DNA of 64,000 nucleotides, taken from the NCBI RefSeq assembly GCF_900104945.1, contig NZ_LT629736.1, positions 558,001-622,000 of the forward strand. Reading direction: 5' to 3'. The notes under the pieces are model-generated. The model was not told where the DNA came from and did no database searches. It saw only the letters and a program-made list of their open reading frames with translations. Position 1 is the stretch's first letter, and the number at the start of each line of letters is the position of its first letter. Made by a program: the position numbers and the translations under genes. Source of the stretch: Halopseudomonas xinjiangensis (GTDB taxonomy: Bacteria > Pseudomonadota > Gammaproteobacteria > Pseudomonadales > Pseudomonadaceae). Positions 1 to 64,000 of this stretch are shown here, one piece after another.

Positions 1-453
1 CGCGGCTCGATCCGGTTTTCCACATCAGCGATCCTTTCGCTCTGCCAGCACGAATGGCCCGGCAACGTCCGCGAATTGGCCAACCTTGTCGAGCGGATGG
101 CGATCATGCATCCGCATGGCGTGATCGGCGTGAACGAGCTTCCGCGCAAATTTCGCTATGTCGAGGATGATCACGAAGACCTCCGCTCGCAGCGGGAAGA
201 TGATGATGATGAGCGGGGCGAGGCCTTCAACGGTTTGGTCGGGCTGAACAGCCCGGCATTCCTGCCGCCGGAAGGTCTGGATCTGAAGGAGTATCTTGGC
301 GGGCTGGAACAGACGCTGATCCAGCAGGCGTTGGACGAGTCGGCCGGTGTCGTCGCACGCGCTGCAGAGCGTTTGCAAATTCGGCGAACCACCTTGGTGG
401 AAAAGATGCGCAAGTACGGTATCAACCGCGGCGTAGAGATGTCAGAAGACTGA
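1..453 (+). CDS. fleQ: FleQ, sigma-54-dependent flagellar master regulator (C-terminal part; 5' end outside the window)
   Basis: The reading frame is open from the first base and ends in TGA. It contains the end of an AAA+ sigma-54 activator module (HEWPGNVRELANLVERM, the usual GNVREL motif of NtrC-type proteins). An acidic linker follows, then a Fis-type helix-turn-helix near the C-terminus (LIQQALDESAGVVARAAE, then IRRTTLVEKMRKYG). FleQ is the enhancer-binding protein at the top of the Pseudomonas flagellar cascade and also binds c-di-GMP. The assignment rests on this C-terminus plus the fleS and fleR genes directly downstream. A sigma-54 promoter and a terminator-like hairpin separate it from fleS, so fleQ is probably its own transcription unit. 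Confidence 0.9.
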   Translation, partial: RGSIRFSTSAILSLCQHEWPGNVRELANLVERMAIMHPHGVIGVNELPRKFRYVEDDHEDLRSQREDDDDERGEAFNGLVGLNSPAFLPPEGLDLKEYLGGLEQTLIQQALDESAGVVARAAERLQIRRTTLVEKMRKYGINRGVEMSED

Positions 454-518
454 CGCGCGAAGCGGAGACGTCTTGCTATTCAAATGTAAGCCATTGAAAC
501 ACAAGCAAAGCTGATCCG

Positions 519-533
519 TGGCACAACGCTTGC
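519..533 (+). promoter_or_regulatory. sigma-54 promoter of fleSR (-24/-12)
   Basis: TGGCAC-AACGC-TTGC matches the sigma-54 consensus TGGCAC-N5-TTGC exactly. With the final C as -12, transcription should start near 545, giving a leader of about 27 nt before the fleS ATG at 572. In Pseudomonas fleSR is a FleQ/RpoN-dependent class II operon, which fits. Confidence 0.9.
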
Positions 534-539
534 TAAGTA

Positions 540-570
540 TCCCCTGAAGAGGTTTTTTCAGGGGATTTTT
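540..570 (+). terminator. terminator-like hairpin between fleQ and fleS, overlapping the fleS start site and RBS
   Basis: TCCCCTGAA (540-548) pairs perfectly with TTCAGGGGA (557-565) around an 8-nt loop and is followed by TTTTT, the layout of a Rho-independent terminator for fleQ transcripts. The right arm also contains AGGGGA, the likely Shine-Dalgarno sequence of fleS, 6 nt before its ATG. The predicted sigma-54 start near 545 lies inside the left arm, so fleSR transcripts would lack half of it and escape the hairpin. Confidence 0.7.
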
Positions 571-571
571 C

Positions 572-1789
572 ATGTCGGTCACAGCTCACAACCTGCCGCA
601 GGCAACCAGCGAACTCGCGCAGGCCAGCGAAGCTACCGATGATCAGGAGCGCGCCCGGCTGGAGCGGGCGTACGAGCAGTTCAGTCGCGTATCCGGTCAG
701 CTCTCCGCCTCCTATGCGTTGCTCGAAGAGCAGGTCGCCTCACTCAAGTCGCAGCTCGCGGATGTCAGTCAACAGCGTACCCGTGAACTGGCAGAAAAAG
801 CGCGTCTGGCGGGGCGGCTGCAGAATCTTCTCGATCTTCTGCCTGGTGGCGTCGTGGTCATGGATGGTCGCGGCGTCGTCCGCGAGGCGAACCCGGCCGC
901 ACGTGAGCTGCTCGGGGAGCCTCTCGAAGGAATGCTCTGGCGGGATCTGATTCGTGACCGCTTTGCCCCCCGTGAAGACGATTATCACGAGGTATCGCTG
1001 CGCAGCGGTCGCCGCGTGTCGATGGCTACGCGTTCGCTGGTTGGCGAGCCAGGCCAGCTGATCCTGTTGACCGATCTGACCGAGACACGCGCGCTTCAGA
1101 GTCAGCTAGCGAGGCACGAACGGCTTTCTGCCCTGGGCCGCATGGTCGCTTCCCTCGCTCATCAGATCCGTACACCGCTGTCCACTGCCATGCTCTACGC
1201 GAGTCATCTCACTGATCCGACACTGGCCGAAGAGAACCGCACGCGCTTCAGCGCCAGGCTGAAGGGTCGGCTGGAAAGCATCGAGCAACAGGTCCGTGAC
1301 ATGCTGATCTTTGCCAGAGGCGACCTTCCGATCAATGACAGCGTTAAGGTCGGAGACTGGTTCGCGCTGCTCCGGCAGCAGGCCGAGCCTTTGATCGAGC
1401 AGGGCGGAGCACGCTGCATCTGGCAAGACCGGTGCCCACCCGGGTACAAGCTCCGATGCAATACCGAGACGCTCATCGGAGCGATAACCAATCTGATAGA
1501 CAACGCCATCCAGGCTGGCGGGAGCCATGCCCGCCTCAAGGTTAGCCTGCGCCTGATTAGCGGCCAGCTGAGCATCTGCATCGTCGATGCCGGTCGAGGC
1601 ATGACGCCAGCGCAATTGTCCCGGATTGGTGAGCCTTTCTTCACCACCCGTGCGCAGGGCACCGGGCTTGGCGTATCCGTTGTGAAAGCGGTGGCGCACG
1701 CGCACGGCGGCTCGTTCTACATGCGCAGCAAGGCCAATTGGGGCACCTGTGCCGAGCTGTTGCTGCCGCTCAGAGAGGCCCAGGCATGA
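572..1789 (+). CDS. fleS: FleS, cytoplasmic sensor histidine kinase of the flagellar FleSR system
   Basis: This 405-residue protein has no membrane segment, as expected for FleS. An N-terminal coiled-coil region (about residues 25-85) leads into a PAS domain (about 85-170, LLDLLPGGVVVMDGRGVV). The HisKA dimerisation helix follows with the H-box SLAHQIRTPLS (phospho-acceptor His197), then a HATPase domain with N-box NLIDNAIQA and G-box GTGLGVSVV. It phosphorylates FleR, which activates class III flagellar operons. The ATG lies 6 nt after AGGGGA, and the stop overlaps the fleR start by 4 nt (ATGA), so the two are translationally coupled. Confidence 0.95.
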   Translation: MSVTAHNLPQATSELAQASEATDDQERARLERAYEQFSRVSGQLSASYALLEEQVASLKSQLADVSQQRTRELAEKARLAGRLQNLLDLLPGGVVVMDGRGVVREANPAARELLGEPLEGMLWRDLIRDRFAPREDDYHEVSLRSGRRVSMATRSLVGEPGQLILLTDLTETRALQSQLARHERLSALGRMVASLAHQIRTPLSTAMLYASHLTDPTLAEENRTRFSARLKGRLESIEQQVRDMLIFARGDLPINDSVKVGDWFALLRQQAEPLIEQGGARCIWQDRCPPGYKLRCNTETLIGAITNLIDNAIQAGGSHARLKVSLRLISGQLSICIVDAGRGMTPAQLSRIGEPFFTTRAQGTGLGVSVVKAVAHAHGGSFYMRSKANWGTCAELLLPLREAQA

Positions 1790-3183
1790 CCGTGAAGCTC
1801 GCACGCATCCTGCTGGTGGAAGATGATCGTGATCTACGTGAAGCCCTGTCGGACACCCTTTCCCTGGGCGGACACGCACACATCGAAGCGCCGGATGCCG
1901 AAACCGCGCTCAAATTGCTGCAGCGCGAACCGGTGTCGCTAGTGGTCAGTGACGTGAATATGCCTGGCATGGACGGCCATATGCTGCTGCGGCAGGTGCG
2001 TGAACATCATCCGCACATCCCGGTGTTGCTGATGACGGCGTATGGAACGGTGCAGCAGGCGGTGACGGCGATGCGTGACGGTGCCGTGGATTATCTGGTC
2101 AAGCCGTTCGAGCCCCGCGCCCTGCTCGACCTCGTTGCCCAGCACAGCCAGGGCCGCCTGCCCTCGCCTGCGGGGGAGGGGCCGGTGGCAGTGGAGCCGA
2201 CAAGCCAGCAGCTTTTGCAACTGGCCGCACGCGTCGCTGCCAGCGAATCGACGGTGTTGATCTCCGGTGAGTCGGGTACCGGGAAAGAGGTGCTTGCGCG
2301 CTACATTCATCAGCACTCGGCGCGTTCCGCCCAGCCGTTCATCGCCATCAACTGCGCAGCGATTCCGGACAACATGCTGGAAGCCACACTGTTTGGCCAT
2401 GAAAAGGGTGCGTTCACCGGGGCGGTAGCCGCGCAGCCGGGCAAGTTCGAGCAGGCCAATGGCGGCACCATACTGCTCGACGAGATTTCCGAAATGCCCC
2501 TTGGCCTGCAGGCCAAACTGCTTCGGGTCTTGCAGGAGCGAGAGGTCGAACGGGTAGGGGGGCGCAAGCTGATCGAGCTGGACATCCGCGTTATTGCTAC
2601 CACCAACCGCGATCTGCTGGCCGAGGTCTCTGCCGGGCGGTTCCGTGAAGATCTTTACTATCGTCTCGGCGTGTTTCCGTTGCAATGGCAGGCGCTGCGT
2701 ATGCGGACCGGCGATATTTTGCCGATTGCCGAACGTCTGCTCGACAAGCACAGCCGCAAGATGAACCAGCCCAGGCCGCGGCTGGCTCCTGATGCGCAGC
2801 AGGCGCTGACCGCGCATGCCTGGCCCGGAAACGTTCGCGAACTGGATAACGCCGTTCAGCGTGCGTTGATCCTGCAACAGGGCGGGGTGATCCACGCGCA
2901 GGACCTGTGCCTGAGCACAGCGCCCGGTGCCGCCATTTTTCCGACAGTCGCGCCGCCCGAGCCGTCAGTGCTTGCCGCTGCGGCAGTGCCGGAGGTAGCG
3001 GAGGTACGCTCCGGCAGTCTCGGCGCCGGTGTGAAACAGCGCGAATATCAATTGATCATGGATGTGCTGCGGGCCGAGCAGGGCCGCCGCAAGGAGGCGG
3101 CCGAACGCCTTGGCATCAGCCCGCGCACGCTGCGCTACAAACTCGCGCAGATGCGGGATGCTGGATACCCTGTCGAAGCCTAA
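1786..3183 (+). CDS. fleR: FleR, sigma-54-dependent flagellar response regulator
   Basis: This is a 465-residue NtrC-family regulator. A receiver domain (residues 5-120) has the acidic pair EDD and phospho-acceptor Asp56 in VSDVNMPG. The AAA+ domain carries Walker A GESGTGKE, the sigma-54 contact loop GAFTGA, Walker B GGTILLDEIS and WPGNVREL. A C-terminal Fis-type HTH ends the protein (RRKEAAERLGISPRTLRYKL). The start chosen is the ATG overlapping the fleS stop; a longer in-frame extension would lie inside fleS and precede the receiver fold. Its expected targets are the sigma-54 promoters found downstream in front of fliE, fliK and fliL. Confidence 0.95.
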   Translation: MTVKLARILLVEDDRDLREALSDTLSLGGHAHIEAPDAETALKLLQREPVSLVVSDVNMPGMDGHMLLRQVREHHPHIPVLLMTAYGTVQQAVTAMRDGAVDYLVKPFEPRALLDLVAQHSQGRLPSPAGEGPVAVEPTSQQLLQLAARVAASESTVLISGESGTGKEVLARYIHQHSARSAQPFIAINCAAIPDNMLEATLFGHEKGAFTGAVAAQPGKFEQANGGTILLDEISEMPLGLQAKLLRVLQEREVERVGGRKLIELDIRVIATTNRDLLAEVSAGRFREDLYYRLGVFPLQWQALRMRTGDILPIAERLLDKHSRKMNQPRPRLAPDAQQALTAHAWPGNVRELDNAVQRALILQQGGVIHAQDLCLSTAPGAAIFPTVAPPEPSVLAAAAVPEVAEVRSGSLGAGVKQREYQLIMDVLRAEQGRRKEAAERLGISPRTLRYKLAQMRDAGYPVEA

Positions 3184-3235
3184 GCGCTCGTACCGCTCAC
3201 AGCAGAGCAGGCACCTCCCCACAGAAAACAAACCG

Positions 3236-3286
3236 GCGTTGCCTGGGCCGCATGCCGTCTCGCGACGGCCGGTTCATGGGCAACGC
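3236..3286 (+). repeat. nested inverted repeat in the fleR-fliE gap
   Basis: An outer pair GCGTTGCC (3236-3243) and GGCAACGC (3279-3286) encloses an inner hairpin GCCGTC-TCGC-GACGGC (3254-3269). No run of T follows, so it is not a typical intrinsic terminator. It could still end fleR transcripts or form an operator above the fliE promoter. Confidence 0.5.
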
Positions 3287-3336
3287 GGGACACCACTTCG
3301 GCACCGGATAATCATCCCTCGGCAAGCCGGCAAATC

Positions 3337-3351
3337 TGGCACCAATCTTGC
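3337..3351 (+). promoter_or_regulatory. sigma-54 promoter of the fliE operon
   Basis: TGGCAC-CAATC-TTGC matches the -24/-12 consensus exactly. The start is predicted near 3363, about 45 nt before the fliE ATG. It would drive fliEFGHIJ. Confidence 0.9.
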
Positions 3352-3407
3352 TCTGGTCATTGCAAAGCTGAATTTGCCGTCAAATTTTCTACGGCTTGGA
3401 GATAGCG

Positions 3408-3740
3408 ATGACTCAGGGTGTTGAATTCAATCGTCTGATGCTGCAAATGCGCACCATGCAAATGGAAGCCATGAGCAAGCCGCAGGCGCCTGCCCAGATC
3501 GACAGGAACGTCAACGAGTCGGCTTTCGGCGACATGCTTTCGCAGGCGGTCAATCGCGTCAACGAACTACAGAAAACCACTAGCGATCTGCAGACCGGTT
3601 ATGAGCGCGGCGAGCCTGGCATCGACCTCACCGAAGTGATGATCGCCTCGCAGAAATCCAGCGTGGCATTTCAGGCTGCGACTCAGGTCCGCAACAAGTT
3701 GATCACCGCGTACGAAGACATCATGAAGATGCCGATCTGA
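3408..3740 (+). CDS. fliE: FliE, flagellar MS-ring/rod junction protein
   Basis: The 110-residue protein has a typical FliE length and C-terminal region (VMIASQKSSVAFQAATQVRN). FliE is an export substrate that connects the MS ring to the proximal rod. The chosen ATG has GGAGA 6 nt upstream. An in-frame TTG 12 nt earlier would place the Shine-Dalgarno inside the coding region. It is first in the fliEFGHIJ operon, with 52 nt to fliF. Confidence 0.95.
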   Translation: MTQGVEFNRLMLQMRTMQMEAMSKPQAPAQIDRNVNESAFGDMLSQAVNRVNELQKTTSDLQTGYERGEPGIDLTEVMIASQKSSVAFQAATQVRNKLITAYEDIMKMPI

Positions 3741-3792
3741 GCGCTCATTCGACCCGCATTCTTACTGCTCGCTTGTTTGACCGAGGATAATC

Positions 3793-5514
3793 ATGGAAGC
3801 CACCCCCAACACCCCAGCCACTCGCGGCGCGCCGGCTGTCGAAACCGAGCGGAAGCCGCTGCTGGGCCTGAGCTTTCTGGAAAACCTGTCGCAACTGCCG
3901 CTGCTGCGCCAGTTCGGTCTGCTGATCGGACTTGCCGCCAGCGTGGCGATCGGTTTCGCCGTGGTGTTGTGGTCTCAGCAGCCGGACTACCGTCCGTTGT
4001 ACGGCAGCATGGAAAATTACGACGCTGCGCAGGTCGTCGATATCCTCCAACAGGCGCGCATCGAATATAAGGTCGAGCCCAATAGCGGTGCGCTGCTGGT
4101 GCGTACCGAGCATCTGGCGGATGCCCGTTTGCGTCTGGCCAGCGCCGGCGTGACCCAGCGTGACGCCAACCTCGGTTTCGAGATTCTCGACCGTGAACAG
4201 GGGCTCGGCTCGAGCCAGTTCATGGAGACCACGCGCTATCGTCGCGGCCTGGAAGGTGAGTTGGCGCGGACCATTTCCAGCCTGAACAACATCAAGGGCG
4301 CTCGCGTTCACATCGCCATGCCGCGCACCACCGTGTTCGTGCGTGACGACCGCAAGCCAAGTGCCTCGGTACTGTTGGAAATGTACGCAGGTCGCGGCAT
4401 CGAACCTGCTCAGGTCATGGCGATCGTCAATCTCGTGGCCACCAGTGTGCCGGAGCTGTCCAAGGATCAGGTGACCGTTGTTGATCAGAATGGCAACCTG
4501 CTGTCGGACCAGGCCGAGCTCAGCGAGCTGACCATCGCCGGTCGCCAGTTCGACCATACCCGTCGTTTGGAAGACACCTATACCCGCCGCGTGCACAACA
4601 TCCTGCAGCCGGTGCTGGGCACTGGCCGTTACAAGGCCGAAGTGTCCGCGGACGTGGACTTCAGCGCCATCGAATCGACCGCCGAAACCTTCAGTCCCGA
4701 ATCGGCCGTACGCAGTGAGCAGGTGCTTAGCGAGCAGCGTGCGACCGGGCAGGGTCCTCAGGGCGTGCCTGGCGCGCTGGCCAATCAGCCGCCTGGCGCG
4801 GTGCAGGTGCCCGAGCAGGTCGTCGATCCCGAAACCGGTGAACCGATTGCCGCGCCGCAGCCGCGCGACGTCCGCGAGCAGAGCACTCGCAATTACGAGC
4901 TCGATCGTCAGATCAGCTACACCCGCCAGCAGCAGGGCCGGTTGCGTCGGCTTTCCGTCGCTGTGGTCGTCGACGATCCGGTCCAGGTGAATGCGGAAAC
5001 CGGTGAATCCACCCGTGTGCCCCTGAGCGAAGCCGAGATCGCCCGCCTGACCCGTCTGGTCCAGGATGCTGTGGGATACGATGCCAGCCGCGGCGATAGC
5101 GTCAGTGTGATCAACAGTGCCTTCGTGGCGCAGAGCGTCGCCGAAGAATTGCCGGAGATACCGTTCTGGTCGCAACCCTGGTTCTGGGACATCGCCAAAC
5201 AGTTCCTCGGTATACTTTTCGTCCTGATACTGGTTTTCGGCGTGCTGCGTCCGGTGCTCAAGAACCTCACTACCAGCAGCAAGCCGATGACGGCCGGCGC
5301 GGGCTACCCGGCGGAGCTCGACGATATTGGCGGCATCGGCGACGATCTGCGCGAAGACCGCGTTAGTCTATCCGGCCCGGTAGGCGCTCCGGTGATGTTG
5401 CCCGCTCCGGGCGCGGGCTATGAACAGCAACTAAATGCGATCAAAGGTCTTCTGGCAGAAGACCCAGGCCGTGTCGCCCAGGTAGTCAAAGAGTGGATCA
5501 ACGACGATGAATGA
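3793..5514 (+). CDS. fliF: FliF, flagellar MS-ring protein
   Basis: The 573-residue product has the standard architecture. A first membrane helix spans about 37-58 (FGLLIGLAASVAIGFAVVLW). A large periplasmic YscJ/FliF region contains ring-building motifs, a Pro/Gln-rich insert lies around residues 315-350, and a second membrane helix lies near 472-490 (FLGILFVLILVFGVL). The cytoplasmic C-terminal tail that binds FliG ends in VAQVVKEWINDDE. It forms the MS ring that houses the export gate. GAGG precedes the ATG by 7-8 nt, and its last 8 nt overlap fliG. Confidence 0.97.
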   Translation: MEATPNTPATRGAPAVETERKPLLGLSFLENLSQLPLLRQFGLLIGLAASVAIGFAVVLWSQQPDYRPLYGSMENYDAAQVVDILQQARIEYKVEPNSGALLVRTEHLADARLRLASAGVTQRDANLGFEILDREQGLGSSQFMETTRYRRGLEGELARTISSLNNIKGARVHIAMPRTTVFVRDDRKPSASVLLEMYAGRGIEPAQVMAIVNLVATSVPELSKDQVTVVDQNGNLLSDQAELSELTIAGRQFDHTRRLEDTYTRRVHNILQPVLGTGRYKAEVSADVDFSAIESTAETFSPESAVRSEQVLSEQRATGQGPQGVPGALANQPPGAVQVPEQVVDPETGEPIAAPQPRDVREQSTRNYELDRQISYTRQQQGRLRRLSVAVVVDDPVQVNAETGESTRVPLSEAEIARLTRLVQDAVGYDASRGDSVSVINSAFVAQSVAEELPEIPFWSQPWFWDIAKQFLGILFVLILVFGVLRPVLKNLTTSSKPMTAGAGYPAELDDIGGIGDDLREDRVSLSGPVGAPVMLPAPGAGYEQQLNAIKGLLAEDPGRVAQVVKEWINDDE

Positions 5515-6526
5515 AGAAGCCAAACGCCCGCAGAAGCTTTCCAAGCTCGACAAGGCGGCCATCTTCCTGCTCAGTCTGGGTGAGTCCGACGCCGCGGCGC
5601 TTCTCAAGCACATGGGGCCGAAGGAAGTACAGCGAGTGGGCAGCGCCATGGCAGGCCTGCGCACCGTGCAGCGCGAGCAGGTTCAACAGGTCATGGGTGA
5701 CTTCATCGAGGTGGTCGGTGAACAGACCGGCCTGGGCGTGGGTGCGGACAATTACATTCGAAAGATGCTCACCCAGGCGCTGGGCGAGGACAAGGCGAGC
5801 AACCTGGTCGATCGTATTCTGCTCGGCGGCAGTACCTCGGGCCTGGACAGCCTGAAGTGGATGGAGCCACGCGCGGTGGCCGACGTAATTCGTTACGAGC
5901 ATCCGCAGATCCAGGCGATCGTCGTGGCCTACCTCGACCCGGACATGGCGGCCGAGGTCATCGGTTACTTCGATCACAAGGTGCGCCTCGACGTGCTGCT
6001 GCGAGTGGCCTCGCTCAACACCGTACAGCCGTCGGCACTCAAGGAGCTCAACGAGATTCTGGAAAAGCAGTTTGCCGGCAACTCGAACACCATTCGCGCA
6101 AATATGGGCGGTGTGAAGCGCACTGCCGATATCATGAACTTCCTCGAAACCACGACCGAATCGCAGCTGATCGAGGCGATTCGCGAGATCGACGAGGATC
6201 TCTCGACCAAGATCGAAGACCTCATGTTCGTCTTCGACAACCTGGCCGATGTCGACGACCGCGGTATTCAGGCACTGCTGCGCGAAGTATCCTCCGAGGT
6301 GCTCATTGTCGCGCTCAAGGGCGCAGACGAGACCATCAAGGACAAGATCTTCCGCAACATGTCCAAGCGTGCTTCCGAGCTGCTGCAGGACGACCTTGAA
6401 GCCAAGGGGCCGGTGCGCATCAGCGAAGTGGAAGCGGCGCAGAAAGAGATTCTTACCATCGCGCGGCGCATGGCCGACGCCGGCGAGATTGTCCTCGGTG
6501 GCAAGGGCGGCGAGGAAATGATCTGA
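5507..6526 (+). CDS. fliG: FliG, flagellar motor switch protein (rotor, torque-generating)
   Basis: The 339-residue product has the three FliG domains. The N-terminal part binds FliF (KLDKAAIFLLSLGE). The middle domain contains the EHPQ motif (RYEHPQIQAIVVAYLD). The charged C-terminal torque helix is DLMFVFDNLADVDDRGIQAL, whose conserved charges interact with the stator. Here the likely stator partners are PomA/PomB encoded nearby, possibly alongside others outside the window. The ATG overlaps the end of fliF. Confidence 0.97.
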   Translation: MNEEAKRPQKLSKLDKAAIFLLSLGESDAAALLKHMGPKEVQRVGSAMAGLRTVQREQVQQVMGDFIEVVGEQTGLGVGADNYIRKMLTQALGEDKASNLVDRILLGGSTSGLDSLKWMEPRAVADVIRYEHPQIQAIVVAYLDPDMAAEVIGYFDHKVRLDVLLRVASLNTVQPSALKELNEILEKQFAGNSNTIRANMGGVKRTADIMNFLETTTESQLIEAIREIDEDLSTKIEDLMFVFDNLADVDDRGIQALLREVSSEVLIVALKGADETIKDKIFRNMSKRASELLQDDLEAKGPVRISEVEAAQKEILTIARRMADAGEIVLGGKGGEEMI

Positions 6527-6590
6527 GGCCCGCGCCCATTCGCTCCGCCCACGCGGGGCGCCTGTTCCCATCATACCGAGGTCCTCTCGC

Positions 6591-7367
6591 ATGGCCGACA
6601 AACCCGACAGCGAACTGATCCGTGGCGCAAGCCCGACCGCCTACGCCTTGTGGAACCTGCCCAGCTTCGACGCCGAGCCGCTGCAGGTGCCGCTGGAAAC
6701 AGCGGAGCCGGACGCTGCGGACGAGACGGTGATCGAACTTCCCGAAGAGGTGGAAGAAGCACCCAAGCCGTTCACGGTTGAAGAGCTCGAGCAGATCCGC
6801 GAGGAAGCGTACAACGAGGGCTTTGCTGCGGGCGAGCGTGACGGTTTCCATTCGGGGCAGATCAAGGGGCAGCAGGAGGCCAAGACTCGCCTGGACGTTC
6901 GTCTCGGTGAAATCGAAGCCCTGATGAGCCAACTGATGGAACCCATGCACGAGCAGGACGAGCAGATTGAAGATATGTTGCTCAAGCTCGTCGAAACCAT
7001 GGTTCGTCAGGTCATCCAGCGCGAACTGCTGACCGACTCCAGCCAGATTGTCCGTGTGCTGCGCGGCGCGCTCAAGGCGTTGCCGATGGGCGCCGGCAAT
7101 ATCCGCATCTACCTCAATCCGGCCGACTTCGAGGCGGTGAAGGCGCTGCGAGAGCGGCACGAGGAAAGCTGGCGCCTGCTCGAGGACGACGCGCTACTGC
7201 CCGGTGGCTGTCGCGTCGAAACCGAACATAGCCAGGTGGATGCCACGCTTGAGACGCGGCTGGCGCAGATCATCGAGCAGCTATTCGAGGAGCGCCGGGA
7301 GCAGCGCGCTCACCCGCCCGAGCCTGATATGACGCTCGTGGCAACGCCCGGCCCGAACAATCCATGA
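6591..7367 (+). CDS. fliH: FliH, regulator of the flagellar export ATPase
   Basis: The 258-residue protein has an acidic N-terminal half followed by a GxxxG-type helical region ([18 protein letters not shown]), a hallmark of FliH. Its C-terminal domain resembles peripheral-stalk subunits. FliH dimers bind FliI and deliver it to the export gate. The stop overlaps the fliI start by 4 nt (ATGA), which fits stoichiometric production with FliI. The gap to fliG is 64 nt with no visible promoter. Confidence 0.93.
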
Positions 7368-8716
7368 CTTCGCCGGAGCGCGTCAGCTTTGCCAAACGCC
7401 TTTCACGCTACCCCGGCGCGCTGAAACTGGCGGACGAACCGGTCGTCGAGGGTCGGCTGATCCGCATGGTCGGATTGACGCTCGAGGCTGAAGGGTGCAA
7501 GGCGCCGGTCGGCAGCCGTTGTCTGGTGATCAGTGAAACGCCGGCGGGCCAGAGCCAGATCGAAGCCGAGGTGATGGGTTTTGCCGGGAGCAAGATCTAC
7601 TTGATGCCGGTCGACAGTCTGCAGGGCGTGCAGCCCGGTGCACGGGTCGTGCCGTCGGCTGGCGGCGGCAAGCTGCCGATGGGATTCAGCATGCTTGGCC
7701 GCGTCGTGGACGGTATCGGCCGGCCACTGGATGGCAAGGGCATGTTTAAGGCCGACGACTGGGTCGACCTGAACGGTCCGGTGATCAATCCGCTCAAGCG
7801 TCACCCCATCGAGGACACGCTGGATGTGGGTATTTGCGCGATCAACAGCCTGCTGACCGTGGGCCGCGGCCAGCGCCTGGGCCTGTTCGCCGGCAGCGGC
7901 GTGGGTAAGTCCATGTTGCTCGGCATGATGACGCGCTTTACCGACGCGGATATCACCATTGTCGGTCTGGTTGGCGAACGTGGGCGCGAGGTGAAGGAGT
8001 TCATCGAGCAGATCCTTGGCGAGAAGGGCATGGCCCGCTCGGTGGTGGTGGCGTCGCCCGCAGACGATGCGCCGCTGATGCGCCTGCGTGCCGCCATGTA
8101 TTGCACGCGTATCGCTGAATACTTCCGTGATCAGGGCAAGAACGTGCTGCTGCTCATGGATTCGTTGACCCGCTTCGCCCAGGCGCAGCGCGAAATTGCC
8201 TTGGCGATCGGCGAACCTCCAGCGACCAAGGGCTATCCGCCTTCGGTATTCGCCAAATTGCCGGCACTGGTGGAGCGGGCTGGCAATGCCGAGCAGGGCG
8301 GCGGCTCGATCACTGCGTTCTATACCGTCCTGTCCGAGGGCGACGATCAGCAGGATCCGATCGCCGATGCCTCCCGGGCGATTCTTGACGGCCACGTCGT
8401 GCTCTCCCGACGACTGGCGGAGGAAGGGCATTATCCGGCCATCGACATTGAAGCTTCGATCAGCCGCGCGATGCCGCAGATCGTCAGCCAGGAGTATCTG
8501 CAAAAGGCGCAGCTGTTCAAGCAGATGTACGCACGCTACCAGCAAAGCCGCGATCTGATCAGCGTTGGGGCCTACTCGGCCGGCTCCGACCCGCTCACGG
8601 ACAGAGCCATCCACAAGATGCCTTCCATGCAGAGCTTTCTGCGCCAGAATCTGCACACCAGCGTACCCCTACCTGATAGCCAGGCCGCGCTTGAAAAGCT
8701 GGTAAGCAATGAGTGA
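7364..8716 (+). CDS. fliI: FliI, flagellum-specific export ATPase
   Basis: The 450-residue protein is an F1-beta-like ATPase. It shows Walker [12 protein letters not shown], the catalytic [15 protein letters not shown] segment and Walker [18 protein letters not shown], followed by [16 protein letters not shown]. It energises loading of flagellar export substrates together with FliH and FliJ. It overlaps fliH by 4 nt and fliJ by 8 nt. Length is normal for the family. Confidence 0.98.
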
Positions 8717-9164
8717 AAGCCGGATCCGCCGCCTTGCGCCAGTCGTGGAGATGGCCGTCGATGAGGAGCGCAAGGCTGCGGCCCGCCTGGGCGAAAGCCA
8801 GAAGCAGGTCGAGGATGCCAGGACGCGCCTGCGCGATCTCGAATTTTATTGCAGCGAATACGAGAAGGGCTGGACCCAGCGCGGCAGCCAGGGTGTCGGC
8901 CGCGACTGGCTGCTGAATTACCAGCGATTCATGGCGCAGATGCAAACCGCCATTGAGCAGCAGACGCAGACCGTCAAGTGGCACGAGACCAGCCTGGACA
9001 AGGTGCGCGAGCAATGGCGGCAGCGCTACCAGCGTGTCGAGGCGCTGCGCAAGCTGATCGAGCGCTATCAGCAGGAAGCGCGGACCCGAGCCGACCGTCA
9101 GGAGCAGAAATTGCTCGATGAATTGTCACAGCGCGCATTCGACTCTCGTCGTAGCAACTCCTGA
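8709..9164 (+). CDS. fliJ: FliJ, export chaperone/stalk protein
   Basis: This 151-residue, strongly charged, almost wholly helical protein is predicted to form an antiparallel coiled coil, as FliJ does (resembling the gamma stalk of F1). It sits directly after fliI with an 8-nt overlap. Sequence conservation in this family is low, so the call relies mainly on size, coiled-coil character and position. It is the last gene of the fliE operon. Confidence 0.9.
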
Positions 9165-9189
9165 CAGCTTCGACAGGCTGTGCTACAAA
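9161..9189 (+). promoter_or_regulatory. possible sigma-70 promoter of hsbA-hsbR-hptB
   Basis: CTGACA (9161-9166) and TACAAA (9184-9189) are separated by 17 nt, a plausible -35/-10 pair with 5/6 and 4/6 matches. ACAGC/GCTGT arms form a small dyad across the spacer. This is a weak prediction. Confidence 0.35.
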
Positions 9190-9234
9190 CTAATGAACAA
9201 CCGCGCTTTTCCGATGCCAGCTCAGGAGTCTTCA

Positions 9235-9540
9235 ATGCCGATTCAGGCCAACCTGTCTAACGATGGTCAGGTCTTGACCATCCGCGTAAGCGGGCGTTTC
9301 GACTTCGGTGCCCACCAGGACTTTCGTGAGGCGTACGAGCGTAGCGGCCTGACACCGCAACGCTATGTCGTGGACCTGCAGGACACCGATTACATCGACA
9401 GCTCCGCGCTCGGCATGCTCTTGCTGTTGCGAGACCACGCGGGTGGCGACTCGGCGATGATTCAGATCATTCATTGCAACCCCGACGTGCGCAAGGTTTT
9501 CGCGATATCCAACTTCGAACAACTGTTCGCGATCGAGTAG
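9235..9540 (+). CDS. hsbA: HsbA, STAS-domain anti-sigma factor antagonist
   Basis: The 101-residue protein is a single STAS domain. The phospho-acceptor loop DYIDSSALGML places a serine at residue 56, the same position reported for the HsbA phosphoserine of P. aeruginosa. In that species HsbA switches between binding FlgM (affecting FliA-dependent genes) and the diguanylate cyclase HsbD, according to its phosphorylation by HsbR. AGGAG lies 9 nt before the chosen ATG; the longer in-frame opening upstream lacks a ribosome site. It lies just upstream of hsbR, with a 2-nt gap. Confidence 0.88.
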   Translation: MPIQANLSNDGQVLTIRVSGRFDFGAHQDFREAYERSGLTPQRYVVDLQDTDYIDSSALGMLLLLRDHAGGDSAMIQIIHCNPDVRKVFAISNFEQLFAIE

Positions 9541-9542
9541 AC

Positions 9543-11273
9543 ATGGGCGAACAGGCGCAGCGGCCTGTCGCGTCGGCACCGGGCCTGACGGTACTGGTCG
9601 CCGACGACAACCCCACTGATCGGATGATCCTCGGGCGTCTGGTGGAAAGCCTCGGGCATCGGGTCTTGCCGGCAGAGAACGGTCAGCAGGCCGTGGAGCG
9701 CTTTGTCGCGGAGCGTCCCGATCTGGTTCTGCTCGATGCGTTGATGCCGGTCATGGATGGCTTCGAGGCGGCGCGGCAGATCAAGCGGTCGGCCGGCGAA
9801 GACCTCATTCCGATCATCTTTCTGACCAGCCTCACCGAGACTGACGCATTGGTCAGCTGCCTGGCAGCCGGCGGCGATGACTTCCTCACCAAACCCTATA
9901 ATCCGATCATCCTTCAAGCGAAGATCCAGGCCTTCCAGCGCATGCAGGAGATGCATCAGACGTTGCAGACCCAGCGTGACCTGATTGCCAGCCAGCACCA
10001 GCGGATGATCCGCGACCAGGAAATGGCCAAGATCATCTTCGATCGCGTTGCGCATGCAGGATGCCTGTCGGCAGGGAATCTGCGCTATCTGCAGTCGGCC
10101 TACGCGATGTTCAACGGCGACATCCTGCTGGCGGCCTACAAGCCCTCCGGAGGCATGCATCTGTTGCTTGGCGATTTCACCGGGCACGGTCTGTCGGCAG
10201 CAATCGGTGCGATGCCACTGGCGGAAGCCTTTTACGCCATGAGCGCGCGGGGGTTCGTGCTGCGCGATATCGTCGCAGAACTCAACCACAAACTCGGACA
10301 GATTCTTCCGATTGGCATTTTCTGTTGTGCCGTGCTGGTCGAGGTCAATCCAGGCAAGGGCCTGGTGGAAATCTGGAACGGCGGGCTTCCGGAGGTGCTG
10401 ATACTGGGTCGTAACGGCGAGATGCTGCACCAGGTCGCCTCGAGCCATCTGCCGCTGGGCGTGGCAAAGGCCGATCGTTTCGATGCCAGCCCCGTTGTCC
10501 TGCCCATGGCACCGGGCGAACGTCTGATGTGCTGGACCGATGGCATCATCGAGAGCCGCAGTCAGTCAGGAGAGCTGTTTGGCGAGGATCGGGTGATGCA
10601 GGTCCTGCAGTCATTCCGCGGCGCGCCACAGCAGGCCTTCGACGGCCTGCTGACGGCAATCGAAGCATTTCACGGTAGCCCCGAGGATGACCTCAGTCTG
10701 CTTGAGATGGTCATGCTCGAACCCAGCGAGCAACGTCCGGTTCCGGCGGTGGAGCGAGCGCATTACCAGGCGGCTCAGGATTGGCGGCTGGCTTACACCT
10801 TTCGTGCAGCGTCGATCCGCCAGCACAATCCCTTGCCGTTTCTACTCGAAATGCTCATGGAGGTACCCGGTCTGCGCCCGCACGCCGGCACTCTGTTCAC
10901 TGTCCTGAGCGAGCTGTACAGCAACGCGTTGGAGCATGGCCTGCTTGGGCTCGACTCCGGCTGGAAGCGCGACTCCGAAGGTTTCACCTACTACTACTCG
11001 GAACGCAACCAGCGGCTTGCCGAACTCACCGAAGGCTCGATCAACGTCAGTCTGGATCATTGCCCGGACGCTTCAGGCGGTCGTCTGATTCTGGAAGTGG
11101 AGGATAGCGGGCCGGGGTTCAGCGTGCAGCCAGCCGTTTCCGGAGAGGGATATGCGGGGCGTGGGCTGGCCCTCATTTCTGCGCTTGCAGACAGTGTCAC
11201 ATTCAGCGAGCAGGGGAGCCGGGTGCGGGTAGAGTTCGTTTGGCGCCTTGGGCATACTGACCGGCATGCTTGA
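9543..11273 (+). CDS. hsbR: HsbR, response regulator with PP2C-type phosphatase and anti-sigma kinase-like domains
   Basis: This 576-residue, three-domain protein begins with a receiver (about 14-135, VLVADDNPTDRMIL, phospho-acceptor Asp65). A RsbU/PP2C-like serine phosphatase domain follows (about 190-390, with GDFTGHGLSAAIG and CWTDGIIESR). The C-terminal HATPase domain of the anti-sigma-factor kinase type (about 430-570) has LSELYSNALEHGLLG and GRGLALI. HsbR phosphorylates or dephosphorylates HsbA depending on signal from HptB. The neighbouring hsbA and hptB match this pathway. Confidence 0.9.
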   Translation: MGEQAQRPVASAPGLTVLVADDNPTDRMILGRLVESLGHRVLPAENGQQAVERFVAERPDLVLLDALMPVMDGFEAARQIKRSAGEDLIPIIFLTSLTETDALVSCLAAGGDDFLTKPYNPIILQAKIQAFQRMQEMHQTLQTQRDLIASQHQRMIRDQEMAKIIFDRVAHAGCLSAGNLRYLQSAYAMFNGDILLAAYKPSGGMHLLLGDFTGHGLSAAIGAMPLAEAFYAMSARGFVLRDIVAELNHKLGQILPIGIFCCAVLVEVNPGKGLVEIWNGGLPEVLILGRNGEMLHQVASSHLPLGVAKADRFDASPVVLPMAPGERLMCWTDGIIESRSQSGELFGEDRVMQVLQSFRGAPQQAFDGLLTAIEAFHGSPEDDLSLLEMVMLEPSEQRPVPAVERAHYQAAQDWRLAYTFRAASIRQHNPLPFLLEMLMEVPGLRPHAGTLFTVLSELYSNALEHGLLGLDSGWKRDSEGFTYYYSERNQRLAELTEGSINVSLDHCPDASGGRLILEVEDSGPGFSVQPAVSGEGYAGRGLALISALADSVTFSEQGSRVRVEFVWRLGHTDRHA

Positions 11274-11311
11274 GGCACATGGCGCTCGAGTAATGACGAA
11301 ACAAGGACACG

Positions 11312-11662
11312 ATGACTACCGATCTTCCTGATATTGACCCCAGCGTGCAGAACGCGCTCCGTGAGCTGATGCAGGATGACTATCGTCTGCTGGTCGAAAC
11401 CTTTCTTAACGATGCCCTCCGGCGGCTGACCGACCTGAGAGAAGCACTGCTTGCCGGACGCTGGGATGCGTTCCGTCAGAGCGCTCACAGCTTCCGCGGA
11501 AGCTGCGGCAACATGGGTGCCCTGGCGCTGGAGCGAACCTGCAGCATAGCTGAGCGTGCCGGGCTCGAACGTGATGCTACCGCGGCGGAAGGCGCGCTGG
11601 TCGAACTTGAACTCCTGCATGCGCGCATCGTTCCCCTCATGCGTTCCAGGCTCGATATATAA
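11312..11662 (+). CDS. hptB: HptB, histidine phosphotransfer protein
   Basis: The 116-residue helical protein is a single HPt domain with the motif AHSFRGSCGNMGA; the phospho-acceptor is His59. In Pseudomonas HptB receives phosphate from several hybrid kinases and passes it to the HsbR receiver, linking surface signals to motility and biofilm output. It closes the hsbA-hsbR-hptB group, with AAGGA about 6 nt ahead of the ATG. Confidence 0.88.
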   Translation: MTTDLPDIDPSVQNALRELMQDDYRLLVETFLNDALRRLTDLREALLAGRWDAFRQSAHSFRGSCGNMGALALERTCSIAERAGLERDATAAEGALVELELLHARIVPLMRSRLDI

Positions 11663-11676
11663 CCCTTCTTCGCAGT

Positions 11677-11691
11677 TGGCCTCGAACTTGC
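11677..11691 (+). promoter_or_regulatory. sigma-54 promoter of fliK
   Basis: TGGCCT-CGAAC-TTGC keeps the invariant GG and GC with correct 10-nt spacing. The start is predicted near 11703, 40 nt before the fliK ATG, so an in-frame TTG at 11692 cannot be the fliK start. Confidence 0.75.
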
Positions 11692-11742
11692 TTGGTTACC
11701 GGTATTAGACGAACTACCGTCGCGTTATCGGAGATGCTTGCG

Positions 11743-13044
11743 ATGTCGGTTAGCCAACCCATGATGGCTTTATTCACTGCCCCGCCCCCAGCTACGGCCG
11801 GCGCTGGCACTGCTGCTACGGCTGCGGGCGATGCCGTGGCGGACTTCGCCGCGGTTTTGGCCGGCCAGGACCCTGCCAGAATACAGGCGGTTCTGGATCA
11901 GTTGGGGATCACCGACGGCGGGTCGGAACTTGCCGCCGATGGCAAGCAATTGCCGGAGTCGATCCAGGACTGGCTCGGTCAGCTGGCCTCGCTTGAAAGC
12001 GTCGATGGAGCAGCTCTGCCGGTTGACCCTTTAGCAGTAGAACAGGCGCTGCAAGGCGAGTCGGATCAATGGTATCGCTGGCTCAGCGAGTCGCGGTTGA
12101 CGCTGGTTGACCCGGCTACCGAAGAAACCGAAGCGGAGTCCGAGTTGGTCGATGCTGAAAGCGTCGAAGCTCAGGAAGACCCGATTAGCGATAGCATCGT
12201 ATCGCTCGGCTTGACCGAGCCGACTTCAGAGACAGGCGATGCCGGATTGGCCGGCAGCCTGATCGCCAGCCAGAGTCAGGCTGGGAGCGCGAACGCTGCC
12301 GGCGCCGAGTCGACGACGGATGGCGCCAGCGACATGACCATCGGCGAAGACCAGCGCAAGGGCAGTTCGAAGATTGCCGCTGAAGCATCGCAGTTGAACC
12401 AGCGTGCCAATTCCGTACCGCTGGCAGCCAGCGAGTCAGTGGCGTTCGCCAGTAAATTGGCGGAGCAGCTCGAAGCGGGCGGCAAGGCGCCCGGCTCCGA
12501 TAACGATTCGATCGATGCCACTTCGCGTCCGACGCTCGGCAGCCAGTCCGCGGCTCAATCTGCCCTCACTGCCCGACCGGTCGCTGCGCCTCCTCAGGCA
12601 CTGGGCGTACCTTTCGGCCAGCAGGGCTGGGGTGAGGCCATGGTCGAGAAGGTCATGTGGGCTTCGAGCCAGAACCTTCGCAGCGTGGAGATCCACCTTG
12701 ACCCCGCCGAGCTGGGACCGCTGGAGATTCATATCCAGCAGCGCGGCCAGGAACAGCAGGTACAGTTCGTCAGTCAGAACGCCTCCGTACGCGAGGCGCT
12801 GGAATCCCAGATGTACCGCTTGCGCGAGATGTTTGCCCAGCAGGGTATGAACCAGGTCAACGTATCCGTTGGCGATTCGTCGGCTGGCCAGCAGTCGGCT
12901 CGCGAGCAGTTCGCCGGTAATCGCGGCGGCTCGGGACGTACCGATGACCGGGCCGGCAACGGTATGGACGGCGGTGATAGCATCGTCACCACTGCTGCAG
13001 CGGCTCGCGTGTCCGCCGAGCGGCTTGTCGACTTCTACGCCTGA
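11743..13044 (+). CDS. fliK: FliK, flagellar hook-length control protein
   Basis: The 433-residue protein has a long Ala/Ser/Glu-rich, low-complexity N-terminal two-thirds and the conserved FliK C-terminal domain (Flg_hook). That domain contains WGEAMVEKVMW, SVEIHLDPAELGPLEI and VREALESQMYRLREMF. FliK measures hook length and switches export specificity through FlhB. The chosen ATG has GGAG 9 nt upstream and starts MSVSQPMMALF. It is transcribed from its own sigma-54 promoter and followed by a hairpin terminator, making it monocistronic. Confidence 0.93.
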   Translation: MSVSQPMMALFTAPPPATAGAGTAATAAGDAVADFAAVLAGQDPARIQAVLDQLGITDGGSELAADGKQLPESIQDWLGQLASLESVDGAALPVDPLAVEQALQGESDQWYRWLSESRLTLVDPATEETEAESELVDAESVEAQEDPISDSIVSLGLTEPTSETGDAGLAGSLIASQSQAGSANAAGAESTTDGASDMTIGEDQRKGSSKIAAEASQLNQRANSVPLAASESVAFASKLAEQLEAGGKAPGSDNDSIDATSRPTLGSQSAAQSALTARPVAAPPQALGVPFGQQGWGEAMVEKVMWASSQNLRSVEIHLDPAELGPLEIHIQQRGQEQQVQFVSQNASVREALESQMYRLREMFAQQGMNQVNVSVGDSSAGQQSAREQFAGNRGGSGRTDDRAGNGMDGGDSIVTTAAAARVSAERLVDFYA

Positions 13045-13060
13045 CTGCGCTGGTAAGCGG

Positions 13061-13091
13061 ACCCGAGCCCGGCGCAACGCCGCTCGGGTTT
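13061..13091 (+). terminator. intrinsic terminator of fliK
   Basis: ACCCGAGC (13061-13068) pairs with GCTCGGGT (13082-13089), with an inner GGCG-CAA-CGCC stem. A short T run at the end of the right arm makes it a moderately convincing Rho-independent terminator. Confidence 0.65.
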
Positions 13092-13157
13092 CGCAGGCAA
13101 AGACATTTTCCCTTCATCGCTTTATCCTAGGTGCGGCTTGCTGACGGGCGGCGCTGT

Positions 13158-13172
13158 TGGCACGGTCAATGC
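13158..13172 (+). promoter_or_regulatory. sigma-54 promoter of the fliL operon
   Basis: TGGCAC-GGTCA-ATGC has a perfect -24 element and the invariant GC at -12. The start is predicted near 13184, about 41 nt before the fliL ATG. It would serve fliLMNOPQR-flhB. Confidence 0.8.
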
Positions 13173-13224
13173 AGGAAACCCTTCAAGTTGCTACTCCCAC
13201 ACCCTTCGATGACGGAAATTTGTC

Positions 13225-13740
13225 ATGGCGCGTAAACAGGCCGAGCCGGCTGCAGCAGACAAAGACGCCAAGCCGGCGGCTAGTCGCAAGAAACTGTTCA
13301 TCCTCATCGGTGCGGGTGTTCTCGCTCTGCTGGTTTCGGTGGGCGGCCTATTGTTTTTCGTCTTGTCCGGCGGATCGGAGCAGTCTGCAGAAGAAGCTGT
13401 AGTCGTCCCGGCCGGCAAACCGGTTGCTATCTACCAGCCACTGGACCCTGCCTTCGTGGTGAATTACACCCACGCAGGGCGTCAGCGCTACATGCAGGTG
13501 AACGTCGTGTTGATGGGCCGAGATGCCGCTGGCATGGCCACGCTGACCAAGCATCTGCCGCTGGTACGCAACCAGTTGGTCATGCTGTTTACCAGCGAGG
13601 AGTTTGACTCGCTGTTCACCCCGGATGGCAAGGAAACCCTTCGCCAGCGCGCTACACTCGCGGTGCAGTCGTTGCTGGAAAAGGAAATCGGCAACCCGGT
13701 GGTCGAGTCCGTGCTGTTCACCAACATCGTCTTGCAATAG
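13225..13740 (+). CDS. fliL: FliL, flagellar basal-body-associated stator-supporting protein
   Basis: The 171-residue product has a short Lys/Ala-rich cytoplasmic start and one membrane helix (about 30-52, FILIGAGVLALLVSVGGLLF). A periplasmic FliL domain ends in the typical VESVLFTNIVLQ. FliL forms rings around stators and increases torque. It is the first gene of the operon, 9 nt ahead of fliM. Confidence 0.93.
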   Translation: MARKQAEPAAADKDAKPAASRKKLFILIGAGVLALLVSVGGLLFFVLSGGSEQSAEEAVVVPAGKPVAIYQPLDPAFVVNYTHAGRQRYMQVNVVLMGRDAAGMATLTKHLPLVRNQLVMLFTSEEFDSLFTPDGKETLRQRATLAVQSLLEKEIGNPVVESVLFTNIVLQ

Positions 13741-13749
13741 GAATAGCTC

Positions 13750-14721
13750 ATGGCCGTTCAGGACCTACTCTCACAGGACGAAATCGACGCGCTCTTGCAT
13801 GGCGTGGACGACGGCGCGATCGATACTGACGCGGATGTCGAGCCAGGCTCAATCAAAAGCTATGACCTGACCAGCCAGGATCGGATCGTCCGCGGTCGGA
13901 TGCCGACGCTTGAAATGATCAACGAGCGCTTCGCCCGTTATACCCGCATCAGCATGTTCAACCTGCTGCGCCGCTCTGCGGACGTAGCGGTGGGCGGCGT
14001 CCAGGTCATGAAATTCGGCGAGTACGTGCATTCGCTGTATGTGCCGACCAGTCTGAACCTGGTCAAGATGAAGCCGCTGCGCGGAACCGCGCTGTTCATC
14101 CTCGACGCCAAGCTGGTGTTCAAGCTCGTCGACAACTTTTTTGGTGGGGACGGACGCCACGCCAAGATCGAAGGTCGCGAATTCACGCCGACTGAATTGC
14201 GGGTCGTGCGCATGGTGCTGGATCAGGCCTTTCTCGATATGAAAGAAGCCTGGCAGGCGATCCATCCGGTCCAGTTCGAATACGTCAATTCCGAAGTAAA
14301 CCCGGCTCTCGCCAACATTGTCAGCCCGAGCGAAGTGGTCGTGGTATCCACGTTCCATATCGAGCTCGACGGTGGCGGTGGCGACCTGCACGTAACCGTG
14401 CCGTATTCGATGATCGAGCCGCTGCGGGAGATTCTCGATTCGGGCGTGCAGTCGGACGTGGACGACCAGGACGAGCGCTGGGTGCGTGCGCTACGCGAGG
14501 AAATGACGGCGGCCAAGGTGCCCTTGAGTGCGACGGTGGTCCGGCGCGAGTTGAAACTCAAGGACTTGTTGAGCATGCAGCCGGGCGATGTGATCCCGGT
14601 AGAACTTCCCGACCACATGGTGCTATGCGCCAACGGCGTACCGACGTTCAAGGCAAAGCTTGGCTCGGTCAAGGGCAACCTGGCTTTGCAGATTCTCGGC
14701 CCTGTCGCTCGGCCGCGGTAG
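13750..14721 (+). CDS. fliM: FliM, flagellar motor switch protein
   Basis: The 323-residue protein begins with the CheY-P-binding peptide (LSQDEIDALLHGV). The middle domain contains MLRR-type and GG motifs (FNLLRRSADVAVGGVQVMKF, FFGGDGRH), and the FliN-like C-terminal domain ends in GNLALQILGPVARPR. It couples CheY-P to rotor switching. Length is normal. Confidence 0.97.
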   Translation: MAVQDLLSQDEIDALLHGVDDGAIDTDADVEPGSIKSYDLTSQDRIVRGRMPTLEMINERFARYTRISMFNLLRRSADVAVGGVQVMKFGEYVHSLYVPTSLNLVKMKPLRGTALFILDAKLVFKLVDNFFGGDGRHAKIEGREFTPTELRVVRMVLDQAFLDMKEAWQAIHPVQFEYVNSEVNPALANIVSPSEVVVVSTFHIELDGGGGDLHVTVPYSMIEPLREILDSGVQSDVDDQDERWVRALREEMTAAKVPLSATVVRRELKLKDLLSMQPGDVIPVELPDHMVLCANGVPTFKAKLGSVKGNLALQILGPVARPR

Positions 14722-14779
14722 CAGCAGATTATGAAAACCACTTTTTGCGTCAATCGTTTTACCGGGGAGGAATGCCGAC

Positions 14780-15250
14780 ATGGCAGATGACAAGCAGGCT
14801 GAAGAGATGAGTCCCGAAGAGCAGGCGCTGGCTGATGAATGGGCTGCCGCTCTGGACGAGGCAGGGGCTGCCGACCAGGACGACATCGACGCGTTGCTGG
14901 CTGGCACCGGCGGCTCCAGCCGGGTGAAGATGGAAGAGTTCAACGCTCCGGCGAAGGTATCCGGTGACGAGTATGGTGAGCATGGCGATAGCCCGAATCT
15001 GGATGTGATCCTGGATATCCCGGTCACCATTTCGATGGAAGTGGGCAACACCGATATCACCATCCGCAACCTGCTCCAGCTCAACCAGGGCTCGGTCGTC
15101 GAGCTCGATCGGCTGGCCGGCGAACCGCTGGACGTCAAGGTCAACGGCACGCTGATCGCTCACGGCGAAGTGGTGGTGGTCAACGAGAAGTTCGGCATCC
15201 GCCTGACCGACGTGATCAGCCCCAGCGAACGCATCAAGAAGCTGCGCTAG
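14780..15250 (+). CDS. fliN: FliN, flagellar motor switch protein
   Basis: The 156-residue product has an acidic N-terminal extension (about 1-75) with an EIDAL-like motif ([14 protein letters not shown]). The conserved SpoA-type FliN domain carries [20 protein letters not shown] and [20 protein letters not shown]. It builds the lower C-ring and contributes to export. GGGGAGGAA provides a strong ribosome site 8 nt before the ATG. Confidence 0.97.
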
Positions 15251-15679
15251 ATGAAAAGCGTTGCCGTTCCCTTCGTATTCGTCGGCTGGGTTGCCTCCGC
15301 AGCCGTCTGGGCCGCCCCGGTGGCGACCAGCGAGGCTCAGACATCGGTCGCCGGCCAGGTAGGTCAGCTGGTGCTGGGTCTGGCGTTCATTGTCGGGCTG
15401 ATTTTTCTTCTCGGTTATCTGATGCGCCGGATCGGCCCTCTGGCCGCACAGGGCGGCCAGAATATCCGCATCATCAGCAGCCTGCCGTTGGGTCCTCGCG
15501 ATCGACTGATGCTGGTCGACGTGGCGGGCAAACAGCTGCTCTTAGGGGCTTCGCCGGGTCGTATCAGTACCCTGCATGTGTTCGACGAGCCGATCGCCGA
15601 GCTACCGTCGGAAGGTACGCCTGGCGGCGACTTTGCGCAGAAGCTTCAGGCACTGCTCAAGCGGGAGAACCGCCCGTGA
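15251..15679 (+). CDS. fliO: FliO, flagellar export gate assembly protein
   Basis: The 142-residue protein has an N-terminal signal-like hydrophobic segment and one membrane helix (about 34-57, [19 protein letters not shown]). The cytoplasmic FliO domain contains [20 protein letters not shown]. FliO assists assembly of the FliP ring. Its ATG directly follows the fliN stop, and its own stop overlaps the fliP ATG (TGATG). Confidence 0.93.
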
Positions 15680-16428
15680 TGCGCTGGCTCGTGCTGCTTT
15701 TCGTGTTGCTAGCTCCAACGGCATTTGCCCAAACGGCAGGCGACCCCCTGAGCATTCCGGCGGTTACCTTGAGTACCGACGGCGAAGGCGAACAAACCTA
15801 CTCGGTCAGCCTGCAGATCCTGCTGCTGATGAGTGCGCTGACGTTCATCCCGGCGTTCGTGATGATGATGACCAGCTTCACGCGAATCATCATCGTGTTC
15901 TCCATCCTGCGTCAGGCGCTGGGTCTGCAGCAGACTCCATCGAGCCAGATTCTCATCGGTCTGGCGCTGTTTCTGACGCTGTTCATCATGGCGCCAGTGT
16001 TCGAACGGATCAACGAGACGGCTCTGCAGCCCTATCTCGCCGAAGAGCTGGGTCCGCAGGAAGCGGTGGATGCGGCCAGCATTCCGCTTCGCGGCTTTAT
16101 GCTCGCCCAGACCCGCGAGACCGACCTGGAGCTGTTCGTGCGGCTGGCGCGGCGGGACGACATCACCAGCCCGGACGCGGTGCCGTTTCATATTCTGGTA
16201 CCGGCCTTCGTTACCTCCGAGCTGAAAACGGCGTTCCAGATCGGCTTCATGATCTTCATTCCGTTTCTGATCATCGACCTGGTCGTAGCCAGCGTGCTGA
16301 TGGCCATGGGTATGATGATGCTTTCGCCGCTGATCATTTCGCTGCCATTCAAGATCATGCTGTTCGTGCTCGTTGACGGCTGGGCCTTGATCATCGGAAC
16401 GCTGGCCGCCAGCTTCGCTACCGCCTAG
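15679..16428 (+). CDS. fliP: FliP, flagellar export gate protein
   Basis: The 249-residue protein has a cleavable signal peptide ([18 protein letters not shown]), as is usual for FliP. Four membrane helices carry signature stretches such as [20 protein letters not shown] and [20 protein letters not shown]. Five FliP subunits form the core pore of the flagellar type III gate. An in-frame GTG 3 nt upstream is possible, but the ATG overlapping the fliO stop is preferred. Confidence 0.96.
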
Positions 16429-16436
16429 GAGCCGAC

Positions 16437-16706
16437 ATGACCCCGGAAGTCGTTGTTGATCTGTTTCGCCAGGCAGTGTGGCTGACCACCGTCATGGTGG
16501 CGATCATCGTCATGCCGAGTCTGCTCGTCGGTCTGTTGGTGGCGGTCTTCCAGGCGGCGACGCAGATTAACGAACAGACGCTGAGCTTTCTGCCGCGTCT
16601 GCTCTGCACCTTCATCACGCTGATCGTGCTGGGTCCGTGGCTGGTCAATCAGTTCATCGAATACACCGATCGGCTGTACCGGGAAATCCCCGGCCTCATC
16701 GGCTGA
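16437..16706 (+). CDS. fliQ: FliQ, flagellar export gate protein
   Basis: The 89-residue protein has two membrane helices and the FliQ signature AVFQAATQINEQTLSFLPR. Four copies wrap the FliP-FliR pore. The stop shares one base with the fliR ATG (TGATG), indicating coupled translation. Confidence 0.96.
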   Translation: MTPEVVVDLFRQAVWLTTVMVAIIVMPSLLVGLLVAVFQAATQINEQTLSFLPRLLCTFITLIVLGPWLVNQFIEYTDRLYREIPGLIG

Positions 16707-17482
16707 TGTTCGAATATTCGCTAGACGAGCTGGCGCGCACGATCAGCAGCTATACTTGGGTGCTGTTTCGCGTCGCCAGCGTGTTCATGACCATGCCGGT
16801 GTTCGGCACCCAATTGCTGCCGGCGCGTGTGCGCCTGTTCATGGCCATGATCCTGACGTTGCTCGTCGCTCCGCAGATTCCGCTCGCGCCCGAACTCGAT
16901 CCGTTGTCGCTGGGCACCTGGGTAGTCATTGCCGAGCAGATACTGATCGGTGCGGCAATGGGCTTCATGCTGCAGCTGCTGTTCCAGATTCACGTACTCG
17001 CCGGTCAGATTATTGCGATGCAGATGGGCCTTGGCTTCGCCTCGATGAACGATCCGAGTATGGGCATTTCGGTCGCGGTGGTCGGCCAGGTTTTCACCAT
17101 GCTGGTGACGCTGCTGTTCCTCACGCTGAATGGGCACCTGGTGGTCATCGAGGTGTTGGTCGAGAGCTTTACCACGCTGCCGATTGGCGAGACGCTTGGC
17201 GCGGCAGATTTCTACACGCTGGTTTTGCGTTTCTCCTGGGTGCTGGCCGCCGCGCTGCTGATAGGCTTGCCGGCGATCATTGCGCTGCTCATCGTCAACC
17301 TGTCTTTCGGCGTGATGATGCGTGCGGCGCCGCAGCTCAACATCTTCTCCATCGGTTTTCCGCTGACGCTGGTGTTTGGTCTGTTCATTCTCTGGGTCAT
17401 GCTCGGTAACGTCGGCGCCGAATATCAGGCGCTGGCGGCTGAATCGCTGGTGTGGCTGCGCGAACTGGTGAGGGCTAGCTGA
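16706..17482 (+). CDS. fliR: FliR, flagellar export gate protein
   Basis: The 258-residue polytopic membrane protein has FliR hallmarks: VFGTQLLPARVRLFMAMIL, QIIAMQMGLGFASMNDPSMG, and MRAAPQLNIFSIGFPLTL near the C-terminus. It caps the FliP5 ring. The chosen ATG overlaps the fliQ stop; a longer in-frame opening would run back into fliQ. It overlaps flhB by one base. Confidence 0.96.
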   Translation: MFEYSLDELARTISSYTWVLFRVASVFMTMPVFGTQLLPARVRLFMAMILTLLVAPQIPLAPELDPLSLGTWVVIAEQILIGAAMGFMLQLLFQIHVLAGQIIAMQMGLGFASMNDPSMGISVAVVGQVFTMLVTLLFLTLNGHLVVIEVLVESFTTLPIGETLGAADFYTLVLRFSWVLAAALLIGLPAIIALLIVNLSFGVMMRAAPQLNIFSIGFPLTLVFGLFILWVMLGNVGAEYQALAAESLVWLRELVRAS

Positions 17483-18621
17483 TGGCTGAATCGCCAGATA
17501 GCGGTCAGGAAAAGACCGAGGAGCCCACGGCCAAGCGACTGAAAGAGTCGCGCGACAAAGGGCAGGTACCGCGCTCCAAGGAGCTGAGCACGCTCGCAGT
17601 GGTGATGGTGTCGGCGGTCGGGCTGCTGATGCTCGGCCCGGCCATGGTGCGCAAGATGATGGATCTAATGGTCTTCAACTTCCGCATTGACCGGGAGAGT
17701 CTCTATGCCACCGACAGTATGGGATTGCATCTTCTCTCGTCGGTAGGCGTGGGTCTGGATATCATCGGGCCGCTGTTCATCATGATATTCATCGCCGCAC
17801 TGGTGGCGCCGGTCATGCTCGGCGGTTGGCTGTTCAGCGGAAAGCTGCTCGCGCCGAAATTCGAGCGCATGAACCCGCTCGCCGGTATCAAACGGATGTT
17901 CTCGGTTCAGGCGCTGGTCGAGTTGCTCAAAGCCTTCGCCAAGTTTCTTGTGGTCCTGGCAATGGCGCTTCTGGTGTTGAGTCTGCGCAAGAACGACCTT
18001 CTGGCGCTGGGCAGTGAGCCGCTTCCCAACGCGTTGGAACACAGCGCGTGGATCCTGGGCATGTCGCTGGTTTTCCTGTCCTGCTCGTTGATCGCCATCG
18101 CTGCCGTCGACGTGCCCTTCCAGCTGTGGAGCAACAAGAACAAGCTGAAGATGACCAAGCAGGAGATCCGTGACGAGTACAAGGACTCCGAAGGCAAGCC
18201 GGAAGTGAAGTCGCGCATACGTCAGCTGCAGCGCGAGATGGCGGAACGGCGGATGATGAACAATATTCCGCAGGCCGACGTGGTCATCACCAACCCGACC
18301 CACTACTCCGTGGCGCTGAAATATGACCCGCTGCAGTCCGGAGCGCCGGTGGTGGTAGCCAAGGGCGCCGACTTCATTGCGCAGAAGATTCGAGAGGTAG
18401 CTGCGGAGCACGACGTGGTAGTGCTCGAATCGCCGCCGCTGGCGCGGGCCGTGTACTACAGCACCGAACTGGATCAGCAGATCCCGGCGGGCCTGTATCT
18501 GGCCGTGGCGCAGGTACTGGCTTATGTGTTCCAGCTCCGGCAGTACCGCGCGGGGCAGGGCAAGCGTCCAGGAAAGATGCCGGATCTGCCGATACCGGAC
18601 GAGCTGCGCAAGGACGACTAA
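17482..18621 (+). CDS. flhB: FlhB, export gate and substrate-specificity switch protein
   Basis: The 379-residue protein starts with the conserved KTEEPTAKRLKESRDKGQV, followed by four membrane helices. The cytoplasmic domain carries the autocleavage motif NPTH (residues 271-274) in ITNPTHYSVALKY. Cleavage there, prompted by FliK, changes export from rod/hook to filament substrates. It ends the fliL operon. flhA does not follow: a terminator and convergent non-flagellar genes do. Confidence 0.97.
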   Translation: MAESPDSGQEKTEEPTAKRLKESRDKGQVPRSKELSTLAVVMVSAVGLLMLGPAMVRKMMDLMVFNFRIDRESLYATDSMGLHLLSSVGVGLDIIGPLFIMIFIAALVAPVMLGGWLFSGKLLAPKFERMNPLAGIKRMFSVQALVELLKAFAKFLVVLAMALLVLSLRKNDLLALGSEPLPNALEHSAWILGMSLVFLSCSLIAIAAVDVPFQLWSNKNKLKMTKQEIRDEYKDSEGKPEVKSRIRQLQREMAERRMMNNIPQADVVITNPTHYSVALKYDPLQSGAPVVVAKGADFIAQKIREVAAEHDVVVLESPPLARAVYYSTELDQQIPAGLYLAVAQVLAYVFQLRQYRAGQGKRPGKMPDLPIPDELRKDD

Positions 18622-18647
18622 AAAAAGCCCGGAATCCCGGGCTTTTT
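18622..18647. terminator. bidirectional terminator between flhB and the convergent flavoprotein gene
   Basis: AAAAAGCCCGG-AATC-CCGGGCTTTTT is a perfect hairpin with A and T tracts on the two sides, so it can work on both strands. It starts directly after the flhB TAA and ends 10 nt before the end of the opposing gene. Confidence 0.92.
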
Positions 18648-18657
18648 CATTTCAGCA

Positions 18658-19623
18658 TCAGGCGCCGAGCAAGCGCTGGCGCGCTGCGAGATATTCACGC
18701 TTGAGCTCGGCAATGACCTGAGCGGTCGGCTGGACCGCGTCGATATTGCCGACGCCCTGGCCGGCGCCCCAGATGTCTCGCCACGCCTTCGATTTGCTGC
18801 TGCCGCCCGAGCCGAAGGACATAGTGCTCTTGTCGGCGACGGGCAGGTCGGCTGGATCCAGTCCGGCGTTTTCGATGCTGCCGCGCAGATAGTTGCCATG
18901 CACACCGGTGAACAGATTGGAATAGACCACGTCCTGCGCCGAGCTGTTGACGATCATGTCCTTGTACGCCTGGTCGGCGTTGGCTTCCGGCGTGGCGATG
19001 AAGCGCGTGCCCATGTAGGCGAAGTCGGCGCCCATCGCTTCGGCGGCCAGGATGTGCTCGCCGCGGCTGATCGAGCCGGAGAGTGCGATCGGGCCGTCAT
19101 AGAACTTGCGCACCTCCGACACCAGCGCGAACGGGCTCAGCGTGCCGGCATGCCCGCCGGCACCAGCGCAGACCAGGATCAGCCCGTCGACGCCGGCCTC
19201 GATGGCCTTTTCCGCATGGCGCACACTGATCACATCGTGGAAGACCTTGCCGCCGTAACTGTGCGCCACTTCGACCGCCTCGTGCGGCGCGCGCAGGCTG
19301 GTGATCATGATCGGCACCTTGTACTTGGCGCACATCTGCAGGTCATGCTGCAGGCGGTCGTTGGACTGGTGGACGATCTGGTTGACGGCGAACGGCGCGA
19401 CCTTCTTCTCCGGGTTCGCGCTCTGGTATTCAGCCAGCTCGGTGGTCAGCTGTTCGAGCCATTGCTCGAGAACTTCGGCGGGTCGAGCGTTCAGTGCCGG
19501 GAACGAACCGACAATGCCGCTCTTGCACTGTTCGGCAACCAGCCGCGGATTGGAGATGATGAACAACGGCGACCCGATAACCGGAATATCCAACTGAGCC
19601 TTGAGTGCCTGGGCGAACGACAT
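18658..19623 (-). CDS. nitronate monooxygenase-like flavin oxidoreductase (2-nitropropane dioxygenase family)
   Basis: The 321-residue TIM-barrel flavoprotein opens with DIPVIGSPLFIISNPRLV, the typical FMN-binding start (a Pro-hinged variant of the usual APM motif). It carries the phosphate-binding segment CAGAGGHAGTLS and the GS(I)S...GADFAYMGTRFIAT stretch of the family. Members oxidise alkyl nitronates or act as NADH:quinone reductases; the substrate cannot be fixed here. The chosen ATG follows GAGGAAGG by 5-6 nt; the longer opening lacks a ribosome site. It lies 91 nt behind pomB on the same strand and may be read through from it. Confidence 0.85.
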   Translation of the reverse strand: MSFAQALKAQLDIPVIGSPLFIISNPRLVAEQCKSGIVGSFPALNARPAEVLEQWLEQLTTELAEYQSANPEKKVAPFAVNQIVHQSNDRLQHDLQMCAKYKVPIMITSLRAPHEAVEVAHSYGGKVFHDVISVRHAEKAIEAGVDGLILVCAGAGGHAGTLSPFALVSEVRKFYDGPIALSGSISRGEHILAAEAMGADFAYMGTRFIATPEANADQAYKDMIVNSSAQDVVYSNLFTGVHGNYLRGSIENAGLDPADLPVADKSTMSFGSGGSSKSKAWRDIWGAGQGVGNIDAVQPTAQVIAELKREYLAARQRLLGA

Positions 19624-19714
19624 CGTGCCTTCCTCGTTGATGAGCAAGGCATGAGTGTAAACGCATTGGAACCTGGCCTTCCAGCGCATGGGCCTGCTAT
19701 CAATGCGCTTGCTG

Positions 19715-20653
19715 TTACGGCATCACCTGTGGCGAGCCGGCGTCCGGCAGGCTTGCAGGTTGCGGGGCGATGCCCGCCGAAACGCTGTCGCTCTCGGCTT
19801 GCATCAGCTTACGCAACTGCTCTTCGTAGGCCTGTATCGGTCCGGTCAGATCGAGGATGATTTCCACCCGCCGATTAAGCGTGCGCGTATCCGGCCAATC
19901 ATTGCTTGCCCGCGGCCTGGTATCGGCATAGCCCTGCACGCGGATGCGTTCCGGCTCCACGGTTTCGCTGGCCAGCAGCGCGTTGGCGACCGACGAGGCA
20001 CGGGCTGCCGACAGATCCCAGTTCGAACGAAAGCGCGGAGTGCTGATCGGTATGTTGTCGGTATGTCCTTCGATGGTGATCTCCCCGGGCAGCTCGGCCA
20101 GTACATCGGCAATACGCCACAGCACCTCTTCGAAGCCGGTAGTCATGTCTGCCGAGCCAGAGGGGAACGAGCCTTTCTCTTCGACACGAACAATAACGCG
20201 TTTGCGGTCATGTTCGAGCTGCAGCCGTCCTTCGGTCAGCTCCTGTTGCAATACGGCGGACAGCGCGTCGAGGCTGACCTCGATCTGCTCACGCGTGGTC
20301 TGCTCGACCTGCTGGGCGACAGAGCTCTCCCGATCCGCGCGTAGCGTGTCCAGTTGGGGGGCTTCCTGGCTGGTTTCCTGGCGCACGTTTTCAACCAGCG
20401 TTGGCTCGGGAACACTTGGCGAGAAACTATTGAAGATCGGACTGGTGCCCATGGGTATCTCGGTCGCCGGCACATCGCGCTGGACGCCGAAGGCCTTGGA
20501 CAACTCGCCGGCAATCTGCTTGAACTTCGCGGCGTCGATCTCGGAAAAAGACAACAGCAGTACGAAAAAGCACATCAGCAACGACATCAGATCCGCGAAG
20601 GTAACTACCCAGGCGGGAATGCCGGGCTTGTCCTCTTCTTCGGGCAGATCCAT
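19715..20653 (-). CDS. pomB: PomB-type (sodium-type) flagellar stator protein
   Basis: This 312-residue protein has a short acidic N-terminus and one membrane helix with the ion-binding aspartate (WVVTFADLMSLLMCFFVLLL, Asp21). The plug region FKQIAGELSKAFGVQ and the motif IPMGTSPI follow, then a C-terminal OmpA-like peptidoglycan-binding domain (IEGHTDNIPI, NRRVEIILDL). Cys28 after LM and the FADLMSLLMCFF stretch are those of Vibrio PomB rather than Pseudomonas MotB or MotD. It anchors the stator to peptidoglycan. Its ATG overlaps the pomA stop (TGATG). Confidence 0.88.
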   Translation of the reverse strand: MDLPEEEDKPGIPAWVVTFADLMSLLMCFFVLLLSFSEIDAAKFKQIAGELSKAFGVQRDVPATEIPMGTSPIFNSFSPSVPEPTLVENVRQETSQEAPQLDTLRADRESSVAQQVEQTTREQIEVSLDALSAVLQQELTEGRLQLEHDRKRVIVRVEEKGSFPSGSADMTTGFEEVLWRIADVLAELPGEITIEGHTDNIPISTPRFRSNWDLSAARASSVANALLASETVEPERIRVQGYADTRPRASNDWPDTRTLNRRVEIILDLTGPIQAYEEQLRKLMQAESDSVSAGIAPQPASLPDAGSPQVMP

Positions 20654-21423
20654 CAGGCCGGCTCCGCATCCGCGGGCTTGCCACGTTTTTTCGGCGGCAG
20701 ATAACTCGAGAGAAGCTGTTCGATGGTGCGCGGGTTGGTACCGTCCTGTATCGCCAGCACCGCGTCCGTCCAGAGCGCCTGCATGCGTGCTTCTTCGGTC
20801 ATGCGCAGGTTGAGCTTGTCGGCAATCGGCAGACAGATCATGGTTGCCAGCATCGCGCCGTAGAGGGTCGTGAGCAGTGCCACGGCCATCGCCGGTCCGA
20901 TGGACTTTGGATCTTCCATGTTTGAAAGCATCTGCACCAGACCGACCAGGGTCCCAATCATGCCCATTGCCGGTCCAACGTCACCCATCGCCGAGAAGAT
21001 CTTGGCGCCCCAGCGGTTGCGCTCGAGTGTCAGCACGCGCTCCTTGTCCAGAATCGCGCGCACCGTTTCCGGCGGGTGACCGTCAATCAGCAGCTGAACG
21101 CCGATTTTCAGGTAAGGGGAACTGATCTCCTTGTCTTCCAGCGCGAGCAGCCCCTGCTTGCGCGCAATACCGGCGAGTTCAACCAGTTCGTTGATGGTCG
21201 ACTCGACGTCCGGCAGCTTGAAGAAAAAGGCGCGGCCGGCCACTTTCATTGCACCAAGAAATTGATTGAGGCTGAACTTGGCCAGTACCACGAAGATGCT
21301 TCCGCCGATAACGATCAGCAGCGACGGCACGTTGACGAAGGTCAACGGCGAAGCGCCGAGCAGGATCGACGAAAGAATGATAGCCAGGGCGCCAACGAGC
21401 CCGACGAGAGTGGCGATATCCAC
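20653..21423 (-). CDS. pomA: PomA-type (sodium-type) flagellar stator protein
   Basis: The 256-residue protein has four membrane helices. The cytoplasmic loop contains the conserved charged residues that meet FliG, followed by the highly conserved VGPAMGMIGTLVGLVQML and IGPAMAVALLTTLYGAMLA. The start MDIATLVGLVGA and the VIGGSIFVVLAKF segment closely resemble Vibrio PomA. The start codon is GTG with AGGAG 5 nt upstream; no ATG fits the N-terminus. A TAGAAT -10-like hexamer lies about 85-90 nt upstream, with no convincing -35. Confidence 0.88.
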   Translation of the reverse strand: MDIATLVGLVGALAIILSSILLGASPLTFVNVPSLLIVIGGSIFVVLAKFSLNQFLGAMKVAGRAFFFKLPDVESTINELVELAGIARKQGLLALEDKEISSPYLKIGVQLLIDGHPPETVRAILDKERVLTLERNRWGAKIFSAMGDVGPAMGMIGTLVGLVQMLSNMEDPKSIGPAMAVALLTTLYGAMLATMICLPIADKLNLRMTEEARMQALWTDAVLAIQDGTNPRTIEQLLSSYLPPKKRGKPADAEPA

Positions 21424-21616
21424 ACTTGCTCCTAGGAAAACTATGCAGCCGATGCAACAGGAAGGGCAGGGCGGTCATGTCCAGCCAGCCCTGTGAAAAG
21501 CGCCGGCATTCTAACGGCAGCCGGCGGGATTTAGAATCGGCCGTGCAGCGGATTTCCTTAGGCCTGTTCGGTCTCGCGAAAGATATTTTTTCGGCGGAAT
21601 CCAAGCCGGGCGGTCT

Positions 21617-21632
21617 GAGCCGCCGGCGGCTC
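21617..21632. repeat. perfect 16-bp palindrome between pomA and the small charged-protein gene
   Basis: GAGCCGCC-GGCGGCTC is exactly self-complementary. It lies just past the end of the Rho-N-like gene and about 190 nt upstream of pomA, so it may be a protein-binding site or part of a transcript end. No T run flanks it. Confidence 0.4.
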
Positions 21633-21649
21633 GCCTCACCCTTGTCAGC

Positions 21650-22045
21650 TCAACTTAACGCCTTGATGAGTTCGTCCCTGCGCATCTTCGATCGGCCGGT
21701 GATGTTGCGCTCACGCGCTTTCTCCATCAGCTCGTCCTTGGAAAGCTCGGTCAACGAGCTGCTGCCGGAATTGTTCCGAGCCGAGCCGCGGTTTGGCGAG
21801 TCTCCCTCGCGCGCCTTGGCCGCACGATGCGCCGAATCCTTGCGATCGGCGCGCTTCTCGGTTTGGCTTTTCTGCCGGCCCGAGCCGCCCTTGCGTTCCC
21901 CGCCACCGGATTGCTTGTTCACGGTGGCCCACGCACGTGCCTCGGCTTCGTCTTCCGGCACCCCCTTTTCCTCGTAGCTCTCCTCGATATGCTCGGCTTT
22001 GCGTTGCTGCTTCTCGGTGTATTTGGACTTGTCTCCGCGTGGCAT
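21650..22045 (-). CDS. small, highly charged protein with C-terminal Rho-N/SAP-like domain
   Basis: The 131-residue product starts MPRGDKSKYTEKQQRKAEHI, followed by GVPEDEAEARAWATVNKQSGG, a signature common in proteins often labelled plasmid stabilisation or Rho-N proteins. A Lys/Arg/Ser/Gly-rich disordered middle leads to a helix-loop-helix resembling the Rho N-terminal or SAP domain (LSKDELMEKARERNITGRSK, then RRDELIKAL). This suggests nucleic-acid binding; the actual role is unknown. AGGAGAT gives a strong ribosome site 7 nt before the ATG. It is transcribed alone on the minus strand, 60 nt after the phosphoribosyltransferase. Confidence 0.75.
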   Translation of the reverse strand: MPRGDKSKYTEKQQRKAEHIEESYEEKGVPEDEAEARAWATVNKQSGGGERKGGSGRQKSQTEKRADRKDSAHRAAKAREGDSPNRGSARNNSGSSSLTELSKDELMEKARERNITGRSKMRRDELIKALS

Positions 22046-22104
22046 CGTTTATCTCCTGCGCTTGCAATGGATGGTTGGGATAGGTGAAGGCGATGAGCGC
22101 TGCA

Positions 22105-22779
22105 CTAACGCAGCGCTTCCCGCGCTTTTCCGAGCAAATCCACGACTTCGGCATCGGTCGTCTGGCCGAAGTCCTGGTAATGCTGGCCGACCGCGCGAAA
22201 CTGATCAGGCGCCAGGGGGCAAACCAGCTCATCGACCATCGGGCGCAGTTCGTCCAGCGAGTCCTGCGCGCCTACCGGAACTGCGAAGATCAACCGGTCT
22301 GGACCAGACTGCGTCAAGGCTGTCAGTGCTGCCTTGGCGGTGTTTCCGGTGACGACGCCATCGTCGACGACGATCACCTCTCGGCCGGCGATGTCCAACG
22401 GAGGCCTGTCTCCGCAATAGACAGCGCGTCGGCGCTCGATTTCTTCAAGCTGTCGCTGTTTTTCTTCCTCGAACCAGCTTCTGGGCACGTCGAACTGCGC
22501 CGCCATCCGTTGATCCACCACCCACTGTGGGGTGAGCCCATCGACTACGGCGCCGATAGCGAACTCTTCATGGCCCGGCGCGCCGATCTTGCGAACCATG
22601 ACCAGATCCAGTGGTGAGTCGAAAGATCGGGCAACTTCATACGCGACCGGCACGCCGCCGCGGGGCAAAGCGAGGACGATGGGCTTGCCCTGTACCACCG
22701 GGCGCAGCGCTGCAGCAAGGCTCTGGCCGGCTTCCCGACGGTTTCGATAGGCCGGCAAGGGCGTGAATGATCGGCTCAT
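22105..22779 (-). CDS. phosphoribosyltransferase-family protein
   Basis: The 224-residue protein has the PRPP-binding motif VIVVDDGVVTGNTAKAAL (about residues 134-151). An N-terminal region characteristic of an erythromycin-esterase-linked subfamily is also present (VLALPRGGVPVAYEVA, MVRKIGAPGHEEFAIGAV). The substrate base is unknown. It begins 2 nt after the stop of the erythromycin-esterase-like gene and is surely cotranscribed with it. An inverted repeat, AGCGCTGC-N6-GCAGCGCT, spans its stop codon (22096-22117) but lacks a T tract. Confidence 0.85.
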   Translation of the reverse strand: MSRSFTPLPAYRNRREAGQSLAAALRPVVQGKPIVLALPRGGVPVAYEVARSFDSPLDLVMVRKIGAPGHEEFAIGAVVDGLTPQWVVDQRMAAQFDVPRSWFEEEKQRQLEEIERRRAVYCGDRPPLDIAGREVIVVDDGVVTGNTAKAALTALTQSGPDRLIFAVPVGAQDSLDELRPMVDELVCPLAPDQFRAVGQHYQDFGQTTDAEVVDLLGKAREALR

Positions 22780-22781
22780 GG

Positions 22782-24143
22782 TCAGACTCCATACGGGTAG
22801 GTGTCGGCTTCGGAGGGCGAGTCGGTGCTGTGAGCCAGCGGGGTGACCGCACCGGTCTTTTCGAGCCAGACGTAGCTATCGAACTGCTCTGCCAGGACTG
22901 CCTGGGAGTAATGACTGCGCCGCTCGCTTTCCGGGCGATAAATCACACCAATAGCCCGCGCCAGCAGTGGTTGGCCCAGCGCATCGCGCAGCGCCTTGCG
23001 GTCTGAGCCGCGCCAGTCGGTAAGCGAGGCGGGGATGCCAGCCTGGAGAAACTGCTGTTCCCAGCTATCGGGCCGGGAGGGGACGACATCCTTGATATGC
23101 ATGACGCCGTCCCATTCGTCAGCGGCGGCTACCTGCCCGCGATCAGTGCCCATGCCGATCAGGACCGCTTCGGAACCAAACGCGGCACGGCACAGCTGGC
23201 CGATGTTGAATCGGCCACCCCAGCCCATGCTGGTGGCTCGCGCATCGCCGATGTGCGAATTGTGAGCCCAGACGATGATCTTCGCGTCTGATCCGCGTTG
23301 CTCCAGCAGCGCCTCGAGCGTGTCGAACATGTGCTGATCGCGCAGGTTCCAGGACTCGGCCGAGCCGCGGTAGATAGATCGGTAATACTGCTCGGCGGCA
23401 CGAATCACGCGTGCGTTCTGGGTCGCGCTGAAATGCTCTTCATGCTGCTCGGGTGTGCCCGCCAGGCGCGCTTTGAGCAGCGCCTGGAGCTGCTCGACGA
23501 TCGCGTCCTCGCAGGGGTCTTTCCCATCACGCTCGACCATGTGGCCGTACAGGACGGGGTCGTCCTGCCAGGGCGACAGGCAGGCGTAACGTTCCCGAGC
23601 CTGTCGGGCCAACGTCGTATCGGTCTGGTCAAGATACTGCAACACCTGACCGATCGAGTCGCACAGGCTGTAGACATCGAGCCCGCGAAAGGCTACGCGT
23701 TGCTCATCGGCGCGTGGCGCATTGTAATCGCGCAGCCAGTCAGCGAACTCGACTATCTCAGCGTTCTTCCACATCCAGGCCGGAAAACGCCTGAACGCCT
23801 GCTCATGCCACTGGCGGGTAGCGGATCGGCGAACGTAGGCGTCGATCCGCCCGGCATCCGGCCAATCGGCCTCTGCGGCCACGATATTGAACCCATGCCG
23901 TTCGATGAGCGCGCGGCTTATAGCTGCTCGTGTGCGGTAGAACTCGCTGGTCCCGTGGCTCGCCTCGCCGATCAGCACGATGCGCGCTGCTCCGTACCGA
24001 TCGAACATCGCGGCGAACTCTTCGCTCTCGAGGTCCGGCAATGGTTCGGCATATTGGCGTAGCAACGGAACCGCATCCACCTGAAGCTCAGCGGGACGAT
24101 GCAGTGCGAATCTGGGCAGTCCTGCTTTGTTGGCTGAAGACAT
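22782..24143 (-). CDS. erythromycin esterase-family protein (EreA/SuccinoglycanBP-like fold)
   Basis: The 453-residue protein shows the family motifs IGEASHGTSEFYRTRAAISR near residues 55-75 (His as catalytic base in Ere enzymes) and VAAEADWPDAGRIDAYVR. WAHNSHIGDARAT is the second conserved histidine block. Despite the name, most members next to phosphoribosyltransferases have no demonstrated macrolide activity. The ATG at the second in-frame start has GAGGCG 7 nt upstream and is preferred to a GTG 6 nt earlier. It leads a two-gene operon with the phosphoribosyltransferase; about 190 nt separate it from the GH65 gene behind. Confidence 0.85.
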   Translation of the reverse strand: MSSANKAGLPRFALHRPAELQVDAVPLLRQYAEPLPDLESEEFAAMFDRYGAARIVLIGEASHGTSEFYRTRAAISRALIERHGFNIVAAEADWPDAGRIDAYVRRSATRQWHEQAFRRFPAWMWKNAEIVEFADWLRDYNAPRADEQRVAFRGLDVYSLCDSIGQVLQYLDQTDTTLARQARERYACLSPWQDDPVLYGHMVERDGKDPCEDAIVEQLQALLKARLAGTPEQHEEHFSATQNARVIRAAEQYYRSIYRGSAESWNLRDQHMFDTLEALLEQRGSDAKIIVWAHNSHIGDARATSMGWGGRFNIGQLCRAAFGSEAVLIGMGTDRGQVAAADEWDGVMHIKDVVPSRPDSWEQQFLQAGIPASLTDWRGSDRKALRDALGQPLLARAIGVIYRPESERRSHYSQAVLAEQFDSYVWLEKTGAVTPLAHSTDSPSEADTYPYGV

Positions 24144-24329
24144 GATCACGCCTCGAAACGAAACCGAACCTCAGGGCAGCATTGAGCCGTTTTACAGGAG
24201 ACCGGACGAGCGAGGTCGTGTTCCCGCTCTGGTGGGTCAACCTGTCCGGCTATCCGGAATGTCGCCTTGAACCAGACCAGTGGCCGGTCTCGACCGCGCC
24301 GCGGTGCGCTCGGTAAGGTGAGCAGCCCT

Positions 24330-26732
24330 CTACTTTCGCTGCGTGTGGATCGCCAGCGCATTACCCTGGTCAAGCCAGGCCTGGCCAGTGGGATGGTGGA
24401 CCAGGACCGGCCCTCTATCGGTTTTTTCCACGACGAGACGCAAGACATCGCCTGACAGGGCAATCGACAGCTCGGCACCACGGAACCAGACCTTCTGCTC
24501 GACATCGCCAAGCGAGTGCGGGGGAGCCGGCAGGACGTGAAGCCCGTCCTGCTCCGGCCAGATGCCGAGGTAGTGTCGTTGCAGCACGTCGAGGGAGCCG
24601 GACATCGCGCCGAGGTGAATACCTTCAAGAGTCCCGCTTTGCGATGGCGCAGCCAGGTCGACCGCTGCCGTATCGAGGAAATATCGCCACGACGCTCCGG
24701 CATCGAGATGCGTGAGCGCGCCGGCACATACGACCGTGGACAGGCTCGATTCGTGCGTGATATGTCCGAGGTGGTATTCGGCGGTGCGCCGGATATCCGC
24801 CTCATCGAACCGGTAGCCAAGCCGGTTCACCAACTCCAGCAAGACTCTGGGCGGAAAAAGGTGCAACAGCATCAGGACGTCGGGCTGTTTGCTCAACTGG
24901 TAGCGGTCACACCGGTCTCCCTTGGCTTCGAGCATCCAGTCCAGGCGAGGCCGATCGTCGTGCAACCACGCGTCCGGCGGCGGCAGCAGGTCCTTGAAAC
25001 CATCGAACTGGCTGAGTACGCCGTTTTCCAGAAGCGGCAGGTACATCCGATCGGCTATGTCGCACCACAACTTCGGTTCGTCGGGCTGCAGACCGATTCG
25101 CTCTCTCAGCTCGATGGCCTGATAATCGCGCAGGTTGGCGATTACCTGCTTGCCCAGGCGTAGCGTCCAGCACGCCATGAGATTGGTATAGGCGTTGTTG
25201 TCCAGCCCCGGCCGATCTCGATCTGGGTACAGGTTGTGATATTCGTCAGGGCCGATGACGCCACGAATGACGTAGCGCTCCGAGGCCTCGTCGAATTCGA
25301 CTGCGCTTGCCCAGAACCGCGCCACTTCCAGGATCAGCTCGCCGGCTTCGTTGGCCAGCAACGCCTGGTCACCGGTAGCGAGGAACAGTTGCCAGGCGTC
25401 GTAAGCGATTGCCGACCCGATGTGCCATTGCAGATGTGTGTAGTCCGGCATCCAGCGGCCGGACAACGGGTTTTGCTGGAACGGAGGGGTTTCCTCTTCG
25501 CCGTCCGACCCGCTACGCCAGGGGAACATGGCACCACTCAACCCGGCGCGGCGAGCACGTTCGCGCGCCGTGTCCAGGCGGCGATGACGGTAGCTGAGCA
25601 GGCCGCGGGCCAGTTCGGGAAAGTGACTGACCAGGAAGGGAAAAGCAAATATCTCGTCCCAGAATACCTGTCCGTAATAGCCCTCGTGCCAGCCGCGGGG
25701 AGGGAAGCCCTGATCACGCTCCAGACTATGCGGTGATACGGCTTGCAGCAGGTGGAATGCATGTAGTCGCAGGGCGCGCTCGAGTTTGTCATCGCTCAGA
25801 CGCATGGGCATCTGCGCCCATAGCTCGCTCCATTTCAGCTCGTGCTCGGTGCGCAGCGCTTCGAATGGCTGGTGGGGGAGGGAAGTCAGAACCTGGTCGT
25901 GCGCGCGCCTGGCATCGGCGGGGATCTGATCGTCAGTCAATACGACGACACGCTTCTCGATAACCAGTCGCTGCTCGCCAGCCGGGCGGACGATCGTCTC
26001 CTGGCAAAGTCGGTCGCGGCACAATACCCCGTCCCAGTCGACGGCCTTGCCCGGCACAATGGTGTGCACTGCCATCGCCAGTCGACGTCCCGGCGAGGTG
26101 AGGTGGGCGTTCAGCGTAGCATGGCCGTCGCGGCTGTTTTCGATATGCACGTCTTTCAGTCGGCGACCTTCGTACGCCAGATTCTTGTTAATCAGGCTGT
26201 TATCGACCGAGCCGTCCAACACCGTTCGCAAATGGACATGTTCCAGGCCGGCAGGCAAATCGAGTTCCCAGCGCAGCACGGCAAGGTGAGGGTCGGCCAT
26301 GCTGACGAAGCGCACCTCTTCAAGTTCCCAGGTACGACCCGCCAGGACAAAGCAGATCCGTCGGCGTAGCTGGCCGGCGTCCATGTGCAGGCTTTGCTGG
26401 TAGCGCTGCAGTTCGACGGCGTGCAGGTCGAACCACTGTTGTCCGTCCGGCGAGACACTCAGACCAAAAGGATCAGGCAGCCTGGCGAGAGCCGCCAACT
26501 CGGACGTCGTACCGTTGACGTCTCGTGGGGCCTTGTCGTACCAGCCAGCACAGTACAGTCCCGCGTAATGGGAGGGATGACCTGCATGACAGGCCGAGGT
26601 TTCAGGCGCGCTGGCGCGCCAGGACAGGACGCCATTGCCAAGCGCAAGCAATGCTTCGCGCCGCCTTTCGTCGATTGGCTCGAACTGATCGAATACGACT
26701 TGCCAGCTTGTCGCTTCACTAACCATCGACAC
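24330..26732 (-). CDS. glycoside hydrolase family 65 protein, probable inverting disaccharide phosphorylase
   Basis: The 800-residue protein has the GH65 plan: an N-terminal beta-sandwich domain (1-270), an (alpha/alpha)6 barrel and a C-terminal jelly roll. Substrate-site motifs are YGQVFWDEIFAFPF and SKQPDVLML. The general acid is Glu497 in GVIGPDEYHN. Phosphate-site motifs THESSLS and GIHLGAMSG argue for a phosphorylase rather than a hydrolase. The family releases beta-glucose 1-phosphate from trehalose, maltose, kojibiose, nigerose or glucosylglycerol; which one is undetermined. It overlaps the end of the PfkB gene. A GTG with AAGGCG upstream is used; an ATG 6 nt inside is the alternative. 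Confidence 0.85.
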   Translation of the reverse strand: MSMVSEATSWQVVFDQFEPIDERRREALLALGNGVLSWRASAPETSACHAGHPSHYAGLYCAGWYDKAPRDVNGTTSELAALARLPDPFGLSVSPDGQQWFDLHAVELQRYQQSLHMDAGQLRRRICFVLAGRTWELEEVRFVSMADPHLAVLRWELDLPAGLEHVHLRTVLDGSVDNSLINKNLAYEGRRLKDVHIENSRDGHATLNAHLTSPGRRLAMAVHTIVPGKAVDWDGVLCRDRLCQETIVRPAGEQRLVIEKRVVVLTDDQIPADARRAHDQVLTSLPHQPFEALRTEHELKWSELWAQMPMRLSDDKLERALRLHAFHLLQAVSPHSLERDQGFPPRGWHEGYYGQVFWDEIFAFPFLVSHFPELARGLLSYRHRRLDTARERARRAGLSGAMFPWRSGSDGEEETPPFQQNPLSGRWMPDYTHLQWHIGSAIAYDAWQLFLATGDQALLANEAGELILEVARFWASAVEFDEASERYVIRGVIGPDEYHNLYPDRDRPGLDNNAYTNLMACWTLRLGKQVIANLRDYQAIELRERIGLQPDEPKLWCDIADRMYLPLLENGVLSQFDGFKDLLPPPDAWLHDDRPRLDWMLEAKGDRCDRYQLSKQPDVLMLLHLFPPRVLLELVNRLGYRFDEADIRRTAEYHLGHITHESSLSTVVCAGALTHLDAGASWRYFLDTAAVDLAAPSQSGTLEGIHLGAMSGSLDVLQRHYLGIWPEQDGLHVLPAPPHSLGDVEQKVWFRGAELSIALSGDVLRLVVEKTDRGPVLVHHPTGQAWLDQGNALAIHTQRK

Positions 26733-27678
26733 GTCGCGCCTTGCGCATCAGGCCATCCACCACCGGCGCGACTGCGTCGCGGGTAGGATACGCAGGCTTG
26801 GAGCCGTATGTGGTGACAGCGGCGTTGCTGGCAGCGACGGCCCAGGCGGCAGCCTCGATAGGCTCGCGTCCTTCAAGCAGGGCAATAGCCAGCACGCCAG
26901 TGAAACAGTCACCCGCGCCGGTGGTGTCGACAGGCTCCGCCTCTCCGGCGGGGATGTGCATGGCTCCTTTCCCGGCGTCTAGCAGACAGCCCCCATCGCT
27001 CAGCTTGAGACAGACGATGCGTACCCCGGCCTGACGCAGTTCGTGCGCAGCTTGCGCTGCATCGTCCAGCGAGTCGATGGCGCGCCCGAGCAGTCCTTCC
27101 GCCTCGCTCTCGTTCGGCGTGATAGCCAGCAGCCCACCCAGCAGATTCGGTTCGACCCGGTCGGGAAAGGAGGGATCGAGCACCACCGGGATCGATCGAC
27201 GGCTGGCTGCCTCGACCGCACGTTGCACCACCCAGGCGGGGACCTCGCAGTCCGCTACCAGACATGCGGGCAATCTCGCCTGTTCGACGGCCTTGACCAC
27301 CGCCAGTGCCGCTTCCTCGTCCCAGTCATCGTTGGCATTGGTTGCCAGGACGATGTGTTTTTTCGCATCCGGCGGTACGGTGATCATGGACACCCCGGTG
27401 TGCTGCCCGGCTGCGCGGGTGACGGCCGACACGTCGATACCGGCTTCGCGCAAGGGCGCCAGCGCCTGCTCGGCAAGATCATCATCGCCAACCCGGCCCA
27501 GCAGCCAGCTTTCATGGTCGAAGAGCGCCCCCAGCCAGGCAGTGTTGCTTGCCTTGCCTCCGGCAAAGCGACGAAATTCATGAGCCAGCAGCGTTTCGGT
27601 GCTGCCGGGAGCCTGATCAATGCGCACCTGAAAATCGGCATTGATGCTGCCCAGCGAAAGCAGGGTTGACTGTTGCAT
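26719..27678 (-). CDS. PfkB-family sugar kinase (ribokinase-like)
   Basis: The 319-residue protein has the PfkB N-terminal signature (GSINADFQVRI, then RRFAGGKASNTAWLGAL, where GGK-N binds substrate). The C-terminal ATP and anion-hole motif DTTGAGDCFTGVLA contains the catalytic Asp. The sugar phosphorylated is not evident. The preferred ATG has GAGGTG 5 nt ahead. Its stop lies inside the first codons of the GH65 gene, so the two are translationally coupled and probably act on the same carbohydrate. Confidence 0.87.
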   Translation of the reverse strand: MQQSTLLSLGSINADFQVRIDQAPGSTETLLAHEFRRFAGGKASNTAWLGALFDHESWLLGRVGDDDLAEQALAPLREAGIDVSAVTRAAGQHTGVSMITVPPDAKKHIVLATNANDDWDEEAALAVVKAVEQARLPACLVADCEVPAWVVQRAVEAASRRSIPVVLDPSFPDRVEPNLLGGLLAITPNESEAEGLLGRAIDSLDDAAQAAHELRQAGVRIVCLKLSDGGCLLDAGKGAMHIPAGEAEPVDTTGAGDCFTGVLAIALLEGREPIEAAAWAVAASNAAVTTYGSKPAYPTRDAVAPVVDGLMRKARRVDG

Positions 27679-27749
27679 GGTCACCTCGGCCGGTTCGAAT
27701 AAACCTTCTGACCGGATATGGCGACGGGTGTTCGGCTCGACGGGTGAGT

Positions 27750-28529
27750 CTATGCTCCGCCGGCTGTGTTCACGAATTCGTCGATGAGCCTTGGCCAGGC
27801 CTGCAGTTGGGGCATCGTGTCGATCTCGACCAGGCGCGCATTCGGCAGTGTCTGGTTCAGGTAACGCGCCGTGGCAAGCGGATGGATATCGTCATCGGCC
27901 CAGGCCAGGACAAGCGCGGGCATGCTGAGCGCTGCCAGCTCGGAGCGTGGCGGCAAGTCGGAGTGCATCGCACCCTCGAGGATCCTTCCCAGGCGCCGCT
28001 CGTCGAATCGCGCCATCTCCAAGAGAGCCTGCTCGTTGGCCTCCGGCTGAGCGCGATGAAGCCAGCCGGGAACGCTGGGAAACTGCCGGGCCAGGTTGAC
28101 CAGCGACGCAACGCCCCGTGCGCGGATCACATCGAGCATCTTGCCGTAGCGCTCCACCTGGGCGGGTCGGCTGGCCCAGGCAGTCGGAGGTAATGCCAGG
28201 ACGAGGTGACTGACCTGCTGCGGAGCCGCCAGTGCGGCATACAGCGCGGTGGCGCAGCCCATCGACTGCCCGCCCAGGGCAAAACGCTCCTGTCCAGCAT
28301 GTGCTGATGCGACGTTGAGCATGTCCTGAGCGAGTCGGTCCCAGCGGTGCTCGTCGGCATGCGCGCCACCAGAGGACTGACCATGGCCGCGGGCGTCGTA
28401 GCGAATGCGGCGAATCAGTCCGGCTGGCGGATGGAACCAGCCGGTCGCCGACTCGAGGGCCATATTGCCCATCAAGCCATGCCCCCAGATCAAGGGGTAG
28501 CCTTCGCCATGTATTGTCGTATTCAGCAT
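27750..28529 (-). CDS. alpha/beta hydrolase
   Basis: The 259-residue protein has the oxyanion motif WGHGLMGN, the nucleophile elbow GGQSMGCAT and DARGHGQSS. A late acid (WADDDIHP) is present; the matching catalytic His is less clear. The ATG used follows AAGGA by 7 nt. It faces a second hydrolase gene across a divergent 96-nt gap and lies 71 nt ahead of the PfkB gene on the same strand. The substrate is unknown. Confidence 0.8.
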   Translation of the reverse strand: MLNTTIHGEGYPLIWGHGLMGNMALESATGWFHPPAGLIRRIRYDARGHGQSSGGAHADEHRWDRLAQDMLNVASAHAGQERFALGGQSMGCATALYAALAAPQQVSHLVLALPPTAWASRPAQVERYGKMLDVIRARGVASLVNLARQFPSVPGWLHRAQPEANEQALLEMARFDERRLGRILEGAMHSDLPPRSELAALSMPALVLAWADDDIHPLATARYLNQTLPNARLVEIDTMPQLQAWPRLIDEFVNTAGGA

Positions 28530-28625
28530 GTTGATGTCCTTGTAAAGCGCATCGGCCCAGCATAAAACGAACAGGGTCAATCGCACAGGTCGCGTTCACC
28601 GCACCGCTGTAGTGGAAACAAGAAC

Positions 28626-29501
28626 ATGATGTTGCTCCCCTGGTCACACAAGACATCCGCCGGCTTCGCATTGAGCGGCTGGTATTCGCCGCCAAGCGGC
28701 AAGCCGCTTCTGCATTTTCTGCATGGAAACGGTTTTTGCTGCCGAACCTACGAGCCCTTCCTGGCGAAGCTCGCCGAACATTTCGACCTGTGGCTGTGCG
28801 ACCTGCAAGGACATGGTGACAGCGAACATGGCGGAACATTTTTAGGCTGGAACCGCAACGCGGAGCTGGCGCTGGAGGCATTCGAGGCGGGGCGGGCTCG
28901 GTTCGGAGAGGTGCCACGCTACGCCTGCGGACACAGCTTCGGAGGCGTGCTCAGCGGTCTGCTACTGGGTACGCAGCCGGGCGTGTTCCAGCGCGCGGTA
29001 TTGCTCGATCCGGTGATTTTTCCGCCACACCTGCTTGCCATGCGCTCGCTGATGGCGCTCATCGGCCGTCGTGCCAATCCGGTGTCGAACAAGGCGCGAG
29101 GGCGACGTGACAGCTGGCCGGACCGGGAGTCGGCATACAAGGCGCTGCATGGTCGTGGCATGTTTCGCGGCTGGGAAGAGTCAGCGTTTCGATCGCATAT
29201 CGACCACGCCTTGCAGGAACAGGAAGGGCAGGGCGTTACGCTCAAATGCCGGCCGAGCCGCGAGGCAGAGGTGTTCGAGTCGTTCCCCAGCCGAACCTGG
29301 CACTGGCTGGGAAAGGTACAAGTGCCGACGCATATCCTGCACGGCGACCAGAGCTATCCCTTCGTGGCCCAGTCAGCGCGCCGGTTGTCGCGTCGCAATG
29401 CTTCGGTCAGCGAGCATGTCGTCTCTGGTGGTCACTGTTTCATGCTGGAGGATTCGGCGATGGCGGCGCAGCAGACGCGCGCATTTCTCCTCGGCGAATA
29501 A
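28626..29501 (+). CDS. alpha/beta hydrolase
   Basis: The 291-residue protein carries HFLHGNGFCCRTY, LCDLQGHGDSE, the nucleophile elbow CGHSFGGVLSG and the terminal VVSGGHCFMLED with the catalytic His. It resembles the broad serine hydrolase/esterase group; the substrate is unknown. Its last 62 nt overlap, tail to tail, the 3' end of the opposing antiporter gene, so both C-termini are encoded on the same DNA. The ribosome site is weak. Confidence 0.8.
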   Translation: MMLLPWSHKTSAGFALSGWYSPPSGKPLLHFLHGNGFCCRTYEPFLAKLAEHFDLWLCDLQGHGDSEHGGTFLGWNRNAELALEAFEAGRARFGEVPRYACGHSFGGVLSGLLLGTQPGVFQRAVLLDPVIFPPHLLAMRSLMALIGRRANPVSNKARGRRDSWPDRESAYKALHGRGMFRGWEESAFRSHIDHALQEQEGQGVTLKCRPSREAEVFESFPSRTWHWLGKVQVPTHILHGDQSYPFVAQSARRLSRRNASVSEHVVSGGHCFMLEDSAMAAQQTRAFLLGE

Positions 29502-31035
29502 GTTCGCGGTCGACCTGCTCGGCCAGGCCTGCACCCGCTTCGCTCATGGTCAGGTAAGTCTTGTCGGCACCGGCTTCCATGATGCGCTCAGCGATGTCAT
29601 CGAACATCGCATGTGCGACGATCAGACCATCGAAGCCGCGTTCGCGAAGCTTGCGCACGGCGATGGTCTTGGCCTCGGCGTCATTCATGGCCATGATCAC
29701 CGAATGCACTTCAGGCATTTCCAGGCTTTGCCACAGCACCTGGTCTTCGGCGTCGGCGAAGCGCGCGCGGCGCCCTGCCTTGATGCTCGCCTCGATGGCT
29801 GCCGGATCCGAGTCCATTGCGACCACGCGATAGCCTTTTTCATGCAATCGATCATAGGCGGCACGTCCGGTGCGGCCCAGCCCCAGAATGAGAATCTCGG
29901 CGTCGCTGAGCGTGACAGGCTGCTCGTCGGGATGCCGGATGTCCCGCTCCATCGGGATCAGTCGTTTGGATAGCCTTTCGTACAACGGGTGCGCGATACG
30001 ATTGAGCGGAGCGGAAACGAGAAAGGATACCGAGACCGTGACGGCCAATGGGATCAGCCACTCCGGTAGCACCACGCTGGCGACGATCAGGCCGAACTCG
30101 CTGTAGTTGGCCAGGCTCATGCTGCTGAGAAATGCGCTGCGCGCGCGCAGCTTGAACAGCAGGAACAGAAAGAAGAACAGGATCGCCTTGATCGGCAACA
30201 GCACGCCCATCACCACGGCGAAGAGCAGCGCGTCCATGTCCGGCAGGCCACCGATGCCGATCTGCAGGAAGAAGCCTACCAGGAAGACTTCCTTGAGGCT
30301 CCAGAGTGACTGCGAGAGTTCGCCGGCGCGTTTGTGCCCGGCAAGCATGGCACCAAAGGCGAGGGCGCCAAGCTCCGAACTCAAGCCGACCGACTCGAAA
30401 CCCAGTCCGCCGATGACCAGCGCCAGAAACAGGCCCAGCAGTACCAGCAGTTCCTCGTGCCCGCTCATATCCAGCAGCTTGTACAACAGCGGTCTGAGCA
30501 GCGGGACGACAAACACCAGCAGTGCCCAGGCCGACGGTGACTTGCCGCTGGCGATGCTGATCACCACCAGGGCAATCAGGTCCTGCATGATCAGCACGCC
30601 GATAGCGACCCGTCCATGAAAAGCGCGTAGTTCGCGCTTGCTCTCGAGGACCTTCGCCGCCAGTACGGTGCTGGAGAAGGAGAGTGCAATGGCCAGCAAC
30701 AGGGCTTCGCGAGTACCGATATCCAGAAAGAACAGCAGGCCCGGAAAGTACAGTCCTACGGACAAGCCGAAGTGCAACAGGCTGCCGCCGATGACCTCCG
30801 GGCGAATTAGGTTTTTCAGCTTGAGCTTGAGACCTACGGTGAACAGAAGCAGTAGCACGCCAAGATGCGCAATGTGCGCCAGTACCGAGCTGTCCTGCGG
30901 CTGGACCCCGAACATGTCGCCGAATCCGGCCAGAGCGAAGCCGGCCGCGAGGTAGCCGATGAGCGGGGGCAACCCGACCTGGCGCATGATCAGTCCCAAT
31001 ACAAAAGCAAAGGCTATCCATACGGCTTCGATCAC
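29440..31035 (-). CDS. CPA2-family monovalent cation:proton antiporter with C-terminal RCK (TrkA-N) domain
   Basis: The 531-residue protein has about 12 membrane helices (residues 1-370) typical of KefB/YbaL transporters. LSFSSTVLAAKVL and the central IMQDLIALVVIS are typical of the ion path. A cytoplasmic RCK domain follows (about 385-500, ILILGLGRTGRAAYDRLHEK), binding nucleotide through GLGRTG. It likely exchanges K+ or Na+ for H+, which would fit osmotic adaptation alongside ectoine synthesis. The start codon is GTG with GGAAG upstream. The 3' end overlaps the opposing hydrolase gene by 62 nt. Confidence 0.87.
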   Translation of the reverse strand: MIEAVWIAFAFVLGLIMRQVGLPPLIGYLAAGFALAGFGDMFGVQPQDSSVLAHIAHLGVLLLLFTVGLKLKLKNLIRPEVIGGSLLHFGLSVGLYFPGLLFFLDIGTREALLLAIALSFSSTVLAAKVLESKRELRAFHGRVAIGVLIMQDLIALVVISIASGKSPSAWALLVFVVPLLRPLLYKLLDMSGHEELLVLLGLFLALVIGGLGFESVGLSSELGALAFGAMLAGHKRAGELSQSLWSLKEVFLVGFFLQIGIGGLPDMDALLFAVVMGVLLPIKAILFFFLFLLFKLRARSAFLSSMSLANYSEFGLIVASVVLPEWLIPLAVTVSVSFLVSAPLNRIAHPLYERLSKRLIPMERDIRHPDEQPVTLSDAEILILGLGRTGRAAYDRLHEKGYRVVAMDSDPAAIEASIKAGRRARFADAEDQVLWQSLEMPEVHSVIMAMNDAEAKTIAVRKLRERGFDGLIVAHAMFDDIAERIMEAGADKTYLTMSEAGAGLAEQVDRELIRRGEMRASAAPPSPNPPA

Positions 31036-31151
31036 GGCGTGCTTCCGGCTCGGCTAAGAATGTCTGGATTGTGAAGGTGGTGGCGAGGCGCTGCAAGTTC
31101 GATGACGGCGCTCCGCAGACAACAGGTGAGGCGTGGCTCGGATGCTGCCGC

Positions 31152-31200
31152 ATAAAAAAGCCCCGGGTAGCAACCATGCTAGGCGTTGCTACCCGGGGCT
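31152..31200 (-). terminator. strong intrinsic terminator of the ectABCD-ask operon
   Basis: Perfect 16-nt arms, AGCCCCGGGTAGCAAC and GTTGCTACCCGGGGCT, flank a 10-nt loop. Read on the minus strand the stem is followed by TTTTT. It lies 18 nt past the ask stop. Confidence 0.95.
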
Positions 31201-31217
31201 CTCGTGTCGCCGAAGGC

Positions 31218-32648
31218 TTACGCCGCTGCGATCACGTCTCCGTGGTTTTCCGGCTCGATCAGCGCCTTGTGCAGCGCTGCCACCGCCGCGTCATAGTCTT
31301 CTTCATTGATTACGCACTGCATCTCTACCTGGCGAATCGACTGGTGGATCGCCTGGATGCTGATGCCTGCTTCAGCCAGCGCCGCGACGGTCTTGGCGAG
31401 AATGCCTTTCACCTTGAGGTCGGAGCCGATTGCCGAAACGATGGCGATGTTGTGCACCCGCACTTCGGCCATCGGATAGCGCTCTTCGATCAGCCGGGAG
31501 GCGCGGTTGATCATCTTGCGCGAGCCGGATGCATAGTAGGTGATGCTGTTGGCATCGGAATCCTTGTTCACCACATACAGGCGCAGTTGCTTGAGTAGCT
31601 TGGTGATCTCGATGTCGTAGCCGACGTCGCCGAGCATTTCCTGATCGAATACTTCCAGGCCGAAGACGTCCTTGCGACCGGCAATGATCTCCACGCAGGG
31701 CTTCTCGCTGCAGTAATCCTGGCTGATCAGCGTGCCGTTGTGCTCGGGCTCGAAGGCGTTCTTGATGCGCAGCTCGATGCCCGCGCGACGCAAGGTGCGT
31801 GCCGCCTTGGGGTGAATCGCTTCCATGCCGAGATTGGACAGTTGATCGGCTACGTCATAGTTGGTACGGCCGATGGTCACGACCTTGTCGACGCCAACCT
31901 TGGTCGGGTCGGCACTCGAGAGGTGATATTCCTTGTGAATGACTGCTTCACGGGCGCCGGTGCTCGCGGCAATCTCAGCGAAGGTGATCTCGCTGTAGCC
32001 ACGGTCGAAGGTGTTCATCAGTCCCTCGGTGCAGTGCGTGTAGCCCGTGGCGACAACCAGCTCGCGGGACAGGTCGATGCCCTGGAAGCTGTCACGAATC
32101 ATGTCGTGGAACTTCTTCGGCTCGCTCTGGTTCCAGCCGGTCAGGTCGACCAGGCGGGCATTGACAGCGTGCTTCTTGAGCGCCAGAACGGTATTGAAGG
32201 CACTATGCGCCTCGCCCAGCGAGGCTAGCATCTCGCGCACCTTCATCAGGTGCTCGGTCAGCTGAAAGTGACCGTACGTGCACAGCTGTTGAAGGCTGAG
32301 CATGCAGTCGCGTACATCGGTGACGCGTCCTTCGATGAAGCGGTCGGCTGCCTGCCGTTCGTACTCGGCAGAAAATAGCGCAGCGTTCTTTTCCTTCATC
32401 TTCTCCAGCACCACATCCAGCGCGTCGAGCCAGGCATCTTCGTTGTGCGCGTCGGCAAAACGCTCATATACGCCCGGCTCGCCGGTCTTTTTGTGCTCGA
32501 GCAGCATGTTGGTCATGCCGCCATAGGCAGAGACGACAAATACCCGCTGATAAAGCTCGGCTTTACTGCGTTGTCCAATGAAAATGGTGTTCAGTACTTC
32601 ATCAAAGCGGCTCATTGAGGTGCCGCCGATTTTTTCTACTGTATGCAT
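31218..32648 (-). CDS. ask: aspartokinase of the ectoine operon (Ask_Ect)
   Basis: The 476-residue enzyme starts MHTVEKIGGTSMSRFDEVL, in which K-GGTSM is the aspartokinase nucleotide-binding signature. It ends with two ACT regulatory domains (VSAIGSDLKVKGILAKTVAA, ISIQAIHQSIRQVEMQCVIN). This specialised isoform supplies aspartyl phosphate, feeding L-aspartate-semialdehyde to EctB under salt stress. It is generally less feedback-inhibited than LysC-type enzymes. It is last in the operon, 50 nt after ectD, and followed by the strong terminator. Confidence 0.95.
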   Translation of the reverse strand: MHTVEKIGGTSMSRFDEVLNTIFIGQRSKAELYQRVFVVSAYGGMTNMLLEHKKTGEPGVYERFADAHNEDAWLDALDVVLEKMKEKNAALFSAEYERQAADRFIEGRVTDVRDCMLSLQQLCTYGHFQLTEHLMKVREMLASLGEAHSAFNTVLALKKHAVNARLVDLTGWNQSEPKKFHDMIRDSFQGIDLSRELVVATGYTHCTEGLMNTFDRGYSEITFAEIAASTGAREAVIHKEYHLSSADPTKVGVDKVVTIGRTNYDVADQLSNLGMEAIHPKAARTLRRAGIELRIKNAFEPEHNGTLISQDYCSEKPCVEIIAGRKDVFGLEVFDQEMLGDVGYDIEITKLLKQLRLYVVNKDSDANSITYYASGSRKMINRASRLIEERYPMAEVRVHNIAIVSAIGSDLKVKGILAKTVAALAEAGISIQAIHQSIRQVEMQCVINEEDYDAAVAALHKALIEPENHGDVIAAA

Positions 32649-32698
32649 AATCCTGGTTCTTTTTTGGTGAGTGTCGTCCCTGGGGTGTGCAGGGATTG

Positions 32699-33610
32699 TT
32701 ACCCCGTATACCGCTGCGGCTCGATCTTCAGCGGCTCGACAGGGCCACGTTCGGCGACGAAGTCGGGACGCGGAGCGATCTTGCCAAACGGCTCGACCGG
32801 CTGATTCTCGACGCTGTTGTATACATAGAACAGATTGCTGCGCGGACTCGGCGTGATGTTGCTGTTCGAGCCATGCAGCGTGTTGCAGTCGAAAATGACG
32901 ACCGAGCCAGCGGGTCCGGTTGCCTGGTCAATTCCGTGCCGCTCGACCATCTCGCTCAGGCTGCCAGCATCCGGAATACCGAAGTCCTGCTTGCGCAATG
33001 AGTTCTGATAATGGTTGTCCGGCGTCTTGCCCACGCAGCTGATGTACTGCTTGTGCGAGCCTGGAATCAACATCAGCGGTCCGTTGTGCGGATGGTTATC
33101 CGTCAACAGGATCGAGAAGCTGACCATGCGCATGCGCGGTACGCCATCCTCGATGTGCCAAGTCTCGAAGTCGGAGTGCCAGTAGAACTCCTTGCCTTTG
33201 AAGCCAGGCTTCAGGTTCAGCCGCGACTGATGTACGTAGATGTCTCCGCCGAGGATATAGCGGGCGATGCCGGCAATACGCTCGTCACGGGCTACGCGTG
33301 AAAACAGTTCATTGTCGCGGTGGATGGCAAACAGCGAACGCAGGGCGCCGCTGTCCGGTTCGCGGATGGCCGAAGGCGCTTCGAGCACCTCCGGCAACTG
33401 GCTGATGCGCTGGAGTTCTTTCTTGAAAACCGACACTTCTTCCTTGTTGAAGACTTCAGGCAATACAAGGTAGCCGTCACGTTCAAAGCTGGCGATCTGT
33501 TCGGCGCTGATCGGGGCATTTTCAACATCGCTCCGGTAGATTACCGGGTCCAACCGATCCAGCCAGTTCGCAAACTCATCCTCTCGTGAAGGATAAACAT
33601 CGGTGATCAT
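32699..33610 (-). CDS. ectD: EctD, ectoine 5-hydroxylase
   Basis: The 303-residue Fe(II)/2-oxoglutarate dioxygenase has the facial triad His145 and Asp147 (FYWHSDFETWH) and His247 (CNTLHGSNSN). The EctD signature around residues 127-160 (HQSRLNLKPGFKGKEFYWHS) is intact. It converts ectoine to 5-hydroxyectoine. AGGAGGAA lies 4 nt before the ATG, and 21 nt separate it from ectC. All catalytic residues are present, so the strain should make hydroxyectoine. Confidence 0.97.
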   Translation of the reverse strand: MITDVYPSREDEFANWLDRLDPVIYRSDVENAPISAEQIASFERDGYLVLPEVFNKEEVSVFKKELQRISQLPEVLEAPSAIREPDSGALRSLFAIHRDNELFSRVARDERIAGIARYILGGDIYVHQSRLNLKPGFKGKEFYWHSDFETWHIEDGVPRMRMVSFSILLTDNHPHNGPLMLIPGSHKQYISCVGKTPDNHYQNSLRKQDFGIPDAGSLSEMVERHGIDQATGPAGSVVIFDCNTLHGSNSNITPSPRSNLFYVYNSVENQPVEPFGKIAPRPDFVAERGPVEPLKIEPQRYTG

Positions 33611-33631
33611 CGTTCCTCCTGCTAGATTGTC

Positions 33632-34027
33632 TCAGGCGCTATCGGACAGTGGATAAACGCCGTTCTTGTCGTGAACTTCCTTGCCGCTCAGCGGCGGATT
33701 GAAGACGCACGCCATTTTCATCTCGGTCTTGCCGCGCAGCAGGTGCTCGTCGTGCTTGTCGAGGATGTACAGGGTGCCCGGTTCGATCGGGTACACCTTG
33801 CCGTCCGACAACGTCTCGATTTCACCTTCGCCGCTCATGCAATATACCGACTCGAGGTGGTTCTGGTACCAGATATGCGTTTCGGTGTTCGCATAGATAG
33901 TCGTGATGTGAAACGAGAAGCCCATGTTGTCGTCTTTCAACAACATACGTGTGCTTTCCCATGTCTTGGTTTCCGACACGACGCGGCGCTCGGAGTTCTC
34001 GCAGTCCTTCAATGTCCGTACGATCAT
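33632..34027 (-). CDS. ectC: EctC, ectoine synthase
   Basis: The 131-residue cupin begins [19 protein letters not shown], as in most EctC proteins. It carries the metal/substrate barrel residues in [20 protein letters not shown] and [11 protein letters not shown]. It cyclises N-gamma-acetyl-diaminobutyrate to ectoine. It sits 10 nt behind ectB. Confidence 0.97.
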
Positions 34028-34037
34028 GCGCTTTTCC

Positions 34038-35324
34038 TCAAGAAGCCTGGTTGGCGACGTTGTCGCCCATTACCTTGCCGAACGCCTTGTCCAGAATGGA
34101 CATCGCCTGGTCGATCTGCTCTTCGCTGATGATCAGCGGGCAGAGACACTTGACGACCTGGCTGTGGTTACCGCTGGTCTCGATGACCAGGCCCATTTCG
34201 AAGGCTTCACGGCAAATGGCGGAGGCGGTGTCGCCGTCCGGGCAGCTGATGCCGAGCATCATGCCGCGACCTTTGACAAACAGCGAGTCAGGGCCGTACT
34301 TGCGAACGATCTTCTGCATGCGTTCGCGAATGATCTTGCCTTTGGCCTGAACGCTCTTGGCGAACTCATCGTTGGTCCAGAAATGCTCGATGGCGGCGGC
34401 AGCGGTGACGAACGCGTGGTTGTTACCACGGAAGGTGCCGTTGTGCTCGCCCGGCTCCCACTGGTCCAGTTCGCGGCGCATGACGACGACAGCGAAGGGC
34501 AGACCGAAGCCGCTCAGCGACTTGGACAGCGTGATGATGTCCGGCTTGATGCCCATTTCTTCGAAGCTGAAGAAGGTGCCGGTACGACCGCAGCCCGCCT
34601 GGATATCGTCGGCGATCAGCAGCATCTCGTGCTTGCGGCAGAGCTTTTCCAGCTTGCGCATCCAGTCGGCCGAAGCGGCATTCAAACCACCTTCGCCCTG
34701 TACGACTTCGACGATGACCGCGGCCGGCTTGTCGATGCCGCTGCTCGGATCGCTCAGGAGCTTGTCCATCATGGCGATGGTGTTGACCTTGTCGCCGAAA
34801 TAGTTGGCATACGGCATACGGCTGACGTCGGTCAGCGGTACGCCTGCGGCGCCGCGATGGTGGCCGTTACCAGTGGTGGCCAAAGCACCCACAGTGACGC
34901 CGTGGAAACCGTTGGTAAAGCTGATCACGTTGCTGCGACCGGTGACCTTGCGAGCCAGCTTCAAAGCGGCCTCGACGGAGTTGGAGCCAGTCGGGCCGGT
35001 GAACTGCACGACATAATCGCCGAACGAGCGCGGCTCCAGAATCACGCGATGGAAGGTTTCGAGGAAACGTTCCTTGGCTTCGGAGTACATGTCCAGGCCG
35101 TGGGTGATGCCGTCGTTTTCCAGGTATTCGATCAACGCCTTCTTCAGAACCGGGTTGTTATGGCCGTAGTTCAGCGTGCCGGCACCGGCAAGGAAGTCGA
35201 TGTAGTGCTTGCCTTCGCGGGTGATCAGTTCGGCACCGCGCGCCTGCTTGAAGATCACAGGGAAAGAGCGGCAATAGCTGCGGATACCGGACTCGTGTTG
35301 TTCGAACTGTTCGAAGGTGTTCAT
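34038..35324 (-). CDS. ectB: EctB, L-2,4-diaminobutyrate transaminase
   Basis: The 428-residue class III aminotransferase starts [20 protein letters not shown]. It shows the PLP-site pattern [20 protein letters not shown] and the catalytic lysine segment [15 protein letters not shown]. It converts aspartate semialdehyde plus glutamate to diaminobutyrate. It overlaps ectA by 4 nt. Confidence 0.97.
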
Positions 35325-35845
35325 GCTGTCTCCTGATTCAACTTTTTCTGGGCAGTGGCAAGTGCAAAAGGGCCGGCGCGATACAGGACCTCATCATCAT
35401 GCTGACCGTTGAAATGCTGTGCGCGGCTAAAGACCACGCTGGTTTCTGGCTCGACGCCGAGCTGGCGGAAGGCCTTGGCAAACAGCGCTTCGGAAGCGCT
35501 GTTGCCCGGCGAAATGGTGGTCTCGAGAAAGCGCACGCCTTCGGCAGCGGTCCGCTCGATGAGCGCCATGAGCATTTTCAAGGCCAGACCTTGACCGCGC
35601 ATGCTGCTATCGACTGCGACCTGCCAGACGAAAAGGGTGTCGGGGCGAGCTGGCGGGCGGTAGCCGGAAATGAATCCAACCAGCTTGCCATCGTGTTCCG
35701 CAGCGATAGCAGTATCGGCGAAATCGGTGCATTGCAGCAGGTTGCAGTACACGGAATTGGTGTCCAGCGGTTGGCAGCGAGCCACCAGCTCGTTGAGGGC
35801 GAAACCGTCCGTATCGTGCGGGCGGCGAAGCGTAATGGGTGTCAA
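35321..35845 (-). CDS. ectA: EctA, diaminobutyrate acetyltransferase
   Basis: The 174-residue GNAT protein has the EctA signature LVARCQPLDTNSVYCNLLQC and the acetyl-CoA loop VAVDSSMRGQGLALKML. It acetylates diaminobutyrate at N4. The only sensible start is TTG, with AAAGG 8 nt upstream; no in-frame ATG or GTG lies near the N-terminus. The weak start may limit translation of the first operon gene. Upstream DNA is AT-rich and carries a promoter-like pair and a dyad. Confidence 0.95.
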   Translation of the reverse strand: MTPITLRRPHDTDGFALNELVARCQPLDTNSVYCNLLQCTDFADTAIAAEHDGKLVGFISGYRPPARPDTLFVWQVAVDSSMRGQGLALKMLMALIERTAAEGVRFLETTISPGNSASEALFAKAFRQLGVEPETSVVFSRAQHFNGQHDDEVLYRAGPFALATAQKKLNQETA

Positions 35846-35883
35846 AACGTGTGCCTTTATATTTACTCGTAAATTCTTTTTCT

Positions 35884-35912
35884 AATAAAACATATCCAAA
35901 AAATTATCTCAA
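35884..35912 (-). promoter_or_regulatory. candidate promoter of ectABCD-ask
   Basis: On the minus strand TTGAGA (35912-35907) and TTTATT (35889-35884) are 17 nt apart, predicting a start near 35877, about 32 nt before the ectA start. The -35 matches 5/6, the -10 4/6, and the spacer is AT-rich. A poor -10 would suit an osmotically induced promoter. Confidence 0.5.
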
Positions 35913-35953
35913 CCCGCACTGAATGCCGCTTACAGCCTCGCATCGTTGCTCAT

Positions 35954-35980
35954 GTAATATTTATACCTGTTAAATATTAC
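35954..35980. repeat. perfect dyad upstream of the ect promoter
   Basis: GTAATATTTA and TAAATATTAC are exact inverted 10-bp arms around TACCTGT. The centre is about 90 bp upstream of the predicted ect start, a typical distance for a distal activator or repressor site. No T tract follows, and it is far from any gene end, so an operator is likelier than a terminator. Confidence 0.6.
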
Positions 35981-36042
35981 TGTCATGCGGCGGCTTCGCT
36001 TGGCTGCAGCCCGCGTGCTCTGTAGCGATAGACCCTAGCGAA

Positions 36043-36066
36043 GCGAGACGGTTGCCTGCGTCTCGC
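36043..36066. repeat. inverted repeat in the speA upstream region
   Basis: GCGAGACG-N8-CGTCTCGC, perfect 8-bp arms about 140 nt before the speA ATG. It could be a leader hairpin or operator; there is no flanking T run. Confidence 0.45.
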
Positions 36067-36205
36067 CCCGAAGAGGGACGAGCGGTATCGATACGGACGA
36101 ACGGTCTTGGCGTGATCCGGTTGCCCAGAAGCTCACCCGGGCCGGCAGGAAGCATTGTTTTGCTTTATCCTTTAGCCAACGTTCGATCAACAGAAGAGGT
36201 GTTCG

Positions 36206-38125
36206 ATGGTGTCACAGCGACGTTCGCGCAAAGAGGACAGCTCAGCCTGGACCGTGGCCGATAGCCGCAGCGTCTATGGCATCCGGCATTGGGGTGCCGG
36301 GTATTTCAATGCGAACGACCAGGGACACGTCGAAGTCAGGCCGCACGGAGAAGGAGGCGGCAGCATCGACCTCAACGACTTGGTGCAGCATTTGCGCGAC
36401 AGCGGACTGGACCTTCCACTGCTGGTGCGCTTCCCGGATATCCTCCAGAGCCGGGTGCGCCAGCTCACCGGCGCGTTCGATCGCAATATAGAGAGCATGG
36501 GCTACCAGAGCGGCTACACCGCCCTGTATCCGATCAAGGTGAACCAGCAGGAGGCGGTGGTGCAGAACATCATTGCCACCGAAAACGTCTCGATCGGCCT
36601 GGAAGCCGGTTCCAAGCCGGAGCTGATGGCCGTGCTGGCGCTGGCGCCCAAGGGCGGGACGATTGTCTGCAATGGGTACAAGGACCGCGAATTCATTCAT
36701 CTGGCACTGGTCGGGCAAAAGCTGGGTCACCAGGTATTCATCGTCATAGAGAAGGAATCGGAAGTCCGACTGGTCATCGAAGAGGCGGAAAAACTCGGTA
36801 TCACGCCTCAAGTCGGCTTGCGCGTGCGGTTGTCCTCACTGGCATCGAGCAAGTGGGCTGACACCGGTGGCGAGAAATCCAAGTTCGGCTTGTCCGCTGC
36901 GCAATTGTTACGAGTCATTGATCGTTTCCGCAGCGCCGGCCTAGAAGACGGCGTGCGCCTGTTGCATTTCCATATGGGTTCGCAGATTGCCAATCTCGCC
37001 GACTATCAGCACGGTTTTCGCGAAGCGATCCGCTACTTTGGCGAGCTGCGTGCCCTGGGTATGCCGGTCGATCATATTGACGTCGGTGGCGGTCTGGGCG
37101 TCGACTACGACGGCACGCATTCGCGCAACGCCAGTTCCATCAACTACGACGTGGACGAATATGCTCAGACGGTAGTCGGCATGCTCAAGGATTTCTGTGA
37201 CGAACAGAATCTGCCACATCCGCACATCTTCTCGGAAAGCGGTCGTGCGATGAGTGCGCACCATGCGGTGCTGATTGTGCAGGTCACCGATGTGGAGCGG
37301 CACAACGATACGGTGCCGCCGCTGGAGAATGTCGAGAGTCTGCCGCAGGTCGTACGCAATCTGGTCGGGCTTCTCGGGCAGACCGATATCGAGATGGTCA
37401 CCGAAACCTATTGGCGCGCCACGCACTATATGGCCGATGTCGGCGCGCAGTATGCCGAGGGCAAGCTGACCCTGTCGGAGAAGGCCCTGGCCGAACAGTG
37501 CTACTTCGCATTGTGCACGCGCCTGCACACCTTGCTGAAAGCGCGTCAGCGCTCGCACCGGCAGGTGTTGGACGAGCTCAACGACAAGCTGGCGGACAAG
37601 TACATCTGCAATTTCTCGGTATTTCAGAGCCTGCCGGATACCTGGGCAATTGCCCAGGTGCTGCCGATCATGCCGGTCAATCGGCTGGATGAAGAGCCGC
37701 TGCGGCGCGCGGTGCTGCAGGATCTGACTTGCGATTCCGACGGCAAGATTCGCCACTACGTCGACGAACAAAGTATCGAGAACAGCCTACCGGTGCATGA
37801 GCTCAGGGAAGGGGAGGATTATCTGCTGGCGATCTTCATGGTCGGCGCCTATCAGGAAATCCTGGGCGACATGCACAACCTGTTCGGTGATACCGACTCG
37901 GTGAACGTGTTTTTGCGCAGCGACGGCCGTGTTACGCACGGCGGCATCGAGACCCACGATACCATCGAGGACATGCTGCGCTACGTGCACATTGAGCCGC
38001 ACGAGCTGGTGACGCTGTATCGAGACAAGGTGGCGGGCGCGAAATTGAGCCAGGCCGAGCGCACCCGCTATCTGGATGCCTTGCGTCTCGGCCTGACGCG
38101 ATCTTCCTACCTCAACGCAGAGTAA
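36206..38125 (+). CDS. speA: SpeA, biosynthetic arginine decarboxylase
   Basis: The 639-residue fold-III PLP enzyme carries the PLP lysine in [17 protein letters not shown] and the glycine loop [27 protein letters not shown] block and, near the C-terminus, [19 protein letters not shown] complete the SpeA signature. It makes agmatine from arginine, the first step of the ADC route to putrescine. AAGAGGTG precedes the ATG. It is divergent from ectA and convergent with the autotransporter gene, 9 nt apart. Confidence 0.97.
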
Positions 38126-38127
38126 CG

Positions 38128-38147
38128 GCAGCGCTTAAAAGCGCTGC
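38128..38147. repeat. inverted repeat at the convergent ends of speA and the autotransporter gene
   Basis: GCAGCGCTT-AA-AAGCGCTGC begins 3 nt after the speA stop and covers the last codons of the opposing gene. The position suits a shared transcript end, but there is no T tract on either strand. Confidence 0.45.
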
Positions 38148-40837
38148 TGCCACTGGGCCATGAACACCTGCATGGGCCCGGCTTGCGCCTGATGACCTGG
38201 CTCGCGAATACCGAGCCAGGACAGCTTGACGTCGCTGTCCTTCCACACCGGTTTCTGCCAGAACGCTTCCAGATTCACCTGACGGCCGTCCGGGCTCAGG
38301 TCGAGCGTGAGCGCCTGCATGTCAAAGAGATTCCCCGCATAGCCGGTCGCGACATTGATGCTTGTTTCGGCGGATTCGACGCGTAGCGGTTGCTGCACGA
38401 CCAGGCCGAGCGTAGCGGTGTTCAGCGCATAGCGACCAGCGAACATCCAGCTGCTCGTAGTGACGGTGCCGAGATCGCGGAACAGCCCGTCGGCATCGGT
38501 CCTGCTTTGTCCGATGTAAGCAGAGTGGCCGAATGTCAGCGCTCCCTGAAGGAGCTCGCCATGCACGCCGGCAAAGAGGGTTTCGCTGACATCATCCAGG
38601 TCGAAGGCGCCGCGACCGTGGCTGTCGAACAGGCCGTCATCGCTGCGCACATAGCCAAGCTCCAATGTGGAAGCATAACCACCCGCGGTGGGCAGGTTGA
38701 GCCCCACTGCCATACCCTGACGCAGCGAGTTGGCGGTGCTGGTCATGTCCAGGCTGAAACTGCCCAGCGGTAGGCGCTGGCGCACGGCCATGGTCCGCTC
38801 GCCCGGCTGCTGCAACCACAGCGGTGACGAGAGGCTGCTGTCGAGCTGACTGTAGCCAGCCCAGCTGCGTCCAGCGGATAGCATGTCCAGATCGTCAACC
38901 TGACCGATACTGAGCGAGCGCCCTTCGCCCTGGTCGAAGCGCCTGACCTGGCTGCTCGGCATCGAGCCGGTCGATGCGGTCCAATACAGAGCGGTATCGC
39001 CGTCGTTTTGCTCATGCCAGCTGCGACCAAGACGCTGCCAGGCGGCGTGGGTGTCATAGCGATAGCGACGCTCGCTTACCTGCGAACCCAGATCGACGCT
39101 GAAACCTGCGTCCAGCGAGTCGGTTGCCATGACCTGCAAGCTGGCCAGCGGATTGTCGTAGCCGAAGGCCCCGCCTAGTACGAGGGCGGTGTTGTCGACG
39201 GACAGCGTCTCGCCGCTATCGCTGACAACGGTGAGCGTACCAACCGGCCGAGTCGCTTTCTCAAGGTCCATCAGCCCCTGACCGTACAGGCTCTGGTTGG
39301 CATAGATCCCTTCCTTGTAAGCAGTGACGAACAATCGCTGCACGACCTGTTCCGGCTCCAGGGTAGGGAAAGCCTGCCTGATCACCGCGAGGCCGCCAGT
39401 CACTGCGGGAGCTGCCATCGAGGTGCCCGATGCGATGGCGTAGCTGCTATCGCCCTCCACGTAGCTGGAGACGATATCGGTGCCAGGAGCGGCGATACAC
39501 CATGCCGCGGCATCACCGCAGGCGTTCGAGAAGCTGCTGAGCACGCCGGTGTCGGAGTCGACACTGGTCACTGCAACCCAGTTGTATTGCAGCTCTGGAT
39601 ACAGCTGGGGGATGGCTGAGAAAACCAGCGGTTGGCTCAAGCCTTCATTTCCGGTGGCCCAGACATAGATGCGTCCGGCCGCAGCTCCGGCTTGCCATTC
39701 GGCTCTCAGTTTGGGGAAGTACGACTCGACGGCGCCCTTGCCGAAGTCGGCGACGGTAGCGTCGATGCCCCAACTGTTGTTGAACCACGTGGCGCCATTG
39801 TTCCTTGCCCAGGCGAAGCCGTTGGCCAGTTGCTGGTCGTTTGCGCTGATGTTGTCGTTGGCGTCGGAAAACCTGACGTTCAGAAGCTGGGCGCCGTAAG
39901 CGTAGCCGACCACGCCAAAAGCATTTCTTCGTGCTACCAGAGTGCCGGCGACGTGGGTCCCATGACCGCCGCTATCCTGAGCGTCCGCCTCTGCGGTGCT
40001 GCCGGTCAGCAAGTTGTAATGTGCCGCGATCTGACCCTGCAATTCGAGGTGACTACTATTGACACCGCTATCGATGATCGCGATTCGCTCGCCGAGGCCG
40101 CTAAAGCCTCGCTCGTGCGCTACATGCCCGTACGTTAGGTTGTAGCCATTGGTGTTTTGATGCTCGCGAGATAGCGGCAATGCCTTGGCCGAATCATCCT
40201 CTCCTGGCAACGGGCCCGGGTCCGGCGCGGTGCCTGGATCGCCGCTTACTGGCTCGTTCGGCACTGGTTCGGTAGGTGGAGTCAATGTCGGTAGCGAGTC
40301 ACCGATGGGCTCCTCTTCGACCGGCGGAGCCTCATCGTCGCCAGGCGCTGGTTCCTCTGGAGCAGGGGCCGGGGCGGGTTCGCCACCGCCACCACCACCG
40401 CCACCGCCGCCTCCCGCTGCAGCGGCGCCGATGCCGACAATCAGCGCGCCACCCGCAACCCAGCCGAGCGTACGGCGGTCGGAGCGCATCCCGGACGAGC
40501 GGGTCTCGTTGTTGGCCAGGCTTTGTTCAAGCATCCCTTCCAGCATCGCCGATTGCTCGGCGCTGACGAGTCCCTGCGTCTCCACATAGACGGAGCGGGC
40601 GATGGCGTCTCCCTGGGACATCAACTCGCCGGCGCGCTGACGAAGCACGGCATCCGACTGGTTGGCCGCATTGACCAGCGCCTGAATCTGGTCCTGGCTC
40701 AGTACGTTGGTATACGCAGCCGACACCGGAGTGGACCCGTTCTGGGCGTGGGCGACAATAGGAAGCAGAACAAGTGGCGAGCTGGCAAGCAGCGCGGCAA
40801 GGCAAACAGGGCGGGTGTGAAAGCTCAATTTCGGCAT
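38135..40837 (-). CDS. subtilisin-like serine protease autotransporter
   Basis: This 900-residue protein has a signal peptide (about 1-31) and an N-terminal helical region. A short hydrophobic stretch (125-141) leads into an 11-glycine run and a Pro/Glu/Asp-rich linker to about 215. An S8 peptidase domain follows with triad Asp256 (AIIDSGVN), His295 (GHGTHVAGT) and Ser473 (SGTSMAAPA). The last 280 residues form a beta-rich domain ending in phenylalanine, as outer-membrane barrels do. It is probably secreted by the type V route, like the EprS/SphB1-type proteases. It stands alone, with no partner gene. Confidence 0.85.
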   Translation of the reverse strand: MPKLSFHTRPVCLAALLASSPLVLLPIVAHAQNGSTPVSAAYTNVLSQDQIQALVNAANQSDAVLRQRAGELMSQGDAIARSVYVETQGLVSAEQSAMLEGMLEQSLANNETRSSGMRSDRRTLGWVAGGALIVGIGAAAAGGGGGGGGGGGEPAPAPAPEEPAPGDDEAPPVEEEPIGDSLPTLTPPTEPVPNEPVSGDPGTAPDPGPLPGEDDSAKALPLSREHQNTNGYNLTYGHVAHERGFSGLGERIAIIDSGVNSSHLELQGQIAAHYNLLTGSTAEADAQDSGGHGTHVAGTLVARRNAFGVVGYAYGAQLLNVRFSDANDNISANDQQLANGFAWARNNGATWFNNSWGIDATVADFGKGAVESYFPKLRAEWQAGAAAGRIYVWATGNEGLSQPLVFSAIPQLYPELQYNWVAVTSVDSDTGVLSSFSNACGDAAAWCIAAPGTDIVSSYVEGDSSYAIASGTSMAAPAVTGGLAVIRQAFPTLEPEQVVQRLFVTAYKEGIYANQSLYGQGLMDLEKATRPVGTLTVVSDSGETLSVDNTALVLGGAFGYDNPLASLQVMATDSLDAGFSVDLGSQVSERRYRYDTHAAWQRLGRSWHEQNDGDTALYWTASTGSMPSSQVRRFDQGEGRSLSIGQVDDLDMLSAGRSWAGYSQLDSSLSSPLWLQQPGERTMAVRQRLPLGSFSLDMTSTANSLRQGMAVGLNLPTAGGYASTLELGYVRSDDGLFDSHGRGAFDLDDVSETLFAGVHGELLQGALTFGHSAYIGQSRTDADGLFRDLGTVTTSSWMFAGRYALNTATLGLVVQQPLRVESAETSINVATGYAGNLFDMQALTLDLSPDGRQVNLEAFWQKPVWKDSDVKLSWLGIREPGHQAQAGPMQVFMAQWQQRF

Positions 40838-40958
40838 GGCAATCTCTTATCGGACGTATAGGCGAAGCTGACTGCATCCTAGCCGAGAGGGTTTCGTCTC
40901 GCTGGTCAGTTGTCGCATTTTCAGGAATCGGCCGATCCGAGAGAAAATTGAGTACCGT

Positions 40959-41684
40959 TCAGCGGCCTGGGATGCTGATCCAGGTGGCTTCAGCGAAAGC
41001 AACCAACGAACCGTTCTCGCGGTACAGGGCCGTGCCTGTCTGGTGTTTACGCCCGTCGTGACGAATCGCCCAGCCATTGACGATGAGCGTCTCGCCCACG
41101 CGCACCGGCTCCAGCAGCCTGGCCGCGAACCGGCCGAGTAACGCCAGTCCGGATACGGGGCGAACGGCGAAGAATCCCGGGCAGTCGAGTGCCGCCCAGA
41201 GGAATTCGCTGGCGACCGTCTCGTCCCGGTCCGCCAGTGATGCGTCGGGTGTCCATAGTGCAGCGACACTCTGCTTCGGATCATCCAGTGGGCCGGCAAA
41301 GATCCGAAGCCCGTCGCCCGGATCGCGATTGGGCCCACAGACGAAGCAGCCCGGCAGGTCATGGCGGACGATGCCCTCGAAGCGTTGCTGAGCGGCGCTG
41401 GACGCGTCGATGGACGGCGCCGGTGGTACCGTCATCGCTAGTTCATACGGGCGCGCGCTGGCCAACAAGCGACCTTCGTGATGCAGTTGCATACCGTCGT
41501 CGGCTGCACTCAGGGTCAGTGGGGCGTCCAGCGGCGGCGGGGCGTGCAGGGTTACCTGGCAGCCGGCCGGCATCGCTTTGGCCAGTAATCCGGCAACATA
41601 GCCGCCATTGCCGCTTTGCGGGGGCCCGCAAAAACGCGAAGCGATGGTGATGTTTTGCCCCAGGAGAGTGACGGTTCCTACCAT
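40959..41684 (-). CDS. hotdog-fold (thioesterase-like) protein in the halohydrin dehalogenase operon
   Basis: The 241-residue protein looks like a double hotdog. The first half contains SGNGGYVAGLLA, where the fold's acyl-CoA helix would lie. The second half contains a CFVCGPNRDPGDGLRIF motif and FLWAALDCPGFFAV, followed by GRKHQTGTALYRENGSLVAFAEATWI, a classic hotdog strand pattern. Thioesterase activity is likely but untested. It starts 2 nt after the dehalogenase stop, so it shares its function or control. Confidence 0.65.
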   Translation of the reverse strand: MVGTVTLLGQNITIASRFCGPPQSGNGGYVAGLLAKAMPAGCQVTLHAPPPLDAPLTLSAADDGMQLHHEGRLLASARPYELAMTVPPAPSIDASSAAQQRFEGIVRHDLPGCFVCGPNRDPGDGLRIFAGPLDDPKQSVAALWTPDASLADRDETVASEFLWAALDCPGFFAVRPVSGLALLGRFAARLLEPVRVGETLIVNGWAIRHDGRKHQTGTALYRENGSLVAFAEATWISIPGR

Positions 41685-41686
41685 GT

Positions 41687-42367
41687 TCAGTCAGCCCATC
41701 CGCCGCATACCGGAAAGATCTGTCCGACAAAGCAGTCCGCCGCGTCGCTGCACAGGTAAGCGGCGAAGGAGGCGTCCTCCTCTGCCGAGACCAGCCGGCC
41801 GAGCGGCACCTCCCGCTTGAGCCGGGCCTGAAAAGCAGGATTGGCCTGGATATCTTCGGGAAAGTAGGTCGGGTTATCGACAAAATTCTGAGCGATGGCG
41901 TTGATCTTTACATTGTGCGGAGCCGCTTCCAGGGCCACTGAGCGGATGTAGGCCAACTGTGCCCCCCGTGCTGCACTGTAGCTCGACGCGCGCTTGATGC
42001 CACGCAAGGCCGAGGCGCTGCCCATCAGCAATATCTTGCCGGACTGGCGCTCGATCATTTTTGGCAGAGCAGCGCGGACGAGCCGCTGCAGCGGGTCGAC
42101 CATATGGGTGAACATCAGTTTCCATTCGTCATCGGTCACGTCGACCGCCGGCGTGTTCGGTGCAGGCACGCCGAGGTTGGCGACCAGCGCATCGATCTGG
42201 CCGGCCTGCTCGATAACGGCTTCCGCCTCGCCAGGATTGGCCAATGCTCCCTGCGCTGCGATCACCTCGGCGCCGCAGCGTTTGAACATGTCGTGCAGGG
42301 CCGGGCCCATGAAAGCTTCGGCGTGAGTAAGCAGGATACGTTTGCCGGACAGGTCTATCGGTTGCAT
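41687..42367 (-). CDS. probable halohydrin dehalogenase (SDR-fold haloalcohol dehalogenase)
   Basis: The 226-residue SDR-fold protein lacks the TGxxxGIG nucleotide-binding motif. In its place it has T14-X4-F19-X-G21 (THAEAFMG), the halide-site signature of halohydrin dehalogenases. The catalytic triad also matches their pattern exactly: Ser117-X12-Tyr130-X3-Arg134, with arginine replacing the lysine of true SDRs. The NFVDNPTYFP loop corresponds to the halide-binding loop. These enzymes convert vicinal haloalcohols to epoxides plus halide and accept azide, cyanide or nitrite in reverse. An epoxide hydrolase is encoded 55 nt upstream. GGGAG precedes the ATG. Confidence 0.85.
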   Translation of the reverse strand: MQPIDLSGKRILLTHAEAFMGPALHDMFKRCGAEVIAAQGALANPGEAEAVIEQAGQIDALVANLGVPAPNTPAVDVTDDEWKLMFTHMVDPLQRLVRAALPKMIERQSGKILLMGSASALRGIKRASSYSAARGAQLAYIRSVALEAAPHNVKINAIAQNFVDNPTYFPEDIQANPAFQARLKREVPLGRLVSAEEDASFAAYLCSDAADCFVGQIFPVCGGWAD

Positions 42368-42422
42368 GCAATCTCCCTTGGCACAGATCAGTCGTCAGAT
42401 GCGGTTTTTCAATACCGGCTAT

Positions 42423-43382
42423 TCAGGTATAGGTGCGGCCGAGAAACTCGAGCAGCAGCCGGTTTACCTCCTCGGCCTGCTCGCCCTGAATCCAGTGGCC
42501 GCAGTCGGTGAACACGTGCTGCTCCACCTTGGGTACAAGGCTGGGCATTTTCTGAATGGTGTAGGCCTCCATTTCGCCAACCGGGTCCCGGTCGCCGATC
42601 AGGAATAGTGCCGGTTGTTCGATCTGCAGGCCAGCCAGGTCGGCGGTACGTTCCCAGCTGCGCTGGAAGTTGCGATACCAGTTCAGCGGGCCCCGGAATC
42701 CGCAACGCTCGAAAGTCGCTACGTATACGTCGAACGCGTCGGGTGGGCACCACTCCGGCGGCACGCCGGGGTCGACACGGTCTTCCAGCCATCGCGCGTC
42801 GGCCGGCTTGTCATTGAACAGCGCATTGCTCTTGCCGCTCTCCGAGAGTCCATGCATCGCCAGGCGCAGGGTTCTGGGAATATCCGCCTCGAGTTCCTGC
42901 TCCGCGCGTCCGGGCTCCTGGAAATACAGGATGTAATGGAAGCGGTCCTTGAAATGCTCGCGCATGATGTCGATCGCCGGGCGCTTGGGCCGTCCGCCGA
43001 AGGGCACCGACATCCCGCAAACCACCTTGACCCGCTCAGGTTCCAGCAACGCCAGGTGCCAGGCCACAGGCGCACCCCAGTCGTGGCCGACCATCGCCAC
43101 TTCGGTGTGCCCGAGATGGTCCATCGCCGCCTGAATGTCGCTGCAGAGCGTGATCAGGTCATAGGCTTCGATCGGTTGCGGTGCGCTGGTCCGGCCGTAG
43201 CCGCGCATTTCCGGAACGCAGACGCGGAAACCGGCGTCCGCGAGTGCTGCCATCTGGTGTCGCCAGGAATACCAGCATTCGGGAAACCCGTGCAGCAGCC
43301 AGACCGGCTTGCCTGTTTCGGGGCCGGCGAAGTGGACGCTCAGGTCGATGTCGTTGACGTGAAGGATCTGCTGGTCGGTCAT
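42423..43382 (-). CDS. epoxide hydrolase (alpha/beta-hydrolase fold)
   Basis: The 319-residue protein has the oxyanion motif HGFPECWYSWR. Its nucleophile is Asp101 in VGHDWGAPVAW, where esterases have serine. The lid tyrosines are about Tyr150/153 (FHYILYFQEPG) and Tyr236 (NWYRNF), with acid Asp266 (GDRDPVG) and His296 (CGHWIQGE). All elements of a soluble epoxide hydrolase are present, so it should open epoxides to diols. It heads the operon with the halohydrin dehalogenase and hotdog genes and would remove the epoxide that the dehalogenase produces. Confidence 0.9.
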   Translation of the reverse strand: MTDQQILHVNDIDLSVHFAGPETGKPVWLLHGFPECWYSWRHQMAALADAGFRVCVPEMRGYGRTSAPQPIEAYDLITLCSDIQAAMDHLGHTEVAMVGHDWGAPVAWHLALLEPERVKVVCGMSVPFGGRPKRPAIDIMREHFKDRFHYILYFQEPGRAEQELEADIPRTLRLAMHGLSESGKSNALFNDKPADARWLEDRVDPGVPPEWCPPDAFDVYVATFERCGFRGPLNWYRNFQRSWERTADLAGLQIEQPALFLIGDRDPVGEMEAYTIQKMPSLVPKVEQHVFTDCGHWIQGEQAEEVNRLLLEFLGRTYT

Positions 43383-43505
43383 GGCGTTGGTCCGGTCAGG
43401 TTATCAGTCGACACTATGGCAAATTAGCCCGGCCAGGGTCACAACCATTCACAGTAAAAAGAACGCTGTATAGGTGGCGGCGAATCGATGCTTGCCAGCG
43501 GCGGG

Positions 43506-44120
43506 TCATGTCCCGCTGCGCCCGATTGCCAGTAGCAGGCTGAGCACGCTCAGGCTCAGGGCCAGCAAGCTGATGATCAGTGGCCAGCGACCGGAGGGAG
43601 CCGGGCCGCCGGCCTGGGTCGGCGGTTCGTGCGCAAAGGTCGTCGAGCGCGCCGGTGCCGAGGGCGTGAATACAGGGTCGTCGTGGGTCGGGTCGGCGCT
43701 GCCCTGCATCAACTTGAGCATGCGTTCCACCAGGTGGTGATCGAAGCGGTAGGGATCAAACTCACTGAAGCCATGCTCGTCCAGCAAGCCCCTGACATGG
43801 TCATCGGTGGGTATGAACTTCATCGACCAGTCGGGAAACGAGAGGCGCCGAATCGGCTCGTGCACCAGCAACTTCAAGTCATGATGACGTCCGTCCCGGC
43901 GCAGTCGGCGGTATAACGCAGCGATCTTGCTGCGCTCGCCTTCCAGACACTGGAAGAAACAGCCATCGCCATAATGAAGCATGCCGACCACGCCGCTATG
44001 GTGATTATTGCGTCGCGAGACAGCGAGTATCTGTGCCACGTTGGCGTCCACTCCATCTTCCGCCGTGGTCGGCCGGAAGTCTGCGCGACTGATGTAGACG
44101 ATGCGAACCAGCTCTGTCAT
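43506..44120 (-). CDS. BLUF blue-light photoreceptor with C-terminal membrane anchor
   Basis: The 204-residue protein starts with a BLUF domain (1-100). It has the flavin-switch Tyr9 (RIVYISRA), Asn38/39 (RRNNHHSGVVGML), Gln57 (GDGCFFQCLEGE) and the Trp98/Met100 pair (FPDWSMKF). A helical stretch and a Pro/Ala-rich linker lead to one hydrophobic helix (about 178-199, WPLIISLLALSLSVLSLLLA) with only a few residues after it. This suggests a tail-anchored inner-membrane sensor without an enzymatic output domain. It is divergent from the PlsC gene across 107 nt. Confidence 0.87.
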   Translation of the reverse strand: MTELVRIVYISRADFRPTTAEDGVDANVAQILAVSRRNNHHSGVVGMLHYGDGCFFQCLEGERSKIAALYRRLRRDGRHHDLKLLVHEPIRRLSFPDWSMKFIPTDDHVRGLLDEHGFSEFDPYRFDHHLVERMLKLMQGSADPTHDDPVFTPSAPARSTTFAHEPPTQAGGPAPSGRWPLIISLLALSLSVLSLLLAIGRSGT

Positions 44121-44227
44121 AACCACCCGTGTCGAGAGTCCTGAGCTTCGAGCATAGGCGCTGGGGATTGAAGTATGGCAAGCTTTGTATTTCAAGAAAC
44201 GTCCGCTTGCGCACGAGGATTTTCGCG

Positions 44228-45028
44228 ATGTCATCGAACCCAGGGAAGGTTACGGCCGCGACCGTGTGGCAACGTATCACTGTATTCCTTGCTTCGCTCC
44301 TGGTCACCGTCGGGTATTGTGTCGACGTGCTCTGGCGCGCCGCGCTAGGTCGACTGGACCGCAGTCGTGTCGACCGTTACACCCGCAGCTGGTCCGGCTG
44401 GTTACTCCGCCTGATCCGGATGCGCCTGAGCGTCGAGGGCAGCTGCCCTGACTTCAATGACGGGCGCCGGTACATCATCCTCTGCAATCACGCCAGCCAC
44501 TACGATATTCCTGCTAGCTTTGTCGCCATGCCGGGCTCCATTCGCATGCTGGCCAAGTCGGAGCTGTATCGTATTCCGCTGCTGGGTGCTGCGATGCGCG
44601 CGGCTGAGTTTCCGTCCATCAACCGGCATCAGCGCGAACGAGCAGTGGCCGATTTGCAACGCGCCCGGAAGATGATGGAATCGGGGATCGTGTTGTGGGC
44701 GGCACCAGAGGGAACACGCTCGCCGCATGGACGCCTGTTGCCGTTCAAGAAAGGGTGTTTTCATCTGGCGCTGGACACCGGTGCGATCGTGGTGCCGGTG
44801 GCGATCAGAGGTATTCACCGGGTGCTGCCGGCCAGGACGCGGCAATTCAACTTCGGTCAGTCGGTATCGCTGCACATCGGTGAGCCTATCGACAGCGCCC
44901 GCTATGACCTGGCCGGCCTGATGACCGAGACGCGGCGGCGAATGGTGGACCTGCTCGGGGAGCAACCGGAAGAGGCGTCTGCCGCCGAAACGTCGAACGA
45001 TTCGCTGACACGACCTCAAGTGTCCTGA
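44228..45028 (+). CDS. PlsC-type 1-acyl-sn-glycerol-3-phosphate acyltransferase
   Basis: The 266-residue protein has an N-terminal membrane helix (about 17-38) and the acyltransferase motifs NHASHYDIP (HX4D), FPSINRHQRER and APEGTRSPHGRLLPFKKG, then VVPVAIRG. It probably acylates lysophosphatidate in membrane lipid synthesis. The chosen ATG has GAGG 9 nt ahead; the longer opening runs into the divergent promoter region. Its stop lies 1 nt from the end of the convergent hypothetical gene. Confidence 0.88.
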   Translation: MSSNPGKVTAATVWQRITVFLASLLVTVGYCVDVLWRAALGRLDRSRVDRYTRSWSGWLLRLIRMRLSVEGSCPDFNDGRRYIILCNHASHYDIPASFVAMPGSIRMLAKSELYRIPLLGAAMRAAEFPSINRHQRERAVADLQRARKMMESGIVLWAAPEGTRSPHGRLLPFKKGCFHLALDTGAIVVPVAIRGIHRVLPARTRQFNFGQSVSLHIGEPIDSARYDLAGLMTETRRRMVDLLGEQPEEASAAETSNDSLTRPQVS

Positions 45029-45029
45029 T

Positions 45030-45470
45030 TCAGCGCGCTGCCAGATGAAACTGCGCGCCCTCGGCTTCCAATGGCCGGAGGTGAAGCTCGAGTTGGCTCA
45101 ATTCTTCGCGTAATCGCTGCCGATCGGCTTCGCTGATTCCGCTGGGCTGGTTGCGCGAAAGATAGCCCCCCAACGCTTCGAGAGTCACCATGCCAATGGC
45201 GACGGGAGACCAGGACATGTCCTCTATGCCGTAGAACAGTCCGGTGACCGGGTCCGGCTCGGCACGTACGGCTGAATCGGGCTCGATCAGCTGCGCCGCT
45301 TCGCGAAATTCCAGCTCGGTGACATCGATGAACTGGCTAGGTGCGGTCACTCCCAGCGTTCGTGCAAGCTCGTCCAGCCGCTGCAAGTGGACGACCAAAG
45401 CCGTGTATTCCTGCGACTCGGTGCAAAATTCTCGATCTACCAGCGTGGCGAGGTGCAAGACGGCGGACAA
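45030..45470 (-). CDS. hypothetical protein coupled to the efflux operon
   Basis: This 146-residue soluble protein is not recognised as a known family. The only fitting start is TTG, with AGGAG 8 nt ahead inside the end of the outer-membrane factor gene; the two genes are 3 nt apart. Its central stretch EPDPVTGLFYGIEDMSWSP and a charged C-terminal helix are its main features. It has no signal peptide or membrane segment. Position suggests an accessory to the MacAB-type pump, but this is unproven. Confidence 0.6.
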   Translation of the reverse strand: MSAVLHLATLVDREFCTESQEYTALVVHLQRLDELARTLGVTAPSQFIDVTELEFREAAQLIEPDSAVRAEPDPVTGLFYGIEDMSWSPVAIGMVTLEALGGYLSRNQPSGISEADRQRLREELSQLELHLRPLEAEGAQFHLAAR

Positions 45471-45473
45471 GGA

Positions 45474-46895
45474 CTACTCTCCTGGGCGGGGTGGCTCCGC
45501 GTAGCTTAACGCCGGCTCCTGCCAGCCGCCACCCAGGGCGCGGAACAGGTCGACTGTCGACTGAAGCCAGGCAGAGCGCTGCTGCAAGAGAGTGTCCTGG
45601 CTCTGATACCAGGTGCGCTGAGTATCGAGTAGTGACTGCTGAGTGATCGCGCCGGCGCGATAGCGGGTCTCGGCGAGTTCGAAGGCGCGCTGCGCCTCGG
45701 CGGTTGCCTGTTCGAGCAAGGCGAAGCGAACGCGCGCCTGATAAACCGCGCCGAGCGCCGTGTCGGCGTCCTGAAGCGCCTGCAATACAGTACGCCGGTA
45801 ATCGACCAGTAGTTCCTGCTGGCGCGCTTCGGACAGGTCGACCTGAGCACGCAACCGGCCGCCCTGGAATATCGGCTGGGTCAGCCCGGCAACCAGGTTC
45901 CAGGTGCTCGTCGGGTCGTTGACCAAGCCGGACAAGGCCAGACTTTGCACGCCCAGTTGCCCAGTCAGCTGGATGGAGGGATACAAGGCCGCACGGGCTG
46001 CGTTGAGATCGGCGTTCGCCGCGGCCAGTCGGGCCTCGCTGGCCCGAATGTCCGGGCGTCGGGCAAGCAGTTCGGCGGGGAGGCCCGCGCCTATTTCCGG
46101 CACCACGAGGGTACCGAGCGTCTCGGTCGCCGGCATCCTTTCGCCCGGCGCCGTGCCGAGCAGCAACGCCAGTGCATTACGTAGTTGCAGCTCGCTCTGC
46201 TCGAGCGCGGGCAGTGAGGCGCGCAGCTGCAACACCAGGGTGCGTTGCTGGCTGACTTCGAGCTGGTCGGCTGCACCAAAGCGCTGCCGTGCGTCGATCA
46301 GCTGAAGAACGCGCTCGGCATTGTCCAGGCTGCGGCGGGCGAGAGCGAGTCGTTCCTGCACCTCCAGCCACTGGAACCAGGTGCTGGCGACGCTGGCATC
46401 GATGCCCAAACCGAGGGTCTCGCGATCGAACCGGCTCGCTTGCAGCGTCGCCCTGGCAGATTCGACAGTGGCGCGGTTGCGTCCCCAGAAGTCCACTTCG
46501 TAGCTGGCGTTGAGCGCTGCGCCAAAACTGCTGCGGTTGCTGCTGGTCTGGCTGCTGGTCTGGTTCTCGCTCTGCGAACGTGAAGCGCTGAAGCTTCCGC
46601 TCACCTGAGGCAGCAAGCTGGCGCCAGCTTGTTGCAGCTGGGCATCGGCTTGCAGCAACTGCGCGGCGGAAGTCGCCAGATCAAGATTCCCCAGGCGTGC
46701 TTGTTCAAGCAGCGCGTCAAGCGCCGGGGCCTGGTAGGCGCGCCACCAGTCCGCCGACGGCCAATCTTCGTTCCGGGTCTGCGTGTTCCATGTCGCCGGC
46801 ATCGCTACGCTTGCGTCCGGCTGTGGTGTGTTGATCGCGCAGCCGGTGAGCATGAGGAGGGCGCCTGCGAGCGAGGCAACGAATTTAATCTGCAC
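45474..46895 (-). CDS. NodT/OprM-type outer-membrane efflux lipoprotein
   Basis: The 473-residue product has a lipoprotein signal (LASLAGALL-type core ending in MLTGC, lipobox Cys about residue 18). Two OEP repeats carry long coiled-coil helices ([21 protein letters not shown]-type region, [20 protein letters not shown]-type region). It forms the TolC-like exit duct for the MacAB pump. A GTG start that overlaps macB by 11 nt gives a proper lipoprotein signal. A longer opening would place charged residues in front of it. Confidence 0.87.
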
Positions 46896-48843
46896 TAAGG
46901 GCCACCACAGGATCGAGATGCGCCGCCTTGCGAGCAGGCATGTAACCAAAAATCAGACCAGTCGCGAAAGCGCAGCCGAAGGCGAGGGCCACCGGTCCGG
47001 GAGTGAATTGAATCGGCGTACCCAGTACTTGCAGCAACGCGGCGAAAGCCAGGCCAAGCACAACCCCGAGCGCACCACCGATAGCCGAGACGACCAGCGC
47101 CTCGACGATGAACTGTTGGAGAATATGGCGTGTGCGTGCCCCGGTTGCCACGCGAATACCGATTTCTCGCGTGCGCTCGGTAACGTTGACCAGCATGATG
47201 TTCATCACGCCAATGCCGCCCACCAGCAGGGAAATCGCCGCGATCGAACCGAGCAGAACGGTGAAGGTGTTCTGCGTCTCCGCCACGTTTTCCAGCAACG
47301 ACGCCATGTTGCGAATCTGGAAGTCCTCGACACCGCCATGCGCCTGCAGCAGAGTCTGGCGCACCGCCTCCTGGGTGGCTTCGGCCGCGGCCAGATCGTC
47401 GATCATGACGGTGACCGAATTCAGGTAGCGCTGGCCGATCAGTCGCAGACTTCCGGTGTTCAAGGGTACGAATACCACATCGTCCTGATCGGCCCCCCAG
47501 GGTGCGGCGCCTTTCGCTGCCATCACGCCGATCACCTGAAACGGAACATTGTTGACCAGCACATACTCGCCGAGCGGATCGGAATCGCCGAACAGATTCG
47601 TCGCCACGGTCTGGCCGAGGACGGTGACTGCGGAGTAGCGCTGGTTATCCTGGTCGTCGATGAACACGCCGGCACTCACCCCCCAGTCCCGTGCAAGTGG
47701 CAGCGCTTCGATGGTGGCGGTGACCTGAGTCGAATAGTCGGTGTTGCCTGCGCGCAGCGTTACCCGGCCGTTCATCTCCGGCACGGCAGCCCGGACGTTG
47801 TCCAGTTCGGCGATGGCGTCGATGTCGCTGGCCACCAGACTGGTCACCTGACCCTCGACCGAGCGGCGCACGTTGGGCGCGCCGGGGCGGACCAGGAGCA
47901 GATTGGTGCCAAGCGAACTGATGCGATCGACCACGTCCTGGCGTGCTCCGTTGCCGACTGCGAGCATCACGACCACCGAGGCCACGCCAATGACGATGCC
48001 AAGCAGGGTCAGCACGGTGCGAAACAGGTTGGCTTTCAGAGCGCGCAGAGCCATTCGGACGGCTTCGCCGATATCGGCCAGGGCAGCGCGCCGGACGGCT
48101 TCCGGCTCCGGCGTCCGTGCCGCGTCTGCGGTGGGTGACGGCTGTCCAGTACGCCCGATGACGCCGCTGTCATGGATGATGTGCCCGTCGCGGATTTCCA
48201 CCAGGCGATCGGCGTGGCTCGCCACTTCGCGGTCGTGGGTGATGACGATCACTGTCTTGCCACGACCGTGCAGTTGCTTGAGCAGAGCCAGCACATCGGC
48301 GCCGCTCTTGCTATCCAGCGCGCCGGTTGGCTCATCGGCGAGAATGACCCGCGCGTCGTTCATTAGCGCGCGGGCAATCGATACCCGTTGCTGCTGGCCC
48401 CCGGACAGCTGGCTGGGGCGGTTGCCGAGCCGCTCGCCCAGGCCCAGTTCGCTGAGCAGCGCCTGCGCCCGGGTGTGCCGCGCGAGCCGCGGCATGCCTG
48501 CGTAGATGGCCGGAACCTCGACATTTTCCGTGGCGGTGGCGGAAGGGATCAGGTGATAGCTCTGGAATATGAAGCCGAACGTCTTGCGCCGAAGGCTGGC
48601 CAGTTCATCCTTGTCGAGGTCGGCAATGTTCTCACCGGCAAACCGATAGCTGCCGCTGGTGGGCTTGTCCAGACAGCCGAGCAAATGCATCAGCGTCGAC
48701 TTGCCGGAGCCGGACGCGCCCATGATGGCGACGAATTCGCCTTCCTGGATGTCCAGCGAGACGCCGTGCAGCACGGTGGTCGACAGTTCGCCGTTGCGGT
48801 AGGTGCGGGTGATGTCCCGCAGGCTGATCAGTGGCTCGGACAT
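46885..48843 (-). CDS. macB: MacB-type ABC transporter (ATPase-permease fusion)
   Basis: The 652-residue protein has an N-terminal ABC domain (about 1-235) with Walker [10 protein letters not shown], signature [15 protein letters not shown] and Walker [18 protein letters not shown] first membrane helix (about 280), a large periplasmic MacB_PCD domain and three C-terminal helices follow, the FtsX-like arrangement. It drives efflux of macrolides, peptides or siderophores with MacA and the outer-membrane duct. It starts 1 nt after macA. PvdT of pyoverdine export has the same plan, but no pyoverdine genes are nearby. Confidence 0.92.
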
Positions 48844-48844
48844 A

Positions 48845-50053
48845 TCACATGAACCGGCGCGGCGGGCCGCTGCGGGTGTCGGCGGCCGAGGCACTGATGC
48901 GCCCGGTTACCACTTGGTCGCCTTCCTCGAGCCCTTCGATAACTTCGACCGAGACCCGGTTGCGTGTGCCGACGCGAATGTCGCGTGGCCCGGGTTCACC
49001 ATCGGCGCCGAGCACCTGGACCTGCGCCTGGCGCCCGTCGCCACTCGGCTGGCGCTTTACAGCTTCGCCTGGGGCGCGCCCGGCGGTGGACGGCTGCAAG
49101 GCCGTGACGGGAATCGTCAGTACGTCTTGCGCTGCAGCGCGCACGAAAAACACCTGCGCGCTCATCTGCGGTAGCAGATCGCCGTCCGGGTTGGGTACGT
49201 CGAACAGGGCATTGAACAACACTACATTGTTAAGCACTTCCGGCGTCGGCAGGATCTGGCGCAGCGTGCCCTCCCAGCGCCGGCGAGGCTGGCCAAGCGT
49301 GGAGAAGTAGGCGGGCATGCCCACTTCCAGCTGGGCAATGTCCGCTTCCGAGACCTGGGTGCGGACGGTCATAGTGCTGAGATCGGCTATTTGCACGATG
49401 ATCGGCGCTGTCTGATTGGCGTTGAGCGTCTGCCCCTGGTTGGCCAGTTGTTGTACCACCGTACCGCCCATGGGCGCGTAGACACGGGTGTAGTTGAGAT
49501 CGGCTTCCTCGCCCTTGAGGGCCGATTCGGTCTGCCGAATCTGAGCCTTGATCGCCTGGATCTGGGCAGTGGCCGAACGCAGCGTAGCGTCAGCGCTTTC
49601 CACCTGCTCCTGGCTGGTCGCGTCGAGTTTGATCAGGTTTTGCTGCCGTTCTGCCTGCAGGCGTGCCAGCGTCTGTTGCGCTTCCCGGTCGGCGAGTTGC
49701 GCGCGCAGATTGGCCAGTTGCGCACGGGTGGCTTCCACGCGCGCCAGATATATCGTCGGGTCGATCTCGGCGAGCAGTTGACCTTCTTCGACCTCATCCC
49801 CCAGTTGTACATGTAGCGCGCTGAGCTGGCCGGACACCTGGGTGCCGACGTCCACATAGTTGAGGGGCTCAAGGGTGCCCAAGGCGGTGATGCTGTCTTC
49901 GACGTCGCCGCGCTCGACTGTCGCGGTGGCAAAGGCGGGCTGGCGATTCGCGCTTCTGGACCAGGCGTACCAGGCGGCGAGCGCGATGATCAGAACGACG
50001 ATGGTGGCAAGCCAGGCATGGCGCCGGCGCTTGCCGGATGAAGCGGGATTCAT
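48845..50053 (-). CDS. macA: MacA-type periplasmic adaptor of the efflux pump
   Basis: The 402-residue membrane-fusion protein has an N-terminal membrane helix (about 12-30, [19 protein letters not shown]) and a lipoyl half ([19 protein letters not shown]). A long coiled-coil hairpin (about 100-180) leads to the second lipoyl half ([19 protein letters not shown]) and a beta-barrel domain. It bridges MacB and the outer-membrane factor. It is first in the operon. Upstream is a direct repeat resembling a response-regulator box. Confidence 0.9.
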
Positions 50054-50074
50054 CGTGGGTAGGTCTCTGCAGGA

Positions 50075-50114
50075 ATCGTGGCGCCAGTGTACTGCGCCAA
50101 CTGTCAACCACGAT
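50075..50114. repeat. nested dyads in the macA leader
   Basis: ATCGTGG (50075-50081) and CCACGAT (50108-50114) form outer arms around a near-palindrome, GGCGCCAGT-GT-ACTGCGCC (50080-50098). It lies 20-60 nt before the macA ATG and could be an operator or an mRNA hairpin. Confidence 0.45.
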
Positions 50115-50122
50115 CCTGACAG

Positions 50123-50141
50123 CGTAAAGACTTCGTAAAGA
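50123..50141 (-). promoter_or_regulatory. tandem 8-bp direct repeat upstream of macA, candidate OmpR-family response-regulator site
   Basis: TCTTTACG-AAG-TCTTTACG on the minus strand has an exact 11-bp period, as in binding sites of PmrA/PhoB-like regulators. It lies 70-88 bp upstream of the macA start. It also lies just behind the VOC gene end, so macA is the only obvious target. Confidence 0.5.
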
Positions 50142-50161
50142 TCCGCGTCAGACGTATGCAG

Positions 50162-50842
50162 TCAGACCGGCTGGCCGGTGACCGAAGCGCGCTGCGATAA
50201 CTCGATCCAGGTCCCGTCAGGGTCACGCACGAAGGCGATGCGCGCAGTGCTGCCGAGCGTGGCCGGCTCCCTCGCAACGGTGGCGCCGGCGGCCACGGCA
50301 CTGGCGAACGCCTGATCGCAATCAAATACCTGGAAGGTCAGATAACGAATGCCGCGCGCGGCCAGCGGTTGCTCTGGCGCATCGCCTGTATCGCCGGCCT
50401 CGAGCCGCAGCTGCCCGCGACCGCAGTGCAGGCGGTCCTGGGCGACAGCGGTCATGCCAATGGCGTCCCGGTAGAATGCCAGGCTACGCTTGGGGTCGCT
50501 CACTATCAATCGTGCGGCCAAGCCGTGAATATTCTCATGGCCTGGCGGCACCAGTGTGACCCGGTTGCCATCCGCATCGCTCAGCTCCAGAGGAGCGGTG
50601 ACCGTAGCGCTGGCGACCAGAATCTCGCGAATCGGGCCGGGCCCGACTTCGGCAAGCGGGTCCCGCGCGTCGTTCAGTTTCAATACAGCTTCATCCGCCC
50701 GGTAGCGATGCTGCAGCACGCCGCCACCGAGCTTTTGCGTATGGTCGAAAGGCAGACCTGCGCGCTCAGCCCAGAACTGCTGTTGCGCCTCGCGCTGATT
50801 GGTGAAAACACCGATGTCGAAATACGCTTTGGCAAAGCTCAT
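50162..50842 (-). CDS. VOC (glyoxalase/dioxygenase-fold) protein
   Basis: This 226-residue protein has two VOC modules. The C-terminal one carries LIVSDPKRSLAFYRDAIGM and FVRDPDGTWIELSQ, whose terminal Glu is a typical metal ligand. The N-terminal one (VFTNQREAQQQFWAERAGL) is more degenerate. Function may be as a glyoxalase, a dioxygenase or resistance protein; the substrate is unknown. GGAGGGG lies 6 nt before the ATG used. It is transcribed alone behind the two-component genes. Confidence 0.75.
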   Translation of the reverse strand: MSFAKAYFDIGVFTNQREAQQQFWAERAGLPFDHTQKLGGGVLQHRYRADEAVLKLNDARDPLAEVGPGPIREILVASATVTAPLELSDADGNRVTLVPPGHENIHGLAARLIVSDPKRSLAFYRDAIGMTAVAQDRLHCGRGQLRLEAGDTGDAPEQPLAARGIRYLTFQVFDCDQAFASAVAAGATVAREPATLGSTARIAFVRDPDGTWIELSQRASVTGQPV

Positions 50843-50949
50843 GTGACCCCTCCGTTCAAGTGCTTTCACCCTAGGGTGTATAGGCGCGGCAGGCCAGCGT
50901 CAGTAACAGACGGAATCGCCCGGCATGCGGCCGGCTTATCCGGGCCGCA

Positions 50950-52323
50950 TCATTCCAGCCAGCGATACAGCGTGCGCCGGGTGATTCCCAGGATATCCGC
51001 CGCCTTGCGCTTGTTGCCCTGGGTAGCGGTCAGGACTCGATGGATGTGATTGCGGTGTACCGTTTCCAGATCCGGCAGCGATTCCGCCAGCGCCGGATCG
51101 GTCTTGGCATCCGGCAGCTGTTCGGTCGCGGATGGCTCGGACGACGCCGCGCCGAGCATTCGCTCCGGCAGATGGCGCGGTTCGATCAATGGCGTATCGC
51201 AAAACGTCGCTGCCCGCTCAACCGCGTTTTGCAATTCGCGGACGTTACCGGGAAATCCGTAGTCTGCCATCAGGGCCAGGGTGTCGTCGCTGAAGCCCCT
51301 TACGTTGCGGCCCTGTCGCGTATTGAATCGAGTCAGAAAGAACTCGGCCAACGGCCGGATGTCTTCCCGGCGCGAGCGCAGCGGCGGCACCTGAATGCCG
51401 AAGGTTTCCAGGCGGTAGTACAGATCCTCGCGAAAGGTGCCTTCGTTCACTGCCTCGGTCAGATTGCGATTGGTGGCAGCAATCACCCGGACGTCGACCT
51501 GAATTTCGTGGTCGCTGCCCACCGGGCGGACATGTCCGTCCTGCAGGGCGCGCAGCAGCTTGGCCTGCAGCGGCGGTGGCATCTCGCCGAGTTCGTCGAG
51601 CATCAGCGTGCCGCCGTCTGCCTGCTGGAACAGGCCTGCGCGCTGGGTTCTGGCTCCGGTGAACGCGCCCGCAGCATGGCCGAAGAACTCGCTTTCCATG
51701 AGTTCGCCGGGAATACCCCCACAGTTGACCACCAGATACGGCCGATTCTTGCGTGAACTCTGCTCGTGAACAGCCCGTGCGACCAATTCCTTGCCGGTGC
51801 CGCTCTCGCCCTGGATCAGTACCGGCCCGTCGGCACCAGCGATCTGGCGAATCTGATGGAACAGCTGCTGCATCGCCGGGCTCTGGCCGATGATGCCGTG
51901 GAACTGCTCGACGCCGAGAATCGATCGGTAACGCTGTACTTCACTGCGTAGCCGCCGGTTGTCCAGCAGGCGGCTCACGGTGAGTAGGAAATGATCCATC
52001 TCCAGAGGCTTGGTCAGGAAATCATCGGCGCCGGCCTTTAGCGACTCGACCGCCTGCTGGACCGAGCCGAAAGCGGTGATGATCAGCACCGACGGCTTGG
52101 GCGAGCACTGCGATATCGCTGGCAGCAGGCTCAGCCCGTCGGCACCCGGCAGCCGCAGGTCGCTGACGACCAGCTCCGGTAAATGCTCGCGAATCGCCAG
52201 CAGGCCGGTTTCCGCGTCACCGCAGACGGTCACCGAATAGCCTTCGACTTCGAGCTCCTCCTGCAGCAGTTCGCGCAGTCCGCGGTCGTCCTCGATGAGT
52301 ACGATGTGTTCCTTGTCGGTCAT
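50950..52323 (-). CDS. NtrC-family sigma-54-dependent response regulator
   Basis: The 457-residue protein has a receiver domain (IEDDRGLRELL; phospho-acceptor Asp in VVSDLRLPG). The AAA+ domain shows GESGTGKE, an intact GAFTGA sigma-54 loop, GGTLMLDELGEM and FPGNVREL. A C-terminal Fis-type HTH ends it (NKRKAADILGITRRTLYRWL). It overlaps the sensor kinase gene by 4 nt and is its partner. The regulated genes are unknown; no TGGC-N8-TGC promoter was seen next to it. Confidence 0.92.
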   Translation of the reverse strand: MTDKEHIVLIEDDRGLRELLQEELEVEGYSVTVCGDAETGLLAIREHLPELVVSDLRLPGADGLSLLPAISQCSPKPSVLIITAFGSVQQAVESLKAGADDFLTKPLEMDHFLLTVSRLLDNRRLRSEVQRYRSILGVEQFHGIIGQSPAMQQLFHQIRQIAGADGPVLIQGESGTGKELVARAVHEQSSRKNRPYLVVNCGGIPGELMESEFFGHAAGAFTGARTQRAGLFQQADGGTLMLDELGEMPPPLQAKLLRALQDGHVRPVGSDHEIQVDVRVIAATNRNLTEAVNEGTFREDLYYRLETFGIQVPPLRSRREDIRPLAEFFLTRFNTRQGRNVRGFSDDTLALMADYGFPGNVRELQNAVERAATFCDTPLIEPRHLPERMLGAASSEPSATEQLPDAKTDPALAESLPDLETVHRNHIHRVLTATQGNKRKAADILGITRRTLYRWLE

Positions 52324-53837
52324 GCGGTCTCCGAATCTGATTTCGTAAGAAGCGGTAGCAACAGACGGGCTTCACAACCGCGGTCTGGGGCGTTGCTCAG
52401 CATCAGCTGTCCCTGATGCTCCTCGGCGACGGTTTGCACGATGGCCAGACCAAGGCCGGTGCCATCGCCCGGCGATTTGGTGGTGTAGAAGGGTTCCAAC
52501 AACTGTTCCACCGGGACGTCCGGCAGCCCTGGCCCGTCATCGATGATCGATATGTACAGCCAGCACGCGTCGGCCGAGAGCGAAATCCGTACCTCACGCA
52601 GCGAAGCCTGCAACGCGTTGCGCACAAGATTGAGCAAGGCCAGCTCCAGGCGTCCCGGATCGCCGAGGATCGGAGCCAGGTCCGTTGGCGTCTGCACCGT
52701 CAGCAAGCGAGCGCTGGAATCCGCCTCGGGACGCATTGCCTCCAATACGTTTTCGACCAGCAGGCGAGGGTCCAGCTTTCGCGGCTGCGGCGCGGCGGGG
52801 CGGCAATAATCAAGCAGCTGGCGTACCGTCCGGGTGAGGCGTGCTACCTGGGATCGGATGCCGAGGAGTTGATGCTTCTGCTTGTCATCCATCGTCGATG
52901 ACCGCTCGAGGCGGCGCGCTCTGCCGTCGATTACGCTCAACGGAGCGCCGAGCTCGTGGGCGATGCCGCGAGCCATACTGCCGATGGCGGCCATCTTCTC
53001 ATTATCCTTGAGCCGCCTGAGAAGCTCTGTCTCGGCGCGTCGATGCTCATCGAGCTCGCGGTTGGCCTCCTCGATACTGTCGAGCATGCGATTCAGACCC
53101 TCGGCTAGCGAAGCCACCTCTTGCGGACCATCGAGCGCCGCGCGATGTGAATGGTCGCCCTGCGCCACGCGGCCCATGTGTTCGAGGAGCCGATCGACGT
53201 AGCGCCCGATCCCGCCATGGTGACCGAGCAGCACCGCAGCGAGGATGGTGATGCTGAGCAGACCCCAGATCAGCCAGGCGATGATGGTGAAACGATTCAA
53301 TGCCTGGCGGAAATCGCTCGCCAGGCGGGTTATCTGAATCAGGCCCTGGATCTGCCCGGCGGCGTCGAACAGCGGCAGGAAATGCGAAAACAGTTCACGC
53401 CCGGCGACCCGACTGTATCCCTCTTGGCCTTCGCCGGTCGATACGATGCGCTCGGGTATGGTCGAGCGCGACAGATCGCTTTCGGTGATGCCGGCCGAAG
53501 CGATGCGTACACCGTTCACATCGAAGACAGACGCGCCGTAGACCTCTCCGAGGACGAACACCGAGCCAAGCGCCAGTTCTATCTGCCCTTGATCTCCCTG
53601 GCTCAGGGCCGCGCCAACCGGGATGCTGATGGCCCGTCCAATGAGCTCCAAATCGTTTTTCAGGCGCTGTTCCTGGAACTGGTTCGCTTGTTGGAGGCCA
53701 ATACGTATACCCAGTGCCGTTAGCAGCATGAGCGGAAGCACCACAAACATCAGCAATGTTTGCTGCAAACCGTTGGCGCTGGACCAGGCAGCTTTGAGGA
53801 ACGGCGTGTTTCTCTTGAGCGAGTATTTTTTTCTCAT
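52320..53837 (-). CDS. membrane sensor histidine kinase, partner of the NtrC-type regulator
   Basis: The 505-residue protein has two membrane helices (about 27-46 and 184-204) around a periplasmic sensor region of about 135 residues. A HAMP domain, the H-box ARGIAHELGAPLSVI and HATPase motifs (NLVRNALQ, DDGPGLPD, GTGLGLAIV) follow. The N-terminus is unusually basic (MRKKYSLKRN). The stimulus is unknown. It is divergent from the first exported low-complexity protein gene with 149 nt between. Confidence 0.9.
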   Translation of the reverse strand: MRKKYSLKRNTPFLKAAWSSANGLQQTLLMFVVLPLMLLTALGIRIGLQQANQFQEQRLKNDLELIGRAISIPVGAALSQGDQGQIELALGSVFVLGEVYGASVFDVNGVRIASAGITESDLSRSTIPERIVSTGEGQEGYSRVAGRELFSHFLPLFDAAGQIQGLIQITRLASDFRQALNRFTIIAWLIWGLLSITILAAVLLGHHGGIGRYVDRLLEHMGRVAQGDHSHRAALDGPQEVASLAEGLNRMLDSIEEANRELDEHRRAETELLRRLKDNEKMAAIGSMARGIAHELGAPLSVIDGRARRLERSSTMDDKQKHQLLGIRSQVARLTRTVRQLLDYCRPAAPQPRKLDPRLLVENVLEAMRPEADSSARLLTVQTPTDLAPILGDPGRLELALLNLVRNALQASLREVRISLSADACWLYISIIDDGPGLPDVPVEQLLEPFYTTKSPGDGTGLGLAIVQTVAEEHQGQLMLSNAPDRGCEARLLLPLLTKSDSETA

Positions 53838-53986
53838 GTATCGATTCTATACAGCTTCGATCGCATGGCAAATTCGGCTCGCAGCCCTGGATACAAGCGA
53901 TGCGCCATTGACGCAACATCAGGTAGTAGGCCGAATGTCCGGTCGGTGTGTCGTGCTTGCTCACCCAACGAGAAGGAGAAGTGCCT

Positions 53987-54547
53987 ATGAACACTTTGAA
54001 GACTCTTACTGCCGCTATTGCTTTTGCATCCCTCGGCCTCGGCGCCCCGATGGCGCTGGCACAGAGTGCCGCCGGATCCACCAGTAGCACCACCGGAGCT
54101 CGCACCACGACTGGCGTCGATGCGGCCACTGGGACCAACACCGGGTCGGGTACTGCTGCCGGCGCGGGAGCCACGACCGGCACCACGACCGGGGCAGGGT
54201 CTACAACCGGCGCCGGTACGACAACCGGTCCGACGACCACCACCGACAGCAGGACGGCCGTTGGCTCGGGCACTGGTACCGGCACGGGCTCCAGCACTGG
54301 TACTGGTACCGCCGGCAGCACCGGCACCAGCACCGGGACTGGAACCGGAACCACCACAGGGACCGCCGGAGGGGCAGCGACCGACACGGCGACCGGAGCG
54401 CGAACCGGTATCACTACGCCCGGAGCCAGCACGGGCATGGGGCCCACCGATCAGGGCGGTCCACACCAGAGCAGCCCTAGCGTTACCGGGCCGGATGCAG
54501 GCAACACCACAGAGCTCGATGAGGAACATGACCGGGGTGACTACTGA
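53987..54547 (+). CDS. exported Thr/Gly-rich low-complexity protein
   Basis: The 186-residue product has a signal peptide (about 1-26, cut after MALAQ). The rest is built almost wholly of Thr, Gly, Ser and Ala, with short irregular TGTG, GTTTG and STGTGT-type runs, and ends in an acidic tail (TELDEEHDRGDY). No domain is recognisable. AAGGAG lies 9 nt before the ATG. The leader MNTLKTLTAAIAFASLG is nearly the same as that of the DUF4168 protein two genes downstream. A periplasmic or surface structural role is possible but unproven. Confidence 0.7.
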   Translation: MNTLKTLTAAIAFASLGLGAPMALAQSAAGSTSSTTGARTTTGVDAATGTNTGSGTAAGAGATTGTTTGAGSTTGAGTTTGPTTTTDSRTAVGSGTGTGTGSSTGTGTAGSTGTSTGTGTGTTTGTAGGAATDTATGARTGITTPGASTGMGPTDQGGPHQSSPSVTGPDAGNTTELDEEHDRGDY

Positions 54548-54549
54548 TA

Positions 54550-54567
54550 GTGCGCGCAGGCGCGCAC
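54550..54567. repeat. inverted repeat after the Thr/Gly-rich gene
   Basis: GTGCGCGC-AG-GCGCGCAC starts 2 nt past the stop codon. It is a possible transcript end, though no T run follows. Confidence 0.45.
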
Positions 54568-54591
54568 ACATCTCGTAGCAACCCGCGTAAG

Positions 54592-54619
54592 GAACTTTGT
54601 GCGTTGTGTTCCGCCCAAA
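54592..54619 (+). promoter_or_regulatory. possible AlgU/RpoE-type promoter of the second exported-protein gene
   Basis: GAACTT (54592-54597) and CCAAA (54615-54619) are 17 nt apart, one base off the AlgU consensus GAACTT-N16/17-TCAAA. The start would be near 54626, 31 nt before the ATG. An envelope-stress sigma factor would suit an exported protein. Confidence 0.4.
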
Positions 54620-54656
54620 CTCTTACGACCAGACAGAAAAAAGACGGAGACGCAAT

Positions 54657-55214
54657 ATGAAAGTAATGACCACACTCAGTACTGCCATCGCGTTCGCTTC
54701 ACTGGCACTGGCTGGCTCGGACGCCTTGGCTCAGTCAGAAAGCGCGAGAAAACAGGCCAGCGGGCAGAGCGCCACTCATGCTACTCCTGCCGCTCCCCAC
54801 GCTGACGTTGATCAGCCAGGCGTAGGCGGCACCCAGGGTGCCAACTCCGGAACCAATACATCGGCCGGGCCGGAGGGCGCCAGCATCCGCCCGACCAATC
54901 AGGGTGCAGCCGAAGCAGGTATGGCGAACAGCACCATGGACAAGGAGATGAAATCCAAATCCAAGTCCGGTCAGAGCCAAGGCCAGAGCGGCGCGGCTGG
55001 TGCCAGCACCAGCTCGCAGAAGTCCGGCTCCAGCCAGCAGTCCAGCGGTAGCGGCGCTACCTCGGCTTCCGGTGCAACCGGTGCGGCTGGCAATTCGGCA
55101 CGTGCTGGCGGTGGAATGGATGATCCGGCTCGTACCGCGGACCGTTCCGGTGTGACCGGCGCACCTGACGAAATCGAGCGCGAGCAGCGCGATATCGAAC
55201 GTCCGAGCGAATAA
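54657..55214 (+). CDS. exported Ser/Gly/Ala-rich low-complexity protein
   Basis: The 185-residue product has a signal peptide (about 1-25, cut after DALAQ) whose core TAIAFASLALAG resembles that of the neighbouring exported proteins. The mature part is disordered: a Gly/Asn-rich start, a Lys/Ser/Gln stretch (KEMKSKSKSGQSQGQSG), Ser/Gly-rich repeats, and a charged end (DEIEREQRDIERPSE). No family is recognised. GGAG lies 8 nt before the ATG. A strong terminator follows. Confidence 0.7.
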   Translation: MKVMTTLSTAIAFASLALAGSDALAQSESARKQASGQSATHATPAAPHADVDQPGVGGTQGANSGTNTSAGPEGASIRPTNQGAAEAGMANSTMDKEMKSKSKSGQSQGQSGAAGASTSSQKSGSSQQSSGSGATSASGATGAAGNSARAGGGMDDPARTADRSGVTGAPDEIEREQRDIERPSE

Positions 55215-55229
55215 CGGCACCGCGTGAGT

Positions 55230-55257
55230 AAAAAGGGCCCTTCAGGGCCCTTTTTTT
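55230..55257 (+). terminator. intrinsic terminator after the second exported-protein gene
   Basis: AAAAAGGGCCCT-TC-AGGGCCCTTTTTTT is a perfect hairpin with a long T tract, 15 nt past the stop. Confidence 0.95.
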
Positions 55258-55389
55258 GTGCGCGAATCAGCACTGCGTCCGAGCGTGCGCAAGATGGATA
55301 CGGATACTTATGTCGCATGTATACATTTGTCACGCTTTCAAGTGTGATTCGGGCCGGCAGGTATGGCTAAAGTTCAATAAAAAGTCCTT

Positions 55390-55395
55390 TATAAT
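55390..55395 (+). promoter_or_regulatory. TATAAT -10 element upstream of the DUF4168 gene
   Basis: An exact TATAAT sits in an AT-rich patch about 80 nt before the ATG. No good -35 is found at 16-18 nt, so it could be activator-dependent or used by RpoS. Confidence 0.35.
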
Positions 55396-55476
55396 CAGGT
55401 GTATATGAGTTTCTTGGCGCGGTTGGCATGATGCGTGTATTGATTCTCGTGAACTCAAACGAGAGGAGAGCACACC

Positions 55477-55920
55477 ATGAATACACTCAAGACACTGACC
55501 GCCGCAGTCGCTCTGGCCACCCTGGGTGCAACCGCACCAAGCGTGTTTGCACAGTCCAACGCTACCTCCGGCGCGCAGGGCGCTGCCGCGACGCAGCAGG
55601 GCACTGCCGCTCAGCAGGGCTCCGCCACTCAACAGGGTGCGGCTGGGTCCATGGGTGCAGCTACCGCCCAGATCAGCGATACCGAGCTGGAGAAGTTCGC
55701 TTCCGCCGAATCCAAGGTGAGCGAGATCCGCACCGAATTCTCTGAGAAGCTGGCAGAAGCTGAAAGCCAGGAGAAAGCGCAGTCCTTGCAGATGGAAGCC
55801 CAGGAAAAGATGGTTGAAGCGGTACGTGACGAAGGAATGGAAATTCCCAAGTACAACGAGATCGCAACCCGTCTGCAGAGCGATCCTGAGCTGCAGCAAC
55901 GCGTTTCCAGCATGAACTGA
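55477..55920 (+). CDS. exported DUF4168-domain protein
   Basis: The 147-residue product has a signal peptide (1-26, MNTLKTLTAAVALATLG...VFAQ) and a Gln/Thr/Ala/Gly-rich linker (about 27-63). A helical DUF4168 domain follows (ELEKFASAESKVSEIR, MVEAVRDEGMEIPKYNEIAT, DPELQQRVSSM). The function of DUF4168 is unknown; members are small periplasmic helical proteins. GAGGAGAG gives a strong ribosome site. It has its own terminator. Confidence 0.82.
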   Translation: MNTLKTLTAAVALATLGATAPSVFAQSNATSGAQGAAATQQGTAAQQGSATQQGAAGSMGAATAQISDTELEKFASAESKVSEIRTEFSEKLAEAESQEKAQSLQMEAQEKMVEAVRDEGMEIPKYNEIATRLQSDPELQQRVSSMN

Positions 55921-55933
55921 TACGCGTGATTGA

Positions 55934-57202
<1,269 letters not shown>

Positions 57203-57269
57203 GGCGGGGCGCGCCGTAATTCGTTTGGGTGCAGAGGTTATCGATCCGTTTTGCCATTGAGGAAATTCC

Positions 57270-58124
57270 ATGACTGATCTGGAACTGGTTGGCGCCAACA
57301 AGAGCTTTGGCGGTTGGCATAAGCGCTACAGGCACTACTCCGAGGTGCTTGGTCGCGACATGATCTTCGCCATCTTTCTTCCGCCTCAGGCTGAGCAGGG
57401 CAAGTCCCTGCCAGTGCTCTACTGGCTGTCCGGCCTGACCTGTACCGACGAGAATTTCATGCAGAAGGCCGGAGCCCAGCGGCTTGCAGCCGAGCTTGGT
57501 CTGGTGATCGTCTGCCCGGACACCAGCCCGCGCGGGGACGGGGTGCCGGACGACCCGGACGGAGCTTACGATTTCGGTTGGGGTGCCGGGTTCTACATCA
57601 ACGCAACCGAGCAACCGTGGTCGAAGCATTACCGGATGTACGATTACGTGACGCAGGAGATTCCCGCACTGGTCGAGGCGAACTTCCCCGTCAGCGAGCA
57701 GCGTAGCGTTAGCGGCCATTCAATGGGAGGGCATGGCGCGCTGATATGCGCGCTGAAAAATCCTGGCCGCTATCGCTCGGTATCGGCGTTCGCGCCGATC
57801 GCCAATCCGTCCGGCTGCCCCTGGGGTCAAAAGGCGCTCGAACGTTACCTGGGCCCGGACCAGGCGCAGTGGAAGCAGTGGGACGCGTCGGTGCTGATGG
57901 CCAAGGCGAGCGAAAAACTTCCCTGCCTGGTCGATCAGGGGGAGGACGATAGTTTCCTCGTCGAACAGCTCAAGCCGGAAGCACTGGAGCAGGCGGCGAG
58001 CGCCACGGGTTATCCGCTGACGCTGCGGCGCCAACCGGGTTATGACCACAGCTATTATTTCGTCGCCACCTTCATTGATGACCATCTGCGGCACCACGCT
58101 CGCGCTTTGGGCTTGGCCGGTTGA
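57270..58124 (+). CDS. fghA: S-formylglutathione hydrolase
   Basis: The 284-residue esterase-D family protein starts [17 protein letters not shown] and has [14 protein letters not shown], the nucleophile elbow [12 protein letters not shown] and the catalytic His in PGYDHSYYF. It hydrolyses S-formylglutathione to formate and glutathione, completing the pathway begun by AdhC. GAGG lies about 8 nt before the ATG. Confidence 0.96.
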
Positions 58125-58129
58125 ATGGC

Positions 58130-58151
58130 CGGTCACGTGATTGCGTGACCG
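58130..58151 (+). terminator. hairpin after fghA, possible terminator
   Basis: CGGTCACG-N6-CGTGACCG starts 5 nt past the fghA stop. No T run follows, so termination would be weak or Rho-assisted. Confidence 0.4.
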
Positions 58152-58266
58152 CCGTCCGATCCAATACCCATCCACTGTTTTTCAACGCCAACTAATCGAG
58201 TCGGCGCTTCAATCGCAGGGGTCGACTCGGTAGAATCGACGCCCGAATATCGACCCAGGACTATTC

Positions 58267-58740
58267 ATGCGCATCGGCCACGGTTATGACGTACATCGCT
58301 TCGGCGATGGTAACCACATCGTTCTCGGCGGGGTGCAAATCCCGCATCACCATGGTCTGATCGCTCACTCGGACGGCGACGTACTGCTGCATGCGCTGAC
58401 TGATGCGCTTTTGGGGGCCGCCGCCCTCGGCGATATCGGCCAGCACTTTCCGGACACCGATCCCCGTTTCAAGGGCGCCGACAGTCGTGCTCTTCTGCGC
58501 CATGCGCTCAGCCTGATAAACCAGAAGGGCTGGAAGGTCGGCAATGTGGACGCGACCATTGTTGCCCAAGCCCCGAAGATGGCTCCACATATCGCCGAGA
58601 TGCGTCGATTGATCGCTGAGGATCTGCAGGTGCAGCTCGATCAGGTAAACGTCAAGGCGACCACCACTGAGAAGCTGGGTTTCACCGGTCGGGAAGAGGG
58701 CATCGCTGTTCACGCGGTCGCGCTCCTGCTGACGTTGTGA
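58267..58740 (+). CDS. ispF: IspF, 2-C-methyl-D-erythritol 2,4-cyclodiphosphate synthase
   Basis: The 157-residue MEP-pathway enzyme has the zinc ligands in GYDVHRFG and [17 protein letters not shown], the CMP-site AQAPKMAPH and [15 protein letters not shown]. ispD, often its neighbour elsewhere, is not here. Its stop overlaps the truD GTG by 4 nt. Confidence 0.97.
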
Positions 58741-59798
58741 GCGGCGCCGACGAGCTTCTCGGCCCACGCGCCTGGGGTGCTGCGTGCGGGACTGCCGTCC
58801 TCAAGGCAGTGCCAGAGCACTTCCGGGTCACCGAGGTCGTGGATATCGAGCTCGACGGAACCGGCGAACATCTCTGGCTGCATCTACTCAAGCGTGACCT
58901 GAATACCGAAGAGGTTGCCAGGCGACTGGCGCGGGCGTCCGGCGTCTCGCTTCGTGACGTCAGCTACGCAGGTCTGAAGGACCGTCGTGCGGTAACCAGC
59001 CAGTGGTTCAGTATCCAGTTGCCAGGTCGGCCCGATCCGGATTTCGCTTCGCTCTGGAGCGAGGATCTGCACTGTCTCGAAAGGGTTCGTCACCGGCGCA
59101 AGCTGCAGCGTGGTGCCCATAGCGCCAACCGCTTTGCCATCGTGCTTAGCCAACTCGTCGCCGAGCGTGATGCCCTGGAAGAGCGTCTCGGGCGTATCGC
59201 TGCTGAGGGCGTGCCGAACTACATCGGGCCGCAGCGCTTCGGCCGCAACGGCAGCAATGTATTCGACGCGCGTAGCTGGGCCGAAAGAGGCGCGCTACCC
59301 CCGGCCCGTGGGACACGGTCGCGTCTGCTCAGTACGGCACGCAGTCTGCTGTTCAATCGAGTGCTCGCTCAGCGGGTGGCTGATGGCAGTTGGAACCACA
59401 TACTGGAAGATGATTGCGTCGCTTTTACCGACAGCCGGAGCCATTTTCCTGCGAGCCGGCTGGCAGCCGACGATCCGCGTTCGCTGGCGCTGGACATTCA
59501 TCCGACCGGCCCGCTTTGGGGGCTCGGAGAGCCGTCCGTCGGCCCGACCCTGGCGGCGCTGGAGCGCGACGCGGCGCAAAGCGAGGCAGCGCTGGCGGCC
59601 TGGCTCGAACATGCTGGGCTGGAGCAGGCCCGGCGTACTCTTCGGCTCCCAATAGACGCTCTGGCGTGGCATTATCCGTCCCCAACGAGTATTGAACTGG
59701 AATTCACCCTGCCGACCGGTTGCTTCGCTACCGCGGTCATACGCGAGCTTGTCGAACTGACCGACGAACCCGGTGGCGGACTGGAAAGCGAGAGTTGA
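58737..59798 (+). CDS. truD: TruD, tRNA pseudouridine(13) synthase
   Basis: The 353-residue protein has the catalytic aspartate motif [16 protein letters not shown]. The conserved [18 protein letters not shown] and [13 protein letters not shown] are present, as is the family insertion domain. It modifies uridine 13 of tRNA-Glu. The start is GTG within the ispF stop (GTGA). The stop overlaps the surE ATG. Confidence 0.96.
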
Positions 59799-60547
59799 TG
59801 CGTATCCTTATTGCCAACGACGATGGGGTGCTGGCCCCTGGGCTGACTGCCTTGCATGATGCTCTCAGCGACTACGCTGACTGCGTTGTGGTGGCCCCCC
59901 ATGAAGACCGAAGTGGAGCCAGCAGTGCCCTCAGTCTGGACAAGCCGCTGCGTCCATTTACCCTTGCCAACGGTTTCATCGGGCTGAACGGCACCCCTAC
60001 CGACTGCGTTCACCTCGGTCTTAATGCGCTATATCCGGACAGCGTTGATATGGTCGTCGCAGGCATCAACCTTGGGGCCAACCTGGGCGATGACGTCCTG
60101 TATTCGGGAACCGTCGCCGCAGCACTCGAAGGTCGGTTTCTGGCGCGCCCGGCCATGGCGTTCTCGCTCGTGGGGCGTCAGGTGGACAATCTACCGGCGG
60201 CTGCAGCAATCGCCCGCAACATGGTGGAGATGCACGGCGACCTGGATCTACCGCCACGCACGGTACTGAGTGTGAATATCCCCAACCTGCCGCTCGACCA
60301 CCTCAAGGGGATCCGCCTGACGCGCCTGGGCCATCGCTCCAGAGCTGCGCGCCCGGTCAAATGGGTTGACCCCCGCGGCAAGGAGGGGTACTGGATCTCC
60401 GTGGCCGGTGATGCCGAGGATGGCGGCGAAGGCACAGACTTCCATGCAGTCATGCAGGGTTACGTCTCGGTTACCCCGCTTCGGGTCGATAAAACCCATT
60501 ACGAGGTGTTCGACCATCTCGGCCAATGGCTGGAGCGGCTGGGCTAG
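59798..60547 (+). CDS. surE: SurE, 5'/3'-nucleotidase
   Basis: The 249-residue protein starts [15 protein letters not shown] with the metal-binding Asp pair. [20 protein letters not shown] and [21 protein letters not shown] complete the SurE signature. It dephosphorylates nucleotides under stress and in stationary phase. The start overlaps the truD stop. It belongs to the surE-pcm-nlpD-rpoS group conserved in gammaproteobacteria. Confidence 0.97.
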
Positions 60548-60582
60548 ATGTGAGAGACGATATCTACAAAAACGGTATTGGC

Positions 60583-61218
60583 ATGACCTCGCAGCGCACT
60601 CGCGAGCGCTTGCTCGAGCGTCTGTTCGAGGAAGGCATTCGCAATCTGCACGTGCTCGAGGCGATCCGCCGTACCCCGCGGCATCTGTTCGTCGACGAGG
60701 CCCTGGCGCACCGGGCCTATGAAGACACGGCACTGCCGATCGGGCATAACCAGACGCTGTCGCAACCTTACATCGTCGCGCGCATGACCGAGCTGTTGCT
60801 CGGCGGTGGGCCGCTGGACAAGGTCATGGAAGTGGGCACCGGTTCCGGCTACCAGACCGCCATCCTGGCACAGGTGGTCGAGCGCGTATTCAGTGTGGAG
60901 CGGATCCTGCCGTTGCAGGAACGGGCCAAGGTGGTACTCAAGGACATCAACGTACGTAACGTGGTATTCCGGCATGCCGACGGCAATTGGGGCTGGCCGC
61001 AGTACGGCCCCTATGACGCGATCCTCGTTACCGCGGCGCCGGCCGACGTACCAGTGGAGCTGCTGGGGCAGCTAGCCGACGGCGGCCGAATGGTGATTCC
61101 GGTGGGTGAGAGCGAGCAGTATCTGACTCTGGTCATCCGCGAAGGCGAACAGTTCATAAGACATCAGGTCGAACCGGTACGATTCGTACCACTCTTGGCA
61201 GGAGCCATCACCTCTTGA
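60583..61218 (+). CDS. pcm: Pcm, protein-L-isoaspartate O-methyltransferase
   Basis: The 211-residue protein starts [19 protein letters not shown] as in other pseudomonads. It carries [20 protein letters not shown], the substrate loop [16 protein letters not shown] and the SAM motif [15 protein letters not shown]. It repairs isoaspartyl residues in aged proteins. An in-frame GTG 33 nt upstream is possible, but family length and conservation favour this ATG. The stop overlaps the next gene. Confidence 0.95.
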
Positions 61219-62153
61219 GCGCATCTCGCAGTCGTTTCGCACAGTACATCCCGATATTTTTCAAAGGCATGGCGATGGGAGCGGCAGATATTGTCCCCGG
61301 TGTCTCTGGCGGCACGATCGCCTTCATCAGCGGCATCTACGATCGGTTGATTGACGCTATCGCTGCCTGCACGCCGGACAAGCTGCTCTGGCTGACGCGG
61401 GGCCGCGTGAGGGAAACCTGGCAGGCCGTTGACGGCGGCTTCCTGCTTACGCTCCTGGCCGGTATTCTCACCAGCGTGTTTAGCCTCGCCAGGCTGATCA
61501 GTTACCTGCTGGATAATCACCCCGAGCCGCTGTGGTCGTTTTTCTTCGGCTTGATCGTCGCCTCGGTCTTGCTGGTAGGTCGCGAAATACAGCGATGGAA
61601 CGCCGCCAGCATAGCGGCCTTTGTCGTCGGAACGGCGTTTGCCTATCTGGTAACCGTGGCAGTGCCGATCCAGCTTCCAGTGACGATGGTGACCCTGTTT
61701 TTCGGCGCCGCAGTGGCGATCTGTGCGATGATCCTGCCAGGCATTTCCGGCAGCTTCATATTGCTGCTGCTGGGCCTCTATGCCGGGGTGCTCGAGGCGG
61801 TTCGCAACCTCGATTTCGCCTTGCTCGGCGTGTTCATGCTCGGGTGCATTGGCGGATTGCTGAGCTTTGCGCGTCTGCTCTCCTGGTTGCTCGATTACGC
61901 CCGCAACATCACTCTGGCTTTCCTTGCCGGGCTGTTGCTCGGCTCTCTGAACAAGGTATGGCCGTGGAAGGAAACGGTCACCTGGCGACAGGACAGTCAC
62001 GGCGAGATGGCGCCGCTTATCCAGTCCAACGTCGGCCCGATACAATACGAACAGTTGACCGGTGAGCCTTCGCACTGGTTGCTCGGGTTGGCGCTGATGG
62101 CGCTGGGCGTGGTATTAGTGATGGCACTGGAAAGATGGGGGCGGCGGACCTGA
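61215..62153 (+). CDS. DUF368 polytopic membrane protein
   Basis: The 312-residue protein has about eight membrane helices and the DUF368 signature [30 protein letters not shown] near the N-terminus, echoed by [19 protein letters not shown] mid-protein. Members resemble transporters, and some have been linked to lipid carrier recycling; the role here is not established. The start codon appears to be TTG inside the pcm stop (TTGA), since no ATG precedes the conserved block. It sits between pcm and nlpD, where many relatives have no gene. Confidence 0.85.
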
Positions 62154-62201
62154 AGCGTCTGCCGTACCGAAGGAAACGTTGGCGTAGGCCAGGGGCAGTG
62201 T

Positions 62202-63053
62202 GTGTCAGAGCGTTTTGCGATCGTTAGCGGTTGGCGGCAATGTGCGGTAGGCCTTGTCGGTTCGTTGTTGGTAGCCTGTGCCGGGCCATCCGGTTATGTC
62301 CCTATCGATGATCGCAGTCGTGGCGGGCAGGCTGCCCGCGCACAGGCGCGCGCAGCCGAGATTCCCGCTTCCGGTCTGCATACCGTGCGTCGAGGCGAAA
62401 CCCTGTACCAGATCGCTTTCCGCTACGGAACGGACTGGCAGACCGTGGCCGGCTACAACAATCTGAGATCGCCTTACACCATCTACCCCGGTCAGAATCT
62501 GCGCGTCGCCCCCGGCAACGGATCGCCGCGGGTGGCTGCCGTCGCGCCGCCGCCCAAGCAACCCTCGCCACCGCCCTCAAGGCCGACGAATTCGGTACCT
62601 GCAACCCGTGCTATACCGGCCCCGACACCAGCCCAGTCTGCACCGGCCAAAACTGCGGGTACCATTAGTGTGCCGGCGAAAGTCTCGCGCTGGGATTGGC
62701 CGACAGATGGTCCGCTCATCTCACGCTTCCAGTCCGGCACCAGCCTGAACAAGGGCATCGATATCGCCGGCACGCTGGGTCAGCCGATTAAGGCGGCTGC
62801 CGATGGTGCCGTGGTCTATGCCGGCCGCGGACTTATCGGTTACGGCGACATGATCATCGTCAAGCACGACGACACCTTCCTCAGCGCATACGCCCATAAC
62901 AGCAAGCTGATGGTCAGCGAAGGCGATCAGGTCAAGCGTGGACAGGTGATTGCAGAGATGGGCAGCAGCGGTACAGACCGCGTGAAACTGCATTTCGAAA
63001 TACGTCAGCGAGGCAAGCCGGTCGATCCGCTCGGGCATCTACCGAAACGTTGA
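62202..63053 (+). CDS. nlpD: NlpD, LysM/LytM-domain lipoprotein activating cell-wall amidases
   Basis: The 283-residue protein has a lipoprotein signal (LVGSLLVACAGPSG; Cys about residue 26) and a LysM domain (LHTVRRGETLYQIAFRYGTD). A Pro/Ala-rich linker leads to an M23/LytM domain. Two catalytic metal ligands are replaced: NKGIDIAG instead of HKGxD, and KLHFEIR instead of HLHFEIR. It is therefore a non-catalytic regulator like NlpD, which activates AmiC at division. The start is GTG with AGGGG 6 nt ahead. In many gammaproteobacteria promoters for rpoS lie within nlpD. Confidence 0.92.
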   Translation: MSERFAIVSGWRQCAVGLVGSLLVACAGPSGYVPIDDRSRGGQAARAQARAAEIPASGLHTVRRGETLYQIAFRYGTDWQTVAGYNNLRSPYTIYPGQNLRVAPGNGSPRVAAVAPPPKQPSPPPSRPTNSVPATRAIPAPTPAQSAPAKTAGTISVPAKVSRWDWPTDGPLISRFQSGTSLNKGIDIAGTLGQPIKAAADGAVVYAGRGLIGYGDMIIVKHDDTFLSAYAHNSKLMVSEGDQVKRGQVIAEMGSSGTDRVKLHFEIRQRGKPVDPLGHLPKR

Positions 63054-63227
63054 CCAGCGCTGGAAACCGGCACATTGTTGTAATGCTCGGCAGATAATCT
63101 GCAAAAGTATAGTTCAGACCGGAACAAGCGGTGGCTTGGTCGGTCAATAAGTGTGAAAGATGAGGGGCGGCAAGGTACTGCGGAGTCTCCTCGTTAATCC
63201 AGACGTACTTTACATGGGGCAAGCAAA

Positions 63228-64000
63228 ATGGCAGTCAATAATAACCAGCCCGAACAGGTTCTCAGCGAAGACGAAATGACTCTAGTCGAGTCTGAGGCCA
63301 GGGAAGTGGAAGAGCTGGGTCTGGATGCGCGTGCGGAACCTCGAGCCGCGTCGCCACGTACACATCGCCGCGAAAACTCCTTCGAATTCACCAAACAGCT
63401 GGACGCCACTCAGCTGTATCTCAACGAAATCGGTTTTTCTCCGCTGCTGACCCCGGAAGAAGAGGTCCACTTCGCCCGGCTTGCCCAGAAGGGTGACGCG
63501 GCGGGCCGCAAGCGGATGATCGAAAGCAACCTGCGCCTGGTGGTGAAAATCGCCCGTCGCTACGTCAATCGCGGGCTCAGCCTTCTTGATCTGATCGAAG
63601 AGGGCAACCTCGGCCTGATCCGCGCGGTGGAAAAATTCGACCCGGAGCGCGGTTTCCGCTTTTCCACCTACGCCACCTGGTGGATTCGCCAGACCATCGA
63701 ACGCGCGATCATGAACCAGACCAGGACGATTCGCCTGCCGATCCATGTGGTGAAGGAGCTGAACGTCTATCTGCGCGCGGCGCGTGAGTTGACGCAGAAG
63801 CTGGATCACGAACCCTCGCCCGAGGAAATCGCACAGTTGCTCGACAAGCCGGTCGAAGACGTCAAGCGCATGCTTGGTCTCAACGAGCGGGTTGCTTCGG
63901 TAGACATGTCACTCGGGCCGGATTCGGACAAGACGCTGCTCGACACGCTTACCGACGAGCAGAACAACGATCCGTGCGAGCTGCTGCAAGGTGACGACCT
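63228..64000 (+). CDS. rpoS: RpoS, stationary-phase sigma factor (first 257 codons; continues past the window)
   Basis: The frame is open to the window end. After an acidic N-terminus come region 1.2 ([20 protein letters not shown]) and region 2 ([59 protein letters not shown]). The start of region 3 follows ([20 protein letters not shown]), all diagnostic of RpoS. GGGGCA precedes the ATG by about 9 nt. The 174-nt nlpD-rpoS gap has no clear sigma-70 promoter, so transcription may begin in nlpD. Confidence 0.96.

Follow-up and report, generated by a model that had tools for sequence, protein, structure and literature searches.

A predicted D-subtype halohydrin dehalogenase encoded behind an epoxide hydrolase in Halopseudomonas, and the history of their linkage

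The stretch of DNA analyzed here (the window, 64,000 nucleotides) comes from a Halopseudomonas xinjiangensis genome that is a single contig of 3.54 Mb. It encodes a 226-aa protein which, judged by sequence and structural modeling, is a D-subtype halohydrin dehalogenase (HHDH), closest to the HheD members and not to other subtypes or to short-chain dehydrogenases (SDRs). There are good grounds to think that this protein is a functional enzyme coupled with the epoxide hydrolase (EH) encoded directly upstream, the HHDH gene having been placed behind an older EH gene, an arrangement that fits halohydrin and epoxide detoxification. The EH-HHDH operon is an already known arrangement; what the analysis adds is how the two genes came to be linked.

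Results

Organization of the Locus

The following features of the window are relevant:

36206..38125, plus strand: speA-like arginine decarboxylase, bordering the variable EH site across the genus where the contig extends that far
40959..41684, minus strand: predicted TesB-like double-hotdog protein of 241 aa, a putative acyl-CoA thioesterase (AlphaFold2 and Foldseek)
41687..42367, minus strand: predicted HHDH of the D subtype, 226 aa (both HHDH motifs, phmmer, Foldseek and tree)
42423..43382, minus strand: EH of the EphA/soluble EH type with an alpha/beta-hydrolase fold, 319 aa (phmmer, PF00561 and residues)
43506..44234, minus strand: BLUF blue-light-sensor protein (PF04940), 5' of EH

The genes for EH, HHDH and the hotdog protein were all intact on the minus strand, in the frames given by a preliminary description of this DNA, and followed one another in the order EH, HHDH, hotdog, separated by 55 and 2 bp, respectively. 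Against the nearest relative, dN/dS was 0.04 for HHDH and 0.09 for both EH and the hotdog gene (rough values, with dS above 1), and purifying selection seems to act on all of them. The promoter scan of the locus gave no promoter-like match (0.8 in shuffled sequences), and the terminator scan gave two terminator-like matches, no more than in shuffled sequences (2.4).

The BLUF protein carries a hydrophobic C-terminal stretch, and its gene lies 123 bp above EH on the same strand; this gene is immediately 5' of EH in five of the 18 loci where HHDH is located at the EH site. On the other flank, 121 bp below the hotdog gene, a 900-aa subtilase with a poly-Gly stretch is encoded (38135-40837, minus strand), which is found at the site in some relatives only. 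Additionally, an acyltransferase ORF (44129-45028, plus strand) overlaps the BLUF ORF by 106 bp when first starts are called, and one of the two starts is probably wrong.

Identity of the HHDH

HHDHs are defined by the motifs T-X4-[FY]-X-G and S-X12-Y-X3-R, according to PMC4989007 and PMC11976700. Both were present in the 226-aa protein, as T14-HAEA-F19-M-G21 and S117-X12-Y130-X3-R134, and no other six-frame ORF of the window (196 with a minimum of 100 aa) carried the two together. The SDR motifs TGxxx[AG]xG and YxxxK were both missing from it, with Arg standing at the position of the catalytic Lys. The coordinates, the frame and the motif pattern of the preliminary description were confirmed in this way. 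The residues T14, F19, G21, S117, Y130 and R134 were invariant across 18 aligned sequences.

The search of the PDB with phmmer was led by 7b73 (2.6e-93), 8xxb (1.5e-91) and HheB (6.8e-53), followed by a "dehalogenase" (6a41, 1.9e-31) and by SDR-type dehydrogenases from 5.2e-23 on. The entry 7b73 is HheD2 (PMC9629495), and 8xxb is, by its structure title, a triple mutant of HheD8 with chloride. Once again, HheD2 was the first match (E 2.3e-28, TM 0.87), with HheD8 also at the top, when an AlphaFold2 monomer model of the protein (pLDDT 81.8, weak at residues 119-125 and 215-226) was compared by Foldseek.

A tree of 104 rows was built with a quick method and gave long-branch warnings for the SDRs, HheB and the Novosphingobium protein L160 described below. 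A branch with a support of 100 divided the 100 HHDH rows from the four remaining rows, which are SDRs encoded in the window's own genome. The window HHDH stood with HheD2, HheD8 and HheB, away from the SDRs, and fell in a clade of 17 HHDHs of the genus (support 95). Subtypes A, C and G were compared through the sequence and fold searches, outside the tree. The further SDR matches to the HHDH in its own genome (29 listed) were at most 32% identical to it. Both the phylogeny and the structure model bore out the assignment that had been proposed from the motifs.

The Epoxide Hydrolase and the Distribution of the Two Genes

Epoxide hydrolases of the EphA/soluble EH (sEH) type are recognized by an Asp nucleophile, two lid tyrosines, an Asp-His pair and an HGXP motif. 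The protein encoded upstream of HHDH contains HGFPE at 31-35, GHDWG with Asp101, and Tyr150, Tyr236, Asp266 and His296; Asp101 is taken here to be the nucleophile, Tyr150 and Tyr236 the lid tyrosines, and Asp266 and His296 catalytic residues. Over its length it matched EphA (5cw2, 1.9e-76) and sEH (4jnc, 8.8e-65) in the PDB by phmmer, and PF00561 in Pfam. These sequence matches support its identity as a complete EphA/sEH-type epoxide hydrolase, as the preliminary description had it.

The view of this EH as a dedicated partner of HHDH was not supported by the genome survey. EH was detected in 36 of the 37 Halopseudomonas genomes at E 1e-40 or better (33/33 of those of good quality), and HHDH was missing from 15 of these 36. 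In a family draw, EH was found at E 1e-80 or better in 59 of 129 genomes: 15 Halopseudomonas genomes and 44 from other genera. Neither HHDH nor the hotdog gene was among the nearest genes in ten EH loci from other genera, where a BacA (UppP)-type gene was located 5' of EH in six (Pfam was run on one of these). Since EH is widespread without HHDH, other genera included, it must have a role of its own.

HHDH itself was accessory in the genus (22/37 genomes), and these 22 were the only carriers among 248 genomes of the family. Four other genomes had it in the class draw (n = 369) and three others in the phylum draw (n = 398). A scan of species genomes with two peptide patterns returned relatives in 483 of 503 candidate stretches, of which the best 80 of the 483 were kept. 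HHDHs had been called rare; D-type enzymes are indeed uncommon in the class and phylum draws, but with 483 relatives, and with members published in 2018, the family is no longer small.

EH-HHDH Linkage in Halopseudomonas

The presence or absence of EH and of the hotdog gene was decided by tblastn and genome search, not by a gene caller. In 17 of the 22 HHDH genomes, EH was the next gene 5' of HHDH and had the same orientation, with 14-84 bp between the matched stretches. In G090 a chemotaxis-receptor gene separates the two (2.1 kb). In G153 they are 590 kb apart, and in G190 and G187 they are on separate contigs, while in G205 (81% complete) EH was not found. HHDH lies less than 1 kb from a contig end in G205 and G187, so that its lack of an adjacent EH there rests on the neighborhood shared with G153, which is complete. 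The HHDHs of G153, G190, G187 and G205 stand apart in the tree and share this other neighborhood.

This second HHDH lineage of the genus (L122, L123, L124 and L125) is 63-65% identical to the window HHDH. Its site adjoins genes that were judged by eye to be SbcCD-like, and the stretch fetched holds no EH.

At the EH site the adjacency was thus nearly constant, being found in 17 of the 18 genomes with HHDH there. The gene above EH varied, the commonest one being present in 8/18, and so did the content of the interval between EH and speA, which borders the site. The loci with EH and without HHDH were fetched for 12 of the 15 genomes (G193, G196 and G199 were left out), and EH was followed by Vut_1 in 10 of the 12, nine of which continue via a ligase-like gene to speA; the two exceptions to the EH-Vut_1 order are G074 and G105. 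At the HHDH-bearing locus L037 the order was EH-HHDH-Vut_1-ligase-like-S8 protease-speA. The Vut_1, ligase-like and S8 protease labels come from one example per family scanned in Pfam. These gene orders suggest that HHDH was inserted behind an older EH at a variable site beside speA, the direction of change being deduced from them.

Sixteen of the 17 adjacencies belong to one clade of the tree (support 95), and the remaining one, L041, is close by but not firmly in it. Therefore, the 17 adjacencies count as about one event and not as 17, and the coupling, seen in one genus, probably goes back to a single event.

HHDH Loci Outside Halopseudomonas

The 80 loci kept from the species-genome scan comprised 12 of the genus, in every one of which HHDH directly follows EH. 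The other 68 and six further loci made up the 74 outside loci, 63 of them with at least 1 kb of flank on both sides. Both HHDH motifs were found in all 74 homologues. By contrast, tblastn at E 0.01 detected neither EH nor the hotdog gene near any of them; weak EH-like matches (22-28% identity) occurred in four loci, about 6 to 9 kb off, and there were no hotdog matches. No other neighbor recurred: the commonest cluster was present in 7/74 loci, and among 75 same-strand neighbors within 300 bp no Pfam family (E 1e-5) occurred in more than two. For this clustering the HHDH ORF was forced, since the simple caller had kept it in 48 of the 80 loci.

Therefore, D-type HHDHs are usually without a fixed partner, an adjacent EH is not required for their role, and the EH-HHDH coupling is particular to Halopseudomonas among the D-type loci seen. 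The preliminary description had placed the whole route from haloalcohol through epoxide to diol in one operon; the adjacency of EH and HHDH proved real, but a general or widespread HHDH-EH-hotdog operon was rejected, with 0/74 outside loci showing it. The co-occurrence held within the genus, at 17/22 HHDH genomes. Plasmid carriage was also considered and no sign of it was found: one plasmid record matches the protein at E 1e-40, and in the DNA search none of 19 matching records covers 80% of the DNA.

Additionally, the plasmid pSA2 of Novosphingobium resinovorum (L160:1-12657) carries the gene of an HheB-like protein, 11 bp after that of an EH of the EHN family (PF06441), in a cluster with a PQQ alcohol dehydrogenase, an aldehyde dehydrogenase and an acyl-CoA dehydrogenase. 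This protein is 50.5% identical to the window HHDH, groups with HheB on a long branch, and has Ser in place of Thr in motif 1. Since both the HHDH subtype and the EH family differ, this is a separate HHDH-EH pairing, and it is the best indirect support for the two activities having been selected together.

The two genes could also have become neighbors by chance insertion, with HHDH acting alone and EH serving an unrelated detoxification. Such a history is possible but doubtful: it agrees with the wider spread of EH than of HHDH, with the 74 outside loci that have neither EH nor a recurrent partner, and with the variable EH-speA interval and the four genus HHDHs at another site, but it sits poorly with an adjacency that was kept in 17 of 18 genomes, in the same orientation and with short gaps, while the gene above EH changed, or with the separate pairing, involving another EH family, in Novosphingobium. 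A point against the coupling is that the gene below HHDH is fairly constant too (a hotdog gene no more than 1.2 kb away in 13/18), so that EH is not the sole stable neighbor of HHDH.

The Hotdog Protein

The AlphaFold2 model of the hotdog protein is of moderate confidence (pLDDT 75.7). In Foldseek it retrieved TesB-type structures at the top (4r4u at 4.3e-8, 3u0a and 3cjy, with TM of about 0.5-0.6), and the single hotdogs THEM4 and PaaI lower in the list. No Pfam or NCBIfam model matched the sequence at E 0.001, and its best PDB sequence match was at 0.031. The name "hotdog" therefore designates a putative TesB-like double hotdog on the strength of the model.

The gene was found in 24 of the 37 genomes of the genus. 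In 13 of the 22 HHDH genomes it lies no more than 1.2 kb from HHDH; all 13 belong to the 18 whose HHDH is at the EH site (the simple gene caller placed it below HHDH in 9/18, an undercount relative to tblastn), and in G058 a GGDEF gene stands between the two. A third place for it in the pathway, which had been suggested with an acyl-CoA-linked halohydrin as the substrate of all three enzymes, is very unlikely. The gap of 2 bp behind HHDH, the frequent proximity and a TesB-like fold indicative of an acyl-CoA thioesterase would all agree with such a pathway. However, the hotdog gene is elsewhere or on another contig in seven HHDH genomes, it was not found in two HHDH drafts that keep EH-HHDH (G184 and G202), and it occurs in four genomes without HHDH, in one of which (G074) it is at the EH site. 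Outside the genus, none of the 74 HHDH loci has it. In the class draw it was present in 7 of 369 genomes, the own genome included, and the other six show no overlap with the four further genomes in which HHDH was found in the equal-size class draw (369).

In the hotdog tree, the HHDH-locus label needs two changes against a shuffled mean of 9.0, so inheritance at the site has been the rule for this gene. It is a frequent yet dispensable neighbor of EH-HHDH, and unlikely as a pathway partner.

Discussion

The sequence features make it most likely that the window HHDH is functional and, from what is known of the two families, that the EH-HHDH pair detoxifies haloalcohols via the epoxide to the diol. 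With Arg134 lowering its pKa and Ser117 assisting, Tyr130 would deprotonate the hydroxyl of a vicinal haloalcohol, and the alkoxide would displace the halide into the T14-X4-F19-X-G21 pocket, which is the NAD(P)H site in SDRs, so that an epoxide is formed. This product would then be hydrolyzed to a diol via Asp101 of the EH, whose gene lies 55 bp upstream. An HHDH gene placed behind an older EH near speA, and mostly kept there, would fit a joint role in halohydrin and epoxide detoxification.

An extended chain, in which the halohydrin form of a halogenated acyl compound is converted to the epoxy acyl and then to the diol acyl form while the thioesterase handles the CoA ester, is highly improbable; if true, it would supply a natural substrate for D-type HHDHs, for example halohydrin fatty acids that arise through algal haloperoxidases or through hypohalous acids. 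The alternative of an ordinary NAD(P)H-dependent SDR, which matches above the Pfam cut-offs for PF13561 and PF00106 and matches to many NCBIfam SDR models (each below its cut-off, 25 shown of 189) might suggest, was ruled out as extremely improbable by the missing TGxxx[AG]xG, the Arg at the catalytic Lys position, HHDHs being by far the closest solved relatives in the PDB search, the tree split and Foldseek.

The EH-HHDH lineage of Halopseudomonas makes the proposed route from haloalcohol through epoxide to diol testable in marine isolates, with the relatives lacking HHDH as natural controls. Caution is needed beyond the genus, as the natural function of other D-type HHDHs cannot be read from the Halopseudomonas operon when 74 outside loci show no recurrent partner.

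HHDHs of this lineage have been in print since 2018, and the window protein therefore adds to a known subtype. HheD12 was described from P. pelagia CL-AP6, under the older name Pseudomonas for Halopseudomonas, in a paper that also reports, from BLASTP, HHDHs (68-91% identity) for every marine member examined of the P. pertucinogena lineage apart from P. litoralis, and one for the terrestrial P. xinjiangensis (PMC6922532). The term "epoxide hydrolase" does not occur in the main text of that paper. According to a 2016 review, only two of the HHDH genes then known shared an operon with an EH, and other functions were left open (PMC4989007); HheD12 may be one of these two.

The closest known system is that of HheD12. 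The homologue in Halopseudomonas pelagia CL-AP6 (L038) is 77% identical to the window HHDH and is, judged by strain and subtype, presumably HheD12 itself. It shares with the window the genus, the D subtype and an EH directly upstream, but has no hotdog gene behind HHDH, this gene being on another contig of the same species genome. HheD2 (7b73) and HheD8 (8xxb) have the same fold as the window HHDH and both motifs, at 63-65% identity over nearly the full length. HheD2 groups with L086 and L111 (Porticoccaceae) and L113 (uncultured Pseudomonadales), and EH and hotdog matches are absent from the stretches fetched for these three. The Novosphingobium pairing likewise has an EH directly upstream of an HHDH-like gene, but it involves another HHDH group, another EH family and a larger catabolic cluster. 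HheC of Agrobacterium radiobacter is of a different HHDH subtype from the window protein and is likewise encoded in an operon with an EH, for which haloalcohol detoxification has been proposed (PMC11976700, PMC4989007).
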